Assembly: GCA_947481575.1 (NCBI GenBank)
Contig: CANKGV010000001.1
Span: 62,001 to 126,000, forward strand
From: Alphaproteobacteria bacterium
Lineage (GTDB): Bacteria > Pseudomonadota > Alphaproteobacteria > UBA2966 > CAIVPW01
Length of the DNA: 64,000 bases
Reading direction: 5' to 3'
In this document: piece by piece, positions 1-64,000 of the stretch
How positions within the stretch are numbered: position 1 is the stretch's first letter
How the letters are laid out: each line of letters opens with the position of its first letter
The notes under the pieces: model-generated
What the model was told of the DNA's origin: nothing
Seen by the model: the letters and a program-made list of their open reading frames with translations, nothing else
The model's database searches: none
Made by a program: the position numbers and the translations under genes

Positions 1-615
1 GTGCAAGGGGTAGTCGCACTCTTCGGCCAATTGGCGGTAGGCGGCGACGGCGAGGAATACGTCGGACGCCTTCACGCTGATCTTGAACTCTCGGAAGTCG
101 TGGTCTTCCAGGATGTGGGCGTGGCGCATGGCGCTTTCGACCAGCGCTTCCGGGCACGGGCTGCCGTACTTCTGCAGTAGGTCGGATTCCAGCGAGCCGC
201 CGTTCACGCCAATGCGGATCGAGACGTTGTGGTCCTTGGCGGCCTTCACCACCTCGGCCACGCGCTGCTTCGAGCCGATGTTGCCGGGATTGAAGCGCAG
301 GCAGGCGGCGCCCGCCTCGGCGGCCTCGATCGCGCGGCGATAGTGGAAGTGGATATCGGCGACGATCGGCACCGGCGAGTGGCGGACGATTTCGTGCAGC
401 GCCGCGGTGCTTGCCTCATCGGGGCATGAAACGCGGACGATATCGGCGCCGGCCGCCGCCAGTTCGGCCACCTGGGCGATGGTGGCGGGCGCATCGGAGG
501 TGCGCGTGTTGGTCATGGATTGGACGGTGATGGGCGCTCCGCCGCCGACGGCAACCGGGCCGACGTGGATTTGCCGCGAGGGGCGGCGGGCGATCTCGCG
601 ATAGGCGCGCGTCAT
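1..615 (-). CDS. ispG: 4-hydroxy-3-methylbut-2-en-1-yl diphosphate synthase, partial (3' end off window)
   Basis: IspG (GcpE) is the [4Fe-4S] enzyme of the methylerythritol phosphate pathway that converts MEcPP to HMBPP. Reading leftward from an ATG at 615, 205 codons are visible: the N-terminal TIM-barrel half, with [15 protein letters not shown] near the start and [18 protein letters not shown] and [11 protein letters not shown] further in, all characteristic of the family. The C-terminal domain carrying the cluster cysteines lies beyond the window, so the catalytic half cannot be judged. The start sits 11 nt after the stop of the RodZ-like gene, an arrangement that suggests one operon transcribed leftward. 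Confidence 0.95.
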
Positions 616-626
616 AGACCCAGTAC

Positions 627-2135
627 TTAGGGCGCGACGGCAGTGCCGTTCAACAACTTCTCGGGCATCAGCGAGACGTTGCGGCGCACGGAGCCTGCAG
701 GCCCCAGTGCCGGGATCAGGCGGCCATCGACCAAGACATCGATAGCGCCGGCGTTGCCGGTCATCATCACGAGGTCGTCGCGCGACGGCGCGAGGTACTT
801 GTCGCCGGCCCGCAGAATGCGGGTGAGCAGGAGTTCGCCAGCGGCGCCGGTGATCTGCACCCAGCTGTCTTGGGTGGCGAGGATGACGACGCGGGCATTG
901 GTGCCGACCGCGCCGTAGGTCTGGCCGCCGGGCAACGCGGCCAATTCAGCCGGTGCGGCGGGCGGGATGGCGGGCGGCGCGGCCTGCACCACAGGTGCGG
1001 GCGCGGGCGGGGTCACCGGCGCCGCAGCGGCGACGGTCACCGGGGGCCGGGGCACGGCGGGCACAACCGGCGTCACTTCGACCGGGGCGGCCGGCGCGGG
1101 CGTGGGCGCTGCGGCGATCACAACGGGGAGCAAGGCTTCGGCCGGCGGCGTGACCGCGGGGGTGGCGGCCTGAACTTCGGCGACGACCGGCGCGGCAGGC
1201 TCCGCAGGAGCCGGAGCAGGCCCAGCTATGGCCGCCGCTTCGGGCGCGGGCGCTGGGTCAACTGCGGCGGCAGGCGCAGCGGCGGGCAACTCGGGCGCCG
1301 GTGTGGCCGCTGGGCCCGGCGGCGTTACGGCAGCGGCCGGTGCGCGGGCCGGGGCAGGCGCGACGGCATCGGGCGGCGTGACATTCGCCGGGGTGCCCTG
1401 GAATAGGCCGAGCACCTTGTTCAGCGCGTTTTCCAGCGCACCAGGAGTGGCCACGGCGGGCGCAGCAACCGGGGGCGTGGGAGGCGCCGCAGGAACCGCA
1501 ACGGGTGCGGCGGCGACCGCCACCGGAGCCACCGCTACGGGTTCGACCGGGCGGCGCACATCGGTGTTGGCGAAGGCGTTGTCGATCAGCGGGCGCGGCG
1601 CCAGGGCCGAGTCGGACGCAGCGGCGACCGGAGGTGGCGGGACGCGTTCGATGCCGACGTTGCCGGCGCGTTCGGAATAGAACCACGCGCCGAACACAAC
1701 CGCGGCCAGGAACGCGGACATGCCGAGCAACCAGCCGCGGGGAACGCGGTCGGCGGTTTCGGCGGTCGGGAATACCAGCGGCGAGTGATCGCGCTTCTGG
1801 TTGGTTTCGGCCTTGAACGCTTCCACGGCGGCGGTGGGATCCATGCCGAGGTAATCGGCGTAGGAGCGCACAAAGCCGAGGGCGTAGGCCGGCGCCGGCA
1901 GATCGCCGAAGCGGCCGTCTTCGATGGCGGTGAGATGTTCGCGACGGATGCGGAGCGCAGCAGCCACATGGCCCATGTCGAGGCCAAGGTTGTTGCGGGC
2001 GCCCGCGAACTCGGTGCCGATGCCGACGTAGCGTTCCGTGGCCGGCGCGGTCTCCTTGGGCACGCCCCGCAAATGGGCGCGGCGTTCCGGATCCCGGCGG
2101 TTCGGATCGAAGTCGAGCGGCGTAATGTTGGTCAT
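627..2135 (-). CDS. rodZ: RodZ-like HTH membrane protein with DUF4115 C-terminal domain
   Basis: Probable RodZ-family cytoskeletal adaptor linking MreB to the envelope. Of 502 residues, about 40-110 form a Cro/XRE-like helix-turn-helix ([20 protein letters not shown]), a single membrane segment lies near 140-160 ([20 protein letters not shown]), then a very long Pro/Ala-rich linker of roughly 230 residues, and a C-terminal DUF4115-type beta domain ([20 protein letters not shown]). The ATG at 2135 was preferred over one 33 nt upstream because a GGAG lies about 10 nt before it and it begins directly with the ordered region. The linker is much longer than in E. coli RodZ. It probably starts the operon with ispG. 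Confidence 0.8.
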
Positions 2136-2198
2136 GCAAAGCGCTCCGCGGCGCTGAAATGCGGCCAAGCGCCGCGCGCCACTGTCGCCGGCTCATGG

Positions 2199-2214
2199 TT
2201 AACAAAAGGTTTAA
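2199..2214. promoter_or_regulatory. CtrA-like TTAA half-site pair upstream of rodZ-ispG
   Basis: The only AT-rich spot in the gap between the nitronate-monooxygenase-like gene and rodZ contains TTAACAAAAGGTTTAA: two TTAA half-sites separated by 8 nt. The alphaproteobacterial CtrA consensus is TTAA-N7-TTAA, so the spacing is one base off and the assignment is tentative. It lies 64 nt before the rodZ start, where a promoter is expected. Confidence 0.2.
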
Positions 2215-2304
2215 ATCGCACGAAAACCCCGCGCAACGCCTTATTTTCTGCCGTTTTCGCCAATTTGGCAAACACGAAGCCGTGTTACCGGCGGAATGCG
2301 GCAG

Positions 2305-3417
2305 TTATACGGCCGCGTCGCGCGACGCCAGACGTTCGGCCAGGGCCACGATTGCCTGGGTGGTCAGGTCTTGGATGATCTCCGCCGCGGGCTGCACCAC
2401 CCGCACCATGCCGACACTTTGGCCGGCCATCACCGAGCCGTTCTCAACGTCGCCGTCGACCACCGCCCGGCGCAAAGCGCCGGCCCAGAAGTGCTCGATT
2501 TCAAGCTGGGCGCTCGCCTGATCGACCTGCCCGGCGTTGAAGCGATCCACCACCGTACGCTGGAATTCCATGAACCGGCGCGTGCCTTCGTTGGCGAGCG
2601 CGCGGACCGGAATGACCGGAAAGCGCGGGTCGATCTGCACGGAGGGCACGGCATCGCGGGCGGCGGCGCGCACGAACGCCTGCTTGAACGCCGGATGGGC
2701 GATCGATTCGGAGGCGCACACGAACCGCGTGCCGAGCTGGCAGCCCGCCGCGCCCATCTCCAGGTACGACGCAATCGCCTCGCCGCGGCCCAAACCGCCC
2801 GCCACGAACACCGGCACGTCGCGGATGTTGGGCAGGATTTCTTGCGCCAGCACATTCAGCGATACCGGGCCGATGTGGCCACCGGCTTCGGCGCCTTCGA
2901 TGACGATCGCATCGGCGCCGGTGCGCACGAGGCGCTGGGCGATACCGAGGGTGGGGGCAAAGCCCAACACCTGCACGCCGCCATCCTTGAGATGCACGAT
3001 ATCGACCGACTTGGGCAGGTTCCCGGCCAGCACCACGTGGCCGACCTTGGCGGCGATGCACACGTCGCACAGATCGCGCAGCCGCGGGTGCAGTGTGATG
3101 ATGTTGACGCCGAACGGCTGGTTGGTGAGCGCGGACGTGGCGGCAATTTCGGCGGCAAGCTGATCGGGCGACATCGAGCCGGTGGCGATCACGCCGAACC
3201 CGCCGGCGTTGGAGATTGCCGCCACCAGGTTGCGTTCCGACACCCAGGTCATTGCCCCGCCCATGATGGCGGTGCGGGTGCCGAGCAGGGCGCGGCCGCG
3301 CGCCGACAAACGGTCTAACAGCGCAGCAGCCTGCTCCAGGTGCCCCGCATCGTACTTGCTCGCGCGCGGGTGGCCGCCGCGGTCTTGGTTCCGGTCGAGG
3401 GCCCGGTCAGGCCGCAT
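2305..3417 (-). CDS. NAD(P)H-dependent flavin oxidoreductase / nitronate monooxygenase family
   Basis: FMN-dependent TIM-barrel enzyme of the 2-nitropropane dioxygenase family; members oxidise alkyl nitronates or reduce enoyl-type substrates, so the true substrate is open. The 370-residue product shows AIMGGAMTWVSERNLVAAI at the first strand, NAGGFGVIATGSM, and the phosphate/active-site segment EGAEAGGHIGPVSL, followed by VFVAGGLGRGEAIASYLEMG. The ATG at 3417 overlaps the lysC stop by 11 nt and lacks a clear ribosome site; the next in-frame ATG would remove the first strand, so translation coupled to lysC is likely. The two genes appear to be one leftward operon. Confidence 0.8.
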   Translation of the reverse strand: MRPDRALDRNQDRGGHPRASKYDAGHLEQAAALLDRLSARGRALLGTRTAIMGGAMTWVSERNLVAAISNAGGFGVIATGSMSPDQLAAEIAATSALTNQPFGVNIITLHPRLRDLCDVCIAAKVGHVVLAGNLPKSVDIVHLKDGGVQVLGFAPTLGIAQRLVRTGADAIVIEGAEAGGHIGPVSLNVLAQEILPNIRDVPVFVAGGLGRGEAIASYLEMGAAGCQLGTRFVCASESIAHPAFKQAFVRAAARDAVPSVQIDPRFPVIPVRALANEGTRRFMEFQRTVVDRFNAGQVDQASAQLEIEHFWAGALRRAVVDGDVENGSVMAGQSVGMVRVVQPAAEIIQDLTTQAIVALAERLASRDAAV

Positions 3418-4630
3418 CCAGGCCGTAGACGGTGTGGAGCGTGCGCACTGCTAATTCCGTGTACTCCTCGGCGATCAGCACGCTGACTTTGATTTCCGAG
3501 GTGGAGATGGTCTGGATGTTGATGCCCTTGTCGGCCAGCGCCTTGAACATGGTGAAGGCGATGCCGGCGTGGCTGCGCATGCCGACGCCGATGACCGAGA
3601 CCTTGGATACATCGGATGCCGAGATCACGCGCTCATAGCCGATGGTCTTTTTCGCGCCCTCGATCACCGCCAGCGCACGCTTGAGATCGGTGCGGCCCAC
3701 GGTGAACGTCATGTCGGTGGTTTTGCCGTCTTCGGAGACGTTTTGCACGATCATGTCGACGTTGATCGCGGCTTCCGACAGCGGCCCGAACACGCGGGCG
3801 GCCACGCCGGGCTGATCCGCGACCTTGACCAAGGTGATCTTGGCTTCGCCGCGCGAATACGCGATGCCGCTGACCAGTACGTCTTCCACGCCCGCCTCCT
3901 CATCGACCACCATGGTGCCGGGGACGTCGGCGAAACTCGACAGCACCTGGACCGGCACCCGGTACTTCATCGCCAATTCAACCGAACGGGTATGGAGCAC
4001 CTTGGCGCCGAGGGATGCCAGCTCCAGCATCTCCTCGTAGGTGATCCTATCAAGCTTGCGCGCCTTTTCCACGATGCGCGGATCGGTGGTGTAGACGCCA
4101 TCGACGTCGGTGTAGATATCGCAGCGATCGGCCTTAAGCGCCGCCGCCAGCGCCACGGCTGACGTATCGGACCCGCCGCGCCCGAGGGTGCTGATGCGGC
4201 CCTTGGAATCCACCGCCTGGAAGCCCGGCACGACGGCAATTTCGCCGCGCGCGAACGATTCCTCGATGGGGCCGGTTTCGATCGAAGTGATGCGCGCCTT
4301 GGCGTGGTGGTCGTCGCAGCGGATCGGGATCTCCCAGCTCGGCCACGAGCGGGCTTTCAGCCCCACCTGCTGAAGTGCCAGCGCCACGAGGCCGATGGTC
4401 ACTTGCTCGCCGGTGGCAACCACGGTGTCGTACTCGGCATCGTCGTGCTTCACGGTGGAGATTTGGTCCACCAGCTTGACCAGCGAGTCGGTGACGCCCG
4501 ACATGGCCGAGACCACCACCGCGACCTCGTTGCCTGCCTCAAACACCGCCTTCACCTTGCGGGCGACGTTTTTGATGCGCTCGACGTCTCCGACCGACGT
4601 GCCGCCAAACTTAAGTACCAGACGTGCCAT
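3407..4630 (-). CDS. lysC: aspartate kinase
   Basis: Catalyses ATP-dependent phosphorylation of aspartate, the first step to lysine, threonine, methionine and diaminopimelate. The 407-residue protein has the usual monofunctional length. It opens with the kinase signature VLKFGGTSVGDVERI, continues with VVVSAMSGVTDSL and the GRGGSDTSAVALAAAL nucleotide/aspartate region, and ends with two ACT-type domains (about 265-400) that typically sense lysine and/or threonine. No lysine riboswitch-like structure was seen upstream; only 66 nt separate its start from the divergent ubiG. Its 3' end overlaps the next leftward gene. Confidence 0.97.
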   Translation of the reverse strand: MARLVLKFGGTSVGDVERIKNVARKVKAVFEAGNEVAVVVSAMSGVTDSLVKLVDQISTVKHDDAEYDTVVATGEQVTIGLVALALQQVGLKARSWPSWEIPIRCDDHHAKARITSIETGPIEESFARGEIAVVPGFQAVDSKGRISTLGRGGSDTSAVALAAALKADRCDIYTDVDGVYTTDPRIVEKARKLDRITYEEMLELASLGAKVLHTRSVELAMKYRVPVQVLSSFADVPGTMVVDEEAGVEDVLVSGIAYSRGEAKITLVKVADQPGVAARVFGPLSEAAINVDMIVQNVSEDGKTTDMTFTVGRTDLKRALAVIEGAKKTIGYERVISASDVSKVSVIGVGMRSHAGIAFTMFKALADKGINIQTISTSEIKVSVLIAEEYTELAVRTLHTVYGLDAA

Positions 4631-4696
4631 GGAAATCTGTGTCGCGGGAGGCTGCGATTTGCCCCCTCAAGGGCGGGTATTCATACTCTGTCGGCC

Positions 4697-5437
4697 ATGA
4701 CCGCTGCAACCGCGTCGCCCCACGCCGATCCCGCCGAAATCGCCCGCTTTGCCGCCCAGGCGGCCGAGTGGTGGAACCCGCACGGGCCGATGGCCGCCCT
4801 GCACCGCATCAACCCGGTGCGGATCGGCTACATCCGCGACCGGTTGTGCGCACACTTCGGAAGCGACCCCAAGCAGGCCAAGCCGCTGCGCGGGCTGGCG
4901 ATTGCCGACATCGGCTGCGGCGCCGGGCTCCTGTGCGAGCCGCTGGCGCGCCTGGGCGCGACGGTGACGGGCGTGGATGCGGCACCTGAGAACATCACTG
5001 CCGCCACCGCCCATGCGGCGGGCATGGAGCTGGCCATCCGCTACCGCTGCGCGACGGCCGAGGAACTGGCGGGGGAGACATTCGACGCGGTGCTGGCAAT
5101 GGAGATTATCGAACATGTGCCGGACCCGGCGGCATTCACAGGAGCCGTGGCGGCACTGGTGAGGCCGGGCGGCGCGCTCATCGCTTCCACCCTCAACCGC
5201 ACGCCGAAGTCGCTGGCGCTGGGCGTGGTGGCCGCCGAGTACCTGCTGCGCTGGGTGCCACGCGGCACCCACGACTGGCGCAAATTCGTGAAGCCATCGG
5301 AATTCGCCCGCGACCTGCGGGCGAGCGGGATGACGGTGAGCGATGTGACCGGGATTTCGTTCGAGGCAGCGACCGGCACGTTCGCGCTGTCGCGCGACGT
5401 GGACGTGAACTACCTGCTGACGGCAGCAAAGGCTTAG
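4697..5437 (+). CDS. ubiG: ubiquinone biosynthesis O-methyltransferase UbiG
   Basis: SAM-dependent O-methyltransferase that acts twice in ubiquinone synthesis. The 246-residue protein has motif I IADIGCGAGLLCEPLARLG, then GVDAAPENI, and the family-diagnostic segments EIIEHVPDPAAF, STLNRTPKSLALGVV and RWVPRGTHDWRKFVKP. The ATG at 4697 matches the normal UbiG N-terminus; the frame stays open far upstream but that part is antisense to lysC and is not protein-like. Divergent from lysC. Confidence 0.97.
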   Translation: MTAATASPHADPAEIARFAAQAAEWWNPHGPMAALHRINPVRIGYIRDRLCAHFGSDPKQAKPLRGLAIADIGCGAGLLCEPLARLGATVTGVDAAPENITAATAHAAGMELAIRYRCATAEELAGETFDAVLAMEIIEHVPDPAAFTGAVAALVRPGGALIASTLNRTPKSLALGVVAAEYLLRWVPRGTHDWRKFVKPSEFARDLRASGMTVSDVTGISFEAATGTFALSRDVDVNYLLTAAKA

Positions 5438-5440
5438 GAA

Positions 5441-5480
5441 GGCGTGGATGCCCGGAACAAGTCCGGGCATGACGGTCAGC
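5441..5480. repeat. palindromic dispersed-repeat-like element
   Basis: Between the convergent ubiG and DUF1178 genes lies ATGCCCGGA-ACAAG-TCCGGGCAT (5448-5470), a perfect 9-bp inverted repeat flanked by GTGG and GACGG. Elements of this form are scattered between genes in many alphaproteobacterial genomes and are often mistranslated as a peptide beginning MPGLVPGIH, which is what the minus strand reads here. It may also act as a hairpin protecting or terminating both transcripts. Only one copy was noticed in this window. Confidence 0.6.
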
Positions 5481-5893
5481 TACGCATCGCCGCGGACGGG
5501 CCAGGGGATTTCGCCGAACTCGATGCCTTCGTCGCGCAACTCGGCGGCTTCATCGGGCGTGGCTTCGCCGTAGATGTTGCGGGTTTCGGTTTCACCGTAG
5601 TGGATTTTGCGCGCTTCTTCGGCGAACTGCGGGCCGACGTGGTCGCAGTTCTTTTCGATGAACGCCTGCATGTTGGTGAGGGCCTTCATCGCCTGCTCGG
5701 CAGCCTCGCGGCGAGCCACGGCGCGGCCGCGGGTGGAGACGTGCGGGGCCATCGGCGCGCGCTGAATCTTGCGGTCGCCACACACCGGGCACTGCACCTT
5801 GCCGCGCTTCGCCTGGGCATCGAACGCGTCGGAGCCAGGGAACCACGCCTCGAACACGTGCTCGTTACCGCAACGGAGATCGTAGACGACCAT
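5480..5893 (-). CDS. DUF1178 family protein
   Basis: Conserved alphaproteobacterial protein of unknown function, 137 residues. It begins MVVYDLRCGNEHVFEAWF, the family-typical N-terminus, and has a cysteine pair in CPVCGDRKIQRAPMAP near residue 35, suggesting metal binding together with the first cysteine. The C-terminus is acidic (DEAAELRDEGIEFGEIPWP). The start at 5893 was chosen over an ATG 111 nt upstream because homologues start here. In related genomes it follows the nitrilase-family gene, as here, probably in one leftward transcript. Confidence 0.85.
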   Translation of the reverse strand: MVVYDLRCGNEHVFEAWFPGSDAFDAQAKRGKVQCPVCGDRKIQRAPMAPHVSTRGRAVARREAAEQAMKALTNMQAFIEKNCDHVGPQFAEEARKIHYGETETRNIYGEATPDEAAELRDEGIEFGEIPWPVRGDA

Positions 5894-5984
5894 CGCTAAG
5901 CCTTTGCCACCTGTCCCTGAAACCATAGCAGGAATTGGTGAAGCAGGAATTGAGCCAAATCCCCGCAGAGTCAATGGCTGGAGC

Positions 5985-6815
5985 CTACCCGCCCGGCGCG
6001 GCAAATGGCCGGTCGTGGGTTAGCGCCGGGAGCTTGGAGCGGGCGGCGGCGATCTGGGCGACATCGATTTCGGCGAGGATCACACCGGGGGCATCGCCCG
6101 CTTCGGCCACCACTTCGCCCCACGGCGCGACGATCAGCGAGTGCCCAAAGGTGCGGCGGCCGCCGGGGTGAGCGCCGGTTTGGGCGGGGGCGACGACATA
6201 GCAGCCGGTTTCAATCGCGCGGGCCCGCAGCAGCACATGCCAGTGGGCGCGGCCGGTAGGTTCGGTGAAGGCGGACGGGACCACCAGCAGGCCGGCGCCG
6301 GCCTGGGCCAGCGCGCGGTACAGGTGCGGGAAGCGCAGGTCGTAGCACACCGACAGGCCGAGCTTGAGCCACGGCAGATCGGCAACCACGGCACGCTCGC
6401 CGGGGCGGAACACTGCCGACTCGCGGTAGCTGCGGTCCGGCAGGTCGGCATCGAACATATGGATCTTGTCGTAGCGCGCGGTGATGGCGCCGGTGGGCGA
6501 CACCAGCACGAGGCGGTTGGACAGGCGCGCCGCATCCGGATCGCGCACGCCGAAGGTGCCGGCCAGTACCCAGCGGCCAACATCGCGTGCGGCGGCGGCG
6601 ATGGCGGCGACGCCGGGGTGCGCATCCTCGGTGGCGGCGCCGCGGTTGGCGCCGAGCGAATCGGCGGGCATCAGCACGGCGTTTTCCGGCAGGGCGATGA
6701 AATCGGCGCCTTGCTTCGCGGCGGCGTGGATACCCGCGACGGCGGCGGCGATATTGGCGGCGATATCGGCGCCCGCGGTGAGTTGCACGCAGGCGGCGGT
6801 GAATTTGGTTGGCAT
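5985..6815 (-). CDS. carbon-nitrogen hydrolase family protein (Nit-type amidase)
   Basis: A 276-residue nitrilase-superfamily amidase, most like the Nit1/deaminated-glutathione-amidase group that removes damaged glutathione. The catalytic Glu-Lys-Cys triad is visible in ALPENAVL, ARYDKIHMFD and LSVCYDLRFPHLY. RAHWHVLLRARAIETGCYV is also characteristic. The ATG at 6815 lies 2 nt after the intended comF stop. Because of a one-base frameshift in comF, the sequence as given reads through from comF into this gene in the same frame, producing an apparent 523-residue fusion that I regard as artificial. Confidence 0.9.
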   Translation of the reverse strand: MPTKFTAACVQLTAGADIAANIAAAVAGIHAAAKQGADFIALPENAVLMPADSLGANRGAATEDAHPGVAAIAAAARDVGRWVLAGTFGVRDPDAARLSNRLVLVSPTGAITARYDKIHMFDADLPDRSYRESAVFRPGERAVVADLPWLKLGLSVCYDLRFPHLYRALAQAGAGLLVVPSAFTEPTGRAHWHVLLRARAIETGCYVVAPAQTGAHPGGRRTFGHSLIVAPWGEVVAEAGDAPGVILAEIDVAQIAAARSKLPALTHDRPFAAPGG

Positions 6816-6817
6816 GG

Positions 6818-7556
6818 CTAGCTGATATCGGCCGGGCGGATGACCCGGGTGAGGGTTAGCACGTCTACGTGCGCCGCACCCGCGTGCAGCAAGGCGCGGG
6901 CGCAGGCCTCGACCGTGGCCGCCGGTGGTGAACACGTCGTCGACCAGCACCACGCGCCGGCCCACCACCGGGCGGCGCACGGTGAACGCGCCGCGCACGT
7001 TGTCCAGCCGGCCGTTGCGGCTGAGGCCGCCTTGGATGGGCGTGTTGCGGGTGCGGGCGAGCAGCATGGGCGCGGCGGGCACCCCGCTCGCCTTCGCCAC
7101 GGCAACCGCCAGCAGCGCCGACTGGTTGTAGCGGCGGGCGAACAGGCGGCGGCGATGCAGGGGCACGGGGGCCACTACATCGGCCTCGCGCAACAGCTCG
7201 GCACCAGCGCGGGCGAGCCAGGCGCCGAATGCGGGCGCGAGATCGGTGCGGTCGGCGTGCTTGAAGCGCAGCACCAGGCCGCGGGAGGCGTCATCGTAGG
7301 CCAGCACGGAGCGGGCGCGGCGGTAGACGGGGGCTTCGGCAGCGCAGGCGCCGCACAGGGCACCATCGCCGTGGGCGAACTCGAAGGGCAACCCGCAGCA
7401 CACGCACTGGGGCGCGGCGATGAAGCGCAGGCTGGTCCAACACGGCGCGCACAAATCGCCTTGGCGATCGACCAATGCATCGCAGTTGAGGCACCGGGCC
7501 GGCAGAACCCAGCCCAGAACCCGTTGCGCGCCCGCAAGAATCGCCGCGGCTTTCAT
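6818..7556 (-). pseudogene. comF: ComF family phosphoribosyltransferase-like protein, frameshifted
   Basis: ComF proteins pair an N-terminal zinc ribbon with a PRTase domain and are linked to DNA uptake and processing. The N-terminus has the cysteine pairs CLNC, CAPC, CVCCG and CGAC; the PRTase loop is VVLVDDVFTTGG. Directly after TTG the frame is lost: the expected tail TVEACARALLHAGAAHVDV, ending at a stop at 6818, is in another frame. One extra G in GGCGGCC (about 6918-6924, minus-strand reading) explains it. The rest of the gene is intact, so this is either a sequencing/assembly indel or a recent lesion. Start ATG at 7556. Confidence 0.8.
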
Positions 7557-7598
7557 CGCCGCAGGATTCCGCCCCCGTGGCGCTGGTACAAGAGGGTT

Positions 7599-8396
7599 AT
7601 GGATGCCGTATTCGACCGCGCCACCGTCCGCGCCCACCGCAACCGCGCCGCGGCGCGGTTTGCCGACCACGATTTCCTGATCCGGGCGGCGGGCGAGCGG
7701 CTCGCGGAGCGCGTGGCCGATCAGGAACGCCCGTTCCCGCGCGCGCTCGACGTGGGTTGCCACGACGGGCTGATGGCGGAGCTGCTGGCCGGGCACGTGG
7801 GCGAACTGGTGCAAACGGACCATTCCCCGGCGATGGCCAAGCTCGCGCAGGCGCGCGGCGGCAACGTGGCGGTGATGGACGAGGAACTGGTGCCGTTCGC
7901 CGAGCACTCGTTCGACCTGGTGGTGAGCGCGCTGTCGCTGCATTGGGTCAACGACTTGCCGGGGTCGCTCTCCCAGCTTCGGCGCTGTATCCGGCCCGGC
8001 GGCATGATCGTCGCTTCGCTGTTCGGCGTGGATACGCTGCGCGAACTGCGCGATGCGTTCCTGGTGGCGGAGGCGGAGCTGACCAACGGCGCGAGCCCTC
8101 GGGTGTCGCCGTTTGTGGACGTGCGGGATGCCGGCGACTTGCTGGGGCGCGCGGGGTTCGTGCGGCAGGTGGCGGACACGGAAGCCATCACCGTGACCTA
8201 CGCCAACCCGTTGAAGCTGCTCGCCGATCTGCGCGGCATGGGTGAGACCAACGCGCTGCGTAACCGCGAGAACGCACACCTGAGCCGCGCCGTGCTGGCG
8301 CGGGCGATGACGGAATACGTGGAGCGGTTTGCCAACCCGGACGGGCGGGTGCGGGCGACGTTTGAGATCGTCACCCTGACGGCGTGGGCGCCTTAG
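7599..8396 (+). CDS. class I SAM-dependent methyltransferase, BioC/NDUFAF5-like
   Basis: A 265-residue methyltransferase resembling the bacterial homologues of NDUFAF5 and BioC. Motif I is ALDVGCHDGLMAELLAG; the post-I acidic region is QTDHSPAMAKLAQARGG, and FDLVVSALSLHWVNDLPG is the strand-4 segment typical of this clade. RCIRPGGMIVASLFG follows. The C-terminal half (LADLRGMGETNALRNRE) matches the NDUFAF5-like group, whose eukaryotic member hydroxylates a complex I arginine; substrate here unknown. It has an AGAGGG ribosome site, and is divergent from comF. Its TAG stop overlaps the stop of the convergent mutT gene. Confidence 0.85.
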   Translation: MDAVFDRATVRAHRNRAAARFADHDFLIRAAGERLAERVADQERPFPRALDVGCHDGLMAELLAGHVGELVQTDHSPAMAKLAQARGGNVAVMDEELVPFAEHSFDLVVSALSLHWVNDLPGSLSQLRRCIRPGGMIVASLFGVDTLRELRDAFLVAEAELTNGASPRVSPFVDVRDAGDLLGRAGFVRQVADTEAITVTYANPLKLLADLRGMGETNALRNRENAHLSRAVLARAMTEYVERFANPDGRVRATFEIVTLTAWAP

Positions 8397-8800
8397 AGGA
8401 GCCGGCGCAGGATCGGGATCAGCGGCAGATCGGCGGGAGGCATGGGGTAGCGGTCCAGATCATTCACGCCCACCCACGCAAGCTCTTGGTTCTCTTGGCC
8501 GCGCGGCACCCCTCCCCAGGTGCGGCACAGGTACAGCGGCATCAACAGATTGAAATCGTTGTAGGAATGGGACGCGAAGGTTCCCGGCACCAGAACCTTT
8601 GGGTCGACTGTGACGCCCAACTCCTCGTGCAGTTCGCGCACCAGGGCGGCCTCGGGAGTTTCCCCCGGCGCGACCTTGCCGCCGGGGAATTCCCACAGGC
8701 CCGCCATCGACTTACCGGGCGGACGCTGGGCCAGCAGGACCCTACCGGCCCCGTCCAACAATGCGGCGGCGACCACCAGGACTAGTGGCGCCGCCGGCAC
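8393..8800 (-). CDS. mutT: NUDIX hydrolase, 8-oxo-dGTP diphosphatase MutT
   Basis: Sanitises oxidised nucleotides. The Nudix box is complete: GGKVAPGETPEAALVRELHE continuing into ELGV. FASHSYNDFNLLMPLYLCRTW is typical MutT. I chose a GTG at 8800, 2 nt after the argJ stop, giving 135 residues, the normal family length. An ATG at 8854 would add 18 residues unlike MutT and overlap argJ by 52 nt. Cotranscribed with argJ, as in related alphaproteobacteria. Confidence 0.9.
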   Translation of the reverse strand: MPAAPLVLVVAAALLDGAGRVLLAQRPPGKSMAGLWEFPGGKVAPGETPEAALVRELHEELGVTVDPKVLVPGTFASHSYNDFNLLMPLYLCRTWGGVPRGQENQELAWVGVNDLDRYPMPPADLPLIPILRRLL

Positions 8801-8802
8801 GA

Positions 8803-10059
8803 TTAGGAACGATAGGCCGCGTTGATGCGGATGTACTCGTTGGTGAGGTCGCACGTGTACACGGTGAACTTGCCGCGACCGACGCCGACGTCGACGTGGA
8901 ACTCGATTTCGCGGTTCTTCATGTACGCGGCCACCGGTGCCTCGACATAGTCGGCACGCACGCCGCCATGCTCCGCCACCGGATACGGACCGATGGCGAT
9001 GGTCAGGCGGTCGCGGTCGGCTTCTTCGCCGGACTTGCCCACGGCCGCGACGATGCGGCCCCAGTTCGGGTCTTCCCCCGCCACAGCGGTCTTCACCAGC
9101 GGCGAGTTGGCGATGCTGAGGCCGATCTTGCGCGCGGCCTCGGCGTTGCGGGCGCCGCTGACGTTGACGGTGACAAACTTGGTGGCGCCTTCGCCGTCAC
9201 GCACGATCTGCTGCGCGAGGTCGAGCATCACCGCGTCCAGCGCCTCCCGGAACTCGGCCAGCTTGGGGTCGGCGGCGGAGTTGATGACCGGGTGGCGCGC
9301 GCCTTTGCCGGTGGCGAACAGCAGCACGGTATCGGACGTGCTGGTATCCGAATCCACCGTGATGGCGTTGAAGCTACGGCTCGCGCTCGCCTTGACCAAG
9401 CGTTGCAGCACGGGCGCCGGAATGCGCGCATCGGTAAACACGAACGCGAACATGGTGCCGAGATCCGGCGCGATCATGCCGGAGCCCTTGGCGATGCCAT
9501 TGATGGAGACCGTCGCCTTGCCGATGCTGGCGGTGGCGGTGGCGCCCTTCAGAAACGTATCGGTGGTGCGGATGGCGTCGGCGGCGGCATCCCACGCGGT
9601 CTCGCTTAGGCTTTCGACCACGAGCGGGATGATCGCTTCGAGCTTGTCGACTGGCAACGGCTGGCCGATCACGCCGGTGGAGGCGATGAACAGCTCGTCG
9701 TCTTTGCACCCCAGCGCGGCGGCGGCGGCGCGGACGGTGCGATGCACCGCCTCCACGCCGGCGGCGCCGGTGAAGGCGTTGGAGTTGCCCGCATTGGCCA
9801 CAAGGCCGCGCGCGGTGCCGGGCACCAGGGCCTTGCACCACAGCACCGGGGCGGACGCGGTTTTGGACAGCGTGAACACGCCGGCCGCAGAGGTGCCCTT
9901 GGCCAATTCGACCACCAACGTATCGGACCGCCCGCGGTATCGGATGCCCGCCTGACCCGTGCCGACGCGCACGCCGGCGATCACCGGCATGTTCGGGAAG
10001 CTTGCGGGAGCCAGCGGCGAACGCGCGATGGCTTTAGCGGTGGTGGCCGGAGCGGTCAT
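8803..10059 (-). CDS. argJ: bifunctional glutamate N-acetyltransferase / N-acetylglutamate synthase
   Basis: Transfers acetyl from acetylornithine to glutamate in the cyclic arginine pathway. The 418-residue precursor is expected to self-cleave before a nucleophilic threonine (Thr202 here). The site reads GMIAPDLGTMFAFVFTDA, with Leu-Gly in place of the common Met-Ala before Thr. Other signatures are LVANAGNSNAFTGAAG, FIASTGVIGQPLP, and VAGEDPNWGRIVAAVG. The ATG at 10059 gives the usual N-terminus; an upstream ATG adds 43 basic, proline-rich residues without homology. It begins the argJ-mutT leftward unit. Confidence 0.96.
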   Translation of the reverse strand: MTAPATTAKAIARSPLAPASFPNMPVIAGVRVGTGQAGIRYRGRSDTLVVELAKGTSAAGVFTLSKTASAPVLWCKALVPGTARGLVANAGNSNAFTGAAGVEAVHRTVRAAAAALGCKDDELFIASTGVIGQPLPVDKLEAIIPLVVESLSETAWDAAADAIRTTDTFLKGATATASIGKATVSINGIAKGSGMIAPDLGTMFAFVFTDARIPAPVLQRLVKASASRSFNAITVDSDTSTSDTVLLFATGKGARHPVINSAADPKLAEFREALDAVMLDLAQQIVRDGEGATKFVTVNVSGARNAEAARKIGLSIANSPLVKTAVAGEDPNWGRIVAAVGKSGEEADRDRLTIAIGPYPVAEHGGVRADYVEAPVAAYMKNREIEFHVDVGVGRGKFTVYTCDLTNEYIRINAAYRS

Positions 10060-10314
10060 TCTGTTCTCAGGGGCCGGGGGTTGGTCCGGGCGCTTCTGTA
10101 GAACAGTTCGCGCGCCGCCGGAAGCACCCGGCGTGGGCCGTCTGGGCGTTCTCGATTTGACCCCGGCGTACTTCGCGGCCCCGGCCATTTCTGGACACGC
10201 TCAGCCAGCAAGAAGGTGAGCGGGCGCACCAAGTACGCGGCGGTTGATCGGTGTCAAAGCACCCGCGTCGCGAGTGCTGCTAACCTGTATTGGCACCCGC
10301 GTTGGAGACTGACC

Positions 10315-10728
10315 ATGACTTTGCAGGCAATTCGACTGGAACTGGCCCGTAGCGCCGAGTTGCCGGAGGGCAGCACCAAACACGGCTACGAGTTCGTGGC
10401 GCCGCTGGATGCGCACGGCCACTTCGACCCCGCCGAGTGGAAGGCCAGCAAAGCCGCCTGCAAGGTGCGCCGGTTTTGGGGCGACGCGGAGAACGAACTG
10501 GGCGAGTTGATCCACACCCGCGGCAAGAATTGGGCGTTTTCCTATGTCCCCCACAAGGACGAGGACGACGAGCCGATCTTCAAGTTCGACCGCCACGCAT
10601 TCACCCAGGGCGAATACGTTTCCATCACCGAACACGACGGCGTGCAGCGTACGTTCCGGGTGGTTTCGGTGCGCCCGGCGCCGGCCGGCAACGTTCAGCA
10701 ACTGCGGCCGGCCAGCAAACCACGCTGA
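10315..10728 (+). CDS. conserved hypothetical protein
   Basis: A 137-residue soluble protein I do not recognise as a named family, though similar proteins seem to occur in Rhodospirillales. It starts at an ATG with GGAG 8 nt upstream. The sequence is rich in charged and aromatic residues (HGYEFVAPLDAHGHFDPAEW, KVRRFWGDAENELGELIH, EDDEPIFKFDRHAFTQGEYV) and ends in a beta-rich segment VQRTFRVVSVRPAP. No signal peptide or membrane segment. It lies alone between the divergent argJ and secA, where related genomes often carry a parvulin-type isomerase that is absent here. Confidence 0.75.
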   Translation: MTLQAIRLELARSAELPEGSTKHGYEFVAPLDAHGHFDPAEWKASKAACKVRRFWGDAENELGELIHTRGKNWAFSYVPHKDEDDEPIFKFDRHAFTQGEYVSITEHDGVQRTFRVVSVRPAPAGNVQQLRPASKPR

Positions 10729-10837
10729 GACTCCCGGCCCAGGGGCTGCGGTACCAGGGAAACCGCGCCCCTTGCGTTGACAGGGCTTGGGTCCGCGCTT
10801 ATCTGTCAGCCACCTCCCTCAGACCTATAGTCCCTGC

Positions 10838-13522
10838 ATGTTCTGGAAATGGTTCGGCACCAATAACGATCGCGTGCTGAAAAAGCTTCGGCCCGCCGTC
10901 GACGCAATCAACGCGTTGGAGCCGGAGATTCAACGCCTGTCCGACGACGAGCTGCGCGGCCGCACGGCTGCGTTCCGCGAACGTCTGGCCAAGGGCGAGA
11001 CCCTGGACAGCTTGATGGTGGAGGCATTCGCCACCGTGCGCGAAGGCGCCAAGCGGGCGCTCGGCCAACGGCATTTCGACGTGCAGTTGATGGGCGGCAT
11101 GATCCTGCACCAAGGCAAGATCGCCGAAATGAAGACCGGCGAAGGCAAGACGCTGGTTTCCACCCTGGCCGCGTACCTGAACGCGCTGCCGGGCAAGGGC
11201 GTTCACATCGTGACCGTGAACGACTACCTGGCCCGTCGCGACGCGGAATGGATGGGGCAGATCTATAAGCGTCTGGGCATGACGGTCGGCTGCGTGGTGC
11301 ACGGGCTGGACGACAACCAGCGCCGCGACGCCTACGCGTCGGACATCACCTACGGCACCAACAACGAGTTGGGCTTCGACTTCCTGCGCGACAACATGAA
11401 GTTCCAGCTGGAGACGATGGTCCACCGGGACTTCAACTTCGCGATCGTCGACGAAGTCGATTCGATCCTGATCGACGAAGCGCGCACGCCGCTCATCATC
11501 TCCGGCGCGGCCGAAGATTCGAGCGAGCTGTACCGCAACGTCGACAAGATCATCCCGCAGCTTGAGAAGGGCGACTACGAGAAGGACGAGAAGCAGCGCA
11601 CGGTCACCCTGACCGAAGCCGGCGCGCAAAAGGCCGTGGAGTTCCTCCAGAACGCCGGTCTGCTGGTGAAGGGCGACCTGTACGACATCGAAAACGTGAC
11701 GATCCTGCACCATCTGACGCAGGCGTTGCGCGCGCACGTGCTGTTTGCGCGCGACACCGAATACATCGTGAAAGACGACAAGGTCGTCATCATCGACGAA
11801 TTCACCGGCCGCATGATGGAAGGCCGCCGCTATTCGGAAGGCCTGCACCAGGCGCTGGAAGCCAAAGAAGCGGTGACGATCCAGCCGGAGAACCAGACGC
11901 TGGCGTCGATCACGTTCCAGAACTTCTTCCGCATGTACAAGAAGCTTTCGGGCATGACCGGCACCGCCGCGACCGAGGCTTCGGAATTCGGCGACATTTA
12001 CAAGCTGGATGTGGTGGAAGTGCCGACGCACATGCCGCTTAGCCGCAAGGACTTCGACGACGAGGTCTATCGCACCGGCACCGAGAAGTTCGCGGCGATC
12101 GTGAAGCTGATCGAGGAATGCCGCGAGCGCCGCCAGCCGGTGCTGGTGGGCACGGTTTCCATCGAAAAGTCGGAGCTGCTGTCCACGCTGCTGAAGAAGG
12201 AAAAGATCCTTCACCAGGTGCTGAACGCGCGCTTCCACGAGCAGGAAGCGGCGATCGTGGCGCAGGCCGGCCGCTCGGGCCAAGTGACCATCGCCACCAA
12301 CATGGCGGGCCGCGGCACCGACATCCAGCTGGGCGGCAACGTGGACATGCGCATCGCGATCGAACTGCTGGGGGTTACCGACCCGGCCGTGCGCGCCGAC
12401 GGCGAAGCCCGCATCCGCGAGGAAGTGGCGTCCGAGAAGAAGGACGTGCTGGCTTCGGGCGGGCTGTACATCATCGGCACCGAGCGCCACGAAAGCCGCC
12501 GCATCGACAACCAGTTGCGCGGCCGTTCCGGCCGCCAGGGCGACCCGGGCAAGTCGAAGTTCTTCCTGAGCCTGGAAGACGACCTGATGCGCATTTTCGG
12601 CTCGGAGCGCATGGACACCATGCTGCGCCGGCTGGGCCTAAAAGACGGCGAGGCGATCATCCACCCGTGGGTGAACAAGGCGCTGGAAAAGGCCCAGCAG
12701 AAGGTCGAGCAGCGGAACTACGAAATCCGCAAGAATCTGCTGAAGTTCGACGACGTCATGAACGACCAGCGCAAGGTTGTGTACGACCAGCGCAAGGAAC
12801 TGATGCGCTCGAAGGACGTGTCGGACACGGTGGAGGATATGCGCCACACGGTGGTCGACAACCTGATCAACGAGTGCGTTCCCGAGAAGGCGTACCAAGA
12901 ACAGTGGAACATCGACAAGCTGGAGCAGGAAATCGGGCGCGTGTTCGCGACCCTGGCTCCGGTACGCGCGTGGGCCAACGAAGAAGGCGTGGGCCATGAA
13001 GAGATGCGCCACCGCCTGATGGACATGGCCGACCGCATGATGGCCGAGAAGGCCGCCAACACCGGCCCGGACATCTGGCGCATGGTGGAGAAGAACCTGT
13101 TGCTGCAGGCGTTGGACCAGCATTGGAAGGAACACTTGTTCCGGCTGGATCACCTGCGCCAGGGCATCGGCCTGCGCGCCTATGGCCAACGCGATCCGCT
13201 GAACGAGTACAAGCGCGAGGCCTTCGACATGTTCGACGGCATGCTGGCGACGCTGCGCGAACACGTGACCACGCTGCTGGCGCGTGTGGAGGTCCGCATG
13301 GGCCCGCCGCCGGAACAGCAGGCGTTCGAGACGCGCTCGCAGATGCTGACCTCGGCCGCCACCGGCGGGCCGGAAGTGATCGAGCCCGACCTGGGCGAAG
13401 CACCCCCGCCGCCGCCGGAGCCGGTCAACGACCCGGCGCTGTGGGGCAAGGTGTCGCGCAACGCCCTGTGCCCGTGTGGTTCCGGCAAGAAATTCAAGCA
13501 CTGCCACGGCGCCGACGCCTAA
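10838..13522 (+). CDS. secA: preprotein translocase ATPase SecA
   Basis: Motor of the Sec export pathway. The 894-residue protein has Walker [14 protein letters not shown], the [19 protein letters not shown] Walker B/DEAD region, the preprotein-binding domain, the second nucleotide domain with [12 protein letters not shown] and [15 protein letters not shown], and [20 protein letters not shown]. The extreme C-terminus carries the SEC-C zinc motif [14 protein letters not shown] that binds SecB and phospholipid. The ATG at 10838 begins [17 protein letters not shown], as in other SecA proteins; an upstream in-frame codon was rejected. Confidence 0.99.
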
Positions 13523-13611
13523 CTGACTGACCCGGTTCCGTTCGTCCCCGCCGCTGGCTATGATCCTGGCCCGGGGGTACGGCGCCCGCGCCATGATTGT
13601 GACGGTGACCA

Positions 13612-15291
13612 GTGACTGCAGCGACGCTCGCAGCGCGGCTCCTGGTTTTGCTTGCTGGGCTCGCGGCGGTGGTGCCGGTTACGGCAACCTCCGCCCAAGA
13701 CGCCCCCCCGCCCGGATTCGGCCCCACTGATACCGGTGCGCTGACCGCGCGCTGGCCGTTTACCGACCCGGCGTTCCACGCAGCCACGACACCCGCCGCC
13801 ATCGCCACCGGGGCCGAGGACACCCTGAAGGCGCTGGTGGACACGGTGGCGCACGGGCCGCGGTTCGCCATTACTCTGCCCACGCCCACCATTGCCGAAG
13901 GCGCCACCACACGGCCGCCTGCGGACACCGCGCTGTGGCCAATGCCGGCGGACGGGTTGTTGGCGCAAGGCACGGCGGGGCGGCCGGCGCCGGAGCGCTG
14001 GGCACTGACCGGCGACGCGCACCGCCGCAACGCCGCAGCGCTGGATGCGGTGATCGCCTATGCCGAGACCGCACGGCACACGGCGGACACAGTGGGCATT
14101 GCCACCCTGATGCTGGCCCCGCCAGAGCCGGCGGCGACCACGGCGGCGCGCGCGTTCCGCGACGTGCTGGACGCGCGCAACCGGACGTTTGTTTCCGGCG
14201 TGCCGAACTGCGACGAGGAGCCGTGGTGCGTGGCGCTGCGCACGGCGCGCGCCAAGGCATCGGCGAGCGGCGGGCCGGCGGCGCTGGAGGACAGCCTGGC
14301 GCGCTATCTGCTGGAAGCGGGCGCCGTGGGGCTGCATCTGCAGTCGAGCCAAGGCCAGGCGCGCATCCAGCTGGATCACAACCAACAGCGCGCCGAGTTC
14401 GGCGTGCACCGCACCGTGGTGCTGCGGGCGATCGCCGACCCGGCAGCGGCGCGCCAACTGCCGTGGGAACTGAGCGCCGTGATCGGCGCATCGGTGTGGC
14501 ACCTGCGCGGCCTGGACGGCAGCCAGCCCGCGTGGCCGGTGGTTCTGAACGAGGCGGCGGCTAAGGGGCTGGAGGAACCGGGGTTCGGCTATTCCGGGTT
14601 CGACCTGGATGGCATTGCGGTGACGCGCTACGCCGCTGCGCCGGAAGGCGGCTATGAGGTCAACGCGGCGTTGACCCTGATGGACGGCGGCGGGCGGCGC
14701 GCGTCGCTGTCGCTGGTGCTGCGATTTGCCTATGGCCCCGACGCGATCACCGTGACGGCGGCGGAACTGGCGCCGCTGGCACCCGTGGTCCCGGCCGCCG
14801 AAATCGTGCTGGTGCCGGTGGCGCGGGTGAGCGCCGAGGCGCTGCGCACCGCACCCGGGCCGTTGGGCCTGATGCGGCTGGTGCGGGCCAACGCCGTGAC
14901 GGCGGCGACGGCTTCATCGGCGCCGCAGGACTATTACGTGTTTGCGTTCGTGGCGGACCGTTTGCCGGGGGACGCGCGGCTGGACCTGCGCATCGCCGAC
15001 AAGGCTGCGGGCATCGGTGGATTTCCGGCGGGCGCGGCGGAACGCGACTTCGACGGCTGGCGGGTGCTGGCGGCGCAGATGACCCTGACCCTGAACGGGC
15101 CGGTGGAGTTCACGGTGAAGGCCGTGTTCGCCGCCGGAAGCGGGCCCGATGCGGGCCAGCGCGCGCCGGCAGTGGCGGCGACGAAGTCTTCGTATGTATC
15201 GCCCCAGGCAACGGCGGCGGCGCCCACAGCAGCGGACGACGCGCCGGGTGCAGGCACGGCGTTCCCCAATTTCGCGCAGCGGCCGCAATGA
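13612..15291 (+). CDS. exported protein of unknown function, paralogue domain A
   Basis: A 559-residue protein I cannot place in a family. It begins at GTG 13612 with a signal peptide (TLAARLLVLLAGLAAVVPVT, cleavage near TSAQD). The middle has a helical segment (EDSLARYLLEAGAVGLHLQS). Residues about 322-523 resemble residues about 125-318 of the next gene: RRASLSLVLRFAYG versus RRAAILFSATYG, YYVFAFVADRLPGDARLDL versus DYVLAVFVMDRISPSAKFTV, and GPDAGQRAPAVAA versus GVEVDAGDRAPFVAG. Its stop overlaps the next start (ATGA), so the two are translationally coupled. Probably periplasmic. It follows secA by 89 nt. Confidence 0.7.
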   Translation: MTAATLAARLLVLLAGLAAVVPVTATSAQDAPPPGFGPTDTGALTARWPFTDPAFHAATTPAAIATGAEDTLKALVDTVAHGPRFAITLPTPTIAEGATTRPPADTALWPMPADGLLAQGTAGRPAPERWALTGDAHRRNAAALDAVIAYAETARHTADTVGIATLMLAPPEPAATTAARAFRDVLDARNRTFVSGVPNCDEEPWCVALRTARAKASASGGPAALEDSLARYLLEAGAVGLHLQSSQGQARIQLDHNQQRAEFGVHRTVVLRAIADPAAARQLPWELSAVIGASVWHLRGLDGSQPAWPVVLNEAAAKGLEEPGFGYSGFDLDGIAVTRYAAAPEGGYEVNAALTLMDGGGRRASLSLVLRFAYGPDAITVTAAELAPLAPVVPAAEIVLVPVARVSAEALRTAPGPLGLMRLVRANAVTAATASSAPQDYYVFAFVADRLPGDARLDLRIADKAAGIGGFPAGAAERDFDGWRVLAAQMTLTLNGPVEFTVKAVFAAGSGPDAGQRAPAVAATKSSYVSPQATAAAPTAADDAPGAGTAFPNFAQRPQ

Positions 15292-16280
15292 CGACGCTGG
15301 GCATACGCGCAAGCCTCGTGGCGCTGCTGGCGATGGCGGCGTGCGCGGAGGTGCCGCCGGACGGCGTGGGTACGCCGGCGCCCTTGGTGACCGAAGCGAC
15401 CCGGGCGGTGGCCGCGGCACCTGCGCCGCAAGCGCCGGCGCCCATCGTGGCACCGGTGACGGTGGCAGCACCGGTGCGCAGCGGACCCGCAGCGTTCCCC
15501 CTGCCCGCCCCGCTGGCGACAACACAGACGACGATGCCATCGGACGCGGTGCGGGTGGCGGCGGCGGTGGTGGACCGGCTGCGCGGCGGATCGGGCATGG
15601 CGGCGGGGGTGCTGTTTAGCAACGCTGCGGGTGCGGCGGTAGGCGCGGCGCACGCCGACGTGCCGGGGTTCGACTGGCACGACACGCGGCTGCTGCAATA
15701 CACCGGACAGCCCGGGCCGGATCGCACGGCGGCGGCAACGCTGGAGTTCGTCGACGAATTCAACCGCCGCGCGGCGATTCTGTTTTCGGCCACCTATGGC
15801 GTCGCGGACGAGCCGATCGAGGTGAAGGACATCACCATCGCGCCGCTCTATTCCCTGAACCCGCGGGTGCTGCTGTACGCGATTGCGGCGCGCGATCTGC
15901 CCCAGGCGGCGCCGCCCAAGACGCCCGGAGCGCTGCTGCAGATCGCGGCGGCGTTCGGCATGCCGTGGCGCGAGGAAGCGCTGGCGGAAGGCGACTACGT
16001 GCTGGCGGTGTTCGTGATGGACCGCATTTCGCCTTCAGCCAAATTCACCGTGGCCGTGGGCGAGCGGGGCGGCACGGAAGGATTCAGCGACACGGCACGC
16101 TACCTGGAGCAGGACAACTTTCGCGCCGCCGTGATCCCGGCGCACCTGAGCGCCGCCACCGCGAAGACGTGGGTGAAGGCCATCGTGACGCCGGGCGTGG
16201 AAGTGGATGCCGGCGACCGCGCGCCGTTCGTGGCCGGGCTGTTCCCGCTGGACCCGCGGACGCAGACCGCGGGCGAATAG
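15288..16280 (+). CDS. putative lipoprotein of unknown function, paralogue domain B
   Basis: A 330-residue product coupled by ATGA overlap to the preceding gene. The N-terminus (LVALLAMAACAEVPPDG) resembles a lipoprotein signal with a weak lipobox MAAC, followed by an Ala/Pro-rich spacer to about residue 75. The folded part, about 125-318, shares its domain with the C-terminus of the previous protein, so the pair likely arose by duplication. A short segment GMAAGVLFSNAAGAAVGAAH before the domain is glycine/alanine-rich. Partner proteins at the inner face of the outer membrane or in the periplasm are plausible. Convergent with accA, 12 nt away. Confidence 0.7.
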   Translation: MTTLGIRASLVALLAMAACAEVPPDGVGTPAPLVTEATRAVAAAPAPQAPAPIVAPVTVAAPVRSGPAAFPLPAPLATTQTTMPSDAVRVAAAVVDRLRGGSGMAAGVLFSNAAGAAVGAAHADVPGFDWHDTRLLQYTGQPGPDRTAAATLEFVDEFNRRAAILFSATYGVADEPIEVKDITIAPLYSLNPRVLLYAIAARDLPQAAPPKTPGALLQIAAAFGMPWREEALAEGDYVLAVFVMDRISPSAKFTVAVGERGGTEGFSDTARYLEQDNFRAAVIPAHLSAATAKTWVKAIVTPGVEVDAGDRAPFVAGLFPLDPRTQTAGE

Positions 16281-16292
16281 TACGGACGGCGG

Positions 16293-17252
16293 TTAGGCCA
16301 GTCCGACCCGGCCCATCTCGAGGAACTTCTGACGGCGCGAGGCGCGGTAATCGCTGCCCTCGTTGTCGAGTTCGGCGAACGCGGCTTCGATGGCGGCGCC
16401 GACGCGGCGCACCATTTCCTGCGGGTGGCGCTGAGCGCCGCCGGTAGGCTCGGAAATGATGCGGTCGATGACGCGCATCTTGAACAGGTCCTGGGCGGTG
16501 AGCTTTAGCGCTTCCGCCGCTTCCCGCGCCTTGTCGCCGGAGCGCCACAGGATCGCGGCGCAGCCTTCGGGCGAGATCACCGAATAGATCGAGTGTTCCA
16601 GCATCAGAATGCGGTTGCCGACGGCCAGCGCCACCGCGCCGCCCGATCCGCCCTCGCCGACCACGACGCACACCACCGGCACCTTCACTTCGAGCAACGC
16701 TTCGATGGCGCGGGCGATGGCTTCGGCCTGGCCGCGCTGTTCGGCGCCGACACCGGGATAGGCGCCTTGCGTGTCAACCAGCGTGAGGATCGGCAACTGG
16801 AAGTGTTCGGCCATGTGCATCAGGCGCACGGCTTTGCGGTAGCCCTCCGGGTGGGCCATGCCGAAGTTGTGGGCGATGCGGCCGTCGGTGCCGATGCCCT
16901 TTTCGTGGCCAATCACCATGACCGAGCGGCCACGGAAGCGGCCCGGACCACCCTGGATGGCGCGGTCGTCGCCGAACAGACGGTCGCCGGCGAGCGGCGT
17001 AAAACCTTCGATCAGCGCCGCGACGTAGTGGCTGAAGTGCGGGCGGTCGAGGTGGCGCGCGACCTGCGTCTTCTGCCACGGCGACAGGTTGGAATAGGTC
17101 TCCTGCAGCATCTGCTCGGTGCGGTTCTGCAGCCGCGCGACTTCGGAGCCGATGTCGACCTCGCCGTTGTCGGCGAGGTGGCGCAGTTCCTTGATCTTGC
17201 CTTCAAGCTCGGCGATCGGCTTTTCGAACTCGAGAAACGTCTCGGTGCCCAT
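16293..17252 (-). CDS. accA: acetyl-CoA carboxylase carboxyltransferase subunit alpha
   Basis: With AccD this subunit transfers carboxyl from biotin to acetyl-CoA, giving malonyl-CoA for fatty acids. The 319 residues match the normal length. Recognisable segments are [78 protein letters not shown] and [16 protein letters not shown], then [20 protein letters not shown]. Its start is 12 nt after the malyl-CoA lyase stop, so the two form a leftward operon. Confidence 0.97.
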
Positions 17253-17264
17253 GCAGGTTTCCCC

Positions 17265-18248
17265 TTAGGCCTTTTTCGATGCGAGCAGCTTGGCCTTGGC
17301 CACCATGACTTCGGCCTGGCGCACCGACGCGGCATCGATCATACGGCCGTCGAGGGTGATGGCGCCACGGCCGCTGGCCTGCGCTTCCTTCATGGCTTCC
17401 AAGATGCGGGTAGCGCGGTCCACCTCTTCCTTCGGCGGATTGAAGGTTTCGTTGGCCAGCGCGAGCTGGCTGGGATGGATCGCCCACTTGCCTTCGCAGC
17501 CCAACGCGGCGGCGCGGCGCGCGCCGGCGCGGTAGCCGTCCGCGTCCTGGATGTTGCCGAACGGGCCGTCGATCGGGCGCAGGCCGTTGGCGCGGGCAGC
17601 CACGACTACCCGGGCGATGGCGTAGTGCCACATATCGCCCCAGTGGTTCTGGCGCGCGCCGTCGGCGAGCTGGTCGGTGAGCACGACGTAGTCTTTGCTG
17701 GGGCCGCCGATGACGGTGGTGCGAGCGCCGGTCGATGCTGCGTAGTCGGCGACACCGAAGTGCAGCGACTCCAGGCGCGGGCTGGCGGCGGCGATGGTCT
17801 CGACGTTTTGCATTCCGAGGGCGGTTTCGATGATCAACTCGAAGCCGATGCGCTTGGTGCGGCCCTTTGCCGTTTCACACTGCGTGACCAGCATGTCGAG
17901 GGCGTAGACGTCGTCGGGCTTGCCGACCTTGGGGATCATGATGAGATCCAGGCGCTCACCGGTCTGTTCCAGGATGTCGATGACGTCGCGGTACATGTAG
18001 TGCGTATCCAGCCCGTTGATGCGGACCGATACGGCGGACGCGCCGAAATCGAGGGTGTTGAGCGCGACGATGATGTTCTTGCGCGCCTGGACTTTGTCGT
18101 CGGGCGCAACCGCGTCTTCGAGGTCGAGGAAGATCACGTCGGCGCCGGAGGTGGCGGCCTTTTCCATCATCTTCGGGTTAGAGCCCGGCACCGCCAGCTC
18201 GGACCGGTTGACCCGCGGGACCGCGGGGCGGACCAGGGTGAAGCTCAT
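17265..18248 (-). CDS. mcl1: L-malyl-CoA / beta-methylmalyl-CoA lyase (HpcH/HpaI-citrate lyase family)
   Basis: A 327-residue TIM-barrel CoA-ester lyase. Segments IFLDLEDAVAPDDKVQARKN, VRINGLDTHYMYRDVIDIL, IMIPKVGKPDDVYALD, FELIIETALGMQNVETIAA and GCEGKWAIHPSQLALANE closely match the malyl-CoA/beta-methylmalyl-CoA lyases of Rhodobacter and Methylobacterium, as I recall them. Those enzymes split malyl-CoA to glyoxylate and acetyl-CoA and serve the ethylmalonyl-CoA pathway or serine cycle. Mg2+-binding Glu and Asp are in LEDAV and the downstream Glu. Its pairing with accA hints at acetyl-CoA/C2 metabolism; no other pathway gene is in the window. Confidence 0.85.
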   Translation of the reverse strand: MSFTLVRPAVPRVNRSELAVPGSNPKMMEKAATSGADVIFLDLEDAVAPDDKVQARKNIIVALNTLDFGASAVSVRINGLDTHYMYRDVIDILEQTGERLDLIMIPKVGKPDDVYALDMLVTQCETAKGRTKRIGFELIIETALGMQNVETIAAASPRLESLHFGVADYAASTGARTTVIGGPSKDYVVLTDQLADGARQNHWGDMWHYAIARVVVAARANGLRPIDGPFGNIQDADGYRAGARRAAALGCEGKWAIHPSQLALANETFNPPKEEVDRATRILEAMKEAQASGRGAITLDGRMIDAASVRQAEVMVAKAKLLASKKA

Positions 18249-18295
18249 GCAGCGACCTTTCTATGCAACGGAATGGGCGGAAACGAGCCGGGAAC

Positions 18296-19153
18296 CTAAT
18301 CCGCCAGCGGATGGCGCTGCAAGAGCGCCTGGAGCCGCTCGTCCAGCACGTGCGTGTAGATCTGGGTGGTGGAGATGTCGGCGTGGCCGAGCATCTGCTG
18401 TACCGCACGCAGATCGGCGCCGTGGGCCAGCAGGTGGCTGGCGAACGCGTGGCGCAGCACATGGGGCGAAACGCGCTGGTGGTCGAGCCCGGCGGCGATG
18501 GCGAGGTCTTTGAGCAACTGCGAAAACCGGCGCGCGGTGAGGTGCGCCGCGCCGCCCGTGGCCGGAAACAGCCATGGCGAGGGCAGCTGTTTGGCCTTGG
18601 ATTGCTCGGCCTGGTAGTCGCGCACGGCCGCCACGGCGGGCTCGGACAGCGGCACCATGCGTTCGCGCCCGCCCTTGCCGCTGACCACCAGGAAGCGCGG
18701 ATCGCCGCGCAGGGCGGCGCGCGGCAGCGACACCAGTTCCGAGACCCGCAGGCCGGTGGCATAGAGCAATTCCAGCAACGCCACGAGCCGCACACGGCCG
18801 GGGCCAGGGTGGTTGCGGGCGGCGGTGAGGAGCGCGTCCACCTCGGCTTCCGACAGAATCTTGGGCAGTGGCCGGCGGCGCCGTGCGCCTTCGAGGGTGG
18901 CCGTCGGGTCATCGGTCCGCGTGCCTTCGGCAAACAGGAACCGGTAGAACTGACGCAGGCACGACAGCCGCCGCGCGGCAGTGGACGGCGAGAGCTGACG
19001 GCGGTGCAGCGTGGCGAGGTAGTCGCGCACCGCGCGGGTGCCGGCGCTGCCGGGCGACTCGCCAGAGCGGGCGAGGAACGCAGTGAAGTCGCCGAGGTCT
19101 TGGGTGTAGCCGCGCAGGGTGGCGCGGGCGGCGCCGCGTTCGGCCGCCATCAT
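18296..19153 (-). CDS. xerD: site-specific tyrosine recombinase XerD
   Basis: Resolves chromosome dimers at dif with XerC. Catalytic residues are all visible: Arg in LYATGLRVSEL, Lys in SGKGGRERMVPLS, HVLRHAFASHLLAHGADL (HxxR), and the final His and Tyr in MLGHADISTTQIYTH. The SAM-like N-terminal domain is present. From the ATG at 19153 the product has 285 residues, a little short; the open frame continues upstream with DRHVEAFLE, which resembles XerD N-termini, so initiation at a rarer codon (a CTG lies near 19192) is possible. It follows the exported-protein gene closely. Confidence 0.93.
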   Translation of the reverse strand: MMAAERGAARATLRGYTQDLGDFTAFLARSGESPGSAGTRAVRDYLATLHRRQLSPSTAARRLSCLRQFYRFLFAEGTRTDDPTATLEGARRRRPLPKILSEAEVDALLTAARNHPGPGRVRLVALLELLYATGLRVSELVSLPRAALRGDPRFLVVSGKGGRERMVPLSEPAVAAVRDYQAEQSKAKQLPSPWLFPATGGAAHLTARRFSQLLKDLAIAAGLDHQRVSPHVLRHAFASHLLAHGADLRAVQQMLGHADISTTQIYTHVLDERLQALLQRHPLAD

Positions 19154-19200
19154 TTCCAGGAACGCCTCGACGTGACGGTCGGGGGCGGGCTGGGCCAGAA

Positions 19201-21012
19201 CTAAAGCCCCCGCAGCAGCGCGGCTTCGACCACCAAAGCGCGCGCTTCGGTGCCGAGGCCAATGCGGCGCAGGGCGCTGGCGGCATCGCGCACGGCAGTG
19301 ATCCCGGCGCCCTGGGTGCCGGCATCGCCGAGTGAGAGCAGCGCGAGTGCCACGGTCTCGCCGACGCGGTTGCTGCGCGAGGCTTCATCGAGCGCGCGGG
19401 CGATGGCCGGCGACGGCGCGGTGCCGTTGGCGGACAGCGGCCCGGCCATCAGCGGGTCCCATGCGGCTTCGGGGAGCGGATCGCCGACCGCGTCGAACAG
19501 CGAATACAGCATGCTGCGGCGCGCGATTTCGTCGGGGTTCGCAACCGCGGGCAGGTCGCTCCACCAGCGTCCGGCGCGGACGCTGTCGTGGGCCAGCGCG
19601 CCTTCAGGATCGGCAAGCTGCATGAGCGGCCAGGCGGTGACCAGAACCTGATTGGCGGCCGGATCACCGCCGTTGCGCACGCGCTGCGCCGCCATATCGA
19701 CCCAGCGCCACGCCAGCGCGGGCTGGCCCGCGGCGAGGAAGGCGCGGATTGCGGCGGGCGCGAATCCCATCAGCGCTGCGTCGGGGTCGATGCTTTTGGC
19801 GGTGTCGAGGTTGATGCGGGCGGCGGTGAAGTATTGGCCCTGGTCGAACCCGGCGCGCCACGCGGCGGTGAGCAGGGCGGCGCGCTGACCCGGTTCCGCC
19901 GCCACCTGGGCGGACTGAAACAGCAGTGCGTTGACCGGCGCGCCCGCGGACTTGGCCGAGGTATCGAGCGCTGCGGCGATCTGCGGTGCGCCGTAGTTCG
20001 CGGCGGAATAGATATCGGCCAGCACATCGGTGGTGAGAGCCCCGGCGGCTTCGGCGCGCTCGGCAGCGGCGAGCGACGCATCGGCCACGCCGCCGTCGGG
20101 CTTGGGTGCGGTGGCGATCGCCCACAACACATCGGGCCGGGCGCCGCTCAAGGCATCGGCCGGCATCGCCTGATTGGCGGCACGCAGCATGGCGAGGTGC
20201 AGCGGGGTGGGATCGACCAGGCTGGTGACCGGCGCGGCATCGCCGGTGAGGCCGGCGAGCAACTGGAAGAACGCATCGTCGCCGGTTTGGCCCTGGTCGC
20301 GCAGCAGCGCGACCGCCAGCGATACGGCGCCGATGTCTTTTTCCAGCGCGCGGCAGAATGCGAGCGCCTTCATGTAGTAAGGCTTCGAATCGTTGCTGAG
20401 CGCGTCGGGAACGCCCTGGCAGGCGCCGGCGTAGTCTTGCGACAGCAAGCTGGCGTCGATTTTGGCGCGGATCAACGCTGGGTCGGCTTCCGGCGACGGC
20501 ACCAAGCGCAGCAGGTCGACGACATCGCGCACGCGGCCGGACGCCATGAGGCGTTCGATGCGGATACCGAGCATGGTGGGCGCAACTGCAGCGCCGTCCG
20601 GCACCGCCGCCGTGGTGAGCAACAGGCGGCGCGCCAGGCCTTGGAGTGCCGGCGAACCGGTGTTGACCGGCAGGCGCGCCAGCACGGATTCGACCCGTGG
20701 ACGGCTGGAGCCTTTCCACATGCCGATGCCGAGGCCGCCGTTGCCGTCATCGAGCAGGCCGATGACGGACGGATCGACCGCCTTGAGGGCCCCGACTTCG
20801 ATCGGCACCACGGGCGGCTGGGCGGGCTGGGGGACGCGCGGGCCGGTCAGCGGCTCGGGCAACGGACGGTTACCCGGAGCGCCGGCCGCCGGACTGGCTG
20901 CTTCGCCGGGGCCGGCTAAAATCGTCAGCGGAGTCTGCTGGGCCAAGGCGGGTGCGCCGCCGAGCAACGCTATGGCAGCAACGGTGCTCACCCAAGACGC
21001 GGTGCGGTTCAT
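19201..21012 (-). CDS. large exported protein, helical-repeat-like, unknown function
   Basis: A 603-residue protein with a clear signal peptide (WVSTVAAIALLGGAPALAQQ). After a Pro-rich stretch (to about residue 70) the rest is alanine-rich and helical with TPR/SEL1-like spacing (DVVDLLRLVPSPEADPALIR, YAGACQGVPDALS, AVSLAVALLRDQGQTGDDAF), but no canonical repeat I can define. Homologues upstream of xerD in Rhodospirillales are, as I recall, labelled antifreeze glycopeptide polyprotein, which is not a functional assignment. Start ATG 21012; an in-frame codon 18 nt upstream is less likely. It lies between a tiny membrane protein gene and xerD on the same strand. Confidence 0.75.
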   Translation of the reverse strand: MNRTASWVSTVAAIALLGGAPALAQQTPLTILAGPGEAASPAAGAPGNRPLPEPLTGPRVPQPAQPPVVPIEVGALKAVDPSVIGLLDDGNGGLGIGMWKGSSRPRVESVLARLPVNTGSPALQGLARRLLLTTAAVPDGAAVAPTMLGIRIERLMASGRVRDVVDLLRLVPSPEADPALIRAKIDASLLSQDYAGACQGVPDALSNDSKPYYMKALAFCRALEKDIGAVSLAVALLRDQGQTGDDAFFQLLAGLTGDAAPVTSLVDPTPLHLAMLRAANQAMPADALSGARPDVLWAIATAPKPDGGVADASLAAAERAEAAGALTTDVLADIYSAANYGAPQIAAALDTSAKSAGAPVNALLFQSAQVAAEPGQRAALLTAAWRAGFDQGQYFTAARINLDTAKSIDPDAALMGFAPAAIRAFLAAGQPALAWRWVDMAAQRVRNGGDPAANQVLVTAWPLMQLADPEGALAHDSVRAGRWWSDLPAVANPDEIARRSMLYSLFDAVGDPLPEAAWDPLMAGPLSANGTAPSPAIARALDEASRSNRVGETVALALLSLGDAGTQGAGITAVRDAASALRRIGLGTEARALVVEAALLRGL

Positions 21013-21037
21013 GCTGCGAACTCCGGGCAAACGGCCG

Positions 21038-21178
21038 CTATTTCGGGAAGCGGTCGTTGGAAATGACCTGTTCGACGTGGGTGCTTGGCGCCGGAATGTT
21101 CCATGTGGCCAAAAAGATCGCTCCGCCCCCGACGACGAGAACGATCAACACGACCAAATACAGGGACAATCTGGGCAT
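21038..21178 (-). CDS. small single-pass membrane protein
   Basis: A 46-residue protein: one membrane helix (LSLYLVVLIVLVVGGGAIFL) followed by a short polar tail TWNIPAPSTHVEQVISNDRF. The helix-then-IPAP pattern followed by a charged tail looks conserved in position beside aroK in alphaproteobacteria, from memory. Start at ATG 21178; longer in-frame starts add a basic, non-hydrophobic extension and were rejected. It precedes the large exported protein gene by 25 nt and is divergent from aroK. Function unknown. Confidence 0.7.
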   Translation of the reverse strand: MPRLSLYLVVLIVLVVGGGAIFLATWNIPAPSTHVEQVISNDRFPK

Positions 21179-21268
21179 CACAGTCCGCTGCGTCGCTCGG
21201 GTTCCAGGAACCGAGCGCGCTCCAACATTGGGCAAGTTCGCACGCTGCACTATGATAGGCGGAGGACT

Positions 21269-21373
21269 ATGGCAAAGATGCGACAATCTACCGGCGCGCC
21301 GGACCGTGTACAACCGGCCCGGACCCAAGCGGAGCCGTTGCCGCCGATTCGGGCTCAGCGCGAGCGCGCATGA
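21269..21373 (+). CDS. 34-codon upstream ORF coupled to aroK
   Basis: An ATG at 21269 preceded by a strong GGCGGAGG opens a 34-codon frame (MAKMRQSTGAPDRVQPA and onward, basic and proline-rich) whose TGA overlaps the aroK start as ATGA. aroK itself lacks a good ribosome site of its own. The arrangement suggests that translating this short frame delivers ribosomes to aroK; whether the peptide has a role is unknown. Confidence 0.45.
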   Translation: MAKMRQSTGAPDRVQPARTQAEPLPPIRAQRERA

Positions 21374-21948
21374 CTCTGGCAGCCGTGCCGGCGCTCGACC
21401 GCACCGTGGTTTTGGTGGGGTTGATGGGAGCCGGGAAATCGAGCATCGGACGGCGGCTGGCCCAGCGCCTGAATGTTGCGTTCGTGGATGCGGACGCGGA
21501 AATCGAATCTGCCGCTGGCACCAGCATCTCGGACATCTTCGCGCGCCACGGCGAACAGGCGTTTCGCGATGGCGAACGCCGCGTAATTGCGCGCCTGCTG
21601 GAACGCGCGCCCCATGTGCTGGCGACCGGCGGCGGTGCGTTCATGGATGAAGAAACCCGCGCCCACGTGCGGCAGCACGGTATCTCGGTGTGGCTGCGCG
21701 CGAGCCTGGACACGCTGGTGCGGCGGCTCGAAAAGAGCCACCAGCAGCGGCCGCTCCTGGCCAAAGGCGACTTGCGGACCAATCTTGCGACCCTGATGGA
21801 CACGCGCTACCCGACCTACGCCCAAGCCGACGTGGTGGTGGACACCGGCGAAGGCCCCCACGAGCCCGTGGTGGAGGCCATCGTTGAGCGGCTGGTCCAA
21901 TACCAAGCCGCGCACCCCGCGACGCGCAATCCCGTGGAGGCTGCGTGA
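21370..21948 (+). CDS. aroK: shikimate kinase
   Basis: Phosphorylates shikimate in aromatic amino acid synthesis. The 192-residue protein has the P-loop GLMGAGKSSIGRRLA, the shikimate-binding VDADAEIES and the GGGAF segment (VLATGGGAFMDEETRAHV), and the lid with RPLLAKGDLRTNLATLMDTR. The start overlaps the stop of an upstream short frame, and the 3' end overlaps the aroB GTG start (GTGA), so expression of all is coupled. Confidence 0.96.
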   Translation: MTLAAVPALDRTVVLVGLMGAGKSSIGRRLAQRLNVAFVDADAEIESAAGTSISDIFARHGEQAFRDGERRVIARLLERAPHVLATGGGAFMDEETRAHVRQHGISVWLRASLDTLVRRLEKSHQQRPLLAKGDLRTNLATLMDTRYPTYAQADVVVDTGEGPHEPVVEAIVERLVQYQAAHPATRNPVEAA

Positions 21949-23069
21949 GTTCGGTCGCGACCATCCATGTGGCGCTGGGCGAGCGTTCCTATGACGTAGT
22001 CGTGGGTAGCGGATTGGTGGCGGACGCCGGACGCCATCTGAAGCCGGTTCTCGCGCGGCCGGCGGTGGCGATCGTGACCGACGCCAACGTGGCCAAGCTG
22101 CATTTGCCGGCGCTGCAGGCCGCACTGACCCGCGACGGCATCGCGGTGGCCGCGACCGTGGTATTGCCGCCCGGCGAGGCGACCAAAGACGTGCCGTACC
22201 TGATGCAGGTGCTGGACGAACTGCTGGCCGCACGCATCGAGCGCACCGACACGGTGCTGGCGCTGGGCGGCGGCGTGATCGGCGACCTGACCGGATTTGC
22301 CGCCAGCGTGCTGCGCCGCGGCGTGGCGGTGGCGCAGATCCCGACATCGCTGCTGGCCCAGGTGGACGCTTCGATCGGCGGCAAGACCGGGATCGATACC
22401 CGGTTCGGCAAGAACTTGATCGGCACGTTTCACCAGCCGCGCATCGTGCTGGCCGATGTGGGCGTCCTTGGCACCCTGCCCCAGCGGGAGCTGCTGGCCG
22501 GTTACGCCGAGGTGGTGAAGTACGGGCTGCTGGGCGACGCACGGTTCTTCGACTGGCTGGAGACCAATGGCGCCAGCGTGATGCAGGGCGACGCCGCCGC
22601 ACGCACGTACGCGGTGCTGGCCAGCGCGCGCATGAAGGCCGAGATCGTCGCCGGGGACGAGCGCGAATCGGGCCGCCGCGCCCTGCTGAATCTGGGGCAC
22701 ACGTTCGGCCACGCGCTGGAAGCGGAGCTGGGATACGACAACCGTCTGCTGCACGGCGAGGCGGTAGCGTGCGGCATGGTGATGGCGTTCGACCTGTCGG
22801 TACGCATGGGACTATGCCCGGCACCGGACGCGGAACGGGTGCGGCGCCACCTGCGGGCGGTCGGCCTGCCCGCGGGGCTGCCCGGCGAGGCGCCGGACGG
22901 CGGGTGGAACCCGCGCCGGCTGCTGGAACACATGCGCCAGGACAAGAAGGTTTCGGGCGGAACGCTCACGTTTATCCTGGTGCGCGGGATCGGCAAAAGC
23001 TTCGTCAGCCGTGAGGTGACCGAAGCCGACGTGCTGAGCGTGCTGGATTCCGTACTGCTGGCGGCCTGA
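21945..23069 (+). CDS. aroB: 3-dehydroquinate synthase
   Basis: Converts DAHP to 3-dehydroquinate using NAD and a divalent metal. The 374 residues start with GTG at 21945. Diagnostic segments: PPGEATKDVPYLMQVLDELL, LALGGGVIGDLTGFAASVL, RGVAVAQIPTSLLAQVDASI, GGKTGIDTRFGKNLIGTFHQ and the metal ligands in LNLGHTFGHALEAELGY and LLHGEAVACGM. Operon aroK-aroB-CorC-like protein. Confidence 0.97.
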   Translation: MSSVATIHVALGERSYDVVVGSGLVADAGRHLKPVLARPAVAIVTDANVAKLHLPALQAALTRDGIAVAATVVLPPGEATKDVPYLMQVLDELLAARIERTDTVLALGGGVIGDLTGFAASVLRRGVAVAQIPTSLLAQVDASIGGKTGIDTRFGKNLIGTFHQPRIVLADVGVLGTLPQRELLAGYAEVVKYGLLGDARFFDWLETNGASVMQGDAAARTYAVLASARMKAEIVAGDERESGRRALLNLGHTFGHALEAELGYDNRLLHGEAVACGMVMAFDLSVRMGLCPAPDAERVRRHLRAVGLPAGLPGEAPDGGWNPRRLLEHMRQDKKVSGGTLTFILVRGIGKSFVSREVTEADVLSVLDSVLLAA

Positions 23070-23082
23070 CCGGGAATACCGA

Positions 23083-24363
23083 ATGCAGACGGCACTTCTT
23101 CTGGCGCTGGTGGCGATCTTTCTGCTGCTGGTATTGAGCGCCTTCTTCTCGGCCGCCGAGACATCGCTGACGACGGCAAGCCGCACCCGCATGCACGCCC
23201 TTTCGCGCAAGGGCAACCGGCGCGCCGGAACGGTCGAGTGGCTCAACCAGCGCCGCGACCGGTTGCTGAGCAGCGTGCTGCTCGGCAACAACCTGGTGAA
23301 CATTCTGGCGTCGGCGCTGGCAACCAGCGTGTTGATCAGCATCTTCGGCGACGCCGGTGTGGCCTATGCCACCGCACTGATGACCGTGTTGGTGTTGGTG
23401 TTCGCCGAAATCTTGCCCAAGACCTATGCGCTGCGGCACGCCGAGCGAACGGCACTGGCGCTGGCGCCACTGGTGCGGCTGATTGTGGGCGTGCTGGCCC
23501 CGGTGAGCGCCGCCCTGCACGCGGTGGTGCAGGGCATCCTGCGGATCACCGGCAACGGCGCGGCGCCGGTGGACGCCGAAGCCCGCGATGAAATCCGCGG
23601 CGCGATCGAGCTGTTTGCGCGCGAGGCGGGGTTTGTCGGCGGCGAGCGCAACATGCTGGGCGGGATCTTGGACCTGCCGACGGTCGAGGTGTCCGAGATC
23701 ATGGTGCACCGGACTTCGATGTTCGTGGTCGACGCGAACCTGCCGCCCGCCAAGATCGTCGCGACGATCCTGGAGGAAGAATACAGCCGCGTACCCTTGT
23801 TCAAGGACCAGCCCGACAACATCGTCGGGGTACTGCACATCAAGGACCTGGTGCGGGCCCTGGCCCAGCGCCGCGGCGAACTGGACGGCCTGGACGTGCT
23901 GAGCCTTGCGAAGGAGCCGTGGTTCATTCCGGAGACGACCACGTTGCGCGAACAACTGACCGCGTTCCGCCGCCGCAAGGCGCATTTCGCGCTGGTCGTG
24001 GACGAGTACGGCGCGCTGATGGGCGTGGTGACGCTGGAAGACATTCTGGAGGAGATCGTCGGCGAGATTTCCGACGAGCACGATGTGGGTGGCGCCGGCA
24101 TCCGTGCGCAACAGGACGGCAGCATTATTGTCGACGGCACCACCACGATTCGCGACTTGAACCGCCGGTTCGATTGGAACCTGCCGGACGAGGAAGCATC
24201 GACCATCGCCGGTCTGGTGCTGCACGAGGCGCAGATCATTCCGGAGGCCGGCCAGACATTCACGTTCTTCGGCCACCGCTTCGAGATCCTGCGGCGTCAG
24301 CGCCACCAGATCAGCAAGCTGCGCATCCGGCCGCCGGCGCGGCCGGCTGAGCCAGCCAACTAG
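23083..24363 (+). CDS. HlyC/CorC (CNNM/CBS) family transport protein
   Basis: A 426-residue member of the CorC/CNNM family implicated in Mg2+/Co2+ or Na+-coupled ion efflux. Residues 1-190 form the DUF21/CNNM membrane domain with FFSAAETSLTTASRTRMHAL and LLGNNLVNILASALATSV and VFAEILPKTYALRHAE. Two CBS domains follow (MVHRTSMFVVDANLPP; FALVVDEYGALMGVVTLEDI), then the CorC_HlyC transporter-associated domain (IIVDGTTTIRDLNRRFDWNL). It follows aroB by 13 nt in the same direction, as in other alphaproteobacteria. Confidence 0.92.
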   Translation: MQTALLLALVAIFLLLVLSAFFSAAETSLTTASRTRMHALSRKGNRRAGTVEWLNQRRDRLLSSVLLGNNLVNILASALATSVLISIFGDAGVAYATALMTVLVLVFAEILPKTYALRHAERTALALAPLVRLIVGVLAPVSAALHAVVQGILRITGNGAAPVDAEARDEIRGAIELFAREAGFVGGERNMLGGILDLPTVEVSEIMVHRTSMFVVDANLPPAKIVATILEEEYSRVPLFKDQPDNIVGVLHIKDLVRALAQRRGELDGLDVLSLAKEPWFIPETTTLREQLTAFRRRKAHFALVVDEYGALMGVVTLEDILEEIVGEISDEHDVGGAGIRAQQDGSIIVDGTTTIRDLNRRFDWNLPDEEASTIAGLVLHEAQIIPEAGQTFTFFGHRFEILRRQRHQISKLRIRPPARPAEPAN

Positions 24364-24454
24364 CCCGCGCACCGCGGCGGTGTTCAACGATCTGATGGCG
24401 GAAAGGATCGGCGGCGCCCCAGGCGATAGCGCCGGCACGGCCGCGCAGTCAACC

Positions 24455-24480
24455 GCGGTAGCGAATTCCTAGGCTACCGC
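24455..24480. terminator. hairpin between convergent genes, no U tract
   Basis: GCGGTAGC (24455-24462) pairs with GCTACCGC (24473-24480) around a 10-nt AT-rich loop. It lies between the convergent CorC-like and RHH genes where termination is expected, but no T-run follows on either strand, so it is only terminator-like. Confidence 0.3.
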
Positions 24481-24509
24481 CGTTGCCGCTGTTCGCCTTG
24501 ACCTGAGCC

Positions 24510-24731
24510 TCAACCCGCTCGCGAGCGGAAATAGCTCATGATGTAAACGCGCAGGCGCGACGTGAAGCCGCCTTCGGCTCCCTTCTCGCCCACCTCGGTG
24601 CAGATCGCATTGGCCGTGACGCCTTCTCGGCGGCAAATCTCGGCCAGCGCGTCCCACATCTCGCGTTCCAGCCGGACGCTCGTGCGCCGGCGGCCAATCC
24701 GAACGTTCTTACTAACTAAAGCACTCGGCAT
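24510..24731 (-). CDS. ribbon-helix-helix domain protein
   Basis: A 73-residue protein of the RHH type common in alphaproteobacteria. The strand is KNVRIGRRRTSVRLEREMWD, followed by helices ALAEICRREGVTANAICTEV and FTSRLRVYIMSYFRSRAG. Such proteins are predicted DNA-binding dimers; targets are unknown. ATG start at 24731. Isolated between a convergent and a same-strand gene (bolA). Confidence 0.8.
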   Translation of the reverse strand: MPSALVSKNVRIGRRRTSVRLEREMWDALAEICRREGVTANAICTEVGEKGAEGGFTSRLRVYIMSYFRSRAG

Positions 24732-24831
24732 ACTGCGCTCCGCATCCAGGAGTCCGGGGCGCTAATAGCATGGCGCCAACGGACGTGACACCCCCCGGTT
24801 GTAGAATTAACACTACCCATGGTAGCGGTCG

Positions 24832-25098
24832 TCATTCGTCAGGTGCTCTAAGTTGCAACGACAGGGCGTGCACCCCACCCTGCAGTTCTTCGGCCAGCAA
24901 CCGGTGCACGAGCCGCTGACGTTCGGCCCTTGGCTTGCCGGAAAACGTGGCCGCCGTCACGTGCACACGGAAATGCGTTTCGCCCCCGGGGCGCGCCCCG
25001 GAATGGCCGGCATGGCGCGCAGATTCATCGAATATCTCGATCTCTGCGGGCGCCAACGCCGCCGTGAGCTTTTGCATCATCGTCTCGCGAACCGTCAT
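24832..25098 (-). CDS. bolA: BolA family protein
   Basis: An 88-residue BolA-like protein, which with monothiol glutaredoxins handles [2Fe-2S] clusters and iron signalling. Segments RETMMQKLTAALAPAEIEIF, DESARHAGHSG, ETHFRVHVTAATFSGKPRAE and RQRLVHRLLAEEL with GGVHALSL match the class II KH-like BolA fold, including the conserved cluster-ligand histidine near the C-terminus. Divergent from rmuC, with 61 nt between starts. Confidence 0.92.
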   Translation of the reverse strand: MTVRETMMQKLTAALAPAEIEIFDESARHAGHSGARPGGETHFRVHVTAATFSGKPRAERQRLVHRLLAEELQGGVHALSLQLRAPDE

Positions 25099-25159
25099 GC
25101 GTTACATCTTCGAACTGCGCGCCAGTGTCGGCACCGTGCGGCTATAGTGAGGCGCAAAC

Positions 25160-26221
25160 ATGGCACCCATCTGGATCTTCGCGATCGCCGCCGGTCTTGC
25201 GATCTTATTCGTCGGCGGACTGGTTTTGGTTGCGCGGCAAATGGCCGCAGGGCAGCGCGACGTGGCCAGTTTACGCGACCGCATCCTTGAATATGGGGCG
25301 GTTCAGGACCGAATCCACACCGTCGTACGCGAACGCTTGGACGAAGTCGGCCAAAAGGTCGGCGATGGGCTGCAACGTTCCGACCGCACCATCGGCGAAA
25401 TCCGCGAGCGCCTGGCCGTGATCGACCAAGCCCAGAAGAACATCACCGAACTGTCGCGCGGCGTTGTGGGCCTGCAGGACATTTTGTCGAACAAACAAGC
25501 ACGCGGCGCGTTCGGCGAGGTGCAGCTACAGGACCTAGTAAAGAGCGCCCTGCCCCCTTCCGCCTATGCGTTTCAGCACACCCTGTCCAACGGCAAGCGC
25601 GCCGACTGCCTGATCCTGATGCCGAACCCGCCGGGGCCGATCGTGGTCGACGCGAAGTTTCCGCTGGAGAGTTATCGCGAACTGCGCGCGGCCAAGGACG
25701 AGCCGGCGCGCGTTGCTGCGGCGCGCAAATTTGGACGCGACGTGCTGACCCACGTGAACGACATCGCCGAGAAGTACATCGTGCGCGGCGAGACGGCTGA
25801 ATCGGCGATCCTGTTTCTGCCGAGCGAAGCAGTATTTGCCGAACTGCACGCCGCCTTCACCAACGTGGTGGAAGATTCCTACCGCAAGCGCGTGTACATC
25901 GTTTCGCCCGCGACGCTGTGGGCCACGCTGAACACGATCCGCGCGATTCTGCGCGACGTGCGCATGCAGGAACAGGCGGCGATGATCCGCGAGGAAGTGC
26001 TGGAATTGCTGGGCGATGTGCGCCGCCTGGATGAGCGCATGGCGAAGATGGCGAGCCACTTCGACCAGACCGGCGAGCAGATCCGGCAAGCACGCATTTC
26101 CGCCGACAAGATCGTGCGGCGCGGCGAGCGGATCCGCGATTCCGACCTAAGCGCCCAAGTGGAAGCGGCACCGACGGAGCCGGTTGCCCCGCCGGCACCG
26201 AGCCTGTTCGCGCGTGACTAG
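25160..26221 (+). CDS. rmuC: DNA recombination protein RmuC
   Basis: RmuC limits recombination at inverted repeats and carries a PD-(D/E)XK-like fold. The 353 residues start with a membrane anchor ([20 protein letters not shown]), then a coiled coil (to about 115), then the catalytic core with [48 protein letters not shown] and [20 protein letters not shown]. It ends with a helical tail. The TAG stop shares a CTAG with the convergent recR stop. Confidence 0.94.
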
Positions 26222-26814
26222 CCGACCGGCTTGCGCGACTTCAGTGCCCAGCCCAACGTGCCGTCGTCGAGGTAGTCGAGTTCGCCGCCCATGGGCATGC
26301 CGTGGGCGAGCTGCGACACGGGCACACCGGCATCGGCAAGCAGATCGGCAAGGTAGTGCGCCGTGGTCTGGCCTTCGACCGTAGCGTTGGTGGCGAGGAT
26401 TACCTCGCGGATACCGCCCGCGCGCACCCGCGCCAGCAATTGGCCGATCGCCAAATCGTCGGGCCCGATCCCGGCCAGCGCGGAGAGGGTGCCGCCGAGA
26501 ACGTGGTACCGGCCGCGGAATGCGCCGGAGCGTTCCATCGCCCATAGATCTGCGACGTCTTCAACCACGCAGAGGATTGCGGCATCGCGGCGCCCGTCGG
26601 CGCAGATGGCGCACGGCGAGGCCGAATCCAGGTTTCCGCATACCGGACATGGGCGGACCGTGGCGGCGGCGTGCTCCATCGCCTGGGCAAGGGGGACCAG
26701 CAACGCATCGCGCTTGCGGATCAGGGTGAGCGCAGCGCGGCGCGCCGAGCGGGGCCCGAGGCCGGGCAGCTTGGCCAGCAACTGAATCAGGCGCTCGATC
26801 TCAGTGCCGCTCAC
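26218..26814 (-). CDS. recR: recombination protein RecR
   Basis: Part of the RecFOR pathway loading RecA at gaps. From a GTG at 26814 the product is 198 residues, the normal length. It shows [20 protein letters not shown] (helix-hairpin-helix), the zinc finger [18 protein letters not shown], and a Toprim domain with [38 protein letters not shown] and [19 protein letters not shown]. The frame remains open upstream as a shadow inside dnaX. Follows ybaB by 8 nt. Confidence 0.97.
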
Positions 26815-26822
26815 GGACGGCC

Positions 26823-27143
26823 CTAGAACGGCAGCGAGAACCCCGGGGGCAACGGCAGCCCGCCGGTTACCTGGCTCATTTCGGCCTGCACCAGATCGGC
26901 CAGCTTGGCCTTGGCGTCGTTGTGGGCGGCGATGATCAGGTCTTCGAGGATTTCGCGGTCGCCGGCGAGCAGCGACGGGTCGATGCGCAGCTTGCGCATC
27001 TCGCCCTTGCCCGCCAGCGTTACCTCCACCAAGCCGCCACCGGCGGCGCCGGAAGCTTGCAGACCCGCGATACGCTCTTGGGCTTCCTTCATGCGCGACT
27101 GCATCTCCTGCGCGGTGCGCATCAAGGTACCTAGGCCCTTCAT
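26823..27143 (-). CDS. YbaB/EbfC family nucleoid-associated protein
   Basis: A 106-residue DNA-binding dimer-forming protein of the YbaB/EbfC family. It has [40 protein letters not shown] and [20 protein letters not shown], then [13 protein letters not shown] at the C-terminus. Its start overlaps the dnaX stop, in the conserved order dnaX-ybaB-recR. Confidence 0.95.
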
Positions 27144-28897
27144 TCTTCGCTCTCTCCGGGTTCCGGTTCGGTGACGGGGACGGCTTCAGCGGCAGCATCG
27201 GCGATGGGTGCGGGCGGCGGCGCGACGGTGCGTACTTCGCGGATTTTGGCGCCGGGGAATTCGGCCAGCACCGCTTGGACGGTGGGATCGGCTTCGGCCT
27301 CGGCAAATGCCGTGGTGCGGGTGGTGTCGTCCTGCTCGCGCAGGGTGGGCGCGCCTGCTTCGTTGGACACCGCGACCACCCAAGGACGCCCGGTCCACGT
27401 GGCAAGAAGGCCGGAGAGTCGGTTCGACAGGTCGCGTGCCGCGCGCGCATCGGCGCGGAATTCCAACCGGCCCGGTTCGAACCGGACCAAGTGCACGAAG
27501 TTGTACAGGTCGGCGTAGACCCGTGGCTCGCGCCGCTCGCCCGCCAGCGCCACCAAAGCGCGGTAGTCGGACAAGGCGACGGTGGGGGCGCCGGAGGGCG
27601 GCTCCGCCGCGAACAGCGGTGCGGGTTCCGCGCGCAGCGGCGCGGCGACCGCAACCGCTTCGGCAGCGGCCAGAGCGCGCGGCGGCGGCGCGGCAGGGGC
27701 TGGGGCGGCAGAGCGGGGGCGGGGCGGCGTATCGCTGGCGTTCAAACGTTCCACGACCTCGGCGGGCGGCGGCAGGTCGGCGACGTAGGCGAGACGCACC
27801 AGGATCATCTCGGCCGCGGTGAGCGGGTCGGGGGCGATCTGCGCTTCTTCCAGGCCTTTCAGCAGCATCTGCCAGGCGCGAGCGAGCACGGGCATTGCCA
27901 GTGACTGCGACAAGGCAACGCCGCGTTCGTGCTCGGTCTTGGTGCGGGCGCCGGTGTCGGCCGCATTCGGCACGGCCTTTTGGCGCGTCAGCCAATGCAC
28001 CAGCTCCAGGAGGTCCTGCAACAGCAGCACCGGGTCGGCACCAACATTGTAGAGGTCGCGCACGATGCCCAGCGCTGCTGGGACGTCGCCGCTGAACAAT
28101 GCCACCAACAGATCGAGGGTGCGGCCGCGGTCGGCGAGGCCGAGCATCTCTTGCACCGCCGCTTCGGTGACTTTGTCTTGGCCCAGCGCCATGGCTTGGT
28201 CGAGCAGCGACAGGCTGTCGCGCACCGAGCCCTCGGCGGCGCGGGCGATCGCTTGCAACGCAGCGTCTTCGATCGCCACGTTCTCTTTGGCGGCGATGGC
28301 GCCCAGATGCGCTGCCAAGACCGCCGGTTCCACCCGGCGCAGATCGAAGCGCTGGCAGCGTGACAGCACCGTGAGCGGGACTTTGCGCACCTCGGTGGTG
28401 GCGAACACGAAGGTAACGTGCGGCGGCGGCTCTTCCAGCGTTTTCAACAGGGCGTTGAACGACGCGGTGGACAACATGTGCACTTCGTCGAGCACGTACA
28501 CCTTGGAGCGGGCGCTGACCGGGGCGTAGCGGATGCCGTCCAGCAGCGCCCGCATTTCATCGACTTTGGTGTGGCTAGCGGCGTCGATTTCCAGCACATC
28601 GACGTGACGGCCATCGGCGATGGCGCGGCACGGATCGCAGACGCCGCACGGCGTGAGGGTGGGCCCGCCTTTACCGTCAGGGCCGATGCAGTTGAGTGCA
28701 CGGGCGATAATGCGGGCGGTGGTGGTCTTGCCGGTGCCGCGCACGCCGGTTAGCAGGAACGCATGGGCGACGCGGCCGCTGGCGAACGCGTTGTTCAGCG
28801 TGCGCACCAGCACATCCTGGCCGACCAGTTCGGACAGGACCTGCGGGCGGTACTTGCGCGCCAGGACCCGGTACACAGGAGGATTGGCTTCGGTCAT
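27140..28897 (-). CDS. dnaX: DNA polymerase III subunits gamma/tau
   Basis: Clamp-loader ATPase, 585 residues. The N-terminus has [20 protein letters not shown], Walker [20 protein letters not shown], a zinc module with [27 protein letters not shown] and [20 protein letters not shown] (SRC motif). Domain III runs to about 370, followed by a Pro/Ala-rich region and the tau C-terminal domain. I saw no A-rich slippery site of the E. coli type, so a frameshifted gamma form is not evident. The SRP RNA gene lies just upstream on the same strand. Confidence 0.97.
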
Positions 28898-28978
28898 TCG
28901 CGCCGATCGTTCCGCGGTGTGGAGTTGGGCGCTGCCAGGGGCCGCCCCAGGGGCGTGGAACCGGCGCTGCTCATAGGT

Positions 28979-29075
28979 GGGAGACTGGACAAACGACCCG
29001 GGCCGAACTCGTTACGGCTGCTTCCTTCCGGACCTGACCGGGTTGGCGAGAAGCCCGTCCGCTCGCCAGTCTCCC
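28979..29075 (-). ncRNA. ffs: signal recognition particle RNA, small bacterial (4.5S) type
   Basis: On the minus strand the apical domain reads GGTCAGGTCCGGAAGGAAGC followed by AGCC, the near-invariant Ffh-binding loop. The ends GGGAGACTGG and CCAGTCTCCC form a perfect 10-bp terminal stem (29066-29075 with 28979-28988), giving an RNA of about 97 nt with no Alu domain. Placement immediately upstream of dnaX is common in proteobacteria. Confidence 0.93.
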
Positions 29076-29130
29076 GCGCCCTTCATACCAGATTCGGCAA
29101 AGAAGAGTCCCGCGCCTACCGGTCGCCGGT

Positions 29131-29997
29131 TCAGCGGTGCTTCCGGCGGTACGGATGAGCCCGGTACACCCCCAAAACCTTCATTGCCGCCGTGTGGAAC
29201 TGCAGTTCCTCGAACGCATTCTGGACCGACGGCTGGGCCGGGTGGCCTTCGATATCGATGAAGAACTGGGTTGCGGCAAAGCTACCGTTGAGCATGTAGC
29301 TCTCGATCTTCACCAGATTCACGCCGTTGGTAGCAAACCCGCCCAGCGCCTTGTACAGCGCCGCCGGGACGTTGCGGACCGAGAAGACAAAGCTCGTGAG
29401 GGTCAACTCCTTGCCCAGCGGCGGAAGTTCGAGCTTCCGCGACAGGATGACGAAGCGGGTGACCGTGCTGGCCGCCTTGCGCAGCTTCACCAGCCCGTTG
29501 AGCTTGGCGGCGGACTCGGAGGCGATGGCGGCATGGGCCGGGTCATGCAATTCGGCGATCATCCGGGCCGAACCGGCGGTATCGGCCTCCACGACCGGCG
29601 TCACGCCCATATCCAGAATCATCGGGCGGCACTGGCCGAGGGCCTGGACGTGGCTGTGCACGAACTTGACGCGCTTCAGCGTCGCGCCTTTGGGCCCGAG
29701 CAAGTAGTGGTCGACCGGCTGGAAGTGCTCGCCGATGATGTGCAGACCCGATTCCGGCATCAGGTGGTGGATGTCGGCGACGCGGCCGCCGACCGAGTTT
29801 TCGATGGGGATCATCGCGAGGCGCGCGCGGCCCTCGGTCACCGCGCTGAAGGCGGCTTCAAAGGTTTCACAGGGCAGCGCCGTCATGCCGGGCAGTGCCG
29901 CTTGGCACGCGAGGTGCGAGTAGGCGCCCGGTTCGCCTTGGAACGCGACCGTGGTGGCGGGACGCGCCGTCTTGCCTGGGGAACGCTTGGCGGTCAT
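29131..29997 (-). CDS. pheA: prephenate dehydratase
   Basis: Converts prephenate to phenylpyruvate for phenylalanine synthesis. The 288-residue monofunctional enzyme has VAFQGEPGAYSHLACQAALP, the PIENSVGGRVADIHHLM segment, and the conserved VTRFVILSRK containing the catalytic Thr. The ACT regulatory domain (about 195-280) includes PAALYKALGGFATNGVNLVK and IESYMLNGSFAATQFFIDIE, the alphaproteobacterial variant of the ESRP region. Its start overlaps the kdsB stop by 4 nt. Confidence 0.96.
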   Translation of the reverse strand: MTAKRSPGKTARPATTVAFQGEPGAYSHLACQAALPGMTALPCETFEAAFSAVTEGRARLAMIPIENSVGGRVADIHHLMPESGLHIIGEHFQPVDHYLLGPKGATLKRVKFVHSHVQALGQCRPMILDMGVTPVVEADTAGSARMIAELHDPAHAAIASESAAKLNGLVKLRKAASTVTRFVILSRKLELPPLGKELTLTSFVFSVRNVPAALYKALGGFATNGVNLVKIESYMLNGSFAATQFFIDIEGHPAQPSVQNAFEELQFHTAAMKVLGVYRAHPYRRKHR

Positions 29998-30743
29998 CGG
30001 CTGTGTGCTGTGCTGGAACCGGCCGCCAGCAAGGCTCGCACCCGGTCGAGATCGGCGGGAGTATCGACACCGAGCGGAAACGTGTCAACGAGCCGGGCCC
30101 CAATGACCATGCCGTCATCCATCGCGCGCAACTGCTCCAACGAGTGGGCACGCTCGTTGGCCGACGGCGGCAGGCCGACGAACCGGGCGAGTGCCGCGCG
30201 ACGGTATGCATAGATGCCGATGTGGTGGTAGCAGGTGCGCCCGGCGCACGCGGCGCCGTCGCGGGCAAACGCGGTAGCGCGGGCGACGCGGCCGGCGCCG
30301 AACGCGGCCTGCAGCTTGACCACGTTGCGGTCGGTGAGTTCGTGGCCGGTGAGCGGGCTGGCCAGTGTGGCGATGTCCACCATGGGATCGGCGAGGGGTT
30401 CGAGCACCGCGGCGAGCACCGTTGGGTCGATCGCCGGAAGGTCCCCTTGAAGGTTCACCACGACGTCGTGACGGGCGCGAGGGTCGATCTGCTGCAGAGC
30501 CTCGAAGATACGGTCGGAGCCGGACTGGTGGTGGGCGCCGGTGAGCGTGGCCTGGCCGCCGGCGGCGTTGACCGCATCGGCGATTGCCGCGTCTTCGCAG
30601 GCGACCACGACCGGGCCGATGTCCGCCTGCATGGCGCGGCGCCAGACGTGGACGATCATTGGCGCACCGTTGATGTCGGCGAGCGGTTTGCCGGGCAGGC
30701 GGGTGGCGCGCAGACGCGCCGGGATGAGGACGATGGGCCGCAC
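29994..30743 (-). CDS. kdsB: 3-deoxy-manno-octulosonate cytidylyltransferase
   Basis: Activates Kdo as CMP-Kdo for lipopolysaccharide core synthesis. The 249 residues show IPARLRATRLPGKPLADING, VVACEDAAIADAVNAAGG, GSDRIFEALQQIDPRARHDV, VNLQGDLPAIDP and CYHHIGIYAYRRAALARFV. The order kdsB-pheA with a divergent cytochrome c gene is typical of alphaproteobacteria. It implies a Kdo-containing LPS. Confidence 0.96.
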   Translation of the reverse strand: MRPIVLIPARLRATRLPGKPLADINGAPMIVHVWRRAMQADIGPVVVACEDAAIADAVNAAGGQATLTGAHHQSGSDRIFEALQQIDPRARHDVVVNLQGDLPAIDPTVLAAVLEPLADPMVDIATLASPLTGHELTDRNVVKLQAAFGAGRVARATAFARDGAACAGRTCYHHIGIYAYRRAALARFVGLPPSANERAHSLEQLRAMDDGMVIGARLVDTFPLGVDTPADLDRVRALLAAGSSTAHSR

Positions 30744-30875
30744 GATGGCTCCAGGTTGCCGTTCCGGGCAGAGGTATAGCGCAAACCCGGCTTGGGGCGT
30801 CGGCTTGCTTGCGCGCGCGCCGCGTGGCTAGTGTGCTGCAAGTTTCTGGGGGCACCTCATTCCCGGGAGGGAGCC

Positions 30876-31457
30876 ATGAATTTCGTGTGGAAGTTCGGTG
30901 TGTCGCTGGTTGGGTCGGTGATTCTCCTGGTGGTCATCGGCATGATCGCCAACGGCGTGTACAACGCCGGCCGCACCGAAGTGGCGGCGGCCAAGCCGAG
31001 CACGCCGGCACCGGCGGCTAAGCCAACCGCGGCGGCTACGCCGGCGGCGGCACCCCCTGCGGCCCCGGCTGCGCCCGCGACTGCAGCACCCGCCGGTGCG
31101 AGCATCGCGGTGCGGCTCGTGGAGGCGGACCCGGCGCTCGCCGCCACCGTGCGCATCGCGTGCGTGTCGTGCCACACGTTCGACAAGGGCGGCGCCAACC
31201 GCGTCGGTCCGAACTTGTGGGGCGTCGTCGAGCGGCCCAAGGGCAGCGTGGCGGGCTTTGGCTATTCCGACGCCATAAAGAAGCAGAGCGGTGGGTGGAC
31301 ATTTGCCGACCTGGATCGCTTTTTGACCTCGCCCAAGGACATGGTGCCCGGCACCAAGATGACGTTCCCCGGCATTGCCGACCCGGCAGCGCGCGCCAAC
31401 CTGATCGCCTTCTTGCGCACCCAGGCCGACGCGCCGGTGCCCCTGCCCGCACCCTAA
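30876..31457 (+). CDS. membrane-anchored class I cytochrome c (CycM-like)
   Basis: A 193-residue electron carrier. An uncleaved N-terminal anchor (VSLVGSVILLVVIGMIANGV) is followed by a Pro/Ala linker (about 35-75) and a c-type domain with haem motif CVSCH, the GGANRVGPNLWGVVERPKG segment and axial Met in PGTKMTFPGI. This layout matches CycM/cytochrome c552, which carries electrons between the bc1 complex and oxidases at the membrane. ATG at 30876 has GGGAGG 7 nt upstream. Divergent from kdsB; directly followed by a phosphatase gene. Confidence 0.9.
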   Translation: MNFVWKFGVSLVGSVILLVVIGMIANGVYNAGRTEVAAAKPSTPAPAAKPTAAATPAAAPPAAPAAPATAAPAGASIAVRLVEADPALAATVRIACVSCHTFDKGGANRVGPNLWGVVERPKGSVAGFGYSDAIKKQSGGWTFADLDRFLTSPKDMVPGTKMTFPGIADPAARANLIAFLRTQADAPVPLPAP

Positions 31458-31458
31458 G

Positions 31459-32262
31459 GTGCCGCCCCGCAAACGCGCCGCGGTGCCGGCGGGGCTGGTT
31501 GCATTCGCCAGCGCGCTGGCCGATGCGACCGGGCCGATCCTGCGCAAGCATTTCCGCGCCGGCGGCGCGGTCGAGGACAAATCCGACGGCAGCCCGGTGA
31601 CCCAGGCGGACCGCGCGGCCGAGCGAGCGCTGCGCCGGCGCATCCGACAGGCCTATCCGGACCACGGCATCCGCGGCGAAGAATTCGGCGACGAACGCAC
31701 CGACGCGGAATACCTATGGGTGCTGGACCCGATCGACGGCACCCGCTCGTTCCTATCCGGCAAACCGGTGTTCACGACGCTGATCGGATTGCTGCGGCGC
31801 GGCGAGCCGGTGCTGGGCGTGATCGACCAGCCGGTGACGCGCGAGCGCTGGGTCGGCGCCGCGGGCAAGTCCACCTGGAATGGCCGGGCGGCCAAAGTCC
31901 GGCCCTGTAAGCGGATGGCGGACGCCGTGCACTTCACGACCGGCCCAGAGTGGTACAAGGGCCGCGACAAGGCCGCTTACCAGCGGCTGACGGCGGCCGT
32001 GCGTATGACGATGTACAGCACCGATGCCTATGCATTCGGGCTGTTGGCCTCGGGCCACACCGATCTGGTGGTGGAGGCCGGCCTGCAGCCCCACGACTTC
32101 TGCGCGCTGATTCCGGTGGTCGAGGGCGCCGGCGGGATCATCACCGACTGGCACGGTGGCCGCCCCGATCCGCACAAGCCGTGCAACATCGTTGCGGCCG
32201 GCGATGCGCGGGTGCATCGCGAAGCGCTCACGGTGCTGGGAGCCCCGCCCAAACGGGGGTGA
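31459..32262 (+). CDS. hisN: inositol monophosphatase family protein, histidinol-phosphatase type
   Basis: A 267-residue Mg2+-dependent phosphatase that starts with GTG one base after the cytochrome stop. Motifs: SPVTQADRAAERALR, RGEEFGDER (metal Glu), WVLDPIDGTRSFLSGKPVFT (metal Asp pair) and GLQPHDFCALIPVVEGAGG. The GTRSF-GKP variant and DFCALIPVVEGAGG are typical of the HisN/histidinol-phosphatase branch, though inositol-phosphate activity cannot be excluded from sequence. Confidence 0.85.
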   Translation: MPPRKRAAVPAGLVAFASALADATGPILRKHFRAGGAVEDKSDGSPVTQADRAAERALRRRIRQAYPDHGIRGEEFGDERTDAEYLWVLDPIDGTRSFLSGKPVFTTLIGLLRRGEPVLGVIDQPVTRERWVGAAGKSTWNGRAAKVRPCKRMADAVHFTTGPEWYKGRDKAAYQRLTAAVRMTMYSTDAYAFGLLASGHTDLVVEAGLQPHDFCALIPVVEGAGGIITDWHGGRPDPHKPCNIVAAGDARVHREALTVLGAPPKRG

Positions 32263-32331
32263 CCGGCCTTGCTACCGCGGGGCGGATTGACGCACACTTT
32301 CGGGGGATTGGGCTCGGAAGGAATTTCAGTC

Positions 32332-34191
32332 ATGCGTTCAGCGACGCGAGCGTTTGCCGCCGCCATCGCACTTGGCCTGGCTATTCTGCCGGCCGCCGCG
32401 CAGCAGGCGCAGCACACCACGATCTATTACGGCGTGACCCTGATCGGTAACGGTCTGGGCGACGTGAAGTACCCGAAAGACTTCAAGCACTGGGACTACG
32501 TGAATCCCAACGCGCCGAAGGGTGGCGACTTTCGCCAGTACGCGATCGGCAGCTTCGACAGCTTCAACTCGTTCATCGTGAAGGGGCTGAAGGCCGGCGG
32601 CATCGGCATGTTGACCGAGTCCCTGTTCGCCGGGAACGGCGACGAAGAGGACGCCGAGTACGGCCTGATCGCCGAGAACATGGAAGTGCCCGACGATCTG
32701 TCGTGGGTGATTTTCAACCTGCGGCCGCAAGCGCGCTGGTCGGACGGCACGCCGATCACCGTCGATGACGTGATCTTCTCGCTGGAGACGCTGAAGACCA
32801 AGGTTCACCCGTTCTACAAGCAGTACTTCGCCAATTTGTCGAAGGCCGAACAGGTTGGCCCGCGCGCGGTGAAGATCACCTTTGATACCGGTGGAGAACT
32901 AAACCGCGAGCTGCCGGTGATTTCGGCGCAGATGCCGGTGATTTCGAAGGCGTACTGGACGAGCCACGACATCACCGCCACGACGCTTACGCCGTTCTTG
33001 GGCAGCGGCCCGTACAAGGTGAAGTCGTTCAAGGCGCCGAGCACCATCACCTATGAGCGCGATCCCAACTATTGGGGCAAGGATCTGCCCCAAGCCCAGG
33101 GCCTGAACAACTTCGATACGCTCACCATCGACTACTACCTGGACGAGACGGTGGCGTTAGAAGCCTTCAAGGCTGGCGAGTACGACTTCCGCATGGAAAG
33201 CACGTCGAAGGTGTGGGCCGTCGACTACGCCAGCCCGGCCTTGCAGAAGGGCCTGATCGTCAAGACGCTGATCCCCGACGACACCAAGAAGCCGATGCAG
33301 GGCTTCGTGTTCAACCTGCGCAAGCCGAAGTTCCAGGACCGCAAGGTCCGCGAGGCGATGCAGTACTTCTTCGACTTTGAATGGTCGAACAACACCCTGT
33401 TCTATGGCCAGTACACCCGCACGCGCAGCTTCTTCGAAAAGTCGGAACTGGCGGCGACCGGCCTGCCGACGGGCAAAGAGCTGGAAATTCTGACGCCGTA
33501 CAAGAGCAAGTTGCCGCCGGAAGTGTTCACCACCGAATACAGCCCGCCCAAGTCGGACGGCACCGGCAACAACCGGCCGATGCTGCAGAAGGCACAGCAA
33601 CTGCTGCAGGACGCCGGGTACACGGTGGTCGGCGGCAAGCTGGTGAAGGGCGGGGAGCAACTCAAGATCGAGTTCCTCAACAGCAACCCTGCGTTTGAGC
33701 GAGTGGTGGGTCCGGTGGTGCAAAACATGCAGCGCCTGGGCATCGACGCCACGCTGCGTACCGTGGATACATCGCAGTTCAAAGAACGCACCGACAACTT
33801 CGACTACGACGTGATCGTCGACGTGCTGGCGCAGTCGCTTTCTCCCGGCAACGAACAACGCGACTTCTGGGGCTGCGATTCCGCGAAGGATCCAGGTGGG
33901 CGCAATTCCGCGGGCATTTGCGACCCGGTGGTAGAAGACCTGATCCAGAAGATCATCGCCGCACCGGACCGCGCCACGCTGATCGCCACGACCCATGCGC
34001 TCGACCGCGTTCTGCAGTGGGGCTTTTACGTAGTCCCGAACTGGTACATCGCGGCGTTCCGCGTGGCCTATTGGGACAAGTTCGGCCGTCCGGACGTGAA
34101 CCCGAAGATGGGACCGTCCATTGCGGCATGGTGGGTTGACCCCGCCAAGGTGCGTACCGTGTCGGCCGGCAAAGCGCAGCTGGGCCGCTAG
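32332..34191 (+). CDS. yejA: periplasmic peptide-binding protein, YejA-like
   Basis: Substrate-binding component of a Yej-type ABC importer (peptides; in E. coli also microcin C). The 619 residues begin with a signal peptide (FAAAIALGLAILPAAAQQ) and have SBP family 5 segments HWDYVNPNAPKGGDFRQYAI, ARWSDGTPITVDDVIFSLE, and GLNNFDTLTIDYYLDETVAL, with the terminal YVVPNWYIAAFRVAYWDKF typical of YejA. ATG 32332 has GGAAGGAA upstream. First gene of yejABEF. Confidence 0.93.
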   Translation: MRSATRAFAAAIALGLAILPAAAQQAQHTTIYYGVTLIGNGLGDVKYPKDFKHWDYVNPNAPKGGDFRQYAIGSFDSFNSFIVKGLKAGGIGMLTESLFAGNGDEEDAEYGLIAENMEVPDDLSWVIFNLRPQARWSDGTPITVDDVIFSLETLKTKVHPFYKQYFANLSKAEQVGPRAVKITFDTGGELNRELPVISAQMPVISKAYWTSHDITATTLTPFLGSGPYKVKSFKAPSTITYERDPNYWGKDLPQAQGLNNFDTLTIDYYLDETVALEAFKAGEYDFRMESTSKVWAVDYASPALQKGLIVKTLIPDDTKKPMQGFVFNLRKPKFQDRKVREAMQYFFDFEWSNNTLFYGQYTRTRSFFEKSELAATGLPTGKELEILTPYKSKLPPEVFTTEYSPPKSDGTGNNRPMLQKAQQLLQDAGYTVVGGKLVKGGEQLKIEFLNSNPAFERVVGPVVQNMQRLGIDATLRTVDTSQFKERTDNFDYDVIVDVLAQSLSPGNEQRDFWGCDSAKDPGGRNSAGICDPVVEDLIQKIIAAPDRATLIATTHALDRVLQWGFYVVPNWYIAAFRVAYWDKFGRPDVNPKMGPSIAAWWVDPAKVRTVSAGKAQLGR

Positions 34192-34247
34192 AGCCATCCG
34201 GAACCGGCCCCGGCCGTGACGAACATCCGGCCGGGGCTGCCATCGCC

Positions 34248-35384
34248 ATGCTGACCTATATCGTTCGCCGAATCGTTCTGATGGTGCCGACCTTGCTCGG
34301 CATCATGGTGGTGAACTTCTTCATCATCCAGGCCGCGCCCGGCGGTCCGGTGGAACAGATGATTTCCGAGATGCAGGGACGCGCGGTAAGCGCGACCGCA
34401 CGCATCACGGGCGCCGGCGCCGGCGATGCCGAGGTGGCGCGCACCGGCGGCGGCGGGCCGGGAGCCGGCCTGACCACATCGCGCAACGACATCCCGTCCA
34501 AGTATCGTGGCTCGCGCGGGATGCCGCCGGAACTGATCAAAGAGATCGAGAAGCAGTACGGCTTCGACAAGCCGATCGGGGAACGCTTCATTCTGACGAT
34601 GAAGGACCTGATGGTGTTCAACTTCGGCCGCAGCTACTACCGCGACGCGACCGTGATCGACCTGATCTGGGAGAAGCTGCCGGTTTCGTTGTCCCTCGGC
34701 GTTTGGGCGACGCTGCTGACGTACCTGATCTCAATTCCGTTGGGAATCGCCAAGGCCCTGCGCGACGGCAGCAAGTTCGACGCCGCGACCAGCGTGATCA
34801 TCCTGGTCGGGAATGCGATCCCCAGCTACCTGTTTGCGGTGCTGCTGATCGTGTTGTTCGCCGGCGGCAGTTTCTGGCACGTGTTCCCGTTGCGCGGACT
34901 GGTATCGCCGGATTGGGACCAGCTGAGCCTGGGTATGAAGGTGCTGGATTACGCCTGGCACATGGTGCTGCCGCTGGTCGCCATGCTGATTGGCGGCTTT
35001 GCCACCTTGACCGTGTTCACCAAGAATCTGTTCATCGAAGAGATCAGCAAGCAGTACGTGATCACCGCGCGGGCCAAGGGCCTGACGGAGCGCCGCGTGC
35101 TGTACGGCCACGTCTTCCGCAACGCGATGCTGATCGTCATCGCCGGATTCCCGGCGGCGTTCCTGAGCGTGTTCTTCGCCGGATCGATGCTGATCGAGAT
35201 CATCTTCTCGCTCGATGGCCTGGGCCGCATGGGCTACGAGGCGACGCTGAACCGCGACTACCCGCTGGTGTTCGGGTCCCTCTACATGTTCACGATCATC
35301 GGCCTAGTGATGGGGTTGGTGCGTGACCTGATGTTTGCCTGGATCGACCCGCGCATTCACTTCGAGAGGGTCGAGGTCGCGTGA
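34248..35384 (+). CDS. yejB: ABC transporter permease YejB
   Basis: Inner-membrane permease, 378 residues, starting VRRIVLMVPTLLGIMVVNFF. Between the first helix and the body is a periplasmic glycine-rich insert (about 50-90) ending SKYRGSRGMPPELIKEIEKQ, which is usual in alphaproteobacterial YejB. The cytoplasmic EAA-type loop is TARAKGLTERRVLYGHVFRN and the C-terminus has GRMGYEATLNRDYPLVFGSL. Its TGA overlaps the GTG start of yejE. Confidence 0.94.
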   Translation: MLTYIVRRIVLMVPTLLGIMVVNFFIIQAAPGGPVEQMISEMQGRAVSATARITGAGAGDAEVARTGGGGPGAGLTTSRNDIPSKYRGSRGMPPELIKEIEKQYGFDKPIGERFILTMKDLMVFNFGRSYYRDATVIDLIWEKLPVSLSLGVWATLLTYLISIPLGIAKALRDGSKFDAATSVIILVGNAIPSYLFAVLLIVLFAGGSFWHVFPLRGLVSPDWDQLSLGMKVLDYAWHMVLPLVAMLIGGFATLTVFTKNLFIEEISKQYVITARAKGLTERRVLYGHVFRNAMLIVIAGFPAAFLSVFFAGSMLIEIIFSLDGLGRMGYEATLNRDYPLVFGSLYMFTIIGLVMGLVRDLMFAWIDPRIHFERVEVA

Positions 35385-36487
35385 GCATCGCCCCGCGCAC
35401 CGCCGACGCACCACAGGGACCAACGGCCGCGCCCTATCGCGCCGAAGACCGGTTTCTGGGCCTGCGCATCCGCCCGATGACACGGCGGCGCATCGACACG
35501 TTCCGGCGCCACCGGCGCGGGTATTGGTCGCTGTGGATCTTCGTCGGGCTATTTGCGATCAGCCTGTTCGGCGAGGTGTTGTGCAACGACCGGCCGCTGA
35601 TCGTGAAGTTCGACGGCGAGTACTATTTTCCGGTGCTGGTGGACTACCCCGAGACCCGCTTTGGCGGGTTCTTTGAGACGGCCACCAACTACCGCGACCC
35701 GTACGTGCGCGATTTGGTGAAGGAGCATGGTTGGGCCCTATGGCCGCTGATCCGGTTCAGCTACCGCACCATCAACTACGATCTGAAGGTGCCGGCACCA
35801 TCCCCACCTTCCCCCGACAACTGGCTCGGCACTGACGACCAAGCCAAAGACGTCGTCGCCAACATCGTGTACGGCTTCCGCATCTCGGTTGCCTTCGGAT
35901 TCACGCTGACCATCCTGAGTTCGATCATCGGCGTACTGGTCGGCGCGGGGTCGGGATACTTCGGCGGCTGGTTCGACCTGCTCCTGCAGCGCTTCATGGA
36001 GATCTGGGGCAGCGTACCGACCCTGTTCCTGCTGATCATCCTGGCCAGCCTGATCACGCCGGGCTTCTGGACCATCATGGCGCTGCTGATGCTCTTTGCC
36101 TGGATGGGCTTGGTCGACTTGGTCCGCGCCGAGTTCTACCGGGCGCGCGGCCACGACTATGTTCGGGCGGCGCGTGCCTTGGGTGTGGCCGACTGGACGT
36201 TGATCGTCCGCCACGTCCTGCCCAACGCGATGATTTCGACGGTGACGATGCTGCCGTTCATCCTGGCCGGATCCGTGACGACCCTCACCTCGCTCGACTT
36301 CCTTGGCTTCGGCCTGCCGCCCGGGTCGCCTTCGCTCGGCAATCTGCTCAACCAAGGGAAATCGCAACTGAGCTCGCCATGGCTAGGAATCTCGGCGTTC
36401 GTCATATTGTTCGTGATGCTTACTCTGCTGGTGTTCATCGGCGAAGCCGTGCGCGACGCATTTGATCCGCGTAAGACCCAATCGTGA
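35381..36487 (+). CDS. yejE: ABC transporter permease YejE
   Basis: Second permease, 368 residues, GTG start in the yejB stop. After a cytoplasmic N-terminus it has MTRRRIDTFRRHRRGYWSLW, then a periplasmic loop (FDGEYYFPVLVDYPETRFGG) and NWLGTDDQAKDVVANIVYGF before the transport core. The EAA loop reads RARGHDYVRAARALGVADWT, followed by RHVLPNAMISTVTM and the Yej-typical FGLPPGSPSLGNLLNQGKSQ. It overlaps yejF by 4 nt. Confidence 0.94.
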   Translation: MSIAPRTADAPQGPTAAPYRAEDRFLGLRIRPMTRRRIDTFRRHRRGYWSLWIFVGLFAISLFGEVLCNDRPLIVKFDGEYYFPVLVDYPETRFGGFFETATNYRDPYVRDLVKEHGWALWPLIRFSYRTINYDLKVPAPSPPSPDNWLGTDDQAKDVVANIVYGFRISVAFGFTLTILSSIIGVLVGAGSGYFGGWFDLLLQRFMEIWGSVPTLFLLIILASLITPGFWTIMALLMLFAWMGLVDLVRAEFYRARGHDYVRAARALGVADWTLIVRHVLPNAMISTVTMLPFILAGSVTTLTSLDFLGFGLPPGSPSLGNLLNQGKSQLSSPWLGISAFVILFVMLTLLVFIGEAVRDAFDPRKTQS

Positions 36488-38163
36488 CATCGGTTCCGGT
36501 AGTTGAGCGCGGCCGCGCGGCCGCCACTCCGATGACGCAGAGCCGCTTGGTCGACGTGAACGACCTTTCGGTTTCCTTCCGCGTCGGCAACCGCACCGTG
36601 GAGGCCGTGCGCGGCGTTTCGTTCCACATTGAGAAGGGCGAGACGGTCGCGCTGGTGGGCGAAAGCGGATCGGGCAAGTCGGTGACGGCGCTGTCGCTGC
36701 TGCAACTGTTGCCCTACCCGCGCGCGTTCCACCCGACTGGGTCGATCCGGATCGATGGCGAGGAGATGATCGGTGCCCGCGAGCGTACGTTGCGCAGCAT
36801 CCGCGGCAACCGCGTCGGCATGATCTTTCAAGAGCCGATGACGTCGCTGAACCCACTGCACACGGTGGAGAAGCAGATCGCCGAGACGCTATTCGTGCAT
36901 CGCGGCATGAGCCGCACCCAGGCGCGGGCGCGGGTGATCGAACTGCTCGGACTCGTGGGCATCCCAGACGCCGAGCGGCGCCTGGGCTTCTATCCGCACC
37001 AGCTTTCCGGTGGGCAGCGCCAGCGCGTGATGATCGCGATGGCGCTGGCCAATGAGCCCGACCTGCTGATCGCCGACGAACCGACCACGGCCGTGGACGT
37101 GACGATCCAAGCGCAGATCCTAACCCTGCTGAAGGACCTGCAAACGCGGCTGGGCATGGCGCTGCTGATCATTACCCACGAGCTGGCGATCGTCCAAAAA
37201 TTGGCCGAGCGCATCTACGTGATGCACCGCGGCAAGTTCGTGGAAGAAGGCGCCACGCGCGAAATCTTCGCGCACCCGCAACACGAGTACACGCGGATGC
37301 TGATCGCTTCGGAGCCGAAACCGCGCCGCGACGCGCCGCCGGCCGGAACGCCGGTGATCCTCGAGGTGAAGGACCTCAAAGTGCACTTCCCGGTGCGCGG
37401 CGGATTCTTTGGCCGCACCCGCGACTACATCCGGGCCGTGGACGGCATTTCGCTGACCCTGCACGAAGGCCACACGCTCGGCATCGTGGGCGAGAGCGGG
37501 TCCGGCAAGACGACGCTGGGCTTGGCCATTCTGCGGCTGATCCGCAGCGACGGATCGATCAAGTTCCGCGGCACCGAGCTGCAGGGGCTGACCTTCAACC
37601 AGTTGCGGCCCCTGCGCAAAGACATTCAGATCGTGTTCCAGGACCCGTACGGATCCCTGAGCCCGCGCATGTCGGTTGGCGAGATCATCGCCGAAGGCCT
37701 AGTGGTGCATCAGCCCCGCATCACCTACGACGAGCGCCGGGAACGCGTGGCCGCGGCGCTGATCGAGGTGGGCCTTGAGCCCGAAATGATGGACCGCTAT
37801 CCGCACGAGTTTTCCGGCGGCCAGCGTCAGCGCATCTCGATTGCCCGCGCCCTCGTGCTGAAGCCCCGCCTGATCGTACTGGACGAGCCGACCTCGGCCT
37901 TGGACCGCACGGTGCAGGTGCAGATCTTGGACCTACTGCGCGGCCTGCGTGAGCGCTACAACCTCACCTACCTGTTCATCAGCCACGACTTGAAGGTAGT
38001 GCGCTCGATCGCCGACCGGGTGGTCGTGATGCGCAACGGCAAGATCGTTGAAGAAGGCCTGTGCGAGCAGGTTCTGAACCATCCCCAGACGCCCTACGCG
38101 GCCGCGCTGGTCAAAGCCTCGTTCGACTTGGTGGCCGACAACTCAGGCGTGGTCGGCATCTAG
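36484..38163 (+). CDS. yejF: dual ABC ATPase YejF
   Basis: A 559-residue protein with two full ATPase domains. Domain 1 has Walker [20 protein letters not shown], signature [20 protein letters not shown] and [20 protein letters not shown]. Domain 2 has [39 protein letters not shown] and [20 protein letters not shown]. Each is followed by an oligopeptide-transporter C-terminal extension ([30 protein letters not shown]). Starts with GTG in the yejE stop; completes the yejABEF operon. Confidence 0.95.
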
Positions 38164-38170
38164 CTGCTGC

Positions 38171-39574
38171 CTAGCGGCGGCCGCCGTAGCGTTGCTCGAT
38201 CAGCCGGTAGATCGCCCGCATCGTTTGCGCCTCGCCGCCTTCGGGGCGGCCCGGTTTGGGCTTCGGATTCCAAGCGTAGAGGTCGAGGTGAACCCAGCGC
38301 GGGCTGGCAGCCACGAACTTCTTTAGAAACAGTGCCGCGGTGATCGAACCGGCGAACGAGCCGCCGCTGATGTTGTTGGTGTCGGCGATCTTGCTGGCCA
38401 GCATGTCCATGTAGCCTTCCCACAGCGGCATCCGCCACAGCGGGTCCGCCTCGCGCTCGGCAAGCGCGGCGAGTTCCGCAGCGACCGCATCGTCGGTCGA
38501 ATACATCGCCGGCAAGTCGGGGCCTAGCGCCACGCGGGCGGCACCGGTCAGGGTCGAGAAGTCGATCAGCAGATCTGGCTTTTCGAGGTCTGCTTCCGCC
38601 AGGGCATCGCCCAACAGTAGGCGGCCTTCGGCGTCGGTATTGCCGATTTCGACCGTGAGGCCGTTGCGCGCGGTCAGGATATCGCCGGGGCGGAAGCTTT
38701 CCGCCGACACCGAATTCTCCGCCATCGGCAAGAGCGCGCGCAGGCGGATCGGGAACTTGGCGTCGGCGAGCATGCGGAACAGGCCGAGCGCGATGGCGGC
38801 ACCGGCCATGTCTTTCTTCATCAGCAACATGCCGTCGGCGCTTTTCAGGTCCAGGCCGCCGGTGTCGAAGCACACGCCTTTGCCCACCAGGGTCACGCGC
38901 GGGCCGGTCCGGCCCCAGCGCAGATCCACCAGCCTGGGTTCCTGGGACGCGCCTTTGCCAACGCCGTGAATCATGCCGAAGCCGCGGCGTACCAAGTTCT
39001 GACCGATCACCGTGGTGGCCTTGGCGCCAACGTCCTTGGCTACCTGGAGCGCCACGCGGGCGAAGTCGGCCGGCCCCAGATCGCCGGCCGGCGTGTTGAT
39101 CAGATCGCGGACCAGCGTGAACGAACCGTGGGCGCGTGCCACGTAGGCGCGATCGGCACGCGCCGGCCATTGCAGATCAGCGGGGGCATGGTCCGGGTCT
39201 GTTTTGCGGTAGCGGCCGAAGCGGTACGACGACAGCGCCCAGCCGAGGGCGGCCTGGGTCTGCGCGCGCGCATCGATCTGCGATCCAGAGATCGGCGCCA
39301 AGCGGTAGCGGCCGCGCGGAAGCACATCGGCAAGGGCGAAGTCCCAGATGCGCGGGGTGGCCGACACTCCCAGCACGATGCCGGCAATGCCGCCCTTCGG
39401 CGTGGGCACAACTTGGAACTTGCCTGGCTTGATCTTGAAACCCTGACGCTTGAGCCATTCGCTCACCGCAGCGGGCTGGGCCGCAAGCCATGCTTTGGCG
39501 GAGGCCTCGGTGACCGGCCAAATCGGAATCGCGCCGCTGCTTACGTCGACCAAGGGAATCGATTGTTTCGCCAC
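38171..39574 (-). CDS. M17 leucyl aminopeptidase family protein
   Basis: A 467-residue dizinc/dimanganese aminopeptidase releasing N-terminal residues from peptides. The active-site segments are VTLVGKGVCFDTGGLDLKSA, GMLLMKKDMAGAAIALGLFR and IGNTDAEGRLLLGDALAEAD, the latter holding the NTDAEGRL signature. Start is GTG at 39574. The N-terminal domain (1-170) is of the alphaproteobacterial PepA-like variety with FGRYRKTDPDHAPADLQWPA. Convergent with yejF 7 nt away; a peptide importer beside a peptidase makes metabolic sense but does not prove a link. Confidence 0.93.
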   Translation of the reverse strand: MAKQSIPLVDVSSGAIPIWPVTEASAKAWLAAQPAAVSEWLKRQGFKIKPGKFQVVPTPKGGIAGIVLGVSATPRIWDFALADVLPRGRYRLAPISGSQIDARAQTQAALGWALSSYRFGRYRKTDPDHAPADLQWPARADRAYVARAHGSFTLVRDLINTPAGDLGPADFARVALQVAKDVGAKATTVIGQNLVRRGFGMIHGVGKGASQEPRLVDLRWGRTGPRVTLVGKGVCFDTGGLDLKSADGMLLMKKDMAGAAIALGLFRMLADAKFPIRLRALLPMAENSVSAESFRPGDILTARNGLTVEIGNTDAEGRLLLGDALAEADLEKPDLLIDFSTLTGAARVALGPDLPAMYSTDDAVAAELAALAEREADPLWRMPLWEGYMDMLASKIADTNNISGGSFAGSITAALFLKKFVAASPRWVHLDLYAWNPKPKPGRPEGGEAQTMRAIYRLIEQRYGGRR

Positions 39575-39705
39575 CGCCAGCCTCGCGCTGTTCCGCCGTT
39601 GATCCGGCGCCGCGGAGTATAGGAGAGGCCGCCGTACGGAGGAATTGCGCGCCGACGGCGAAATGCGGCATCAACAGTATCTGCCCCCAACGGCAAGGAG
39701 CGCCC

Positions 39706-40368
39706 ATGGCCCTGACCCTCGTGATCGGCAACAAGAACTACTCGTCGTGGTCGCTGCGCGCGTGGCTGGCGCTCAACCACACCGGAACGCCATTCGAGGA
39801 AGTGGTGGTGCCGCTCTACGAACCAGGCAGCACTGCCGCGATCACGCGGTATTCGCCCAGCGGCAAAGTGCCGGTGCTACGCGATGGCGACGTGACCGTG
39901 TGGGAATCCTTGGCGATCTGCGAGTACCTGGCGGAGAAGTTCCCGGACAAAGGCCTGTGGCCCAGGGATGGCGCCGCGCGCGCCGTGGCGCGGGCGATCA
40001 GCAACGAGATGCACGCGGGGTTTCGCGCCCTGCGCGACACGATGGTGATGAACATCCGCGCCAAGGGACGGAAGGTGGAGATGGGCGATGCGGTGACCGG
40101 CGAGATTCAGCGCATCGCCGACATCTGGGCCGCAGCGCGGGCAAAGTTCGGTGCCGGAGGGCCGTTTCTGTTCGGCACGTTCACCATCGCCGACGCCATG
40201 TATGCTCCGGTGGTGACGCGCTTCCACACCTATGGCGTGGCACTAGAGGGCGAAGCGAAGACGTATGCCGACGCGGTGTGGGACATGCCGCCCATGCAGG
40301 CCGTGCGCAAGGCTGCCGCGGCCGAGCCCTGGGTGATCGAGCGCTTTGAGCGCGGGCGGCTGAACTAG
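39706..40368 (+). CDS. glutathione S-transferase family protein
   Basis: A 220-residue GST. The thioredoxin-like N-domain starts TLVIGNKNYSSWSLRAWLAL, where the SSWS serines are at the catalytic position, and includes PSGKVPVLRDGDVTVWESLA (GSH-binding cis-Pro and Glu-Ser). The all-helical C-domain includes FLFGTFTIADAMYAPVVTRF. Substrate unknown. ATG has AAGGAG upstream. Its TAG shares CTAG with the convergent pncB stop. Confidence 0.9.
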   Translation: MALTLVIGNKNYSSWSLRAWLALNHTGTPFEEVVVPLYEPGSTAAITRYSPSGKVPVLRDGDVTVWESLAICEYLAEKFPDKGLWPRDGAARAVARAISNEMHAGFRALRDTMVMNIRAKGRKVEMGDAVTGEIQRIADIWAAARAKFGAGGPFLFGTFTIADAMYAPVVTRFHTYGVALEGEAKTYADAVWDMPPMQAVRKAAAAEPWVIERFERGRLN

Positions 40369-41729
40369 CGCAGTTCTGCCGCCACCGACTTTGCGTAGGC
40401 GGCCAATTCCGGGCTGATCATGACTGGGTACGGCGGTTGCGCCGGAACCAACCCGCGAACCGGCCGCGGTAGCTTGGCAATCTCCGCCTTGGCATAGGCG
40501 CGCGCCGCATCGAGGCTGACGCGGCCGGCCGGTAAGCGCTTGCCCTCGGACATCACCGGCTGGAGCAGGGCGCGGCCCAACAAGCGTTCTGCGGCACGGG
40601 TGATGGTGTCGCCGGCCGATATGCCGCGGTGCTCATCGCGGAACACCTGCTTGCGGCCAGGGAGGACTTCCTTGCCGGTGGAGCGCTTCAAACGGCCCTG
40701 TCCGGCGCATTCGGTCATCTTGTAGACGATGTCGAACGAGGGCGCGTCTTCTGACACGCCCATGCGGGTGCCGACGCCGAATCCGTTGATCGGCGCTTCC
40801 TTGGCCATCAGATCGGCGATCGCGTATTCATCGAGCCCGCCGGATGCAAAGATTTCCACACGGGGGAGGCCGGCCTCGTCGAGAATCGCCCGCGCGCCGC
40901 GTGACAGCACCGCCAGGTCGCCGGAATCGAGCCGCACCGCCGTGACGGCACCGGGGCCGAGTTCTTGCGCGATCTCCACCGCGTGGCGCACGCCGCGCAA
41001 GGTGTCGTAGGTGTCGACCAGTAGCGTGGTGCCCGGATACTGCCGCGCAAACGTGCGCAGCGCTTCGAGCTCGGAGCCGTAGGCCTGCACGTACGAGTGA
41101 GCCATGGTGCCGACCGGCGTGAGGCCATACATCTGCGCCGCCAGCACGTTCGACGTGCCGGACACGCCGGCGATCGCGCACGCGCGCGCGGCTTTGATGG
41201 CAGCATCGGTGCCGTGCATGCGGCGGGCGCCGAAGTCCACCACCGTGCGCCCGGCAGCGGCTGCAACCACGCGCGCGGCCTTCGATGCCTGCACGGTCTG
41301 CACGTGCATCTGGTTCATCACGAAGGTTTCGACGATCTGCGCTTCGGCTAGGGGCGCAGTGATTTCGAGCATCGGGACACCGGCGAACACCGGCGTGCCT
41401 TCCGGCACCGCCACGACATCGCCGGTGAACCGGAACTCGCGCAGCCAATCGAGAAACTCAGGTGAGAACCGCTTGAGTGTGCGCAGGTACGCGATGTTGT
41501 CATCGCTGAACTGCAGCGATTCGAGATAGCCCAACACCGAATCCAGGCCGCACGCGAGCAAGTAGTTGCGCTGGGCCGGCAAGGTGCGGGCGAACAGGCT
41601 AAAGGTGGCTTCGCGAGTGGCGAGGCCATTGGCCACGTAGGCTTGCGCCATGGTGAGCTCGTAGAGATCGGTGAACAGGGCGACGTTATCCGCGCCGACC
41701 CATGTCCCGCTCAGTCCCGAGCTACCCAT
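40365..41729 (-). CDS. pncB: nicotinate phosphoribosyltransferase
   Basis: Salvages nicotinate into NAD. The 454 residues include FTDLYELTMAQAYVANGLAT, the substrate region FGARRMHGTDAAIKAARACA, VGTMAHSYVQAYGSELEALR holding the histidine that is phosphorylated in the family, and TTLLVDTYDTLRGVRHAVEI followed by VRLDSGDLAVLSRGARAILD. Length and order of motifs fit the actinobacterial/alphaproteobacterial PncB type. ATG at 41729; divergent from the next methyltransferase. Confidence 0.95.
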   Translation of the reverse strand: MGSSGLSGTWVGADNVALFTDLYELTMAQAYVANGLATREATFSLFARTLPAQRNYLLACGLDSVLGYLESLQFSDDNIAYLRTLKRFSPEFLDWLREFRFTGDVVAVPEGTPVFAGVPMLEITAPLAEAQIVETFVMNQMHVQTVQASKAARVVAAAAGRTVVDFGARRMHGTDAAIKAARACAIAGVSGTSNVLAAQMYGLTPVGTMAHSYVQAYGSELEALRTFARQYPGTTLLVDTYDTLRGVRHAVEIAQELGPGAVTAVRLDSGDLAVLSRGARAILDEAGLPRVEIFASGGLDEYAIADLMAKEAPINGFGVGTRMGVSEDAPSFDIVYKMTECAGQGRLKRSTGKEVLPGRKQVFRDEHRGISAGDTITRAAERLLGRALLQPVMSEGKRLPAGRVSLDAARAYAKAEIAKLPRPVRGLVPAQPPYPVMISPELAAYAKSVAAELR

Positions 41730-41872
41730 CCCTAGCGTCCTTCACATTCCTTGGCGCCGCCAACACCTGTTACGGGCTGCCGCACGGGTCCGCAACTGCG
41801 ACCTGATCGCACCCCGGGGCCCGTGCGCCGGATTTGCTGGCTCGGTGCGGGCCGTTAGGGCACCCTTCGCCT

Positions 41873-42445
41873 ATGGCCGGATCGGTGTTCATCTTCTTGG
41901 CGCGCTGGCTGCGCGACCCCGCGCACATCGGCGCCATCATGCCTTCGGGCAAGCAACTGGCCCGCGCCATGGCGGCCCAAGTCGCAGGCACCACCGGTGC
42001 CATCGTCGAGCTTGGCGGGGGCACTGGCACCGTGACCGAGGCGCTGCTGGCGGCCCAGGTGGACCCCAAACGCCTGATCGTGTTGGAACGCGATGGCCAT
42101 TTGGCGGACCACCTGGCCAAGCGGTTTCCCGGGGTGACCGTGGTCCACGGCGATGCCCGCGACGTTCGCGCTGCAGTGGCAAAGGCAAACGTTGGCCCGG
42201 TGGGCGCGTTCGTTTCCAGCTTGCCGCTACTGTCGCTGCCGAGCGCCGAATGCGCGGCGATCGTCGCCGAATGTTCCCAATTGATGGGCGCCGACGGGCG
42301 CTTCGTGCAGTTCACCTACGGCCCCCGTTCACCGATCCCCAACCACGGGCAGTTCGGCCTGCAGGCCCGCGCCACCGCGTGGGTGCTGTGGAACGTGCCG
42401 CCCGCAACCGTGTGGCGCTACACCCGCGCCGCGGCGGCGGCCTAG
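41873..42445 (+). CDS. class I SAM-dependent methyltransferase, PmtA-like
   Basis: A 190-residue methyltransferase. After the N-terminal SVFIFLARWLRDPAHIGAIM and PSGKQLARAMAAQV come motif I GAIVELGGGTGTVTEALLAA and VLERDGHLADHLAKRFPGVT, then GAFVSSLPLLSLPSAECAAI and FVQFTYGPRSPIPNHGQFGL. This pattern fits the Rhodobacter/Sinorhizobium PmtA family that methylates phosphatidylethanolamine, but related members act as rRNA adenine-type or unknown enzymes. Start ATG at 41873. Confidence 0.75.
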   Translation: MAGSVFIFLARWLRDPAHIGAIMPSGKQLARAMAAQVAGTTGAIVELGGGTGTVTEALLAAQVDPKRLIVLERDGHLADHLAKRFPGVTVVHGDARDVRAAVAKANVGPVGAFVSSLPLLSLPSAECAAIVAECSQLMGADGRFVQFTYGPRSPIPNHGQFGLQARATAWVLWNVPPATVWRYTRAAAAA

Positions 42446-42447
42446 CC

Positions 42448-42765
42448 ATGCGCGGCACGGTCCTAAGGTTGGTATTGGTGCTGGCCTTTGCTGCGGCCGG
42501 ATGGGGGCTGACCGACTCAGACGCCGGCGTGGTCAACGCAACGGTCGCCATCGGCGCCGCCGACAGCGAGCATCAACACGGCGACGGAGCAGCACACGGC
42601 CACTGTTGCGAGTGCGCGGCCGCAGGATGCCCGGTGGCAATCCTAGGCGAGCGGCCCGGCGTTGTGGCGATGGACGAGCGTACGTGGGACGCCGCACCGG
42701 ATCAGCGCACTCAATCCGATGCGCGCAGTTACCTCGTGGAGCCACCGCCGAGACCGTGGGCCTAG
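42448..42765 (+). CDS. small exported His/Cys-rich protein, putative metal binding
   Basis: A 105-residue protein starting 2 nt after the methyltransferase stop. A signal-like helix (VLRLVLVLAFAAAGWGLTDS) is followed by a metal-ligand cluster SEHQHGDGAAHGHCCECAAA ending GCP (four His and four Cys within about 25 residues), then a charged tail. It lies 44 nt before a multicopper oxidase gene, so periplasmic copper handling is a reasonable guess. No family recognised. Confidence 0.65.
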   Translation: MRGTVLRLVLVLAFAAAGWGLTDSDAGVVNATVAIGAADSEHQHGDGAAHGHCCECAAAGCPVAILGERPGVVAMDERTWDAAPDQRTQSDARSYLVEPPPRPWA

Positions 42766-42809
42766 CACCGACGTGCTCTTAGTCCCCAACATTTCACGAG
42801 GTTCGTTCC

Positions 42810-44291
42810 ATGCGTGCAATCACTCGCCGCAACTTCCTGGACTACTCATCCGTGCTCGCCCTCGGCGGAGCCGCGTCACTGACCCTGCCGCGTTCCGCCC
42901 GTGCGGCCGCAATGACACTGAAGGTCGGCACCCGGCAGATCGAGGTCAACGGTAAGTCCGCCACCGTGTTCGGCATCCAGCAGCCCGACGGTACCCACGG
43001 CCTGACGTTGGACGGCGGTTCCAACTTCGCGGTCCAATTGGAGAACGCCCTGAAGGAGCCAACTCTGGTGCATTGGCACGGTCTTACGCCGCCGTGGCGC
43101 CAGGACGGCACGCCAGGGGTGACTCAAGAACCGATCGCGGCGGGGGCCAACGCCACCTACGACTTCACGCTCAATCGCACCGGCACGTTCTGGATGCACT
43201 CGCACCTGGGGTTCCAGGAGCAGGCATTGCTGGCGGCGCCGCTAATCGTGCGCAATGCCGATGACCGCAGCCGCGACGAGCAGGAGGTCGTGGTCCTGCT
43301 GCACGACTTCTCGTTCAAGACGCCGGAGGAAATCTTCGCCGGCCTGCGCGGGTCAGGCCTGGACAAGATGATGGACGATGGCATGGCGGCCATGCACGGC
43401 TCCGGCGGCGGTATGGGCATGAGCGGCATGGGCGGGATGGCCGCCGCCGATACCCACGCCGCGGCGCCGATGCCGGGCATGTCGGACCTGAACGACATCG
43501 AGTACGACGCCTTTCTGGCCAACGACCGGACCCTAGACGATCCAGCGGTGATCAAGGTTGCGGCCAACGGGCGGGTGCGGTTGCGCATCATCAACGGCTC
43601 GGCAGCGACCAACTTCACCGTCGATCTGGGTGCGCTTACCGGCGAGTTGATCGCCGTCGATGGGAACCCGATCGTACCGGTCACCGGCCAGCGCTTTCCC
43701 ATCGCCATGGCCCAGCGGTTGGACATCCGACTCACGGTCCCGGGCGGCGCGGCGGCCCCGATCCTTGCGCTGCGCGAGGGCGGCCCCCAGCGCACGGGAG
43801 TGATCCTGCAGCCCACCGGAGCGGCCGTGGCAAAGATCGGTACGAGCGGCACCGCCGATGGACCGACGCTGGATCTGACGCTCGAACAGGCCCTGAAGTC
43901 GCCGACGCCGCTGGCACCACGGCCCGCCGACCGTACGGTGCCGATCACGTTGATCGGCAACATGACCGGCTATCTGTGGGGCATCGACATGAACGGCGCC
44001 ACGTTGAACAAGTTGATGGTGAAGACCGGCGAGCGTGTAGAGATCGCGATGCGCAACAATTCACCGATGGCGCATCCGATGCACCTGCACGGCCACCATT
44101 TCCAAGTTATCCAGATCGGTGACCGCGCCATCGCCGGCGCGATCCGCGATACGGTGCTGGTGCCGCCCAACTCGGAAGTCCGCGTCGCGTTCGATGCGGA
44201 CAACGCGGGCAAGTGGGCATTCCATTGCCACAGCCTGTACCACATGAACGCAGGCATGATGACGACCTTGGAATACGAGGGAGTCGTCTAG
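42810..44291 (+). CDS. Tat-exported multicopper oxidase
   Basis: A 493-residue three-cupredoxin oxidase of the CueO/CopA/SufI superfamily. Tat signal TRRNFLDYSSVLALGGAASL. Copper ligands: HWHGLTPPW, FWMHSHLGFQ, HPMHLHGHHF and WAFHCHSLYHMNAGM, so the type 1 site (Cys, His, Met) and the trinuclear site are complete. Between about residues 188 and 228 is a Met/His-rich segment (GGGMGMSGMGGM) like the Cu(I)-sequestering inserts of CueO, which points to cuprous-oxidase/copper tolerance. It is preceded by a His/Cys-rich exported protein. Confidence 0.9.
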   Translation: MRAITRRNFLDYSSVLALGGAASLTLPRSARAAAMTLKVGTRQIEVNGKSATVFGIQQPDGTHGLTLDGGSNFAVQLENALKEPTLVHWHGLTPPWRQDGTPGVTQEPIAAGANATYDFTLNRTGTFWMHSHLGFQEQALLAAPLIVRNADDRSRDEQEVVVLLHDFSFKTPEEIFAGLRGSGLDKMMDDGMAAMHGSGGGMGMSGMGGMAAADTHAAAPMPGMSDLNDIEYDAFLANDRTLDDPAVIKVAANGRVRLRIINGSAATNFTVDLGALTGELIAVDGNPIVPVTGQRFPIAMAQRLDIRLTVPGGAAAPILALREGGPQRTGVILQPTGAAVAKIGTSGTADGPTLDLTLEQALKSPTPLAPRPADRTVPITLIGNMTGYLWGIDMNGATLNKLMVKTGERVEIAMRNNSPMAHPMHLHGHHFQVIQIGDRAIAGAIRDTVLVPPNSEVRVAFDADNAGKWAFHCHSLYHMNAGMMTTLEYEGVV

Positions 44292-44337
44292 CGAAGGCCT
44301 GCGGGACGTGGCGCACTGGCTCGCTTTCTGATAGCGG

Positions 44338-45003
44338 ATGCCGGTGCGCTACGTTTCTCCCGAACGCCCCGCGGCACCTGCGATCCTCATGCTTGCGGGG
44401 GTGGTGGCGCCGATTCTGTACATCGTTGCTGTGGTGATCGGCGGTCTGCTGCGGCCGCGCTACAGCCATTTGGACGACGCGATCAGTGTGTTGATCGCCG
44501 AAGGCGCGCCGCACAAGGTGCTGCTAGGCGGCCTGTTCTTTGCCTACAACGTGCTGGCGATCTTTGCCGCCGATGCCCTTGCGGCGCGCTTACGCTTGAC
44601 CGAGTCGCGCCCACTGCGCTGGGCCGGCGCTACGTTCCTGACCACCGCGATCCTGGGGATGCTGTTGCTGGCGGTGCCGATGGACCGGCCCAACGCGCCG
44701 ATGACGCCGATCGGCGTCGGTCATGCGATTCTGGCCGGACTGGTAGCGCTCGGGTGCCTGGCGACCGTGGCACTCACCGCCTTCGGTGCAGCAAAGCTGG
44801 GTTACGGCACCTACGCCACCTTCGCCTGGCGGACATTCGCCGTGATGCTGGTGGCGGGCGCCGTTGCCGCAGCGGCTGCCGCGTTGCACTGGCCGTGGAT
44901 GGGCTTAGCGGAACGCATAAGCGTAGGCGCATACTTGGTGTGGATGGCGAGGACGTGCTGGCAGGCGATCACCAACCACTTCCCACGTTTTGCGGAGCGT
45001 TGA
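44338..45003 (+). CDS. DUF998 family membrane protein
   Basis: A 221-residue integral membrane protein with about six helices (MLAGVVAPILYIVAVVIGGL, VLLGGLFFAYNVLAIFAADA, TFLTTAILGMLLLAVPMD and more). The segment LRPRYSHLDDAISVLIAEGA, with PRYSHLDDAISVL, is typical of DUF998 proteins. Function unknown. Followed 1 nt later by the PAP2 phosphatase gene, implying cotranscription, perhaps with a lipid-related role. Confidence 0.8.
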   Translation: MPVRYVSPERPAAPAILMLAGVVAPILYIVAVVIGGLLRPRYSHLDDAISVLIAEGAPHKVLLGGLFFAYNVLAIFAADALAARLRLTESRPLRWAGATFLTTAILGMLLLAVPMDRPNAPMTPIGVGHAILAGLVALGCLATVALTAFGAAKLGYGTYATFAWRTFAVMLVAGAVAAAAAALHWPWMGLAERISVGAYLVWMARTCWQAITNHFPRFAER

Positions 45004-45004
45004 G

Positions 45005-45814
45005 ATGACGGCGCGCCACCTTGGCATCCTTACGCTGACGGCGCTGTTGCTGGCGCCGATGGTTGCCAGCGGCGAAGAACCCGGTGTCACACAGCCATAT
45101 CTTTCGAGCTTCGTGACCAACGGGGCCCGCATCGCGACCGCGCCGCTGCGCATGGACCGCGCGGACTGGTGGCACAACGCTTTGGTGCTGGGCGCCGTCG
45201 GCGCCGCTTACCTGATCGACGAGGACATCCGCGACTCGGTACAGCACAGCCGCACCCAGACTCTGGACCGGGTCAGCGTCCGCGCACGGGTGTTTGGCAG
45301 CAACAGCGTCGTGGTGCCGGCGCTGGGCATCACGTACTTGGCGGGCAGCGCTATTGGATCGCCGCGCGTGAAGGAAACGTCCCTGCTCGGCTTCGAGACC
45401 TGGGGCCTGACTGCCGTGATCGTTGAGGGTCTCAAGCTGACCACCCATCGCCACCGGCCCGACGAGGGTCTGGGCAAGGACCAGTTCGACGGCCCGGGCG
45501 GCGCCAAGACCGCGGACGCACTGCCGTCCGGCCACGCGGCCAACGCGTTCGCGATCGCCAGCATCATCGCCTCGGAATACGCCGACCGGCCCGGCATCGG
45601 CATGGTCGCCTACAGCCTAGCAACCCTGACCGCCTGGTCCCGGGTGAACGACGATCTGCATTGGACCAGCGACGTCCTTCTGGGCAGCGCCATCGGCTAT
45701 GGAGTCGGCAAACTAGTGTTCGCGAGCGATCCATTCCTGCGCCGCTACGGCCTCGCCCTAGCTCCGGCACCGTTCGAAAAGGGCTCGGGAATCGGCTTGG
45801 CGGCTCGGTTTTAG
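45005..45814 (+). CDS. PAP2 family phosphatase
   Basis: A 269-residue membrane-associated acid phosphatase with an N-terminal signal (LGILTLTALLLAPMVASGEE). The three PAP2 motifs are LKLTTHRHRPDEG (KX6RP), ALPSGHAANAFAIAS (PSGH) and WSRVNDDLHWTSDVLLG (SRX5HX3D), so it should be active. Members dephosphorylate phosphatidic acid, undecaprenyl or lipid A pyrophosphates. Start at ATG 45005 chosen because a GGAG precedes it; it immediately follows the DUF998 stop. Confidence 0.9.
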   Translation: MTARHLGILTLTALLLAPMVASGEEPGVTQPYLSSFVTNGARIATAPLRMDRADWWHNALVLGAVGAAYLIDEDIRDSVQHSRTQTLDRVSVRARVFGSNSVVVPALGITYLAGSAIGSPRVKETSLLGFETWGLTAVIVEGLKLTTHRHRPDEGLGKDQFDGPGGAKTADALPSGHAANAFAIASIIASEYADRPGIGMVAYSLATLTAWSRVNDDLHWTSDVLLGSAIGYGVGKLVFASDPFLRRYGLALAPAPFEKGSGIGLAARF

Positions 45815-45958
45815 GCCCTCCCCGCGACCGGCTGACGCGCCGGACGCCGATTGCTTTACCCCCGGTTCTGGCGAGCGTAGAGTTCGCCCTCCCGCGCACC
45901 CTGCGGGGCTTTGGGTGTGACGCGCGCACCGTGCGCCGCTGACACACGTTTCGACCGC

Positions 45959-47848
45959 ATGACAGCATCGAGTTCCGTCTCCGAGGCGGAGCGTGGCCAT
46001 TGGGCCGCGTTGTCGCTGGGCGCGCTTGGGGTGGTGTACGGCGACATCGGTACGTCGCCGCTGTACACCATTCGCGAGTGCTTCGCTGAGTACAACGGGC
46101 TGGCACCGACCCACGAGAACGTCTTGGGCATTCTGTCCCTGGCGTTTTGGGCGTTGGTGCTGGCAGTAACCGTGAAGTATGTGCTGGTGATCCTGCGCGC
46201 CGACAACAACGGCGAAGGCGGGATCATCGCACTGATGGCGCTGACCCGTCAGCTCGTAGGCAAACGCCCTTGGATTGCCCCGATCCTCTTTAGCGCCGGT
46301 CTCGTTGGGACGGCGCTCTTCTTTGGCGACGCGGCGATCACGCCTGCCATCTCGGTCCTCAGCGCGGTCGAAGGGCTGGAAATCGCGACGACGATGTTCA
46401 AGCCGTATGTCGTGCCTATTGCCGGATTCGTTCTGGTGCTGCTGTTCGCCATGCAGAGCCGCGGTACTGGCAGTGTCGGGCGTTTGTTCGGCCCGATCAT
46501 CGCGTGCTGGTTTTGCATCTTGGGCGTGCTGGGCGTGTTGGCGATCTTGCGCGCACCCCAGGTACTGCAGGCTGTTGATCCCCGTCATGCCGTCGGATTC
46601 ATAGCGGCGCATGGCTGGGGCACGCTTGTGTCGCTTGGGTCCGTATTCCTGGCAGTTACCGGCGCGGAAGCGCTGTACGCCGACCTGGGCCACTTCGGCC
46701 GCACACCGATCCGCCGCGCTTGGTTCGCCCTAGTGCTGCCGGGATTGGTACTCAATTACTTCGGCCAGGGCGCGCTGATCCTGCAAGACCCATCGGCGGT
46801 CCGCAGCCCGTTCTACCTGCTGGTGCCTAGCGAGTTGCTCTACCCCATGGTTGCTTTGGCAACCGTGGCGACAGTGATTGCCTCCCAAGCGGTAATTTCC
46901 GGCGCGTTCTCGTTGTTCCACCAAGCCATGCAACTTGGCCTCGCACCCCGTATGGGCGTGCGCCACACTTCGGCGCAAGAAAGCAAACAGGTCTACTTGC
47001 CTCAAGTGAACTGGGGTCTGCTATGCGCCGTGCTGGCGCTGGTGATCGGCTTCGGATCGTCGGGCGCGTTGGCTTCGGCCTACGGCATCGCGGTCAACGG
47101 CACCGAAATCGTCACCACCCTACTGGCGTTCTGGGTGGCGGTGTATCAGTGGCGGTGGCCGCGTCTTGCCGCGATTCTGGTGTTCGGTGCGTTCCTGGCC
47201 ATGGACGTGACATTCCTCGCCGCCAACTCTCTGAAAGTCATCGACGGCGGCTGGGTGTCGCTGTTGATCGGTGCGGCCGTATTCACCGTATCGTCGACCT
47301 GGATTCGCGGTCGTGCGGTTTTGTACGAAAAGCTGCAGGAGGGTGGCGCCTCCATGGACGACTTCCTGCGCAGCGTGAACGAGCGCGTGCCGCGTGTCGC
47401 CGGGACCGCGGTATTCCTCGCGCGCGTGGGCGAAACCGTCCCGCATGCACTCCTGCACAACGTGAAGCACAACAAGGTGCTGCATCAGCGCGTGCTGTTG
47501 ATGAGCGTGTTGACCGAGGACGTCCCTGCTGTGCCCAAGGAGCGCCGGGTCGAGGTGACGGCGCTGGAAAAGGGCTTCTACCGGGTCGTGGTCCGCTATG
47601 GGTTCATGCAGGGCCCCAACCTTCCCAAGGTGCTAGCGCTGTGTTCGACCCACGGGCTGGTCATCGATCTGCACGACACCAGCTTCTTCCTGGGCCGCGT
47701 GACCTTGGTGCCGGCGCTCAAACCGCGCTTGGCGCCATGGCGGCGCTCGCTGTACTTTGCGCTCGCCCGCAACGCTTCCAGCGCCACGGACTTCTTCCGC
47801 ATTCCGACCGACCGCGTCGTCGAAGTCGGCGCGCAAATCGCCCTCTAA
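45959..47848 (+). CDS. kup: potassium uptake protein Kup
   Basis: A 629-residue K+/H+ symporter of the KUP/HAK/KT family. Signature GALGVVYGDIGTSPLYTIRE at the first helix, then FWALVLAVTVKYVLVILRAD with NGEGGIIALMAL, GDAAITPAISVLSAVEGLEI, AVTGAEALYADLGHFGRTPI and YLPQVNWGLLCAVLALVIGF. A hydrophilic C-terminal domain follows from about 470. Start ATG 45959 preferred to an in-frame codon 48 nt upstream because it gives the typical short N-terminus. Confidence 0.96.
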   Translation: MTASSSVSEAERGHWAALSLGALGVVYGDIGTSPLYTIRECFAEYNGLAPTHENVLGILSLAFWALVLAVTVKYVLVILRADNNGEGGIIALMALTRQLVGKRPWIAPILFSAGLVGTALFFGDAAITPAISVLSAVEGLEIATTMFKPYVVPIAGFVLVLLFAMQSRGTGSVGRLFGPIIACWFCILGVLGVLAILRAPQVLQAVDPRHAVGFIAAHGWGTLVSLGSVFLAVTGAEALYADLGHFGRTPIRRAWFALVLPGLVLNYFGQGALILQDPSAVRSPFYLLVPSELLYPMVALATVATVIASQAVISGAFSLFHQAMQLGLAPRMGVRHTSAQESKQVYLPQVNWGLLCAVLALVIGFGSSGALASAYGIAVNGTEIVTTLLAFWVAVYQWRWPRLAAILVFGAFLAMDVTFLAANSLKVIDGGWVSLLIGAAVFTVSSTWIRGRAVLYEKLQEGGASMDDFLRSVNERVPRVAGTAVFLARVGETVPHALLHNVKHNKVLHQRVLLMSVLTEDVPAVPKERRVEVTALEKGFYRVVVRYGFMQGPNLPKVLALCSTHGLVIDLHDTSFFLGRVTLVPALKPRLAPWRRSLYFALARNASSATDFFRIPTDRVVEVGAQIAL

Positions 47849-47866
47849 CCGCACCGGATCGAACTG

Positions 47867-48490
47867 ATGCTGGAAAGTCTGATCGCCTGGATGGCGACCT
47901 GGATCATCGCTGTCATCGACGGCGCCGGGTATCTGGGCGTCGTTGTGTTGATGGCGATCGAGTCCGCCTGCATCCCGTTGCCGTCCGAGATCATTATGCC
48001 GTTCGCAGGCTACCTTGCCTCGACCGGCCGGTTCACGTTGTGGGCTGCCGCCACCGCCGGTGCGATCGGCTGCAACCTCGGCTCGACGCTCGCGTATGCG
48101 GTGGGAGCATCGGGCGGACGGGCGTTGGTGGAGCGCTGGGGGCCCTACGTACTCATCAGCCACCGCGATCTCGACATGGCCGACCGGTTTTTTGTCCGGT
48201 ACGGCGGACCGGCGGTATTCGTCGGCCGGCTGCTGCCGGTCGTGCGCACCTTCATCGCCTTCCCTGCCGGGGTGGCGCGCATGCCGCAATGGCAGTTCCA
48301 GATCTACACGTTCGTGGGTTCGTGGCTGTGGTGCCTGGGGCTGGGCTACATCGGCTACGCCCTAGGCGACCGCTGGAACCGCGATGAGACATTCCGCGGG
48401 CTGATGCACCGGTTCGATGCCGTGATCGTCGTTGTGGGAGTGGTTCTTGTCGGCCTCTACGTTTGGCGCCACTTGCGGCATCGCCGCTAG
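47867..48490 (+). CDS. DedA family membrane protein
   Basis: A 207-residue DedA/VTT-domain protein; members act in undecaprenyl phosphate or phospholipid recycling and membrane potential homeostasis. Motifs: AIESACIPLPSEIIMPFAGY, GCNLGSTLAYAVGASGGRAL, FFVRYGGPAVFVGRLLPVVR and TFIAFPAGVARMPQWQFQIY. Contains the conserved glycines and the FxGR-x3-R motif. It lies 18 nt after kup and ends just before a strong terminator hairpin. Confidence 0.93.
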   Translation: MLESLIAWMATWIIAVIDGAGYLGVVVLMAIESACIPLPSEIIMPFAGYLASTGRFTLWAAATAGAIGCNLGSTLAYAVGASGGRALVERWGPYVLISHRDLDMADRFFVRYGGPAVFVGRLLPVVRTFIAFPAGVARMPQWQFQIYTFVGSWLWCLGLGYIGYALGDRWNRDETFRGLMHRFDAVIVVVGVVLVGLYVWRHLRHRR

Positions 48491-48497
48491 ACAAGAA

Positions 48498-48529
48498 AAA
48501 GGGGGCGCACCTTGCGGCGCGCCCCCTTT
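48498..48529. terminator. bidirectional rho-independent terminator
   Basis: AAAGGGGGCGC (48498-48508) and GCGCCCCCTTT (48519-48529) form a perfect 11-bp stem with a 10-nt loop. The A-run at the left base and T-run at the right base suit termination in both directions, serving kup-dedA from the left and the small exported-protein gene from the right. Confidence 0.85.
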
Positions 48530-48584
48530 GCGAGCTGGTCGGGGATGTCGGCGAGAGGTGGGAGGGGCCCCGCGCCGCGCAGAG

Positions 48585-48875
48585 CTAGGAGAGGGGCTCT
48601 TCCCGTGCCGGCTCGTGTACCGTCAAGGCCTCTAGGTCTTTCGTGCCTGGCCGGAACCAGACTTCGACTTCGCTGCCCTGTTCAATCGTGCGCAAATCGA
48701 TTCGTTCGGCCGCGAATGTGCGGGCGCCGACGGTTACCGTGGCGGCGGCGTGGTCAACGGCAGTGACCACACCCGCTTCGTGGTCCCAGCGGGGCAGGAC
48801 GGTGGCGTCGGCGAGCGAAGCGGTGGCGAACCAGCCCGCTAGCGCAACTCCTGCAACCATCAATGCCCGACCCAT
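48585..48875 (-). CDS. small exported protein of unknown function
   Basis: A 96-residue protein beginning at ATG 48875 with a signal peptide (MVAGVALAGWFATASLADA). The mature part alternates hydrophobic and polar residues as a small beta-barrel would (GVVTAVDHAAATVTVGARTF, IDLRTIEQGSEVEVWFRPG), reminiscent of an OB or DUF1344/DUF5666-like fold, but no family can be assigned. Single gene; its transcript should end at the hairpin at 48498-48529. Confidence 0.65.
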   Translation of the reverse strand: MGRALMVAGVALAGWFATASLADATVLPRWDHEAGVVTAVDHAAATVTVGARTFAAERIDLRTIEQGSEVEVWFRPGTKDLEALTVHEPAREEPLS

Positions 48876-49023
48876 GAACCGCTCCGTCGTACTCGTTGGC
48901 CCGCCGTTGTGGGCACGCAACTACAAATAGCCCACACGTCCCCGCGCGGTATGTGACCGATGGCCGCACGGTTGCGCCGGCGCTACTGTCTGGGTGGCCC
49001 CGGTAGTTCTCTGGAGGTGGCCA

Positions 49024-50085
49024 ATGCCCAGCGAAACTCGCACCGCCGCGATCCGCGTGACCGCGACCGCGATCGCTGCCGTGCTGGCCTTTGTCGCAGC
49101 GGCGGTCGCCGTTCTCTACGGGATCGAGCGGCTTGGCGGCAAACCCGGCCAGCCTGTGGCACCCGTCACAATCGCAGCAGCACCGCCAAGCCAACCCGAA
49201 ACCGCAGCGACGGACGCGCGAGTAGCGACGGTCGTGCGCGAAATTGCCGCAGCGGCGCACCCGGTAGTGTTCGTTCTGTCGGCGGCCGATGCGGCGACCG
49301 GAACGCATCGCGATGATCCAGATGTCCTTGCGGCCCTACGCAAGTTCCCCGAGCTGTTCTTCGCGCCGCGGCCAGGCACCGGGCTCGCTCAGATGTTGCT
49401 GCAGGGCGCTCGGTATCTGCTGCAGACCACCATCGCCGTGGATGGCCAGCGCGTGGCCGTCACCGCGACCGTCGTTGGCGCCGCGGACGGCGACACTATC
49501 TGGGCCGGCAGGTATCAGGGCACCACCGCCGAGGCGGCGTTGTCGCTGTCCGAACAAGTTCTGGCCGACGTCAGCGCGGCCATCGCGCGGGTGGAACTGA
49601 CGCGCGAGTACACGCTGCCGCCCAATAGCCTGGAGGGTTTTGAGGAGGTTCAGTTGGAGCTCAAGATCGACCTCAATGACGCCAACGTGGCGCGCGGCCT
49701 GGGCTCCGTGGCGATGTACTTCGAGCGCTACGAGGAGGCACTCCGCCTGTACCGCTTGGCGCAGGCGCTGGATCCGTTCACGGCGATCACCAATGTGCAG
49801 CAGGTGGCCGGAGCCCTGTTCGCGCTCGGCCGCTATTCGCAAGCGCAGCAACTGTACGAGGGCTGCGTGCATCAGACTGCTGATCACACCGTATGTTACG
49901 GGGCGCTCGCAGCGACCTACGCGATGCTGGGTCGACCCGATGACGCCCGTACCTCGCTCGCGGGTCTGACGGCGGTGCGGGCCAACCCAACGGTCGCATT
50001 GGTGCTGGCGGCGGTGCGGGCCGAGATCGGGGCGACGCCGCCCCGGAACATGGCTGACGGATTGCGGAAGGCGGGGTTGCACTAG
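49024..50085 (+). CDS. membrane-anchored TPR protein resembling the output part of TPR adenylate cyclases
   Basis: A 353-residue protein with CTGGAGG before ATG 49024. One N-terminal membrane anchor (VTATAIAAVLAFVAAAVAVL). Residues about 65-200 resemble the TolB-like/FlgO-like alpha-beta domain that follows the catalytic domain in rhizobial TPR adenylate cyclases (ARYLLQTTIAVDGQRVAVTA, DGDTIWAGRYQGTTAEAALS). A helical TPR region follows (GSVAMYFERYEEALRLYRLA; AGALFALGRYSQAQQLYEGC). There is no cyclase or DNA-binding domain. Probably periplasmic-facing or a scaffold; function unknown. Confidence 0.65.
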   Translation: MPSETRTAAIRVTATAIAAVLAFVAAAVAVLYGIERLGGKPGQPVAPVTIAAAPPSQPETAATDARVATVVREIAAAAHPVVFVLSAADAATGTHRDDPDVLAALRKFPELFFAPRPGTGLAQMLLQGARYLLQTTIAVDGQRVAVTATVVGAADGDTIWAGRYQGTTAEAALSLSEQVLADVSAAIARVELTREYTLPPNSLEGFEEVQLELKIDLNDANVARGLGSVAMYFERYEEALRLYRLAQALDPFTAITNVQQVAGALFALGRYSQAQQLYEGCVHQTADHTVCYGALAATYAMLGRPDDARTSLAGLTAVRANPTVALVLAAVRAEIGATPPRNMADGLRKAGLH

Positions 50086-50189
50086 CCCCTGGTGCCGATC
50101 GCGCGGCGCGACGCCGAACGCGTTCAGGGCATGTCGTCCTGTCGGCCGCCGCTGAAACACGCGCCACGCAACCGCGGAGGCAACCGAAC

Positions 50190-51059
50190 CTAAAAGGGAG
50201 CCGGAAAGACGCCAGGGCGACCGCGATTGGCGATGTCGCAGTTTGGGTAGTAGCGCAGCGGCCCGGTGCCGTTGCCGCCATTCTGCTGGGGCGCGCCGAA
50301 GTACTGCACCTTGGTGACCTTGGGCACGCCGTACGGTTCCCAGTTGTCGGTGGGGCCAAGGCCGGCGACTTCCAAGATCAGCTTGCGCAGGATGGCGGTG
50401 GCGAACGTCTGGAAGTTCTCCGCCGCAATCACAAACGAGCCAGACCCGCCGATCACGCATTCCCGGTAGTAGACGTCGAGGTCGGTGACTCCACCGTTGG
50501 CGCCGTTGGTGTCGTTGAGGATCGGCAGGCCGTTGATCGTGACGCCCTGGTTCACCGCCATGTCGCGGTAGGCCACCACCGAGAGGCCGCTGTTGTTCGG
50601 GCCATCGCCAGAAACGTCGATGACGCGGCGGTCCGCCTGGTAGGGGCTGATGGGGAACAGGCTCATACCGATGTCGATGGCGCCGGAAATCGACGTGCCT
50701 TGTCCGGACACGATGCTGGCGGCGTTGACCTGGGCGATGAATTGGCGCGCGCTCTGCTCGTCCTGGATCACAGTCCAGTCGACGGTGGTGCGAAACAGCC
50801 CCCACCCGGCCCATTCCAAATAGGTGACCGCGATCTTGCCGTTGCGGCCGTTCTGAATAGCCTTGAGCAGCATCGGGTTGATGAGCGCATCGGCATAGCC
50901 GCCGCGCTGCAGCGTTGCCTCCTGGCGGTCTACGCTGCCAGAAACATCGACAGCGATCACCAGCAACAGGTCGACGCGCGAGCCGTCTGTGGCCGGCGAC
51001 GACGCGCCCGCCGCCAACAGCACCGCAAGCGCCGAGAGAAGGGGAAGAATCCGCCGCAT
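50190..51059 (-). CDS. DUF1194 (VWA-like) exported protein
   Basis: A 289-residue exported protein with signal peptide (ILPLLSALAVLLAAGASS). The VWA-type MIDAS motif is LLLVIAVDVSGSVDRQEATL, with further metal residues in GQGTSISGAIDIGMSLF and VIDVSGDGPNNSGLSV. This matches DUF1194, a common alphaproteobacterial family of unknown role, probably an adhesion or complex-assembly domain in the periplasm. It lies downstream of the RNA methyltransferase gene on the same strand (106-nt gap). Confidence 0.87.
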   Translation of the reverse strand: MRRILPLLSALAVLLAAGASSPATDGSRVDLLLVIAVDVSGSVDRQEATLQRGGYADALINPMLLKAIQNGRNGKIAVTYLEWAGWGLFRTTVDWTVIQDEQSARQFIAQVNAASIVSGQGTSISGAIDIGMSLFPISPYQADRRVIDVSGDGPNNSGLSVVAYRDMAVNQGVTINGLPILNDTNGANGGVTDLDVYYRECVIGGSGSFVIAAENFQTFATAILRKLILEVAGLGPTDNWEPYGVPKVTKVQYFGAPQQNGGNGTGPLRYYPNCDIANRGRPGVFPAPF

Positions 51060-51165
51060 CGCGCGCCAGTCTAGCAGCAGCGGGGCGAGCGGACAGCGGT
51101 CAGGCGGCTTCGCCGACCCGATGAGATCACGCTCACGTGAACGCCGGACCCGTGAGAGCCCGCAG

Positions 51166-52146
51166 CTAGGTCGCCGCCAGCATCTGGATCAGGATTGCGG
51201 CGGTAGCCGATACGTTCAACGACTGCACCCGCCCGCCGCCGCGCAAAGTAATCACCTGATCGCAGGCATCGAGAGTCGCGCGCGGTAGCCCCTTCTCCTC
51301 ATTGCCCAGGACAAGAGCAACCGGCTTGCCGGTGGCACGCAACGCCGAAAGCGGCAGACCCGACTCCGCCGAGGTACCAACCACGCGATAGGTGCGGCGC
51401 AGGCGCGTCAGCGCTGGGGCAAAACCCTCGCAGCGGTACACGTTGATGTACTCCAGCCCCCCTTCGGCGATCCGGTAACTGGCGTCCGACGGCGCTGCCT
51501 GGCCGGGGTGATCCGATAGAACGATGCGCGGCAGGCCAAAGAAGGCGGCGGTGCGGGCGATCGCGCCCAGGTTTTGCGGGTTACCGATGCCGTCGAGCAG
51601 CAGCAATGGCTTGCCGTCCATGGCCCAGCGCTCGGCCTCGCCAACGTCGAACGTCAGCACGGGACGCGGCTGGGCCAACGCGACCACGCCACCATGCATC
51701 GGCGTCCCGGCGACCCGCGCGAGCTCGTCGCCAGGCAGCTCGCGATAGGGCTTCCGCGCCTTGCCCAGTTCGGCAAGGTAGGGAGCCACCATCGGCTTGG
51801 TCCGCTCGTCGAAGAACAACCGCATCACCCGCTTAGGCGACATGGCAAACAGCGCCGCGACCGCCGCCACGCCGGAGATGCGGGCCAGATTGTCCTGCGG
51901 CGGCGGTGCGGCTTCCTCGTGCCGGCGCGGCGGGCGCTGCCCCCGGTGCTGCGGGCGCTTGCCGGCGGCGGCGGGATGGCGCGGCGGGCGCACATCGCGG
52001 TGCGGCTTGCCGGACTTGGCCGATGTCCGCGGCTTGGTCGCCGCCCTGGGCTTCGCCGACGTACGAGGTTTGGCCGACGCCGAGGGTTTCCCCCCAGTTC
52101 GGGATTTGCCGGACGTGCGGGGCGTGCGTGAGTCTCGTGCCGCCAT
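51166..52146 (-). CDS. SpoU/TrmH-family RNA 2'-O-methyltransferase with basic N-terminal tail
   Basis: A 326-residue SPOUT enzyme. Residues 1-75 are low-complexity and strongly basic, with repeated KPRTSAKPRAATKPRTSAKS units and H/R-rich stretches. The substrate-binding L30e-like domain follows (SGVAAVAALFAMSPKRVMRL), then the catalytic knot: LLLLDGIGNPQNLGAIARTA, LVLGNEEKGLPRATLDACDQ and RVQSLNVSATAAILIQ. RlmB-like 23S rRNA methylation or antibiotic-resistance rRNA methylation are both possible. Its ATG abuts the stop of the FAD oxidoreductase gene with no spacer. Confidence 0.85.
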   Translation of the reverse strand: MAARDSRTPRTSGKSRTGGKPSASAKPRTSAKPRAATKPRTSAKSGKPHRDVRPPRHPAAAGKRPQHRGQRPPRRHEEAAPPPQDNLARISGVAAVAALFAMSPKRVMRLFFDERTKPMVAPYLAELGKARKPYRELPGDELARVAGTPMHGGVVALAQPRPVLTFDVGEAERWAMDGKPLLLLDGIGNPQNLGAIARTAAFFGLPRIVLSDHPGQAAPSDASYRIAEGGLEYINVYRCEGFAPALTRLRRTYRVVGTSAESGLPLSALRATGKPVALVLGNEEKGLPRATLDACDQVITLRGGGRVQSLNVSATAAILIQMLAAT

Positions 52147-53589
52147 CTATGCCTCAGCGAAGGTTTGCATGAGCAACAAGTTGTAGTTCATCACGTCGTT
52201 CAGCGATTCGAAACACGCGGAACTGCCCGCGTACCAGGTGCGGTTGCGCCCTTGGCGTTCGAACACCTCCCACGGCAGGCCGCGAGCCACACCGTCCGCC
52301 GTAAAGCGCGGGAAATAGGACCACTGGCGCCGCTGGACCAGGGTGACATCAGCAAACCCGAGGCGGGCCATTTCCGGCCTTAGCCGCGCGTCAAGATCGG
52401 CCAGCAGCGCCGCGTCCGGCGGGCGGTCGACATACTGGTAGGCCACCGCCGCACACCGATCGCTCTGCGCGTCTGGCCAGCTGAAATGGATGTCGCGGAC
52501 ACCCGCCACGGAAAATGTCGCCCCAGGCGTCAGGGCATCGATCACGTAGGCCTTGAGGGCTCCGGCGGCCCACCGCGGCGTCTCGATCAAGTTGGTGACG
52601 AAGGTCGATGCAGTTTGCGCTTGAAACAGCTCCGTCTCGTTTGCGTCCGGTCCAAGGAACTGGAGCGAGGCACGAAAGTCGGTGGCCACCACAATGTCGT
52701 CGAACACGAACTCTGCGGGACCTTCGGGTGTTTCCGCGGTGACGGTGACCGGACCGGATGCGGGCCGCGCTACCGACCGCACGGTAACGCCGAGGCGCAC
52801 GTCCAGTCCGTCCTCCTCCACAATGCGTTCGAACAAGGTCTGGGTACCGACGTCTACCATTTGCACGACCGGGCGGCGGGACAGGCCTAGGCGCGTCAGC
52901 ACAAAGGCCGACACCAGAGCCGGCTGATTCCACAGCAATGCGTAGAGCGTCGGGATGGTTTCCAGCACGCCATAGCCTTGCCCCGACGATGCCAGCCAGA
53001 AGTACGGCAGCATCGCATGCAACCGGTGGCGCTCCACCATGTCCATGAACGGCAGCGCGAGTTCCGCCATCGCCGCGGTCGACGGTCGGCGCGCGAGGGG
53101 GTGATAGCCCTGGCCCAATAGGCGGCGGCGCAAGCGGTGGTAACGGCGGATAGCGCCGAGCAGCGCAAGGAGGCGCATGAGATTGCCCCCGCGCGGCATC
53201 TTGTCTACCCGAGCCAGCGCGTCATACGTCCCCTGCACGAACGATGCGAGGTGGTGTTCCCGCAGTCCGCCTCCGAGGGCGGTGGTGAATACGCTGCGCT
53301 CGTAAACTTTTGGCGCGGTGAGACGCCCAACCCCATAGCGCGCCATCAGGCGAATGAACTCGGAATAGTGCGGGGGGATGTAGCAGGCGCCCATCTCGTG
53401 GGGGAACCCGCGATGTATGGGCGAGCACGCCTTGCCGCCAATGCGGTGTTCCCGCTCCAGCACGGTGACGTGCGCGAACCCGCGTTGCTTGAGGAGGTGC
53501 GCCAGATGCACGCCGCCACAGCCTCCGCCGATGATGCCGATGCGGCTGTCTTTGCGCAGGCGGGCGCCCGCGCCGGTTGGTTCATTCAT
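52147..53589 (-). CDS. FAD-dependent oxidoreductase of unknown substrate
   Basis: A 480-residue flavoprotein in the amine oxidase/phytoene-desaturase-like superfamily. The dinucleotide fold is IGIIGGGCGGVHLAHLLKQR with VTVLEREHRIGGKACSPIHR, and the second FAD contact is near the C-terminus (RTWYAGSSACFESLNDVMNY). Middle segments MVDVGTQTLFERIVEEDGLD and DDIVVATDFRASLQFLG match the family. Its start overlaps the stop of the adenylate-forming enzyme gene (ATGA), and its stop abuts the RNA methyltransferase start. Substrate unknown; likely acts on the product of the ligase. Confidence 0.8.
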   Translation of the reverse strand: MNEPTGAGARLRKDSRIGIIGGGCGGVHLAHLLKQRGFAHVTVLEREHRIGGKACSPIHRGFPHEMGACYIPPHYSEFIRLMARYGVGRLTAPKVYERSVFTTALGGGLREHHLASFVQGTYDALARVDKMPRGGNLMRLLALLGAIRRYHRLRRRLLGQGYHPLARRPSTAAMAELALPFMDMVERHRLHAMLPYFWLASSGQGYGVLETIPTLYALLWNQPALVSAFVLTRLGLSRRPVVQMVDVGTQTLFERIVEEDGLDVRLGVTVRSVARPASGPVTVTAETPEGPAEFVFDDIVVATDFRASLQFLGPDANETELFQAQTASTFVTNLIETPRWAAGALKAYVIDALTPGATFSVAGVRDIHFSWPDAQSDRCAAVAYQYVDRPPDAALLADLDARLRPEMARLGFADVTLVQRRQWSYFPRFTADGVARGLPWEVFERQGRNRTWYAGSSACFESLNDVMNYNLLLMQTFAEA

Positions 53590-54917
53590 GGAGACTCCGG
53601 TCCTACGATGACCTTGAACTTGCCGGTCTTGGCGTCGGGAAGGAGGTCGTCGCGGACCTCGACCCGGAAGCTAACGTTCTGCATGTCCTTTAGGGTCAGC
53701 ATTTCCAGAAAGCGCTCGCGGGCCTCAGCCACTGCCACAACCTGCTCGGACGTGGCGAGCGACGATGCGAGGCAAATCCGCAGCACGCACGCGTCGTTGC
53801 TAAGCCGCTGGAGTTGATGCCGCCGCACGTTGTTCACGCGGAACTCGACCATGCGCACTGGTGGCAGAAAATCAAGTTCCCCATGGCGATTGACGAACGT
53901 CGGCAGCTGCTCTGCGCGCCCCACCACCTCCGCGATCTTGGTGAACGGCAACACCTTGGTGGCGTCCTCCACGGGCACCAGGCGATCGTTCATGCGATAG
54001 CGGATCAACGGCATGGTCCGGTTGAACAGGTTGGTGACCAGCGTGAAATCCGGCGCCAACTCGAAGATCAGATCGTCCTCGAGCAGGTACATTCCGTCGT
54101 ACTCGGGCTTGGCCAATCCCATGATGCCGTGCTCGGTGCACGAGTACACGTTGAACAACGGGATACCGAACGCCTCCTCGATCACGGCTCGGTCGGCAGC
54201 CTGGATCGGCTCGGCGCTGCTCTGCACATACTTCGGCGCGATGTGAAGCTGGCCGCGCCGTTGCTTCTCGGCAAGGATCGCGAGGCTGCTCGCGTAGCCG
54301 ACCAAGATGGTTGGCTGGAACCGCTGCATCCCTTCGATCGCTTCGCTCAACGGCCGGGTGATATCGAACGTTGCGACGTCATAGAGGAGATTCAGCGGCC
54401 ATCGTTTGCAAGTTGTGGCCATGGTCACGCCGGCGAAATGGCCGCGCGTGGCACCGAAGAACCCCAAACGGCGCTTGGCTAGGCTCAGCGGGTTGACGCG
54501 CAGCGCCTGAGCGAGCCCCCGCAACCAGTCGTTCTGGGAGAAGACGAAATAGCCCATTTCGCCAGAGCTGCCGGACGTGTGCAGGGCCAAGTAGCGGCCG
54601 CGAAAGAGATCGAGCGAGTCGTGCGACGTGGCGAAGAACTCTTCGATGCCGCGCCGCGTGATCGCAGGATCGGTGACGATCCGGTCGAAGTTGGCCATGA
54701 AATCGGACTTGGTGAGAGCCGGGAAGTCGCCCGGTGTGCACGAGTGCACATCGATGTGCCGCTCGGCGATGATGTCGCGGTAATAGGGCGAACGCGCCGC
54801 GACGAACGCCGCCAAACTGCGGAACTTCGCGAGTTGTCGTTCCTGAAGCTGCAGGCGCGCGCAGCGCGCGTTACGGCGGTGATCGCGGCGGGCGCGCAGG
54901 AGAGTCAGTACGTTCAT
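53586..54917 (-). CDS. adenylate-forming enzyme, F390-synthetase-related (PaaK/CapK-like)
   Basis: A 443-residue ANL-type enzyme related to phenylacetate-CoA ligase and coenzyme F390 synthetase. ATP-loop YLALHTSGSSGEMGYFVFSQ, then GYASSLAILAEKQRRG, SSAEPIQAADRAVIEEAFG, VYSCTEHGIMGLAKPEYDG (YxxTEHG) and MPLIRYRMNDRLVPVEDATK. The conserved C-terminal lysine appears in DAKTGKFKVIVGP. It should adenylate a carboxylate or phosphate-type substrate that cannot be named. Start ATG 54917 gives the standard N-terminus MNVLTLLRARRD; upstream in-frame sequence is a shadow of the MFS gene. First gene of a leftward operon. Confidence 0.82.
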   Translation of the reverse strand: MNVLTLLRARRDHRRNARCARLQLQERQLAKFRSLAAFVAARSPYYRDIIAERHIDVHSCTPGDFPALTKSDFMANFDRIVTDPAITRRGIEEFFATSHDSLDLFRGRYLALHTSGSSGEMGYFVFSQNDWLRGLAQALRVNPLSLAKRRLGFFGATRGHFAGVTMATTCKRWPLNLLYDVATFDITRPLSEAIEGMQRFQPTILVGYASSLAILAEKQRRGQLHIAPKYVQSSAEPIQAADRAVIEEAFGIPLFNVYSCTEHGIMGLAKPEYDGMYLLEDDLIFELAPDFTLVTNLFNRTMPLIRYRMNDRLVPVEDATKVLPFTKIAEVVGRAEQLPTFVNRHGELDFLPPVRMVEFRVNNVRRHQLQRLSNDACVLRICLASSLATSEQVVAVAEARERFLEMLTLKDMQNVSFRVEVRDDLLPDAKTGKFKVIVGPESP

Positions 54918-55039
54918 TCCGCCCGATCGACCCCAACGCCAACCCCCGCCTATCCGGAGACCGGCGCAGACGCGGCATATTACCGATTTTCGTGCCCGGT
55001 GGGCGTGAACCTCGCTCCGCGACGGCCGAACGGCCCGCC

Positions 55040-56242
55040 CTACTCTGCTGGCTGTATGGAGGGTTGGTGACCCCGCAGGGTGATCCGGCTCAAGGCAAAC
55101 GCCCCTAAGGCACAGACGGCAATCGCGCTCACCATTGGCAGCGAGGTGCCGTCGAAGAACACGCTCACCACGCTGATCACCACCGCACCGGTCAGGAACT
55201 GCAAGGTACCGCCCAAGGCGGACGCCATGCCGGCGATCGGCCCGTGGTCTTCCAATGACAGCACCATGGTGGATGGGATCACCAGCCCGAGGCAGGCGAA
55301 CGCAGCGAGCAGTAACGCCATCAGCAGCGGCAAGCTGTCGAACCCCGCCACGGTCAGGGCGAACAGGATCACCGTAAGGGCCGTGTAGCCCGCGACGGCG
55401 CCGGAAATCACCCGCGCGATGCCGAAACGCTCGCCCAACTTGGCGGCAAACTGCGATGCGCCGATGAAACCAACCGCATTGACCGAAAACGCCAGACTGT
55501 ACTGGGTCGGGGTCAGCCCGAAATGGCCGATGTAGACGAACGACGAGCTGGCCAGGAACGCGAAGAAGCTGGCCATACCGAGCCCGCCGATGAACGTCAC
55601 TCCCATGAACCGCCCATCGCGAAGCAGGCGGCCGAACCCGGCCGCGACGGAGCCAAACGTCCCAGCAATGCGCTGCGATTTCAGCCGGGTTTCCGGCAGC
55701 AGGGTTGCGACCAGGATGAGCCCGAGCGCTGCCACGATCGTCACCGCCACAAACACCGCACGCCAGCCGAACGGCACGATGACCGCGCTGCCGATCAACG
55801 GCGCCAGGATCGGCGAGACGCTGAACACGAGCATCACCAGCGACATCAGGCGCGTCGCTTCGACGCCGGTGTGCAGGTCGCGGATAATCGCACGCGGAAT
55901 CACCATGACCGCCGCAGCGCCGATGCCTTGAACGAAACGGAAGAAGATCAGCCATTCGATGGACGGGGCGAGACCGCAGCCGATGCCGCCCAGGGCGAAC
56001 ACGGCCAGCCCGAAGTACAGCGGTGGCTTGCGGCCGACCATGTCGGACAACGGGCCGTAGGCCAACTGGGCCACTCCGAACGTGACGAAGAAGACCATCA
56101 AGGTCATCTGCGTCGCGGCCGCGGACGCACCCAAATCGGCAGCGATGGCGGGCAAGGCAGGCAGGTACATATCGATCGCGAACGGACCGACGGCCACGAG
56201 CAGGCCCAACACGATCGCGTTGCGCAAGAAACTTGGCGCCAT
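55040..56242 (-). CDS. Bcr/CflA family multidrug efflux MFS transporter
   Basis: A 400-residue twelve-helix major facilitator. N-terminal FAIDMYLPALPAIAADLGAS and VAQLAYGPLSDMVGRKPPLY hold the DHA1 motifs of the Bcr/CflA group; FRFVQGIGAAAVMVIPRAII RD is motif C-like in helix 4-5. Family members export bicyclomycin, chloramphenicol, florfenicol or other small molecules. It lies 122 nt upstream of the ligase-oxidoreductase operon on the same strand and could export its product or provide resistance. Confidence 0.92.
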   Translation of the reverse strand: MAPSFLRNAIVLGLLVAVGPFAIDMYLPALPAIAADLGASAAATQMTLMVFFVTFGVAQLAYGPLSDMVGRKPPLYFGLAVFALGGIGCGLAPSIEWLIFFRFVQGIGAAAVMVIPRAIIRDLHTGVEATRLMSLVMLVFSVSPILAPLIGSAVIVPFGWRAVFVAVTIVAALGLILVATLLPETRLKSQRIAGTFGSVAAGFGRLLRDGRFMGVTFIGGLGMASFFAFLASSSFVYIGHFGLTPTQYSLAFSVNAVGFIGASQFAAKLGERFGIARVISGAVAGYTALTVILFALTVAGFDSLPLLMALLLAAFACLGLVIPSTMVLSLEDHGPIAGMASALGGTLQFLTGAVVISVVSVFFDGTSLPMVSAIAVCALGAFALSRITLRGHQPSIQPAE

Positions 56243-56447
56243 GAGAATCCCCCGGAACTTTTACGGATTTAACGACCGGCAGTGCAACCGCCAGATCGTC
56301 CGGATATAGACCGGCGACGTGCGTTGTCACGCCCGCGGGCGTTGTTTCGGCCTGCGGTCGCACGCGGCACACACCTTCGCCCGCCGCAATTGCGGGCACC
56401 CGCCTTCTGCTATGGTGCGCGCGGTTTATACACTACGCGGGGCGGGT

Positions 56448-57365
56448 ATGGCGGCAATCGACCGCATCATTGCTTCGGGAGCAAACCGTGTCGGCCTCTC
56501 GCGGGCTGCGGTGGCCCGGATGGTCAAGGCGCGGCGCTCGCTCGCGCACCTTGGCACCGTGCGCGAACGCCGCCAGCTAGCGCGAACGTTAGAGGGCCAC
56601 TCGGCCTGGACCACCTTTATGCCGCAGGAGCTTGGCTACGCACGGCTCGACGCGGCCCGTTTCCCAGGCCTGGATGACGCAGTGGCCGCTGGCCGCAGTA
56701 TCGTGGCCGAACGCGAAGCGGGAGCCCTGCGCGGATTCGAAAGTGCAAAGAAGCCCTTCTTCTTCAACGTTCTGACCCCCGACGACTTAACCCGGTGGCC
56801 GGCGCTGCTTGGGTTCGCCCTCTCGCCGGCGATTGTCGAGGCAGCGACCGCATACCTGCGAACCGTGCCGCGCTTGCACGGGTTCGGCGTGTACCTTTCC
56901 GGAACCAACGACAGCACGATCTCAAGCCAGGAGTTCCACCGGGACGAGGACGCGTTCCACCAAGTGAAATGCTTCGTCAACCTGGAGGACGTGGGTCCCG
57001 ACACGGGCCCGTTTACCTTTCTGCCCGCCGGGGTGACGGAGCGCGTGTGCCGCGCGGTCGGCCGCGGCTGGGGCTCAGGCCGGTACTCAGATGCGGAAGT
57101 GCTGGCCGCAGCAGCACCGGATGCACCGATCGCGTTGACCGGTCCGGCAGGAACCGGGGCGCTGGTCGATACGAGCCGCTGTCTCCATTTCGGCAGCCGC
57201 ACCCGCCACGGCCGCCGCGCCGTATTGATGTTCCAGTTCCTGCCGGTGCCCGACGTCCTGCTGGACAAGGACAAGGCCTACCCGGCCGGATATCCGCTGA
57301 TGGAGTTTCCGCGCGCGGCAGCGGGCGACGGATTGCGGGCGCTCGTGTTGGCGCCGCGCGGCTGA
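56448..57365 (+). CDS. phytanoyl-CoA dioxygenase-like Fe(II)/2-oxoglutarate oxygenase
   Basis: A 305-residue protein with the facial triad pattern: His164 and Asp166 in SQEFHRDEDAFHQVK, and a distal His247 in DTSRCLHFGSRTRHGRRAVL, with Arg251-256 suited to bind 2-oxoglutarate. Segments VNLEDVGPDTGPFTFLPAGV support the phytanoyl-CoA dioxygenase (PhyH) superfamily. The first 60 residues are helical and basic. Start ATG 56448 was chosen over 56412 because of the GGGGCGGG in front and the lack of a site for the other. Divergent from the MFS gene; hydroxylation substrate unknown. Confidence 0.72.
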   Translation: MAAIDRIIASGANRVGLSRAAVARMVKARRSLAHLGTVRERRQLARTLEGHSAWTTFMPQELGYARLDAARFPGLDDAVAAGRSIVAEREAGALRGFESAKKPFFFNVLTPDDLTRWPALLGFALSPAIVEAATAYLRTVPRLHGFGVYLSGTNDSTISSQEFHRDEDAFHQVKCFVNLEDVGPDTGPFTFLPAGVTERVCRAVGRGWGSGRYSDAEVLAAAAPDAPIALTGPAGTGALVDTSRCLHFGSRTRHGRRAVLMFQFLPVPDVLLDKDKAYPAGYPLMEFPRAAAGDGLRALVLAPRG

Positions 57366-57465
57366 CGCGACAGCGCCGAGGCGGGCGCGTTCCGCACCGC
57401 TTGTGACCACCGGTCGCGCGTGCTTATGTTTGCGGCACGATGGCCGCTGTATCCCGATTTCGCCG

Positions 57466-58218
57466 ATGATCGCCCCGCGCCTGCTTGCCGCGCTCGCAAC
57501 GTTGACGGTTGTTGCGTGGGCGGGCGTGGCCGAGGCGCAAACCGCCCGGCGCATCAATGTGTGGGATTTGCAGCTCGGCGCGCCGCTCAGTGCGCAACCG
57601 GCCTGGGAGGAATTCAAGGGCTACGGGTGCGGCACCAACGGCGGCCCGATCATCAAGCGGCTCACCAAGTTTGCGGACTTTGCCTCGTGCACGCCCGACG
57701 CCAACGGGTGGTACGAGGTGTATTTCGAATACGACGACGAACTCGAGTACGTCGCCCGGGCCATGGATAACCCCATGGAGATCGACCGCTGGGCCGGTAC
57801 CACCGACGGCGGCCATCCCGTCATGGTTTCGGCGCTGTTCGATCGCGGCGGAGTTTTGAAGATGATCCGCGTTTTGACCGATCCGCGGGCGGACTTCGTG
57901 GCGCAGGACGCGCGGCTCGTGATCCACGGCCGCGAGACCGCGTACCAATACGGCGCGATCATCGCGCCACGGTTCCGCGTCGATTCGAACAAGGACTGCA
58001 CCACGCTGCCGCTCGCCGAGGGCGAAACTGCGGTGGCCGGCCGGTACATCAAGCTGCGCTGTCAGAAGGTCGATGCCGAGCGCAGCCGCCGGATCGTGTT
58101 GGAGATCAACTATTTCCGGAAGCCCGGCCAACAGGGCCGCGACCCGGGCGTGCCGACCCGGCTGACCATTGGTCAGTTCGAGAGCCTCACGCGCCTTGAG
58201 ATTTTCGCCACCCCATAA
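57466..58218 (+). CDS. exported protein of unknown function
   Basis: A 250-residue protein with signal peptide (LLAALATLTVVAWAGVAEAQ). The mature protein is rich in beta-type sequence with paired cysteines: GYGCGTNGGPIIKRL and ASCTPDANGWYEVYFEYDDE, later DCTTLP and KLRCQKV, so two disulfides are likely in the periplasm. I do not recognise a family. ATG 57466 was chosen because longer in-frame starts add a polar extension before the signal. It precedes the PQQ-like gene by 32 nt, probably in one operon. Confidence 0.68.
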   Translation: MIAPRLLAALATLTVVAWAGVAEAQTARRINVWDLQLGAPLSAQPAWEEFKGYGCGTNGGPIIKRLTKFADFASCTPDANGWYEVYFEYDDELEYVARAMDNPMEIDRWAGTTDGGHPVMVSALFDRGGVLKMIRVLTDPRADFVAQDARLVIHGRETAYQYGAIIAPRFRVDSNKDCTTLPLAEGETAVAGRYIKLRCQKVDAERSRRIVLEINYFRKPGQQGRDPGVPTRLTIGQFESLTRLEIFATP

Positions 58219-58250
58219 CGCTGCCCACGCATTACCGAACGGGATTTCAG

Positions 58251-59993
58251 ATGACTGTGCATTGGACTGCCGCCCCCCGCCGCGTTAGCCCGCTGCTTGT
58301 GCTTGGAACTCTTGCGGCAATGGCGGTGGCGCCTGCGGCACAGGCGGCCGACTCCAAGACCGTGACCCAAGACCGCCTCACCAACAGCCTGAATGAGCCG
58401 CACAACTGGCTGATGCCGAACGGCAACTACATGGGGTGGCGCTATTCCAAGCTCACCGAAATCGACCAGACCAACGTGACTTCGCTGAAGCTTGCGTTCG
58501 CCTACGCGCTCGGTGGATTGCGCGATACCGGCCCGAGTGGCCCGCAGAACGAAGGCCCGCCGCTGGTTGAAGGCGGCATCATGTACGTCGCCGACGGCTG
58601 GGGCTCGCTCTACAAGGTCGACGTATCGTCCGGGCGCAAGGCCATCAAACTATGGACCGTCGATGGCAAGGTCGATCACGAGGGCAACTCGCCGCGCTCG
58701 CGCGGGATCGTGATGCTTGGCGACCACATCTTTGAGAACTTGGCCGATGGCCGCGTGATGGCGCTGGACCGCGCGAGTGGCGAAGTGATCTGGGAGAAGC
58801 AGGTCGGCATCATCACGCCATTCGGCGCCAAGGAGACGTTCACATCGGCGCCGATGGTGTTCGACAACCGGCTGCTGGTGGCGAACGGCGCCGGCGACTC
58901 CGGCACCCGTGGCTGGATCGCCTCGCTCGACGCCACGAATGGACGCGAGCAGTGGCGGTTCTGGACCGTTCCCGCGCCGGGCGAACCTGGTCACGAAACT
59001 TGGAAGGACACCAACGAGGCCTGGCAGACCGGCGGCGGCGGCCTGTGGCAGACCGGCGTCATCGACGTTGCGCAGCGCCTGACGATGTGGGGCGCCGGCA
59101 ACCCGGTGCCGGCGTTCGACCCCGAGCTGCGCCCTGGCGACAACTTGTATTCCGACTCGCTGGTGGCGGTGGACATCGATACCGGCAAACTGAAGTGGTA
59201 CTTCCAGTACGTGCCGAACGACGCGTGGAACCTCGATGAGGGCACCCACCTTATGTACGACGCGCCGGTCAACGGCGTGATGCGGCCGATTGTCGGGCAT
59301 TTCAGCCGCAACGGCATGTACTACCAGCTCGATCGCGTAACCGGCGCGTTCATCAACGGCGGGCCGTACATCAACGACCTGACGTGGACCGCCGGCTTGG
59401 ATCCGCGCAGCGGCAAGCCGATCGAATACGACCCAAACCAAGACGTGCAGCGCTATCGCGTCGGCCAAACCGGAGCGCGCGGCGAGGTCGTGGAGCGCTC
59501 GTGCCCCGTCGGGCACAGCGGCGTTTCGCACCAGCCCCAGGCCTACAACCCTGTGAAGCGCCTGGCCTACGGCGCTGGTGCCGAAGGCTGCCCCAATGCG
59601 GGCGGCGCTGCCCCGGGAGTAGTTGCGGTCTTGGACGCCCAGCGCGGCTATGCCAGCGACCAATACTTCGGTGCGCTCACGGCTGTCGATGTGACGACCG
59701 GCAAGGTTGCCGCGAAGCACATCTTTGACTTCGAGAATCAGGCGGGGGTGTTGGTCACCGCCGGCAACTTGGTGTTCACCGGTCTGCCCGATGGCGCGCT
59801 GGTGGCGCTGGACGATGTGACGCTGAAGGAACTGTGGCGTATCGAACTAGGCACGCCGATGAAGTCGCCGCCGATGACCTACGCGATCGGCACGAAGCAA
59901 TTCCTGGCGGTGGTCACGAGCGGGCGCGACATTCACCCGGTGGCGTACGACCAGCTGGAACTGTCGTCGTACGTGTTCGTGTTCGCGCTGTAG
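58251..59993 (+). CDS. PQQ-dependent dehydrogenase-like beta-propeller protein, atypical active site
   Basis: A 580-residue exported eight-blade propeller (signal around LLVLGTLAAMAVAPAAQA) related to quinoprotein alcohol dehydrogenases: NWLMPNGNYMGWRYSKLTEI, RGWIASLDATNGREQWRFWT, GNPVPAFDPELRPGDNLYSD and KLKWYFQYVPNDAWNLDEG. In alcohol dehydrogenases the last segment normally has a catalytic Asp (WD-x-D/A); here it is Asn327, with Asp329 kept at the position used by lanthanide enzymes. The vicinal Cys-Cys is also missing, replaced by EGNSPRSRGI. No fused cytochrome c. A true dehydrogenase is therefore uncertain. Confidence 0.8.
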   Translation: MTVHWTAAPRRVSPLLVLGTLAAMAVAPAAQAADSKTVTQDRLTNSLNEPHNWLMPNGNYMGWRYSKLTEIDQTNVTSLKLAFAYALGGLRDTGPSGPQNEGPPLVEGGIMYVADGWGSLYKVDVSSGRKAIKLWTVDGKVDHEGNSPRSRGIVMLGDHIFENLADGRVMALDRASGEVIWEKQVGIITPFGAKETFTSAPMVFDNRLLVANGAGDSGTRGWIASLDATNGREQWRFWTVPAPGEPGHETWKDTNEAWQTGGGGLWQTGVIDVAQRLTMWGAGNPVPAFDPELRPGDNLYSDSLVAVDIDTGKLKWYFQYVPNDAWNLDEGTHLMYDAPVNGVMRPIVGHFSRNGMYYQLDRVTGAFINGGPYINDLTWTAGLDPRSGKPIEYDPNQDVQRYRVGQTGARGEVVERSCPVGHSGVSHQPQAYNPVKRLAYGAGAEGCPNAGGAAPGVVAVLDAQRGYASDQYFGALTAVDVTTGKVAAKHIFDFENQAGVLVTAGNLVFTGLPDGALVALDDVTLKELWRIELGTPMKSPPMTYAIGTKQFLAVVTSGRDIHPVAYDQLELSSYVFVFAL

Positions 59994-60000
59994 CGCCGGA

Positions 60001-60780
60001 CTACGGTGTCGCGGCCGCGCGGAGCGCGCCGTCCGGCATCACCGTTTCGGAAAACTTGGTGCCGGTGAGCACCGTACCGAACATGTCGGCCTTCCAGAAG
60101 GTTGCGCGGGTTACGTCCGCATCGGTCAGGTCCGCCTCGCGCAGATCAGCATCCTGAGCGTTGGCGCGGACCAGGCTGGCGCCGGTCAGGTTGGTCCCGG
60201 CCAACTCGGCGCGGCCCAACCCGGCCTGATCGAGCTTGGCGCCGGACATGTCCGCGGCCCGCAGGTGGGCGAAATCCAACCACGTGTTGGTGAGATCGGC
60301 GCCGATGAACTTGGCTTCGGCCATCGCCGTGTTGCGCAGATCGGCATCGCGGATTGACGCGCCGGAAAGATTCGCCCGCGTGAGCCGCGCCGTCGCCATC
60401 CGCACCTTGTCGAGCGTGGCGCCGGTTAGGTTGGTGAGTTCCAATCGCGACGCGTAGAGCAGCGCACTGGTCAGGTTGGCGCCGCTCAGGTCGGCACGGC
60501 TGAGGTCGGCCTTGTTGAGGTTGGCACCGGTGAGATTGGCGCCCTTCAGGTTGGCGCCGTTCAACTTGGCGTCGTGCAAACTCGCGCCGGTCAGGTTCGC
60601 GCCGGCCAGATTCGCCCCGGTCATCACATGACGCTTCAGGTTCGCCCCGTGCAGGTCGCACCCGGGGCACTGCATCGATGTACCGGCGATGAAGTCCTCG
60701 CGGGCGTCCGCCCACGCGGGTCCCGCTGACAGAGCCATTGCCGCGCACAGCGACAAGAACAGAAGGCGAATCGGCAGCAT
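60001..60780 (-). CDS. exported pentapeptide-repeat protein
   Basis: A 259-residue protein: signal peptide (LLFLSLCAAMALSAGPAWAD), a CXXC (MQCPGCDLHGANLKR), then about 35 A(D/N)LXX pentapeptides such as ANLTGASLHDAKLNGANLKG, forming a right-handed quadrilateral beta-helix. The two N-terminal cysteines before the helix are unusual and could bind metal or a thiol partner. Most known pentapeptide proteins with function (Qnr-like gyrase protectors) are cytoplasmic; this one is exported. Role unknown. Confidence 0.88.
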   Translation of the reverse strand: MLPIRLLFLSLCAAMALSAGPAWADAREDFIAGTSMQCPGCDLHGANLKRHVMTGANLAGANLTGASLHDAKLNGANLKGANLTGANLNKADLSRADLSGANLTSALLYASRLELTNLTGATLDKVRMATARLTRANLSGASIRDADLRNTAMAEAKFIGADLTNTWLDFAHLRAADMSGAKLDQAGLGRAELAGTNLTGASLVRANAQDADLREADLTDADVTRATFWKADMFGTVLTGTKFSETVMPDGALRAAATP

Positions 60781-60832
60781 GCTATTCCATTCTAGGGGGG
60801 ACCGACCGCAGGGGGAAGTTGCCGGCGGACCT

Positions 60833-60922
60833 TGGCGGAGGGGGCGGGATTCGAACCCGCGAACCAGTTTCCCGGTTACACGCTTTCCAAGCGTGCGCCT
60901 TCAGCCACTCGGCCACCCCTCC
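60833..60922 (-). tRNA. tRNA-Ser(GGA)
   Basis: A 90-nt class II tRNA on the minus strand. The acceptor arm GGAGGGG pairs with CCCCTCC, the D arm reads GTGGCCGAGTGGCTGAAGGC, the anticodon loop is CTTGGAAAG with anticodon GGA (UCC/UCU serine codons), a long variable arm and the T-loop GGTTCGAATCCC follow, and 3' CCA is encoded. Length and long variable arm are diagnostic for tRNA-Ser. Confidence 0.97.
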
Positions 60923-60944
60923 CCGCCCGGCGCGAGGAGCCGGA

Positions 60945-60972
60945 ACTATAGGCACCGATACCCAGAAAGCAA
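60945..60972 (-). promoter_or_regulatory. sigma-70-type promoter for tRNA-Ser
   Basis: Upstream of the tRNA on the minus strand lie TTGCTT and TATAGT separated by 16 nt. The -10 box ends 22 nt before the mature tRNA 5' end, a normal leader length. This is the clearest vegetative promoter seen in the window. Confidence 0.5.
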
Positions 60973-61068
60973 TCGAGTGCCGGGGCCCGTTTCCGGTATC
61001 GCGTGTGACAATGTCGCGTTGCCGGACCGCGGAAATCCCTTAGTCTGACGGCAGGAATCGGGCGGACA

Positions 61069-61392
61069 ATGATCATCGGACGGATTTTCGGTTGGCTGTT
61101 TCTGGGTGGCGCGCTGCTGGCCGCCTCCGCCGAGATTGCCACGGCGCTGCACGGCCGCGGCTGGCAGAGCCTAGCCCTCGACGAGTTCTGGTCCAGCGTG
61201 TCCCCCGCCAGCCTCAATGGCTTCCATCGCATCGTTACGGCCGGCCCAGCGCCGTGGATTTGGGATTCCGGAATTGGACAGGTGCTGATGCTGCCGGCAT
61301 GGCCGGTGTTGCTCGTGCTCGGAGCGCTATTGCTCTACTCGTTTCGCAGTCGCGGAGCGGTGGCGGTGGCGCGGCCCGGCGCCTCCCGCTAA
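61069..61392 (+). CDS. small membrane protein of unknown function
   Basis: A 107-residue protein with two membrane helices: IIGRIFGWLFLGGALLAASA at the N-terminus and VLMLPAWPVLLVLGALLLYS near the C-terminus, joined by an outside loop containing WQSLALDEFWSSVSPASLNG and PAPWIWDSGIGQVL. Similar small proteins with this W-rich loop are common in Rhodospirillales, from memory, but unnamed. Single gene downstream of the tRNA region. Confidence 0.7.
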   Translation: MIIGRIFGWLFLGGALLAASAEIATALHGRGWQSLALDEFWSSVSPASLNGFHRIVTAGPAPWIWDSGIGQVLMLPAWPVLLVLGALLLYSFRSRGAVAVARPGASR

Positions 61393-61494
61393 CGCCGCAG
61401 CGCCCGACCGGCGCGTTCCCGCCGAACGATGCTTGCGCCACCTGCGCGCATGTGCGATGGCCTCGCCACACTGCACTCGCAAGCCTGAGAAATC

Positions 61495-62445
61495 TTGAGA
61501 CGCTTCGTCCCAACCCTCGCCAAGATCGCGATCTCGGCCATTCTAATCAGCGTGTTCGTTGTGCGGGTGGGGTGGCGCGAAGTCCTCGCCAACCTCGCCA
61601 CGGTGTCGCCGTGGGCCGTTGCTGCGGCGGTCGCGATGCTTGCGGTGCAGGCGCTGTGCTCGGCGTGGCGATACGTCTGGATTGCATCGGCGTTCGAGAT
61701 CGCGATCCCGTGGCATGCGTCCGCGTTGATCACGTGGATCGGGCTGTTCTTCAACCAGACGCTGCCCAGTTCGGTCGGCGGTGATGGCATGCGCATGTGG
61801 CTGATCGGCCGCCGCGGCGCCTCGGCGGAGCGCGCGATCGCGAGCGTCATCACCGACCGGGTAGTTGGCCTGATCGCCTTGCTGGCACTCATCGGCGCGA
61901 TGCTGCCGGCGCTGTACCAGATCGTGCCCGCCGGCGGCTCCCGCACATCCCTGACCGCCGTTGTCGTCGTCGGCGCGGTCATGATTGCAGCAGGGATCGT
62001 CGTGACCCTATTCGCGGGCCGGCTCGTGCTGGGGGGGCGCGTGAAGCTTCCGGCCCGGCTGACCGCCGCGTTGGCAGGTCTCGTGCGTCTGCTTTCGCAG
62101 TCGAAGTGGCGCGTGGCCGCGGTCTTGGCCGCGTCGGCCGGGGCGCAACTGGCGACCGTGGTAGCGATCTACGCGATCGCCATTGGGTCCGGGGTCGCCA
62201 TTCCGTTCTGGCAATGCTTGGCGCTGACCTTGCCGGTGATGATGGTGGCCTCGCTGCCCCTCTCGGTCGCGGGCTGGGGCCTACGCGAAAGCGGATTTGC
62301 CGTGGCGTTCGGTTTTATCGGCATCGCCGCGGCCCAGGCGGTTACGGTGTCGGTCGTGTTCGGACTTGCCGCGATCGTTCTGGCGTTGCCCGGCGGCGTG
62401 CTGTTCGGCCTGACGCGCTCGGCGGCACGCCGGTCGGGGCCCTAG
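61495..62445 (+). CDS. lysylphosphatidylglycerol synthase TM-domain (UPF0104/AglD-like) membrane protein
   Basis: A 316-residue protein with about eight helices and a TTG start at 61495. The segment FNQTLPSSVGGDGMRMWLIG, with the characteristic LPSSVGGD, and GWGLRESGFAVAFGFIGIAA are typical of the LPG-synthetase transmembrane-domain family (no catalytic GNAT-like domain). Members take part in glycolipid or lipid flipping and glycosylation. Its TAG shares CTAG with the convergent gene's stop. It may belong with the cell-envelope genes to the right. Confidence 0.85.
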   Translation: MRRFVPTLAKIAISAILISVFVVRVGWREVLANLATVSPWAVAAAVAMLAVQALCSAWRYVWIASAFEIAIPWHASALITWIGLFFNQTLPSSVGGDGMRMWLIGRRGASAERAIASVITDRVVGLIALLALIGAMLPALYQIVPAGGSRTSLTAVVVVGAVMIAAGIVVTLFAGRLVLGGRVKLPARLTAALAGLVRLLSQSKWRVAAVLAASAGAQLATVVAIYAIAIGSGVAIPFWQCLALTLPVMMVASLPLSVAGWGLRESGFAVAFGFIGIAAAQAVTVSVVFGLAAIVLALPGGVLFGLTRSAARRSGP

Positions 62446-63288
62446 TCAACGCGCAGGCCGCGCTCCCGCCGCCACTCCAGATACGCCGCCACGCGTTCCG
62501 GCGCGATCCATTCCGACGGATAGACCACCGCCGCCGCGCCGGAGCAGGGCCCGGCGTCGCCGGTCAACGCGTACCAGCCGCCCACCAATTGGGTGGTCGC
62601 AAGAATGCAGTACACGTGCCCCTGAAAATAGAGCGACGAGCCCGGCTGCAGGTCGCCGTAGCCGGGATCGACGGGTCCGGCGGAGCGGTCCGCGAACAGT
62701 ATGATTTGGTCGGCCGGCATGGCGGTCGCGCCGTTTGTCAGCCCGCGGTAGGTGCGCAGGAGCTGCAGTGGCGCGTCCGGCGGGAAGAATTCCGGCATCG
62801 CCATGTTGGTCAGAATGCGATCGTGCGGCTTCACGAGTTGCGCAGTGAGGTTGCGCGCGGGGGCAGCGAGCCGCACCCAGTCCGGTAGGGATGGGCGTTC
62901 GCTGGCGAAGCGCACTCCCGCCGCGATCCCGGTAACCGCGCCGGTGACCGTGATCCCGAACAGTAGGACGGCAACAGCCGCAGCGAAGGTCAATGCAACC
63001 CGTGTCACGGCTCCGGAATTTGTAGCGATTCGCACCGACCGGGCTGTCAGGAAATAGCCTGCACCGGCGAGTACGATAGCGACGGCGGCTGCGACCCCCA
63101 CTCCAAACGGAGGCCACGGAAGGCCGAGAAGGAAGTACGTTGAGGCCACCACGCTCGCGGCGGCAGCGCCCACCATCACCGGAAGCCAAGCGGTGTGCGG
63201 AATCGCGGAACGTGACCGCGACCTGCCACACCAGCAGAATCAGCAATACCGACGCGGCGGCGGCCCCAACGAGGCGGCTTGGGTTCAT
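62442..63288 (-). pseudogene. multi-spanning membrane protein, apparent frameshift near its N-terminus
   Basis: The first 34 codons from ATG 63288 encode a helix (LVGAAAASVLLILLVWQVAV) followed by TFRDSAHRLA, then the frame turns into basic non-coding-like text. The adjacent frame from 63179 continues as a normal membrane protein of 245 residues (VASTYFLLGLPWPPFGVG, ALTFAAAVAVLLFGITVTGA) with a periplasmic domain (NMAMPEFFPPDAPLQLLRTY) to a stop at 62442. Dropping one base around 63183-63191 joins them as AHRLLPVMVGAAAA. If no indel exists, translation would start at GTG 63179. Unknown function, perhaps envelope-related. Confidence 0.6.
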
Positions 63289-63373
63289 CGCACTCCGGCT
63301 TCTACGGGATGGCCTTGCCTTGACGGACTCGGCCCCGGGCAATACGGTCGCGGCTCACCCGGAGCCCCCCGAA

Positions 63374-63439
63374 ATGGAAGCGAAAAAGCGCGTTCTCGTC
63401 ACCGGCGGCGCCGGTTTTCTGGGATCGCACCTGTGTTGA
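63374..63439 (+). pseudogene. 5' stub of an NAD-dependent epimerase/dehydratase gene
   Basis: ATG 63374 begins MEAKKRVLVTGGAGFLGSHL and one more Cys, then TGA. The TGGAGFLGSHLC text is the first beta-strand and dinucleotide loop of extended SDR enzymes such as UDP-glucuronate decarboxylases. Nothing after the stop resembles the rest of the enzyme in any frame, so only 21 codons of a roughly 310-codon gene remain. It marks a deletion or rearrangement junction. Confidence 0.65.
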
Positions 63440-63519
63440 ACTAGGGGCCCACTACCCTTGTCGCTACTGCGGTCGCATCGCATGATGCCTCCCTCAAAAA
63501 CCCGAAGGCAATTCGAACC

Positions 63520-64000
63520 GTGAACACCTCGATCGATCCCCGCGACTTTTGGAACCGCAAGATTCTGACGTGGGAGAAGGACCGTTACGAACCGGCCCGT
63601 GCCGGTTCCAGCGTCTTGGAAGCGTGGGCGAAGCGCTTCAGCGGACTGCCCGCGCGCATGGCCAACGCCCGCAAGTTCTTGCTGCCTCGCGTCGCCGGAC
63701 GCGATGTGGTCGAGCTCGGCTGTGGGTCCGGCCTTTTGGCCGAAGAGATGATCGACGCGGGCGCCAAATCCTACCGCGGCTTCGATGTGTCGGATGGCGC
63801 GGTCGCTGCGGCGACGGCCCGCGTGACGGCCAGTGGACTGGCGGACCGGATATCGTTCACCGTCGGCGACGTCAGTAAGCTGCCCGCGCTGAAAGCCGAT
63901 ATCGTCTATTCTCTCGGCACACTGGACTGGCTGACGCCGGAGCAGATCCAAGCGGTGTTCCGTCTGAGCGCGCAGTCGGAATTCCTGCATTCATTCTCGG
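63520..64000 (+). CDS. class I SAM-dependent methyltransferase, partial (3' end off window)
   Basis: From a GTG at 63520 the frame runs off the right edge. 160 residues are visible. Start PRDFWNRKILTWEKDRYEP, then motif [41 protein letters not shown] and DIVYSLGTLDWLTPEQIQAV. The SW-K-ED N-terminus and its location after an epimerase stub suggest a sugar or glycolipid biosynthesis island, but the substrate is unknown. Confidence 0.8.
   Translation, partial: MNTSIDPRDFWNRKILTWEKDRYEPARAGSSVLEAWAKRFSGLPARMANARKFLLPRVAGRDVVELGCGSGLLAEEMIDAGAKSYRGFDVSDGAVAAATARVTASGLADRISFTVGDVSKLPALKADIVYSLGTLDWLTPEQIQAVFRLSAQSEFLHSFS

Follow-up and report, generated by a model that had tools for sequence, protein, structure and literature searches.

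An alphaproteobacterial quinoprotein with asparagine at the catalytic aspartate position, and the clade without vicinal disulfide to which it belongs

The PQQ-dependent dehydrogenases XoxF and PedH and the quinohemoprotein alcohol dehydrogenases share an active-site Asp (D299 in XoxF) known as the general base, a residue regarded as indispensable in PQQ alcohol dehydrogenases. In the lanthanide-type enzymes it opens a D-x-D motif, and a vicinal Cys-Cys ring is a further feature of the type described by TIGR03075 (PQQ-dependent dehydrogenase, methanol/ethanol family). Our literature search found no paper linking a catalytic aspartate and asparagine with lanthanides, nor any on D303E or D466N, and on PQQ quinoprotein pseudoenzymes it found nothing beyond a pseudokinase review. 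Besides its catalysis, a sensory role is reported for PedH in the accessible part of one paper, giving a precedent for a regulatory quinoprotein (PMC5487730).

The window, namely the whole 64,000-nucleotide stretch analysed here from a draft alphaproteobacterial genome (G000, with family relatives G001-G007), contains at 58251..59993 on the + strand the gene of a quinoprotein of the PQQ-dehydrogenase type. It is an open frame of 580 aa, whose match to the PQQ beta-propeller superfamily PF01011 (E 1.6e-52) reached 179.5 bits against a gathering score of 26.7. With TIGR03075 it scored 369.5 bits and with TIGR04528 (acido-empty-quinoprotein group A) 315.5 bits, below the curated cut-offs of 480.05 and 650, respectively; a typical export signal is predicted by eye, and the nearest relatives are ~55% identical. 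An AlphaFold2 model built with 27 sequences (pLDDT 82.8, pTM 0.88) displayed the eight-bladed quinoprotein fold, with 1kv9 as the best VIA match (Z 45.3) and Foldseek in agreement. The ten-residue block with Asn327 had a mean pLDDT of only 66, so no active-site geometry is claimed.

HMMER paired the motif WNLDEG (residues 326-331) with WDYDGV of XoxF 4mae and WDFDGV of PedH 6zcv, and MAFFT agreed, which puts Asn327 (codon AAC, 59229..59231, + strand) at the general-base and metal-ligand Asp position and Asp329 (59235..59237, + strand) at the lanthanide-type second Asp, so that D-x-D has become N-L-D with the second Asp alone kept. The preliminary description had proposed just this, a lost catalytic Asp beside a retained lanthanide-type acid, and had allowed for a misaligned motif; the former is confirmed, and the latter is rejected because two aligners agree and the predicted fold is that expected for the family. 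Among the other metal ligands, Asn284 (59100..59102, + strand) is kept according to both aligners. Asp216 (58896..58898, + strand), which had been missed before, stands at the metal-ligand Glu position as a clade-wide Glu-to-Asp change, seen with HMMER, with MAFFT and in the ligand count. The vicinal disulfide of the CC-type members is likewise absent, as had been noticed, and in the alignments the loop EGNSPRSRGI (residues 144-153, 58680..58709, + strand) replaces it. The protein's only two Cys, Cys418 and Cys447, bound a stretch at 59502..59591 (+ strand) and are both conserved in 58/58 clade rows.

In the largest alignment (124 rows), the catalytic column held Asp in 122 rows and Asn in two, the window protein and L030 13915-16023. 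The latter is a very divergent propeller ORF reading WNND at the catalytic position, with its other ligands missing. For the ligand count, two repeats and six divergent rows were removed to leave 116 rows, four of which are PDB chains; the six, also left out of a 66-row tree by judgement, read PSDD, --DD, HSDD, ASDD, TAND and KTDD, with one or two carboxylates, and do not follow the three-carboxylate rule of the kept rows. Of these kept rows, 113 carried the second, lanthanide-type Asp, and the first Asp accompanied it in the other 112, Asn being found in the window protein alone. Of the four ligand positions, exactly three held a carboxylate in 112/112 other second-Asp rows and two did so in the window protein; column shuffling reached 112 in 0/2000 trials (mean 98.9), a statistic that ignores relatedness. 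Ligands are reshuffled in seven of these 112 (SEDD in 3, GEDD in 1, -EDD in 2 and QDDD in 1), namely L035, L036, L009-L011, L070 and L073, in which the Glu is lost and Asn has turned into Glu, or Gln is combined with Asp, with three carboxylates kept. All seven form one clade (quick tree, SH-aLRT 95), so as few as one event may underlie them.

Trees of 66 and 40 rows both grouped the window protein with DNDD and DQDD rows, in an unnamed clade of the Cys-Cys-less, Asp216 type. Asp at the Glu-ligand position was counted in 67 other rows, every one without Cys-Cys, versus Glu in 38 rows with and 3 rows without Cys-Cys. The Asp-type Cys-Cys-less rows of the 66-row tree fell into two separate groups, one acidobacterial and one containing the window protein, which suggests that Cys-Cys loss and the Glu-to-Asp change arose together more than once; the two are coupled in L016, L017, L020, L021, L023 and L026-L028 as well as in the window clade. 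An ortholog group of the window gene with the alphaproteobacterial L002 and acidobacterial genes was supported at UFBoot 99 / SH-aLRT 100 in the 40-row tree, from which L004 had been dropped as too alike and in which L003 was not included, both grouping with the window in the 66-row tree. L002, L003 and L004 have identical counterparts in G004, G005 and G003, members of the window's family. Of the 193 genomes in the class to which L001's genome belongs, 43 gave a match with an E value no higher than 1e-90. Among the matches listed, Asp327 and the Cys-Cys-less loop occurred together in 30/30 acidobacterial ortholog loci, one of them L001's own gene. A clade-wide Asn at position 327 is rejected, as no other clade row examined has it: Cys-Cys loss and Asp216 are clade-wide, and Asn327 is private to the window protein. 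The new subfamily suggested earlier thus stands for the missing Cys-Cys, which with the Glu-to-Asp change marks a large clade, but not for the Asn.

The gene sits in a recurring gene neighbourhood. The disulfide-rich exported protein previously placed directly upstream is real as a gene, EXP (57403..58218, + strand; likely start ATG 57466, by eye), which ends 32 bases before the quinoprotein gene, but with 4 conserved Cys in an alignment of 11 sequences the term was overstated; the attention drawn to it proved fruitful, since homologs stand beside many clade quinoproteins. It has no name: the window copy gave no Pfam, NCBIfam, PDB-sequence or plasmid match, a Pfam scan of three homologs gave only sub-threshold matches in 2/3, and fold comparison pointed to no convincing counterpart (Foldseek E 0.041 and VIA Z 5.3 at best). 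Viral contigs yielded no relative. Convergent with the quinoprotein gene lies PENTA (60001..60780, - strand), encoding an exported pentapeptide-repeat protein (PF00805, E 1.6e-47). EXP homologs number 9 in G000 and 4, 6, 5, 6, 9, 7 and 1 in G001-G007, respectively, and EXP and PENTA form a single ORF in several modules, both in G000 and in relatives.

The recurring module thus comprises a quinoprotein, EXP, PENTA (often EXP-fused) and usually a monoheme cytochrome c (window 57403-60780; L109-L115; L002-L006; L008-L011). In G000, EXP and PENTA were located within about 3 kb of 8/8 complete wider-clade quinoproteins (window, L109-L115), with L039, a fragment at a contig end, left out of the count. 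Neither was found within 14 kb of the two XoxF-like copies in L116, in the flanks of at most 1.5 kb of the XoxF-like L041-L043 (two at contig ends), or in the flanks of the 30 acidobacterial loci (0/30). A lone EXP copy, 56% identical to that of the window, lies at L107 5534-6331 (G000 contig C8), in a 12-kb stretch in which no quinoprotein was found. A CxxCH ORF resembling the cytochromes of the modules was present in 7/7 other complete G000 modules, three of which had themselves contributed query sequences, and two such ORFs were present in L116; among the acidobacterial loci 22/30 had one (one weak, one upstream) and 8/30 had none, with flanks of 1.5 kb or less. The same search found no cytochrome-like CxxCH ORF in the 64-kb window, so that the window module is short of an expected part, which a cytochrome encoded elsewhere could supply.

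Judged from its sequence, the window protein, which belongs to a little-studied enzyme branch, has probably turned non-catalytic or otherwise altered. Our leading reading, held with slightly less than even confidence, is a quinoprotein with a dead base that may persist as a binding protein, sensor or scaffold. A non-catalytic role is favoured because Asn is no general base, one carboxylate is missing, almost all else is kept and no cytochrome gene is adjacent; the missing pqqBCE matches in G000 described below and the sensory precedent of PedH count on the same side. In such a periplasmic protein the loss of the Asp carboxylate would leave the proton of the alcohol untaken and the metal-PQQ complex less well held, and alcohol oxidation would as a consequence be very slow or absent, while the folded propeller could be retained for a turnover-free job: it might hold PQQ, metal or substrate, act as a sensor, or serve as a scaffold for EXP and the pentapeptide protein. 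Against this reading, Asn327 is known from one sequence in a draft assembly, and the six divergent rows left out of the ligand count, one of them with Asn, have one or two carboxylates. The window protein could also draw on cytochromes encoded in other modules, and 8/30 acidobacterial loci that keep Asp likewise show no cytochrome in their flanks. A somewhat different proposal, which we consider unlikely, is a mirror-image metal site, with the base dropped and the lanthanide-type Asp kept; together with the EXP and pentapeptide partners and no dedicated cytochrome c, this would point to a PQQ/metal-binding sensor or carrier, or to a different reaction.

No better placed is a working dehydrogenase with a rearranged site, in which the Asn327 oxygen would ligate the metal, Asp329 or a water would be the base, and two carboxylates would suit a divalent metal such as Ca. 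The motifs aligned to the active-site segments of solved enzymes are otherwise kept, two carboxylates is also the count of the Ca-type rows ENDT and ENDS, and ligand reshuffling is seen in relatives; yet the arrangement is used by no other kept row, the window is without a cytochrome-like ORF, and the second Asp lies away from the substrate in XoxF structures. In favour of this reading, more than a quarter of the sequences in another propeller family, the AA12 PQQ enzymes, do not conserve the His base, according to the available portion of one report (PMC6881810).

A recently inactivated and drifting gene, for example after losing PQQ synthesis, is less probable again than a rearranged site. 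G000, which is 98.68% complete and carries about 13 quinoprotein copies of full or nearly full length, gave no match over cut-off to PqqC (TIGR02111), PqqB or PqqE, and the module without a cytochrome would fit drift as well. PqqC was over cut-off in 6/7 family genomes (G001-G007), and PqqB in 5/8 genomes, G000 not among them. At the relatives' loci L095-L098, LysR, pqqB, pqqC and pqqE precede arsC, hisD and hisG; on G000 contig C6 (L106 3878-6223), LysR, maf, infA and arsC are consecutive, with no Ns and with pqqBCE absent, an absence that without rooting may be either a loss or a never-gained state. The genomes holding the window's clade (n=17) have PqqC in 8 (G001-G006, G041, G043), versus 9 without it (G000, G007, G081, G321, G399 and the genomes of L001, L007, L008 and L012), although completeness is not given for G399, L001, L007, L008 and L012 and the clade genes of G007 and L012 are fragments; missing pqq genes are therefore no mark of inactivity. 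In the accessible text of one study, PQQ scavenging is widespread, and only a single alphaproteobacterium is reported to have the importer PqqU (PMC12124388). The one TonB-dependent receptor found in G000 (L137, PF00593) matches E. coli PqqU at about 25% identity in its longest BLAST segment. As read from that alignment, it is without the Y99/R304/R365 signature given in the same part of that study (PMC12124388), and PqqU import in G000 is rejected on this evidence, which is weak at such an identity. PQQ may still be available, since other G000 quinoproteins keep the catalytic Asp.

The gene itself speaks for drift in part. Its tip branch of 0.74 is the longest in the ortholog group, but the sister path to L002 is almost as long (0.12 + 0.53), and the frame is intact. 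Of 68 clade-invariant columns (58 clade rows), the window protein breaks 2, D327N and G423S, and the reciprocal test on 56 rows, with the window protein now among them, gave 2/68 for each of L002, L003 and L004; in a smaller test (26 rows) it breaks 3/71 and other rows 0-5, and with orthologs only it breaks 28/186, versus 30-32/190 for L002-L004. General gene decay is thus unsupported, the broken invariant columns being as few as in L002-L004. Rough whole-frame omega values of G000 pairs were 0.16 (L032-L066, the least diverged pair), 0.19 (L034-L056), 0.31 (L033-L062), 0.38 (L036-L009) and 0.50 (L038-L075), compared with 0.10, 0.16, 0.11 and 0.20 for four pairs from other genomes. Four of the five G000 values would accord with drift, but the sequences compared in those four share no more than 59-70% identity, which leaves relaxation in G000 neither demonstrated nor dismissed. 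Paralogs with internal stops, which also favour drift, occur in relatives. One of them, L069 (G003 contig C1:158592-159950), has two internal stop codons and is apparently a decaying quinoprotein.

It is quite improbable that the whole Cys-Cys-less clade is PQQ-independent ('empty quinoproteins'), which would leave the Asp-to-Asn change of little weight. TIGR04528 was the best model, though below its cut-off, for 4/4 scanned rows of the separate acidobacterial group (L016, L017, L020, L026), and the 8/17 clade genomes with PqqC compare with 9/10 among the alphaproteobacterial genomes drawn for CC-type rows. TIGR03075, however, outscores TIGR04528 not only for the window protein but also for the acidobacterial ortholog L001 (407.9 vs 336.3 bits), three ligand carboxylates are held by 112/112 other kept rows, PqqC is after all present in those 8 genomes, and the scavenging cited above is widespread. 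No paper on empty PQQ quinoproteins of Acidobacteria was found in the literature. Least probable, and very unlikely, is a single base error over a true Asp codon: AAC and GAC are one base apart in what is one sequence of a draft genome, but a hit on exactly this codon is unlikely a priori, and the adjacent Leu328 also departs from the Tyr/Phe of 28/28 other clade rows, which argues for a genuine change of the motif.

This natural Asn variant, otherwise almost wholly conserved, offers a direct test of whether PQQ propellers have non-catalytic jobs. Its surroundings matter at least as much, namely a large clade that has no Cys-Cys and an altered metal ligand, and a three-carboxylate count that survives reshuffling, besides the unnamed exported partner EXP and some 13 quinoprotein copies in a genome that yielded no genes for PQQ synthesis.

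Compared with known systems, the ped cluster of Pseudomonas resembles the window by gene adjacency, as the pentapeptide protein PedD is encoded beside the PQQ-dehydrogenase PedE like PENTA here, and in the part of the source available no EXP-like protein was noticed (PMC12997753). The TIGR04528 group is a related propeller on which the separate acidobacterial Cys-Cys-less, Asp-type group scores best, whereas the window protein scores higher on TIGR03075. PedH (6zcv/6zcw) and XoxF (4mae) have the same eight-bladed fold as the window model (Z 45.1 to 6zcw and 43.5 to 4mae; rmsd 2.2-2.3 over 506-507 residues) at 29-31% identity in the structural alignments. The window protein retains their second Asp and Asn ligand, and two Cys of 4mae align with its non-vicinal Cys pair; it departs from both in Asn for the catalytic Asp, Asp for the metal-ligand Glu, and the absence of a vicinal disulfide and of a cytochrome-like ORF. 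Closest are the orthologs L001, L139-L168 and L002-L004, which have a Cys-Cys-less loop of the same kind and Asp216 as the window protein does but, unlike it, carry Asp327 in every case.
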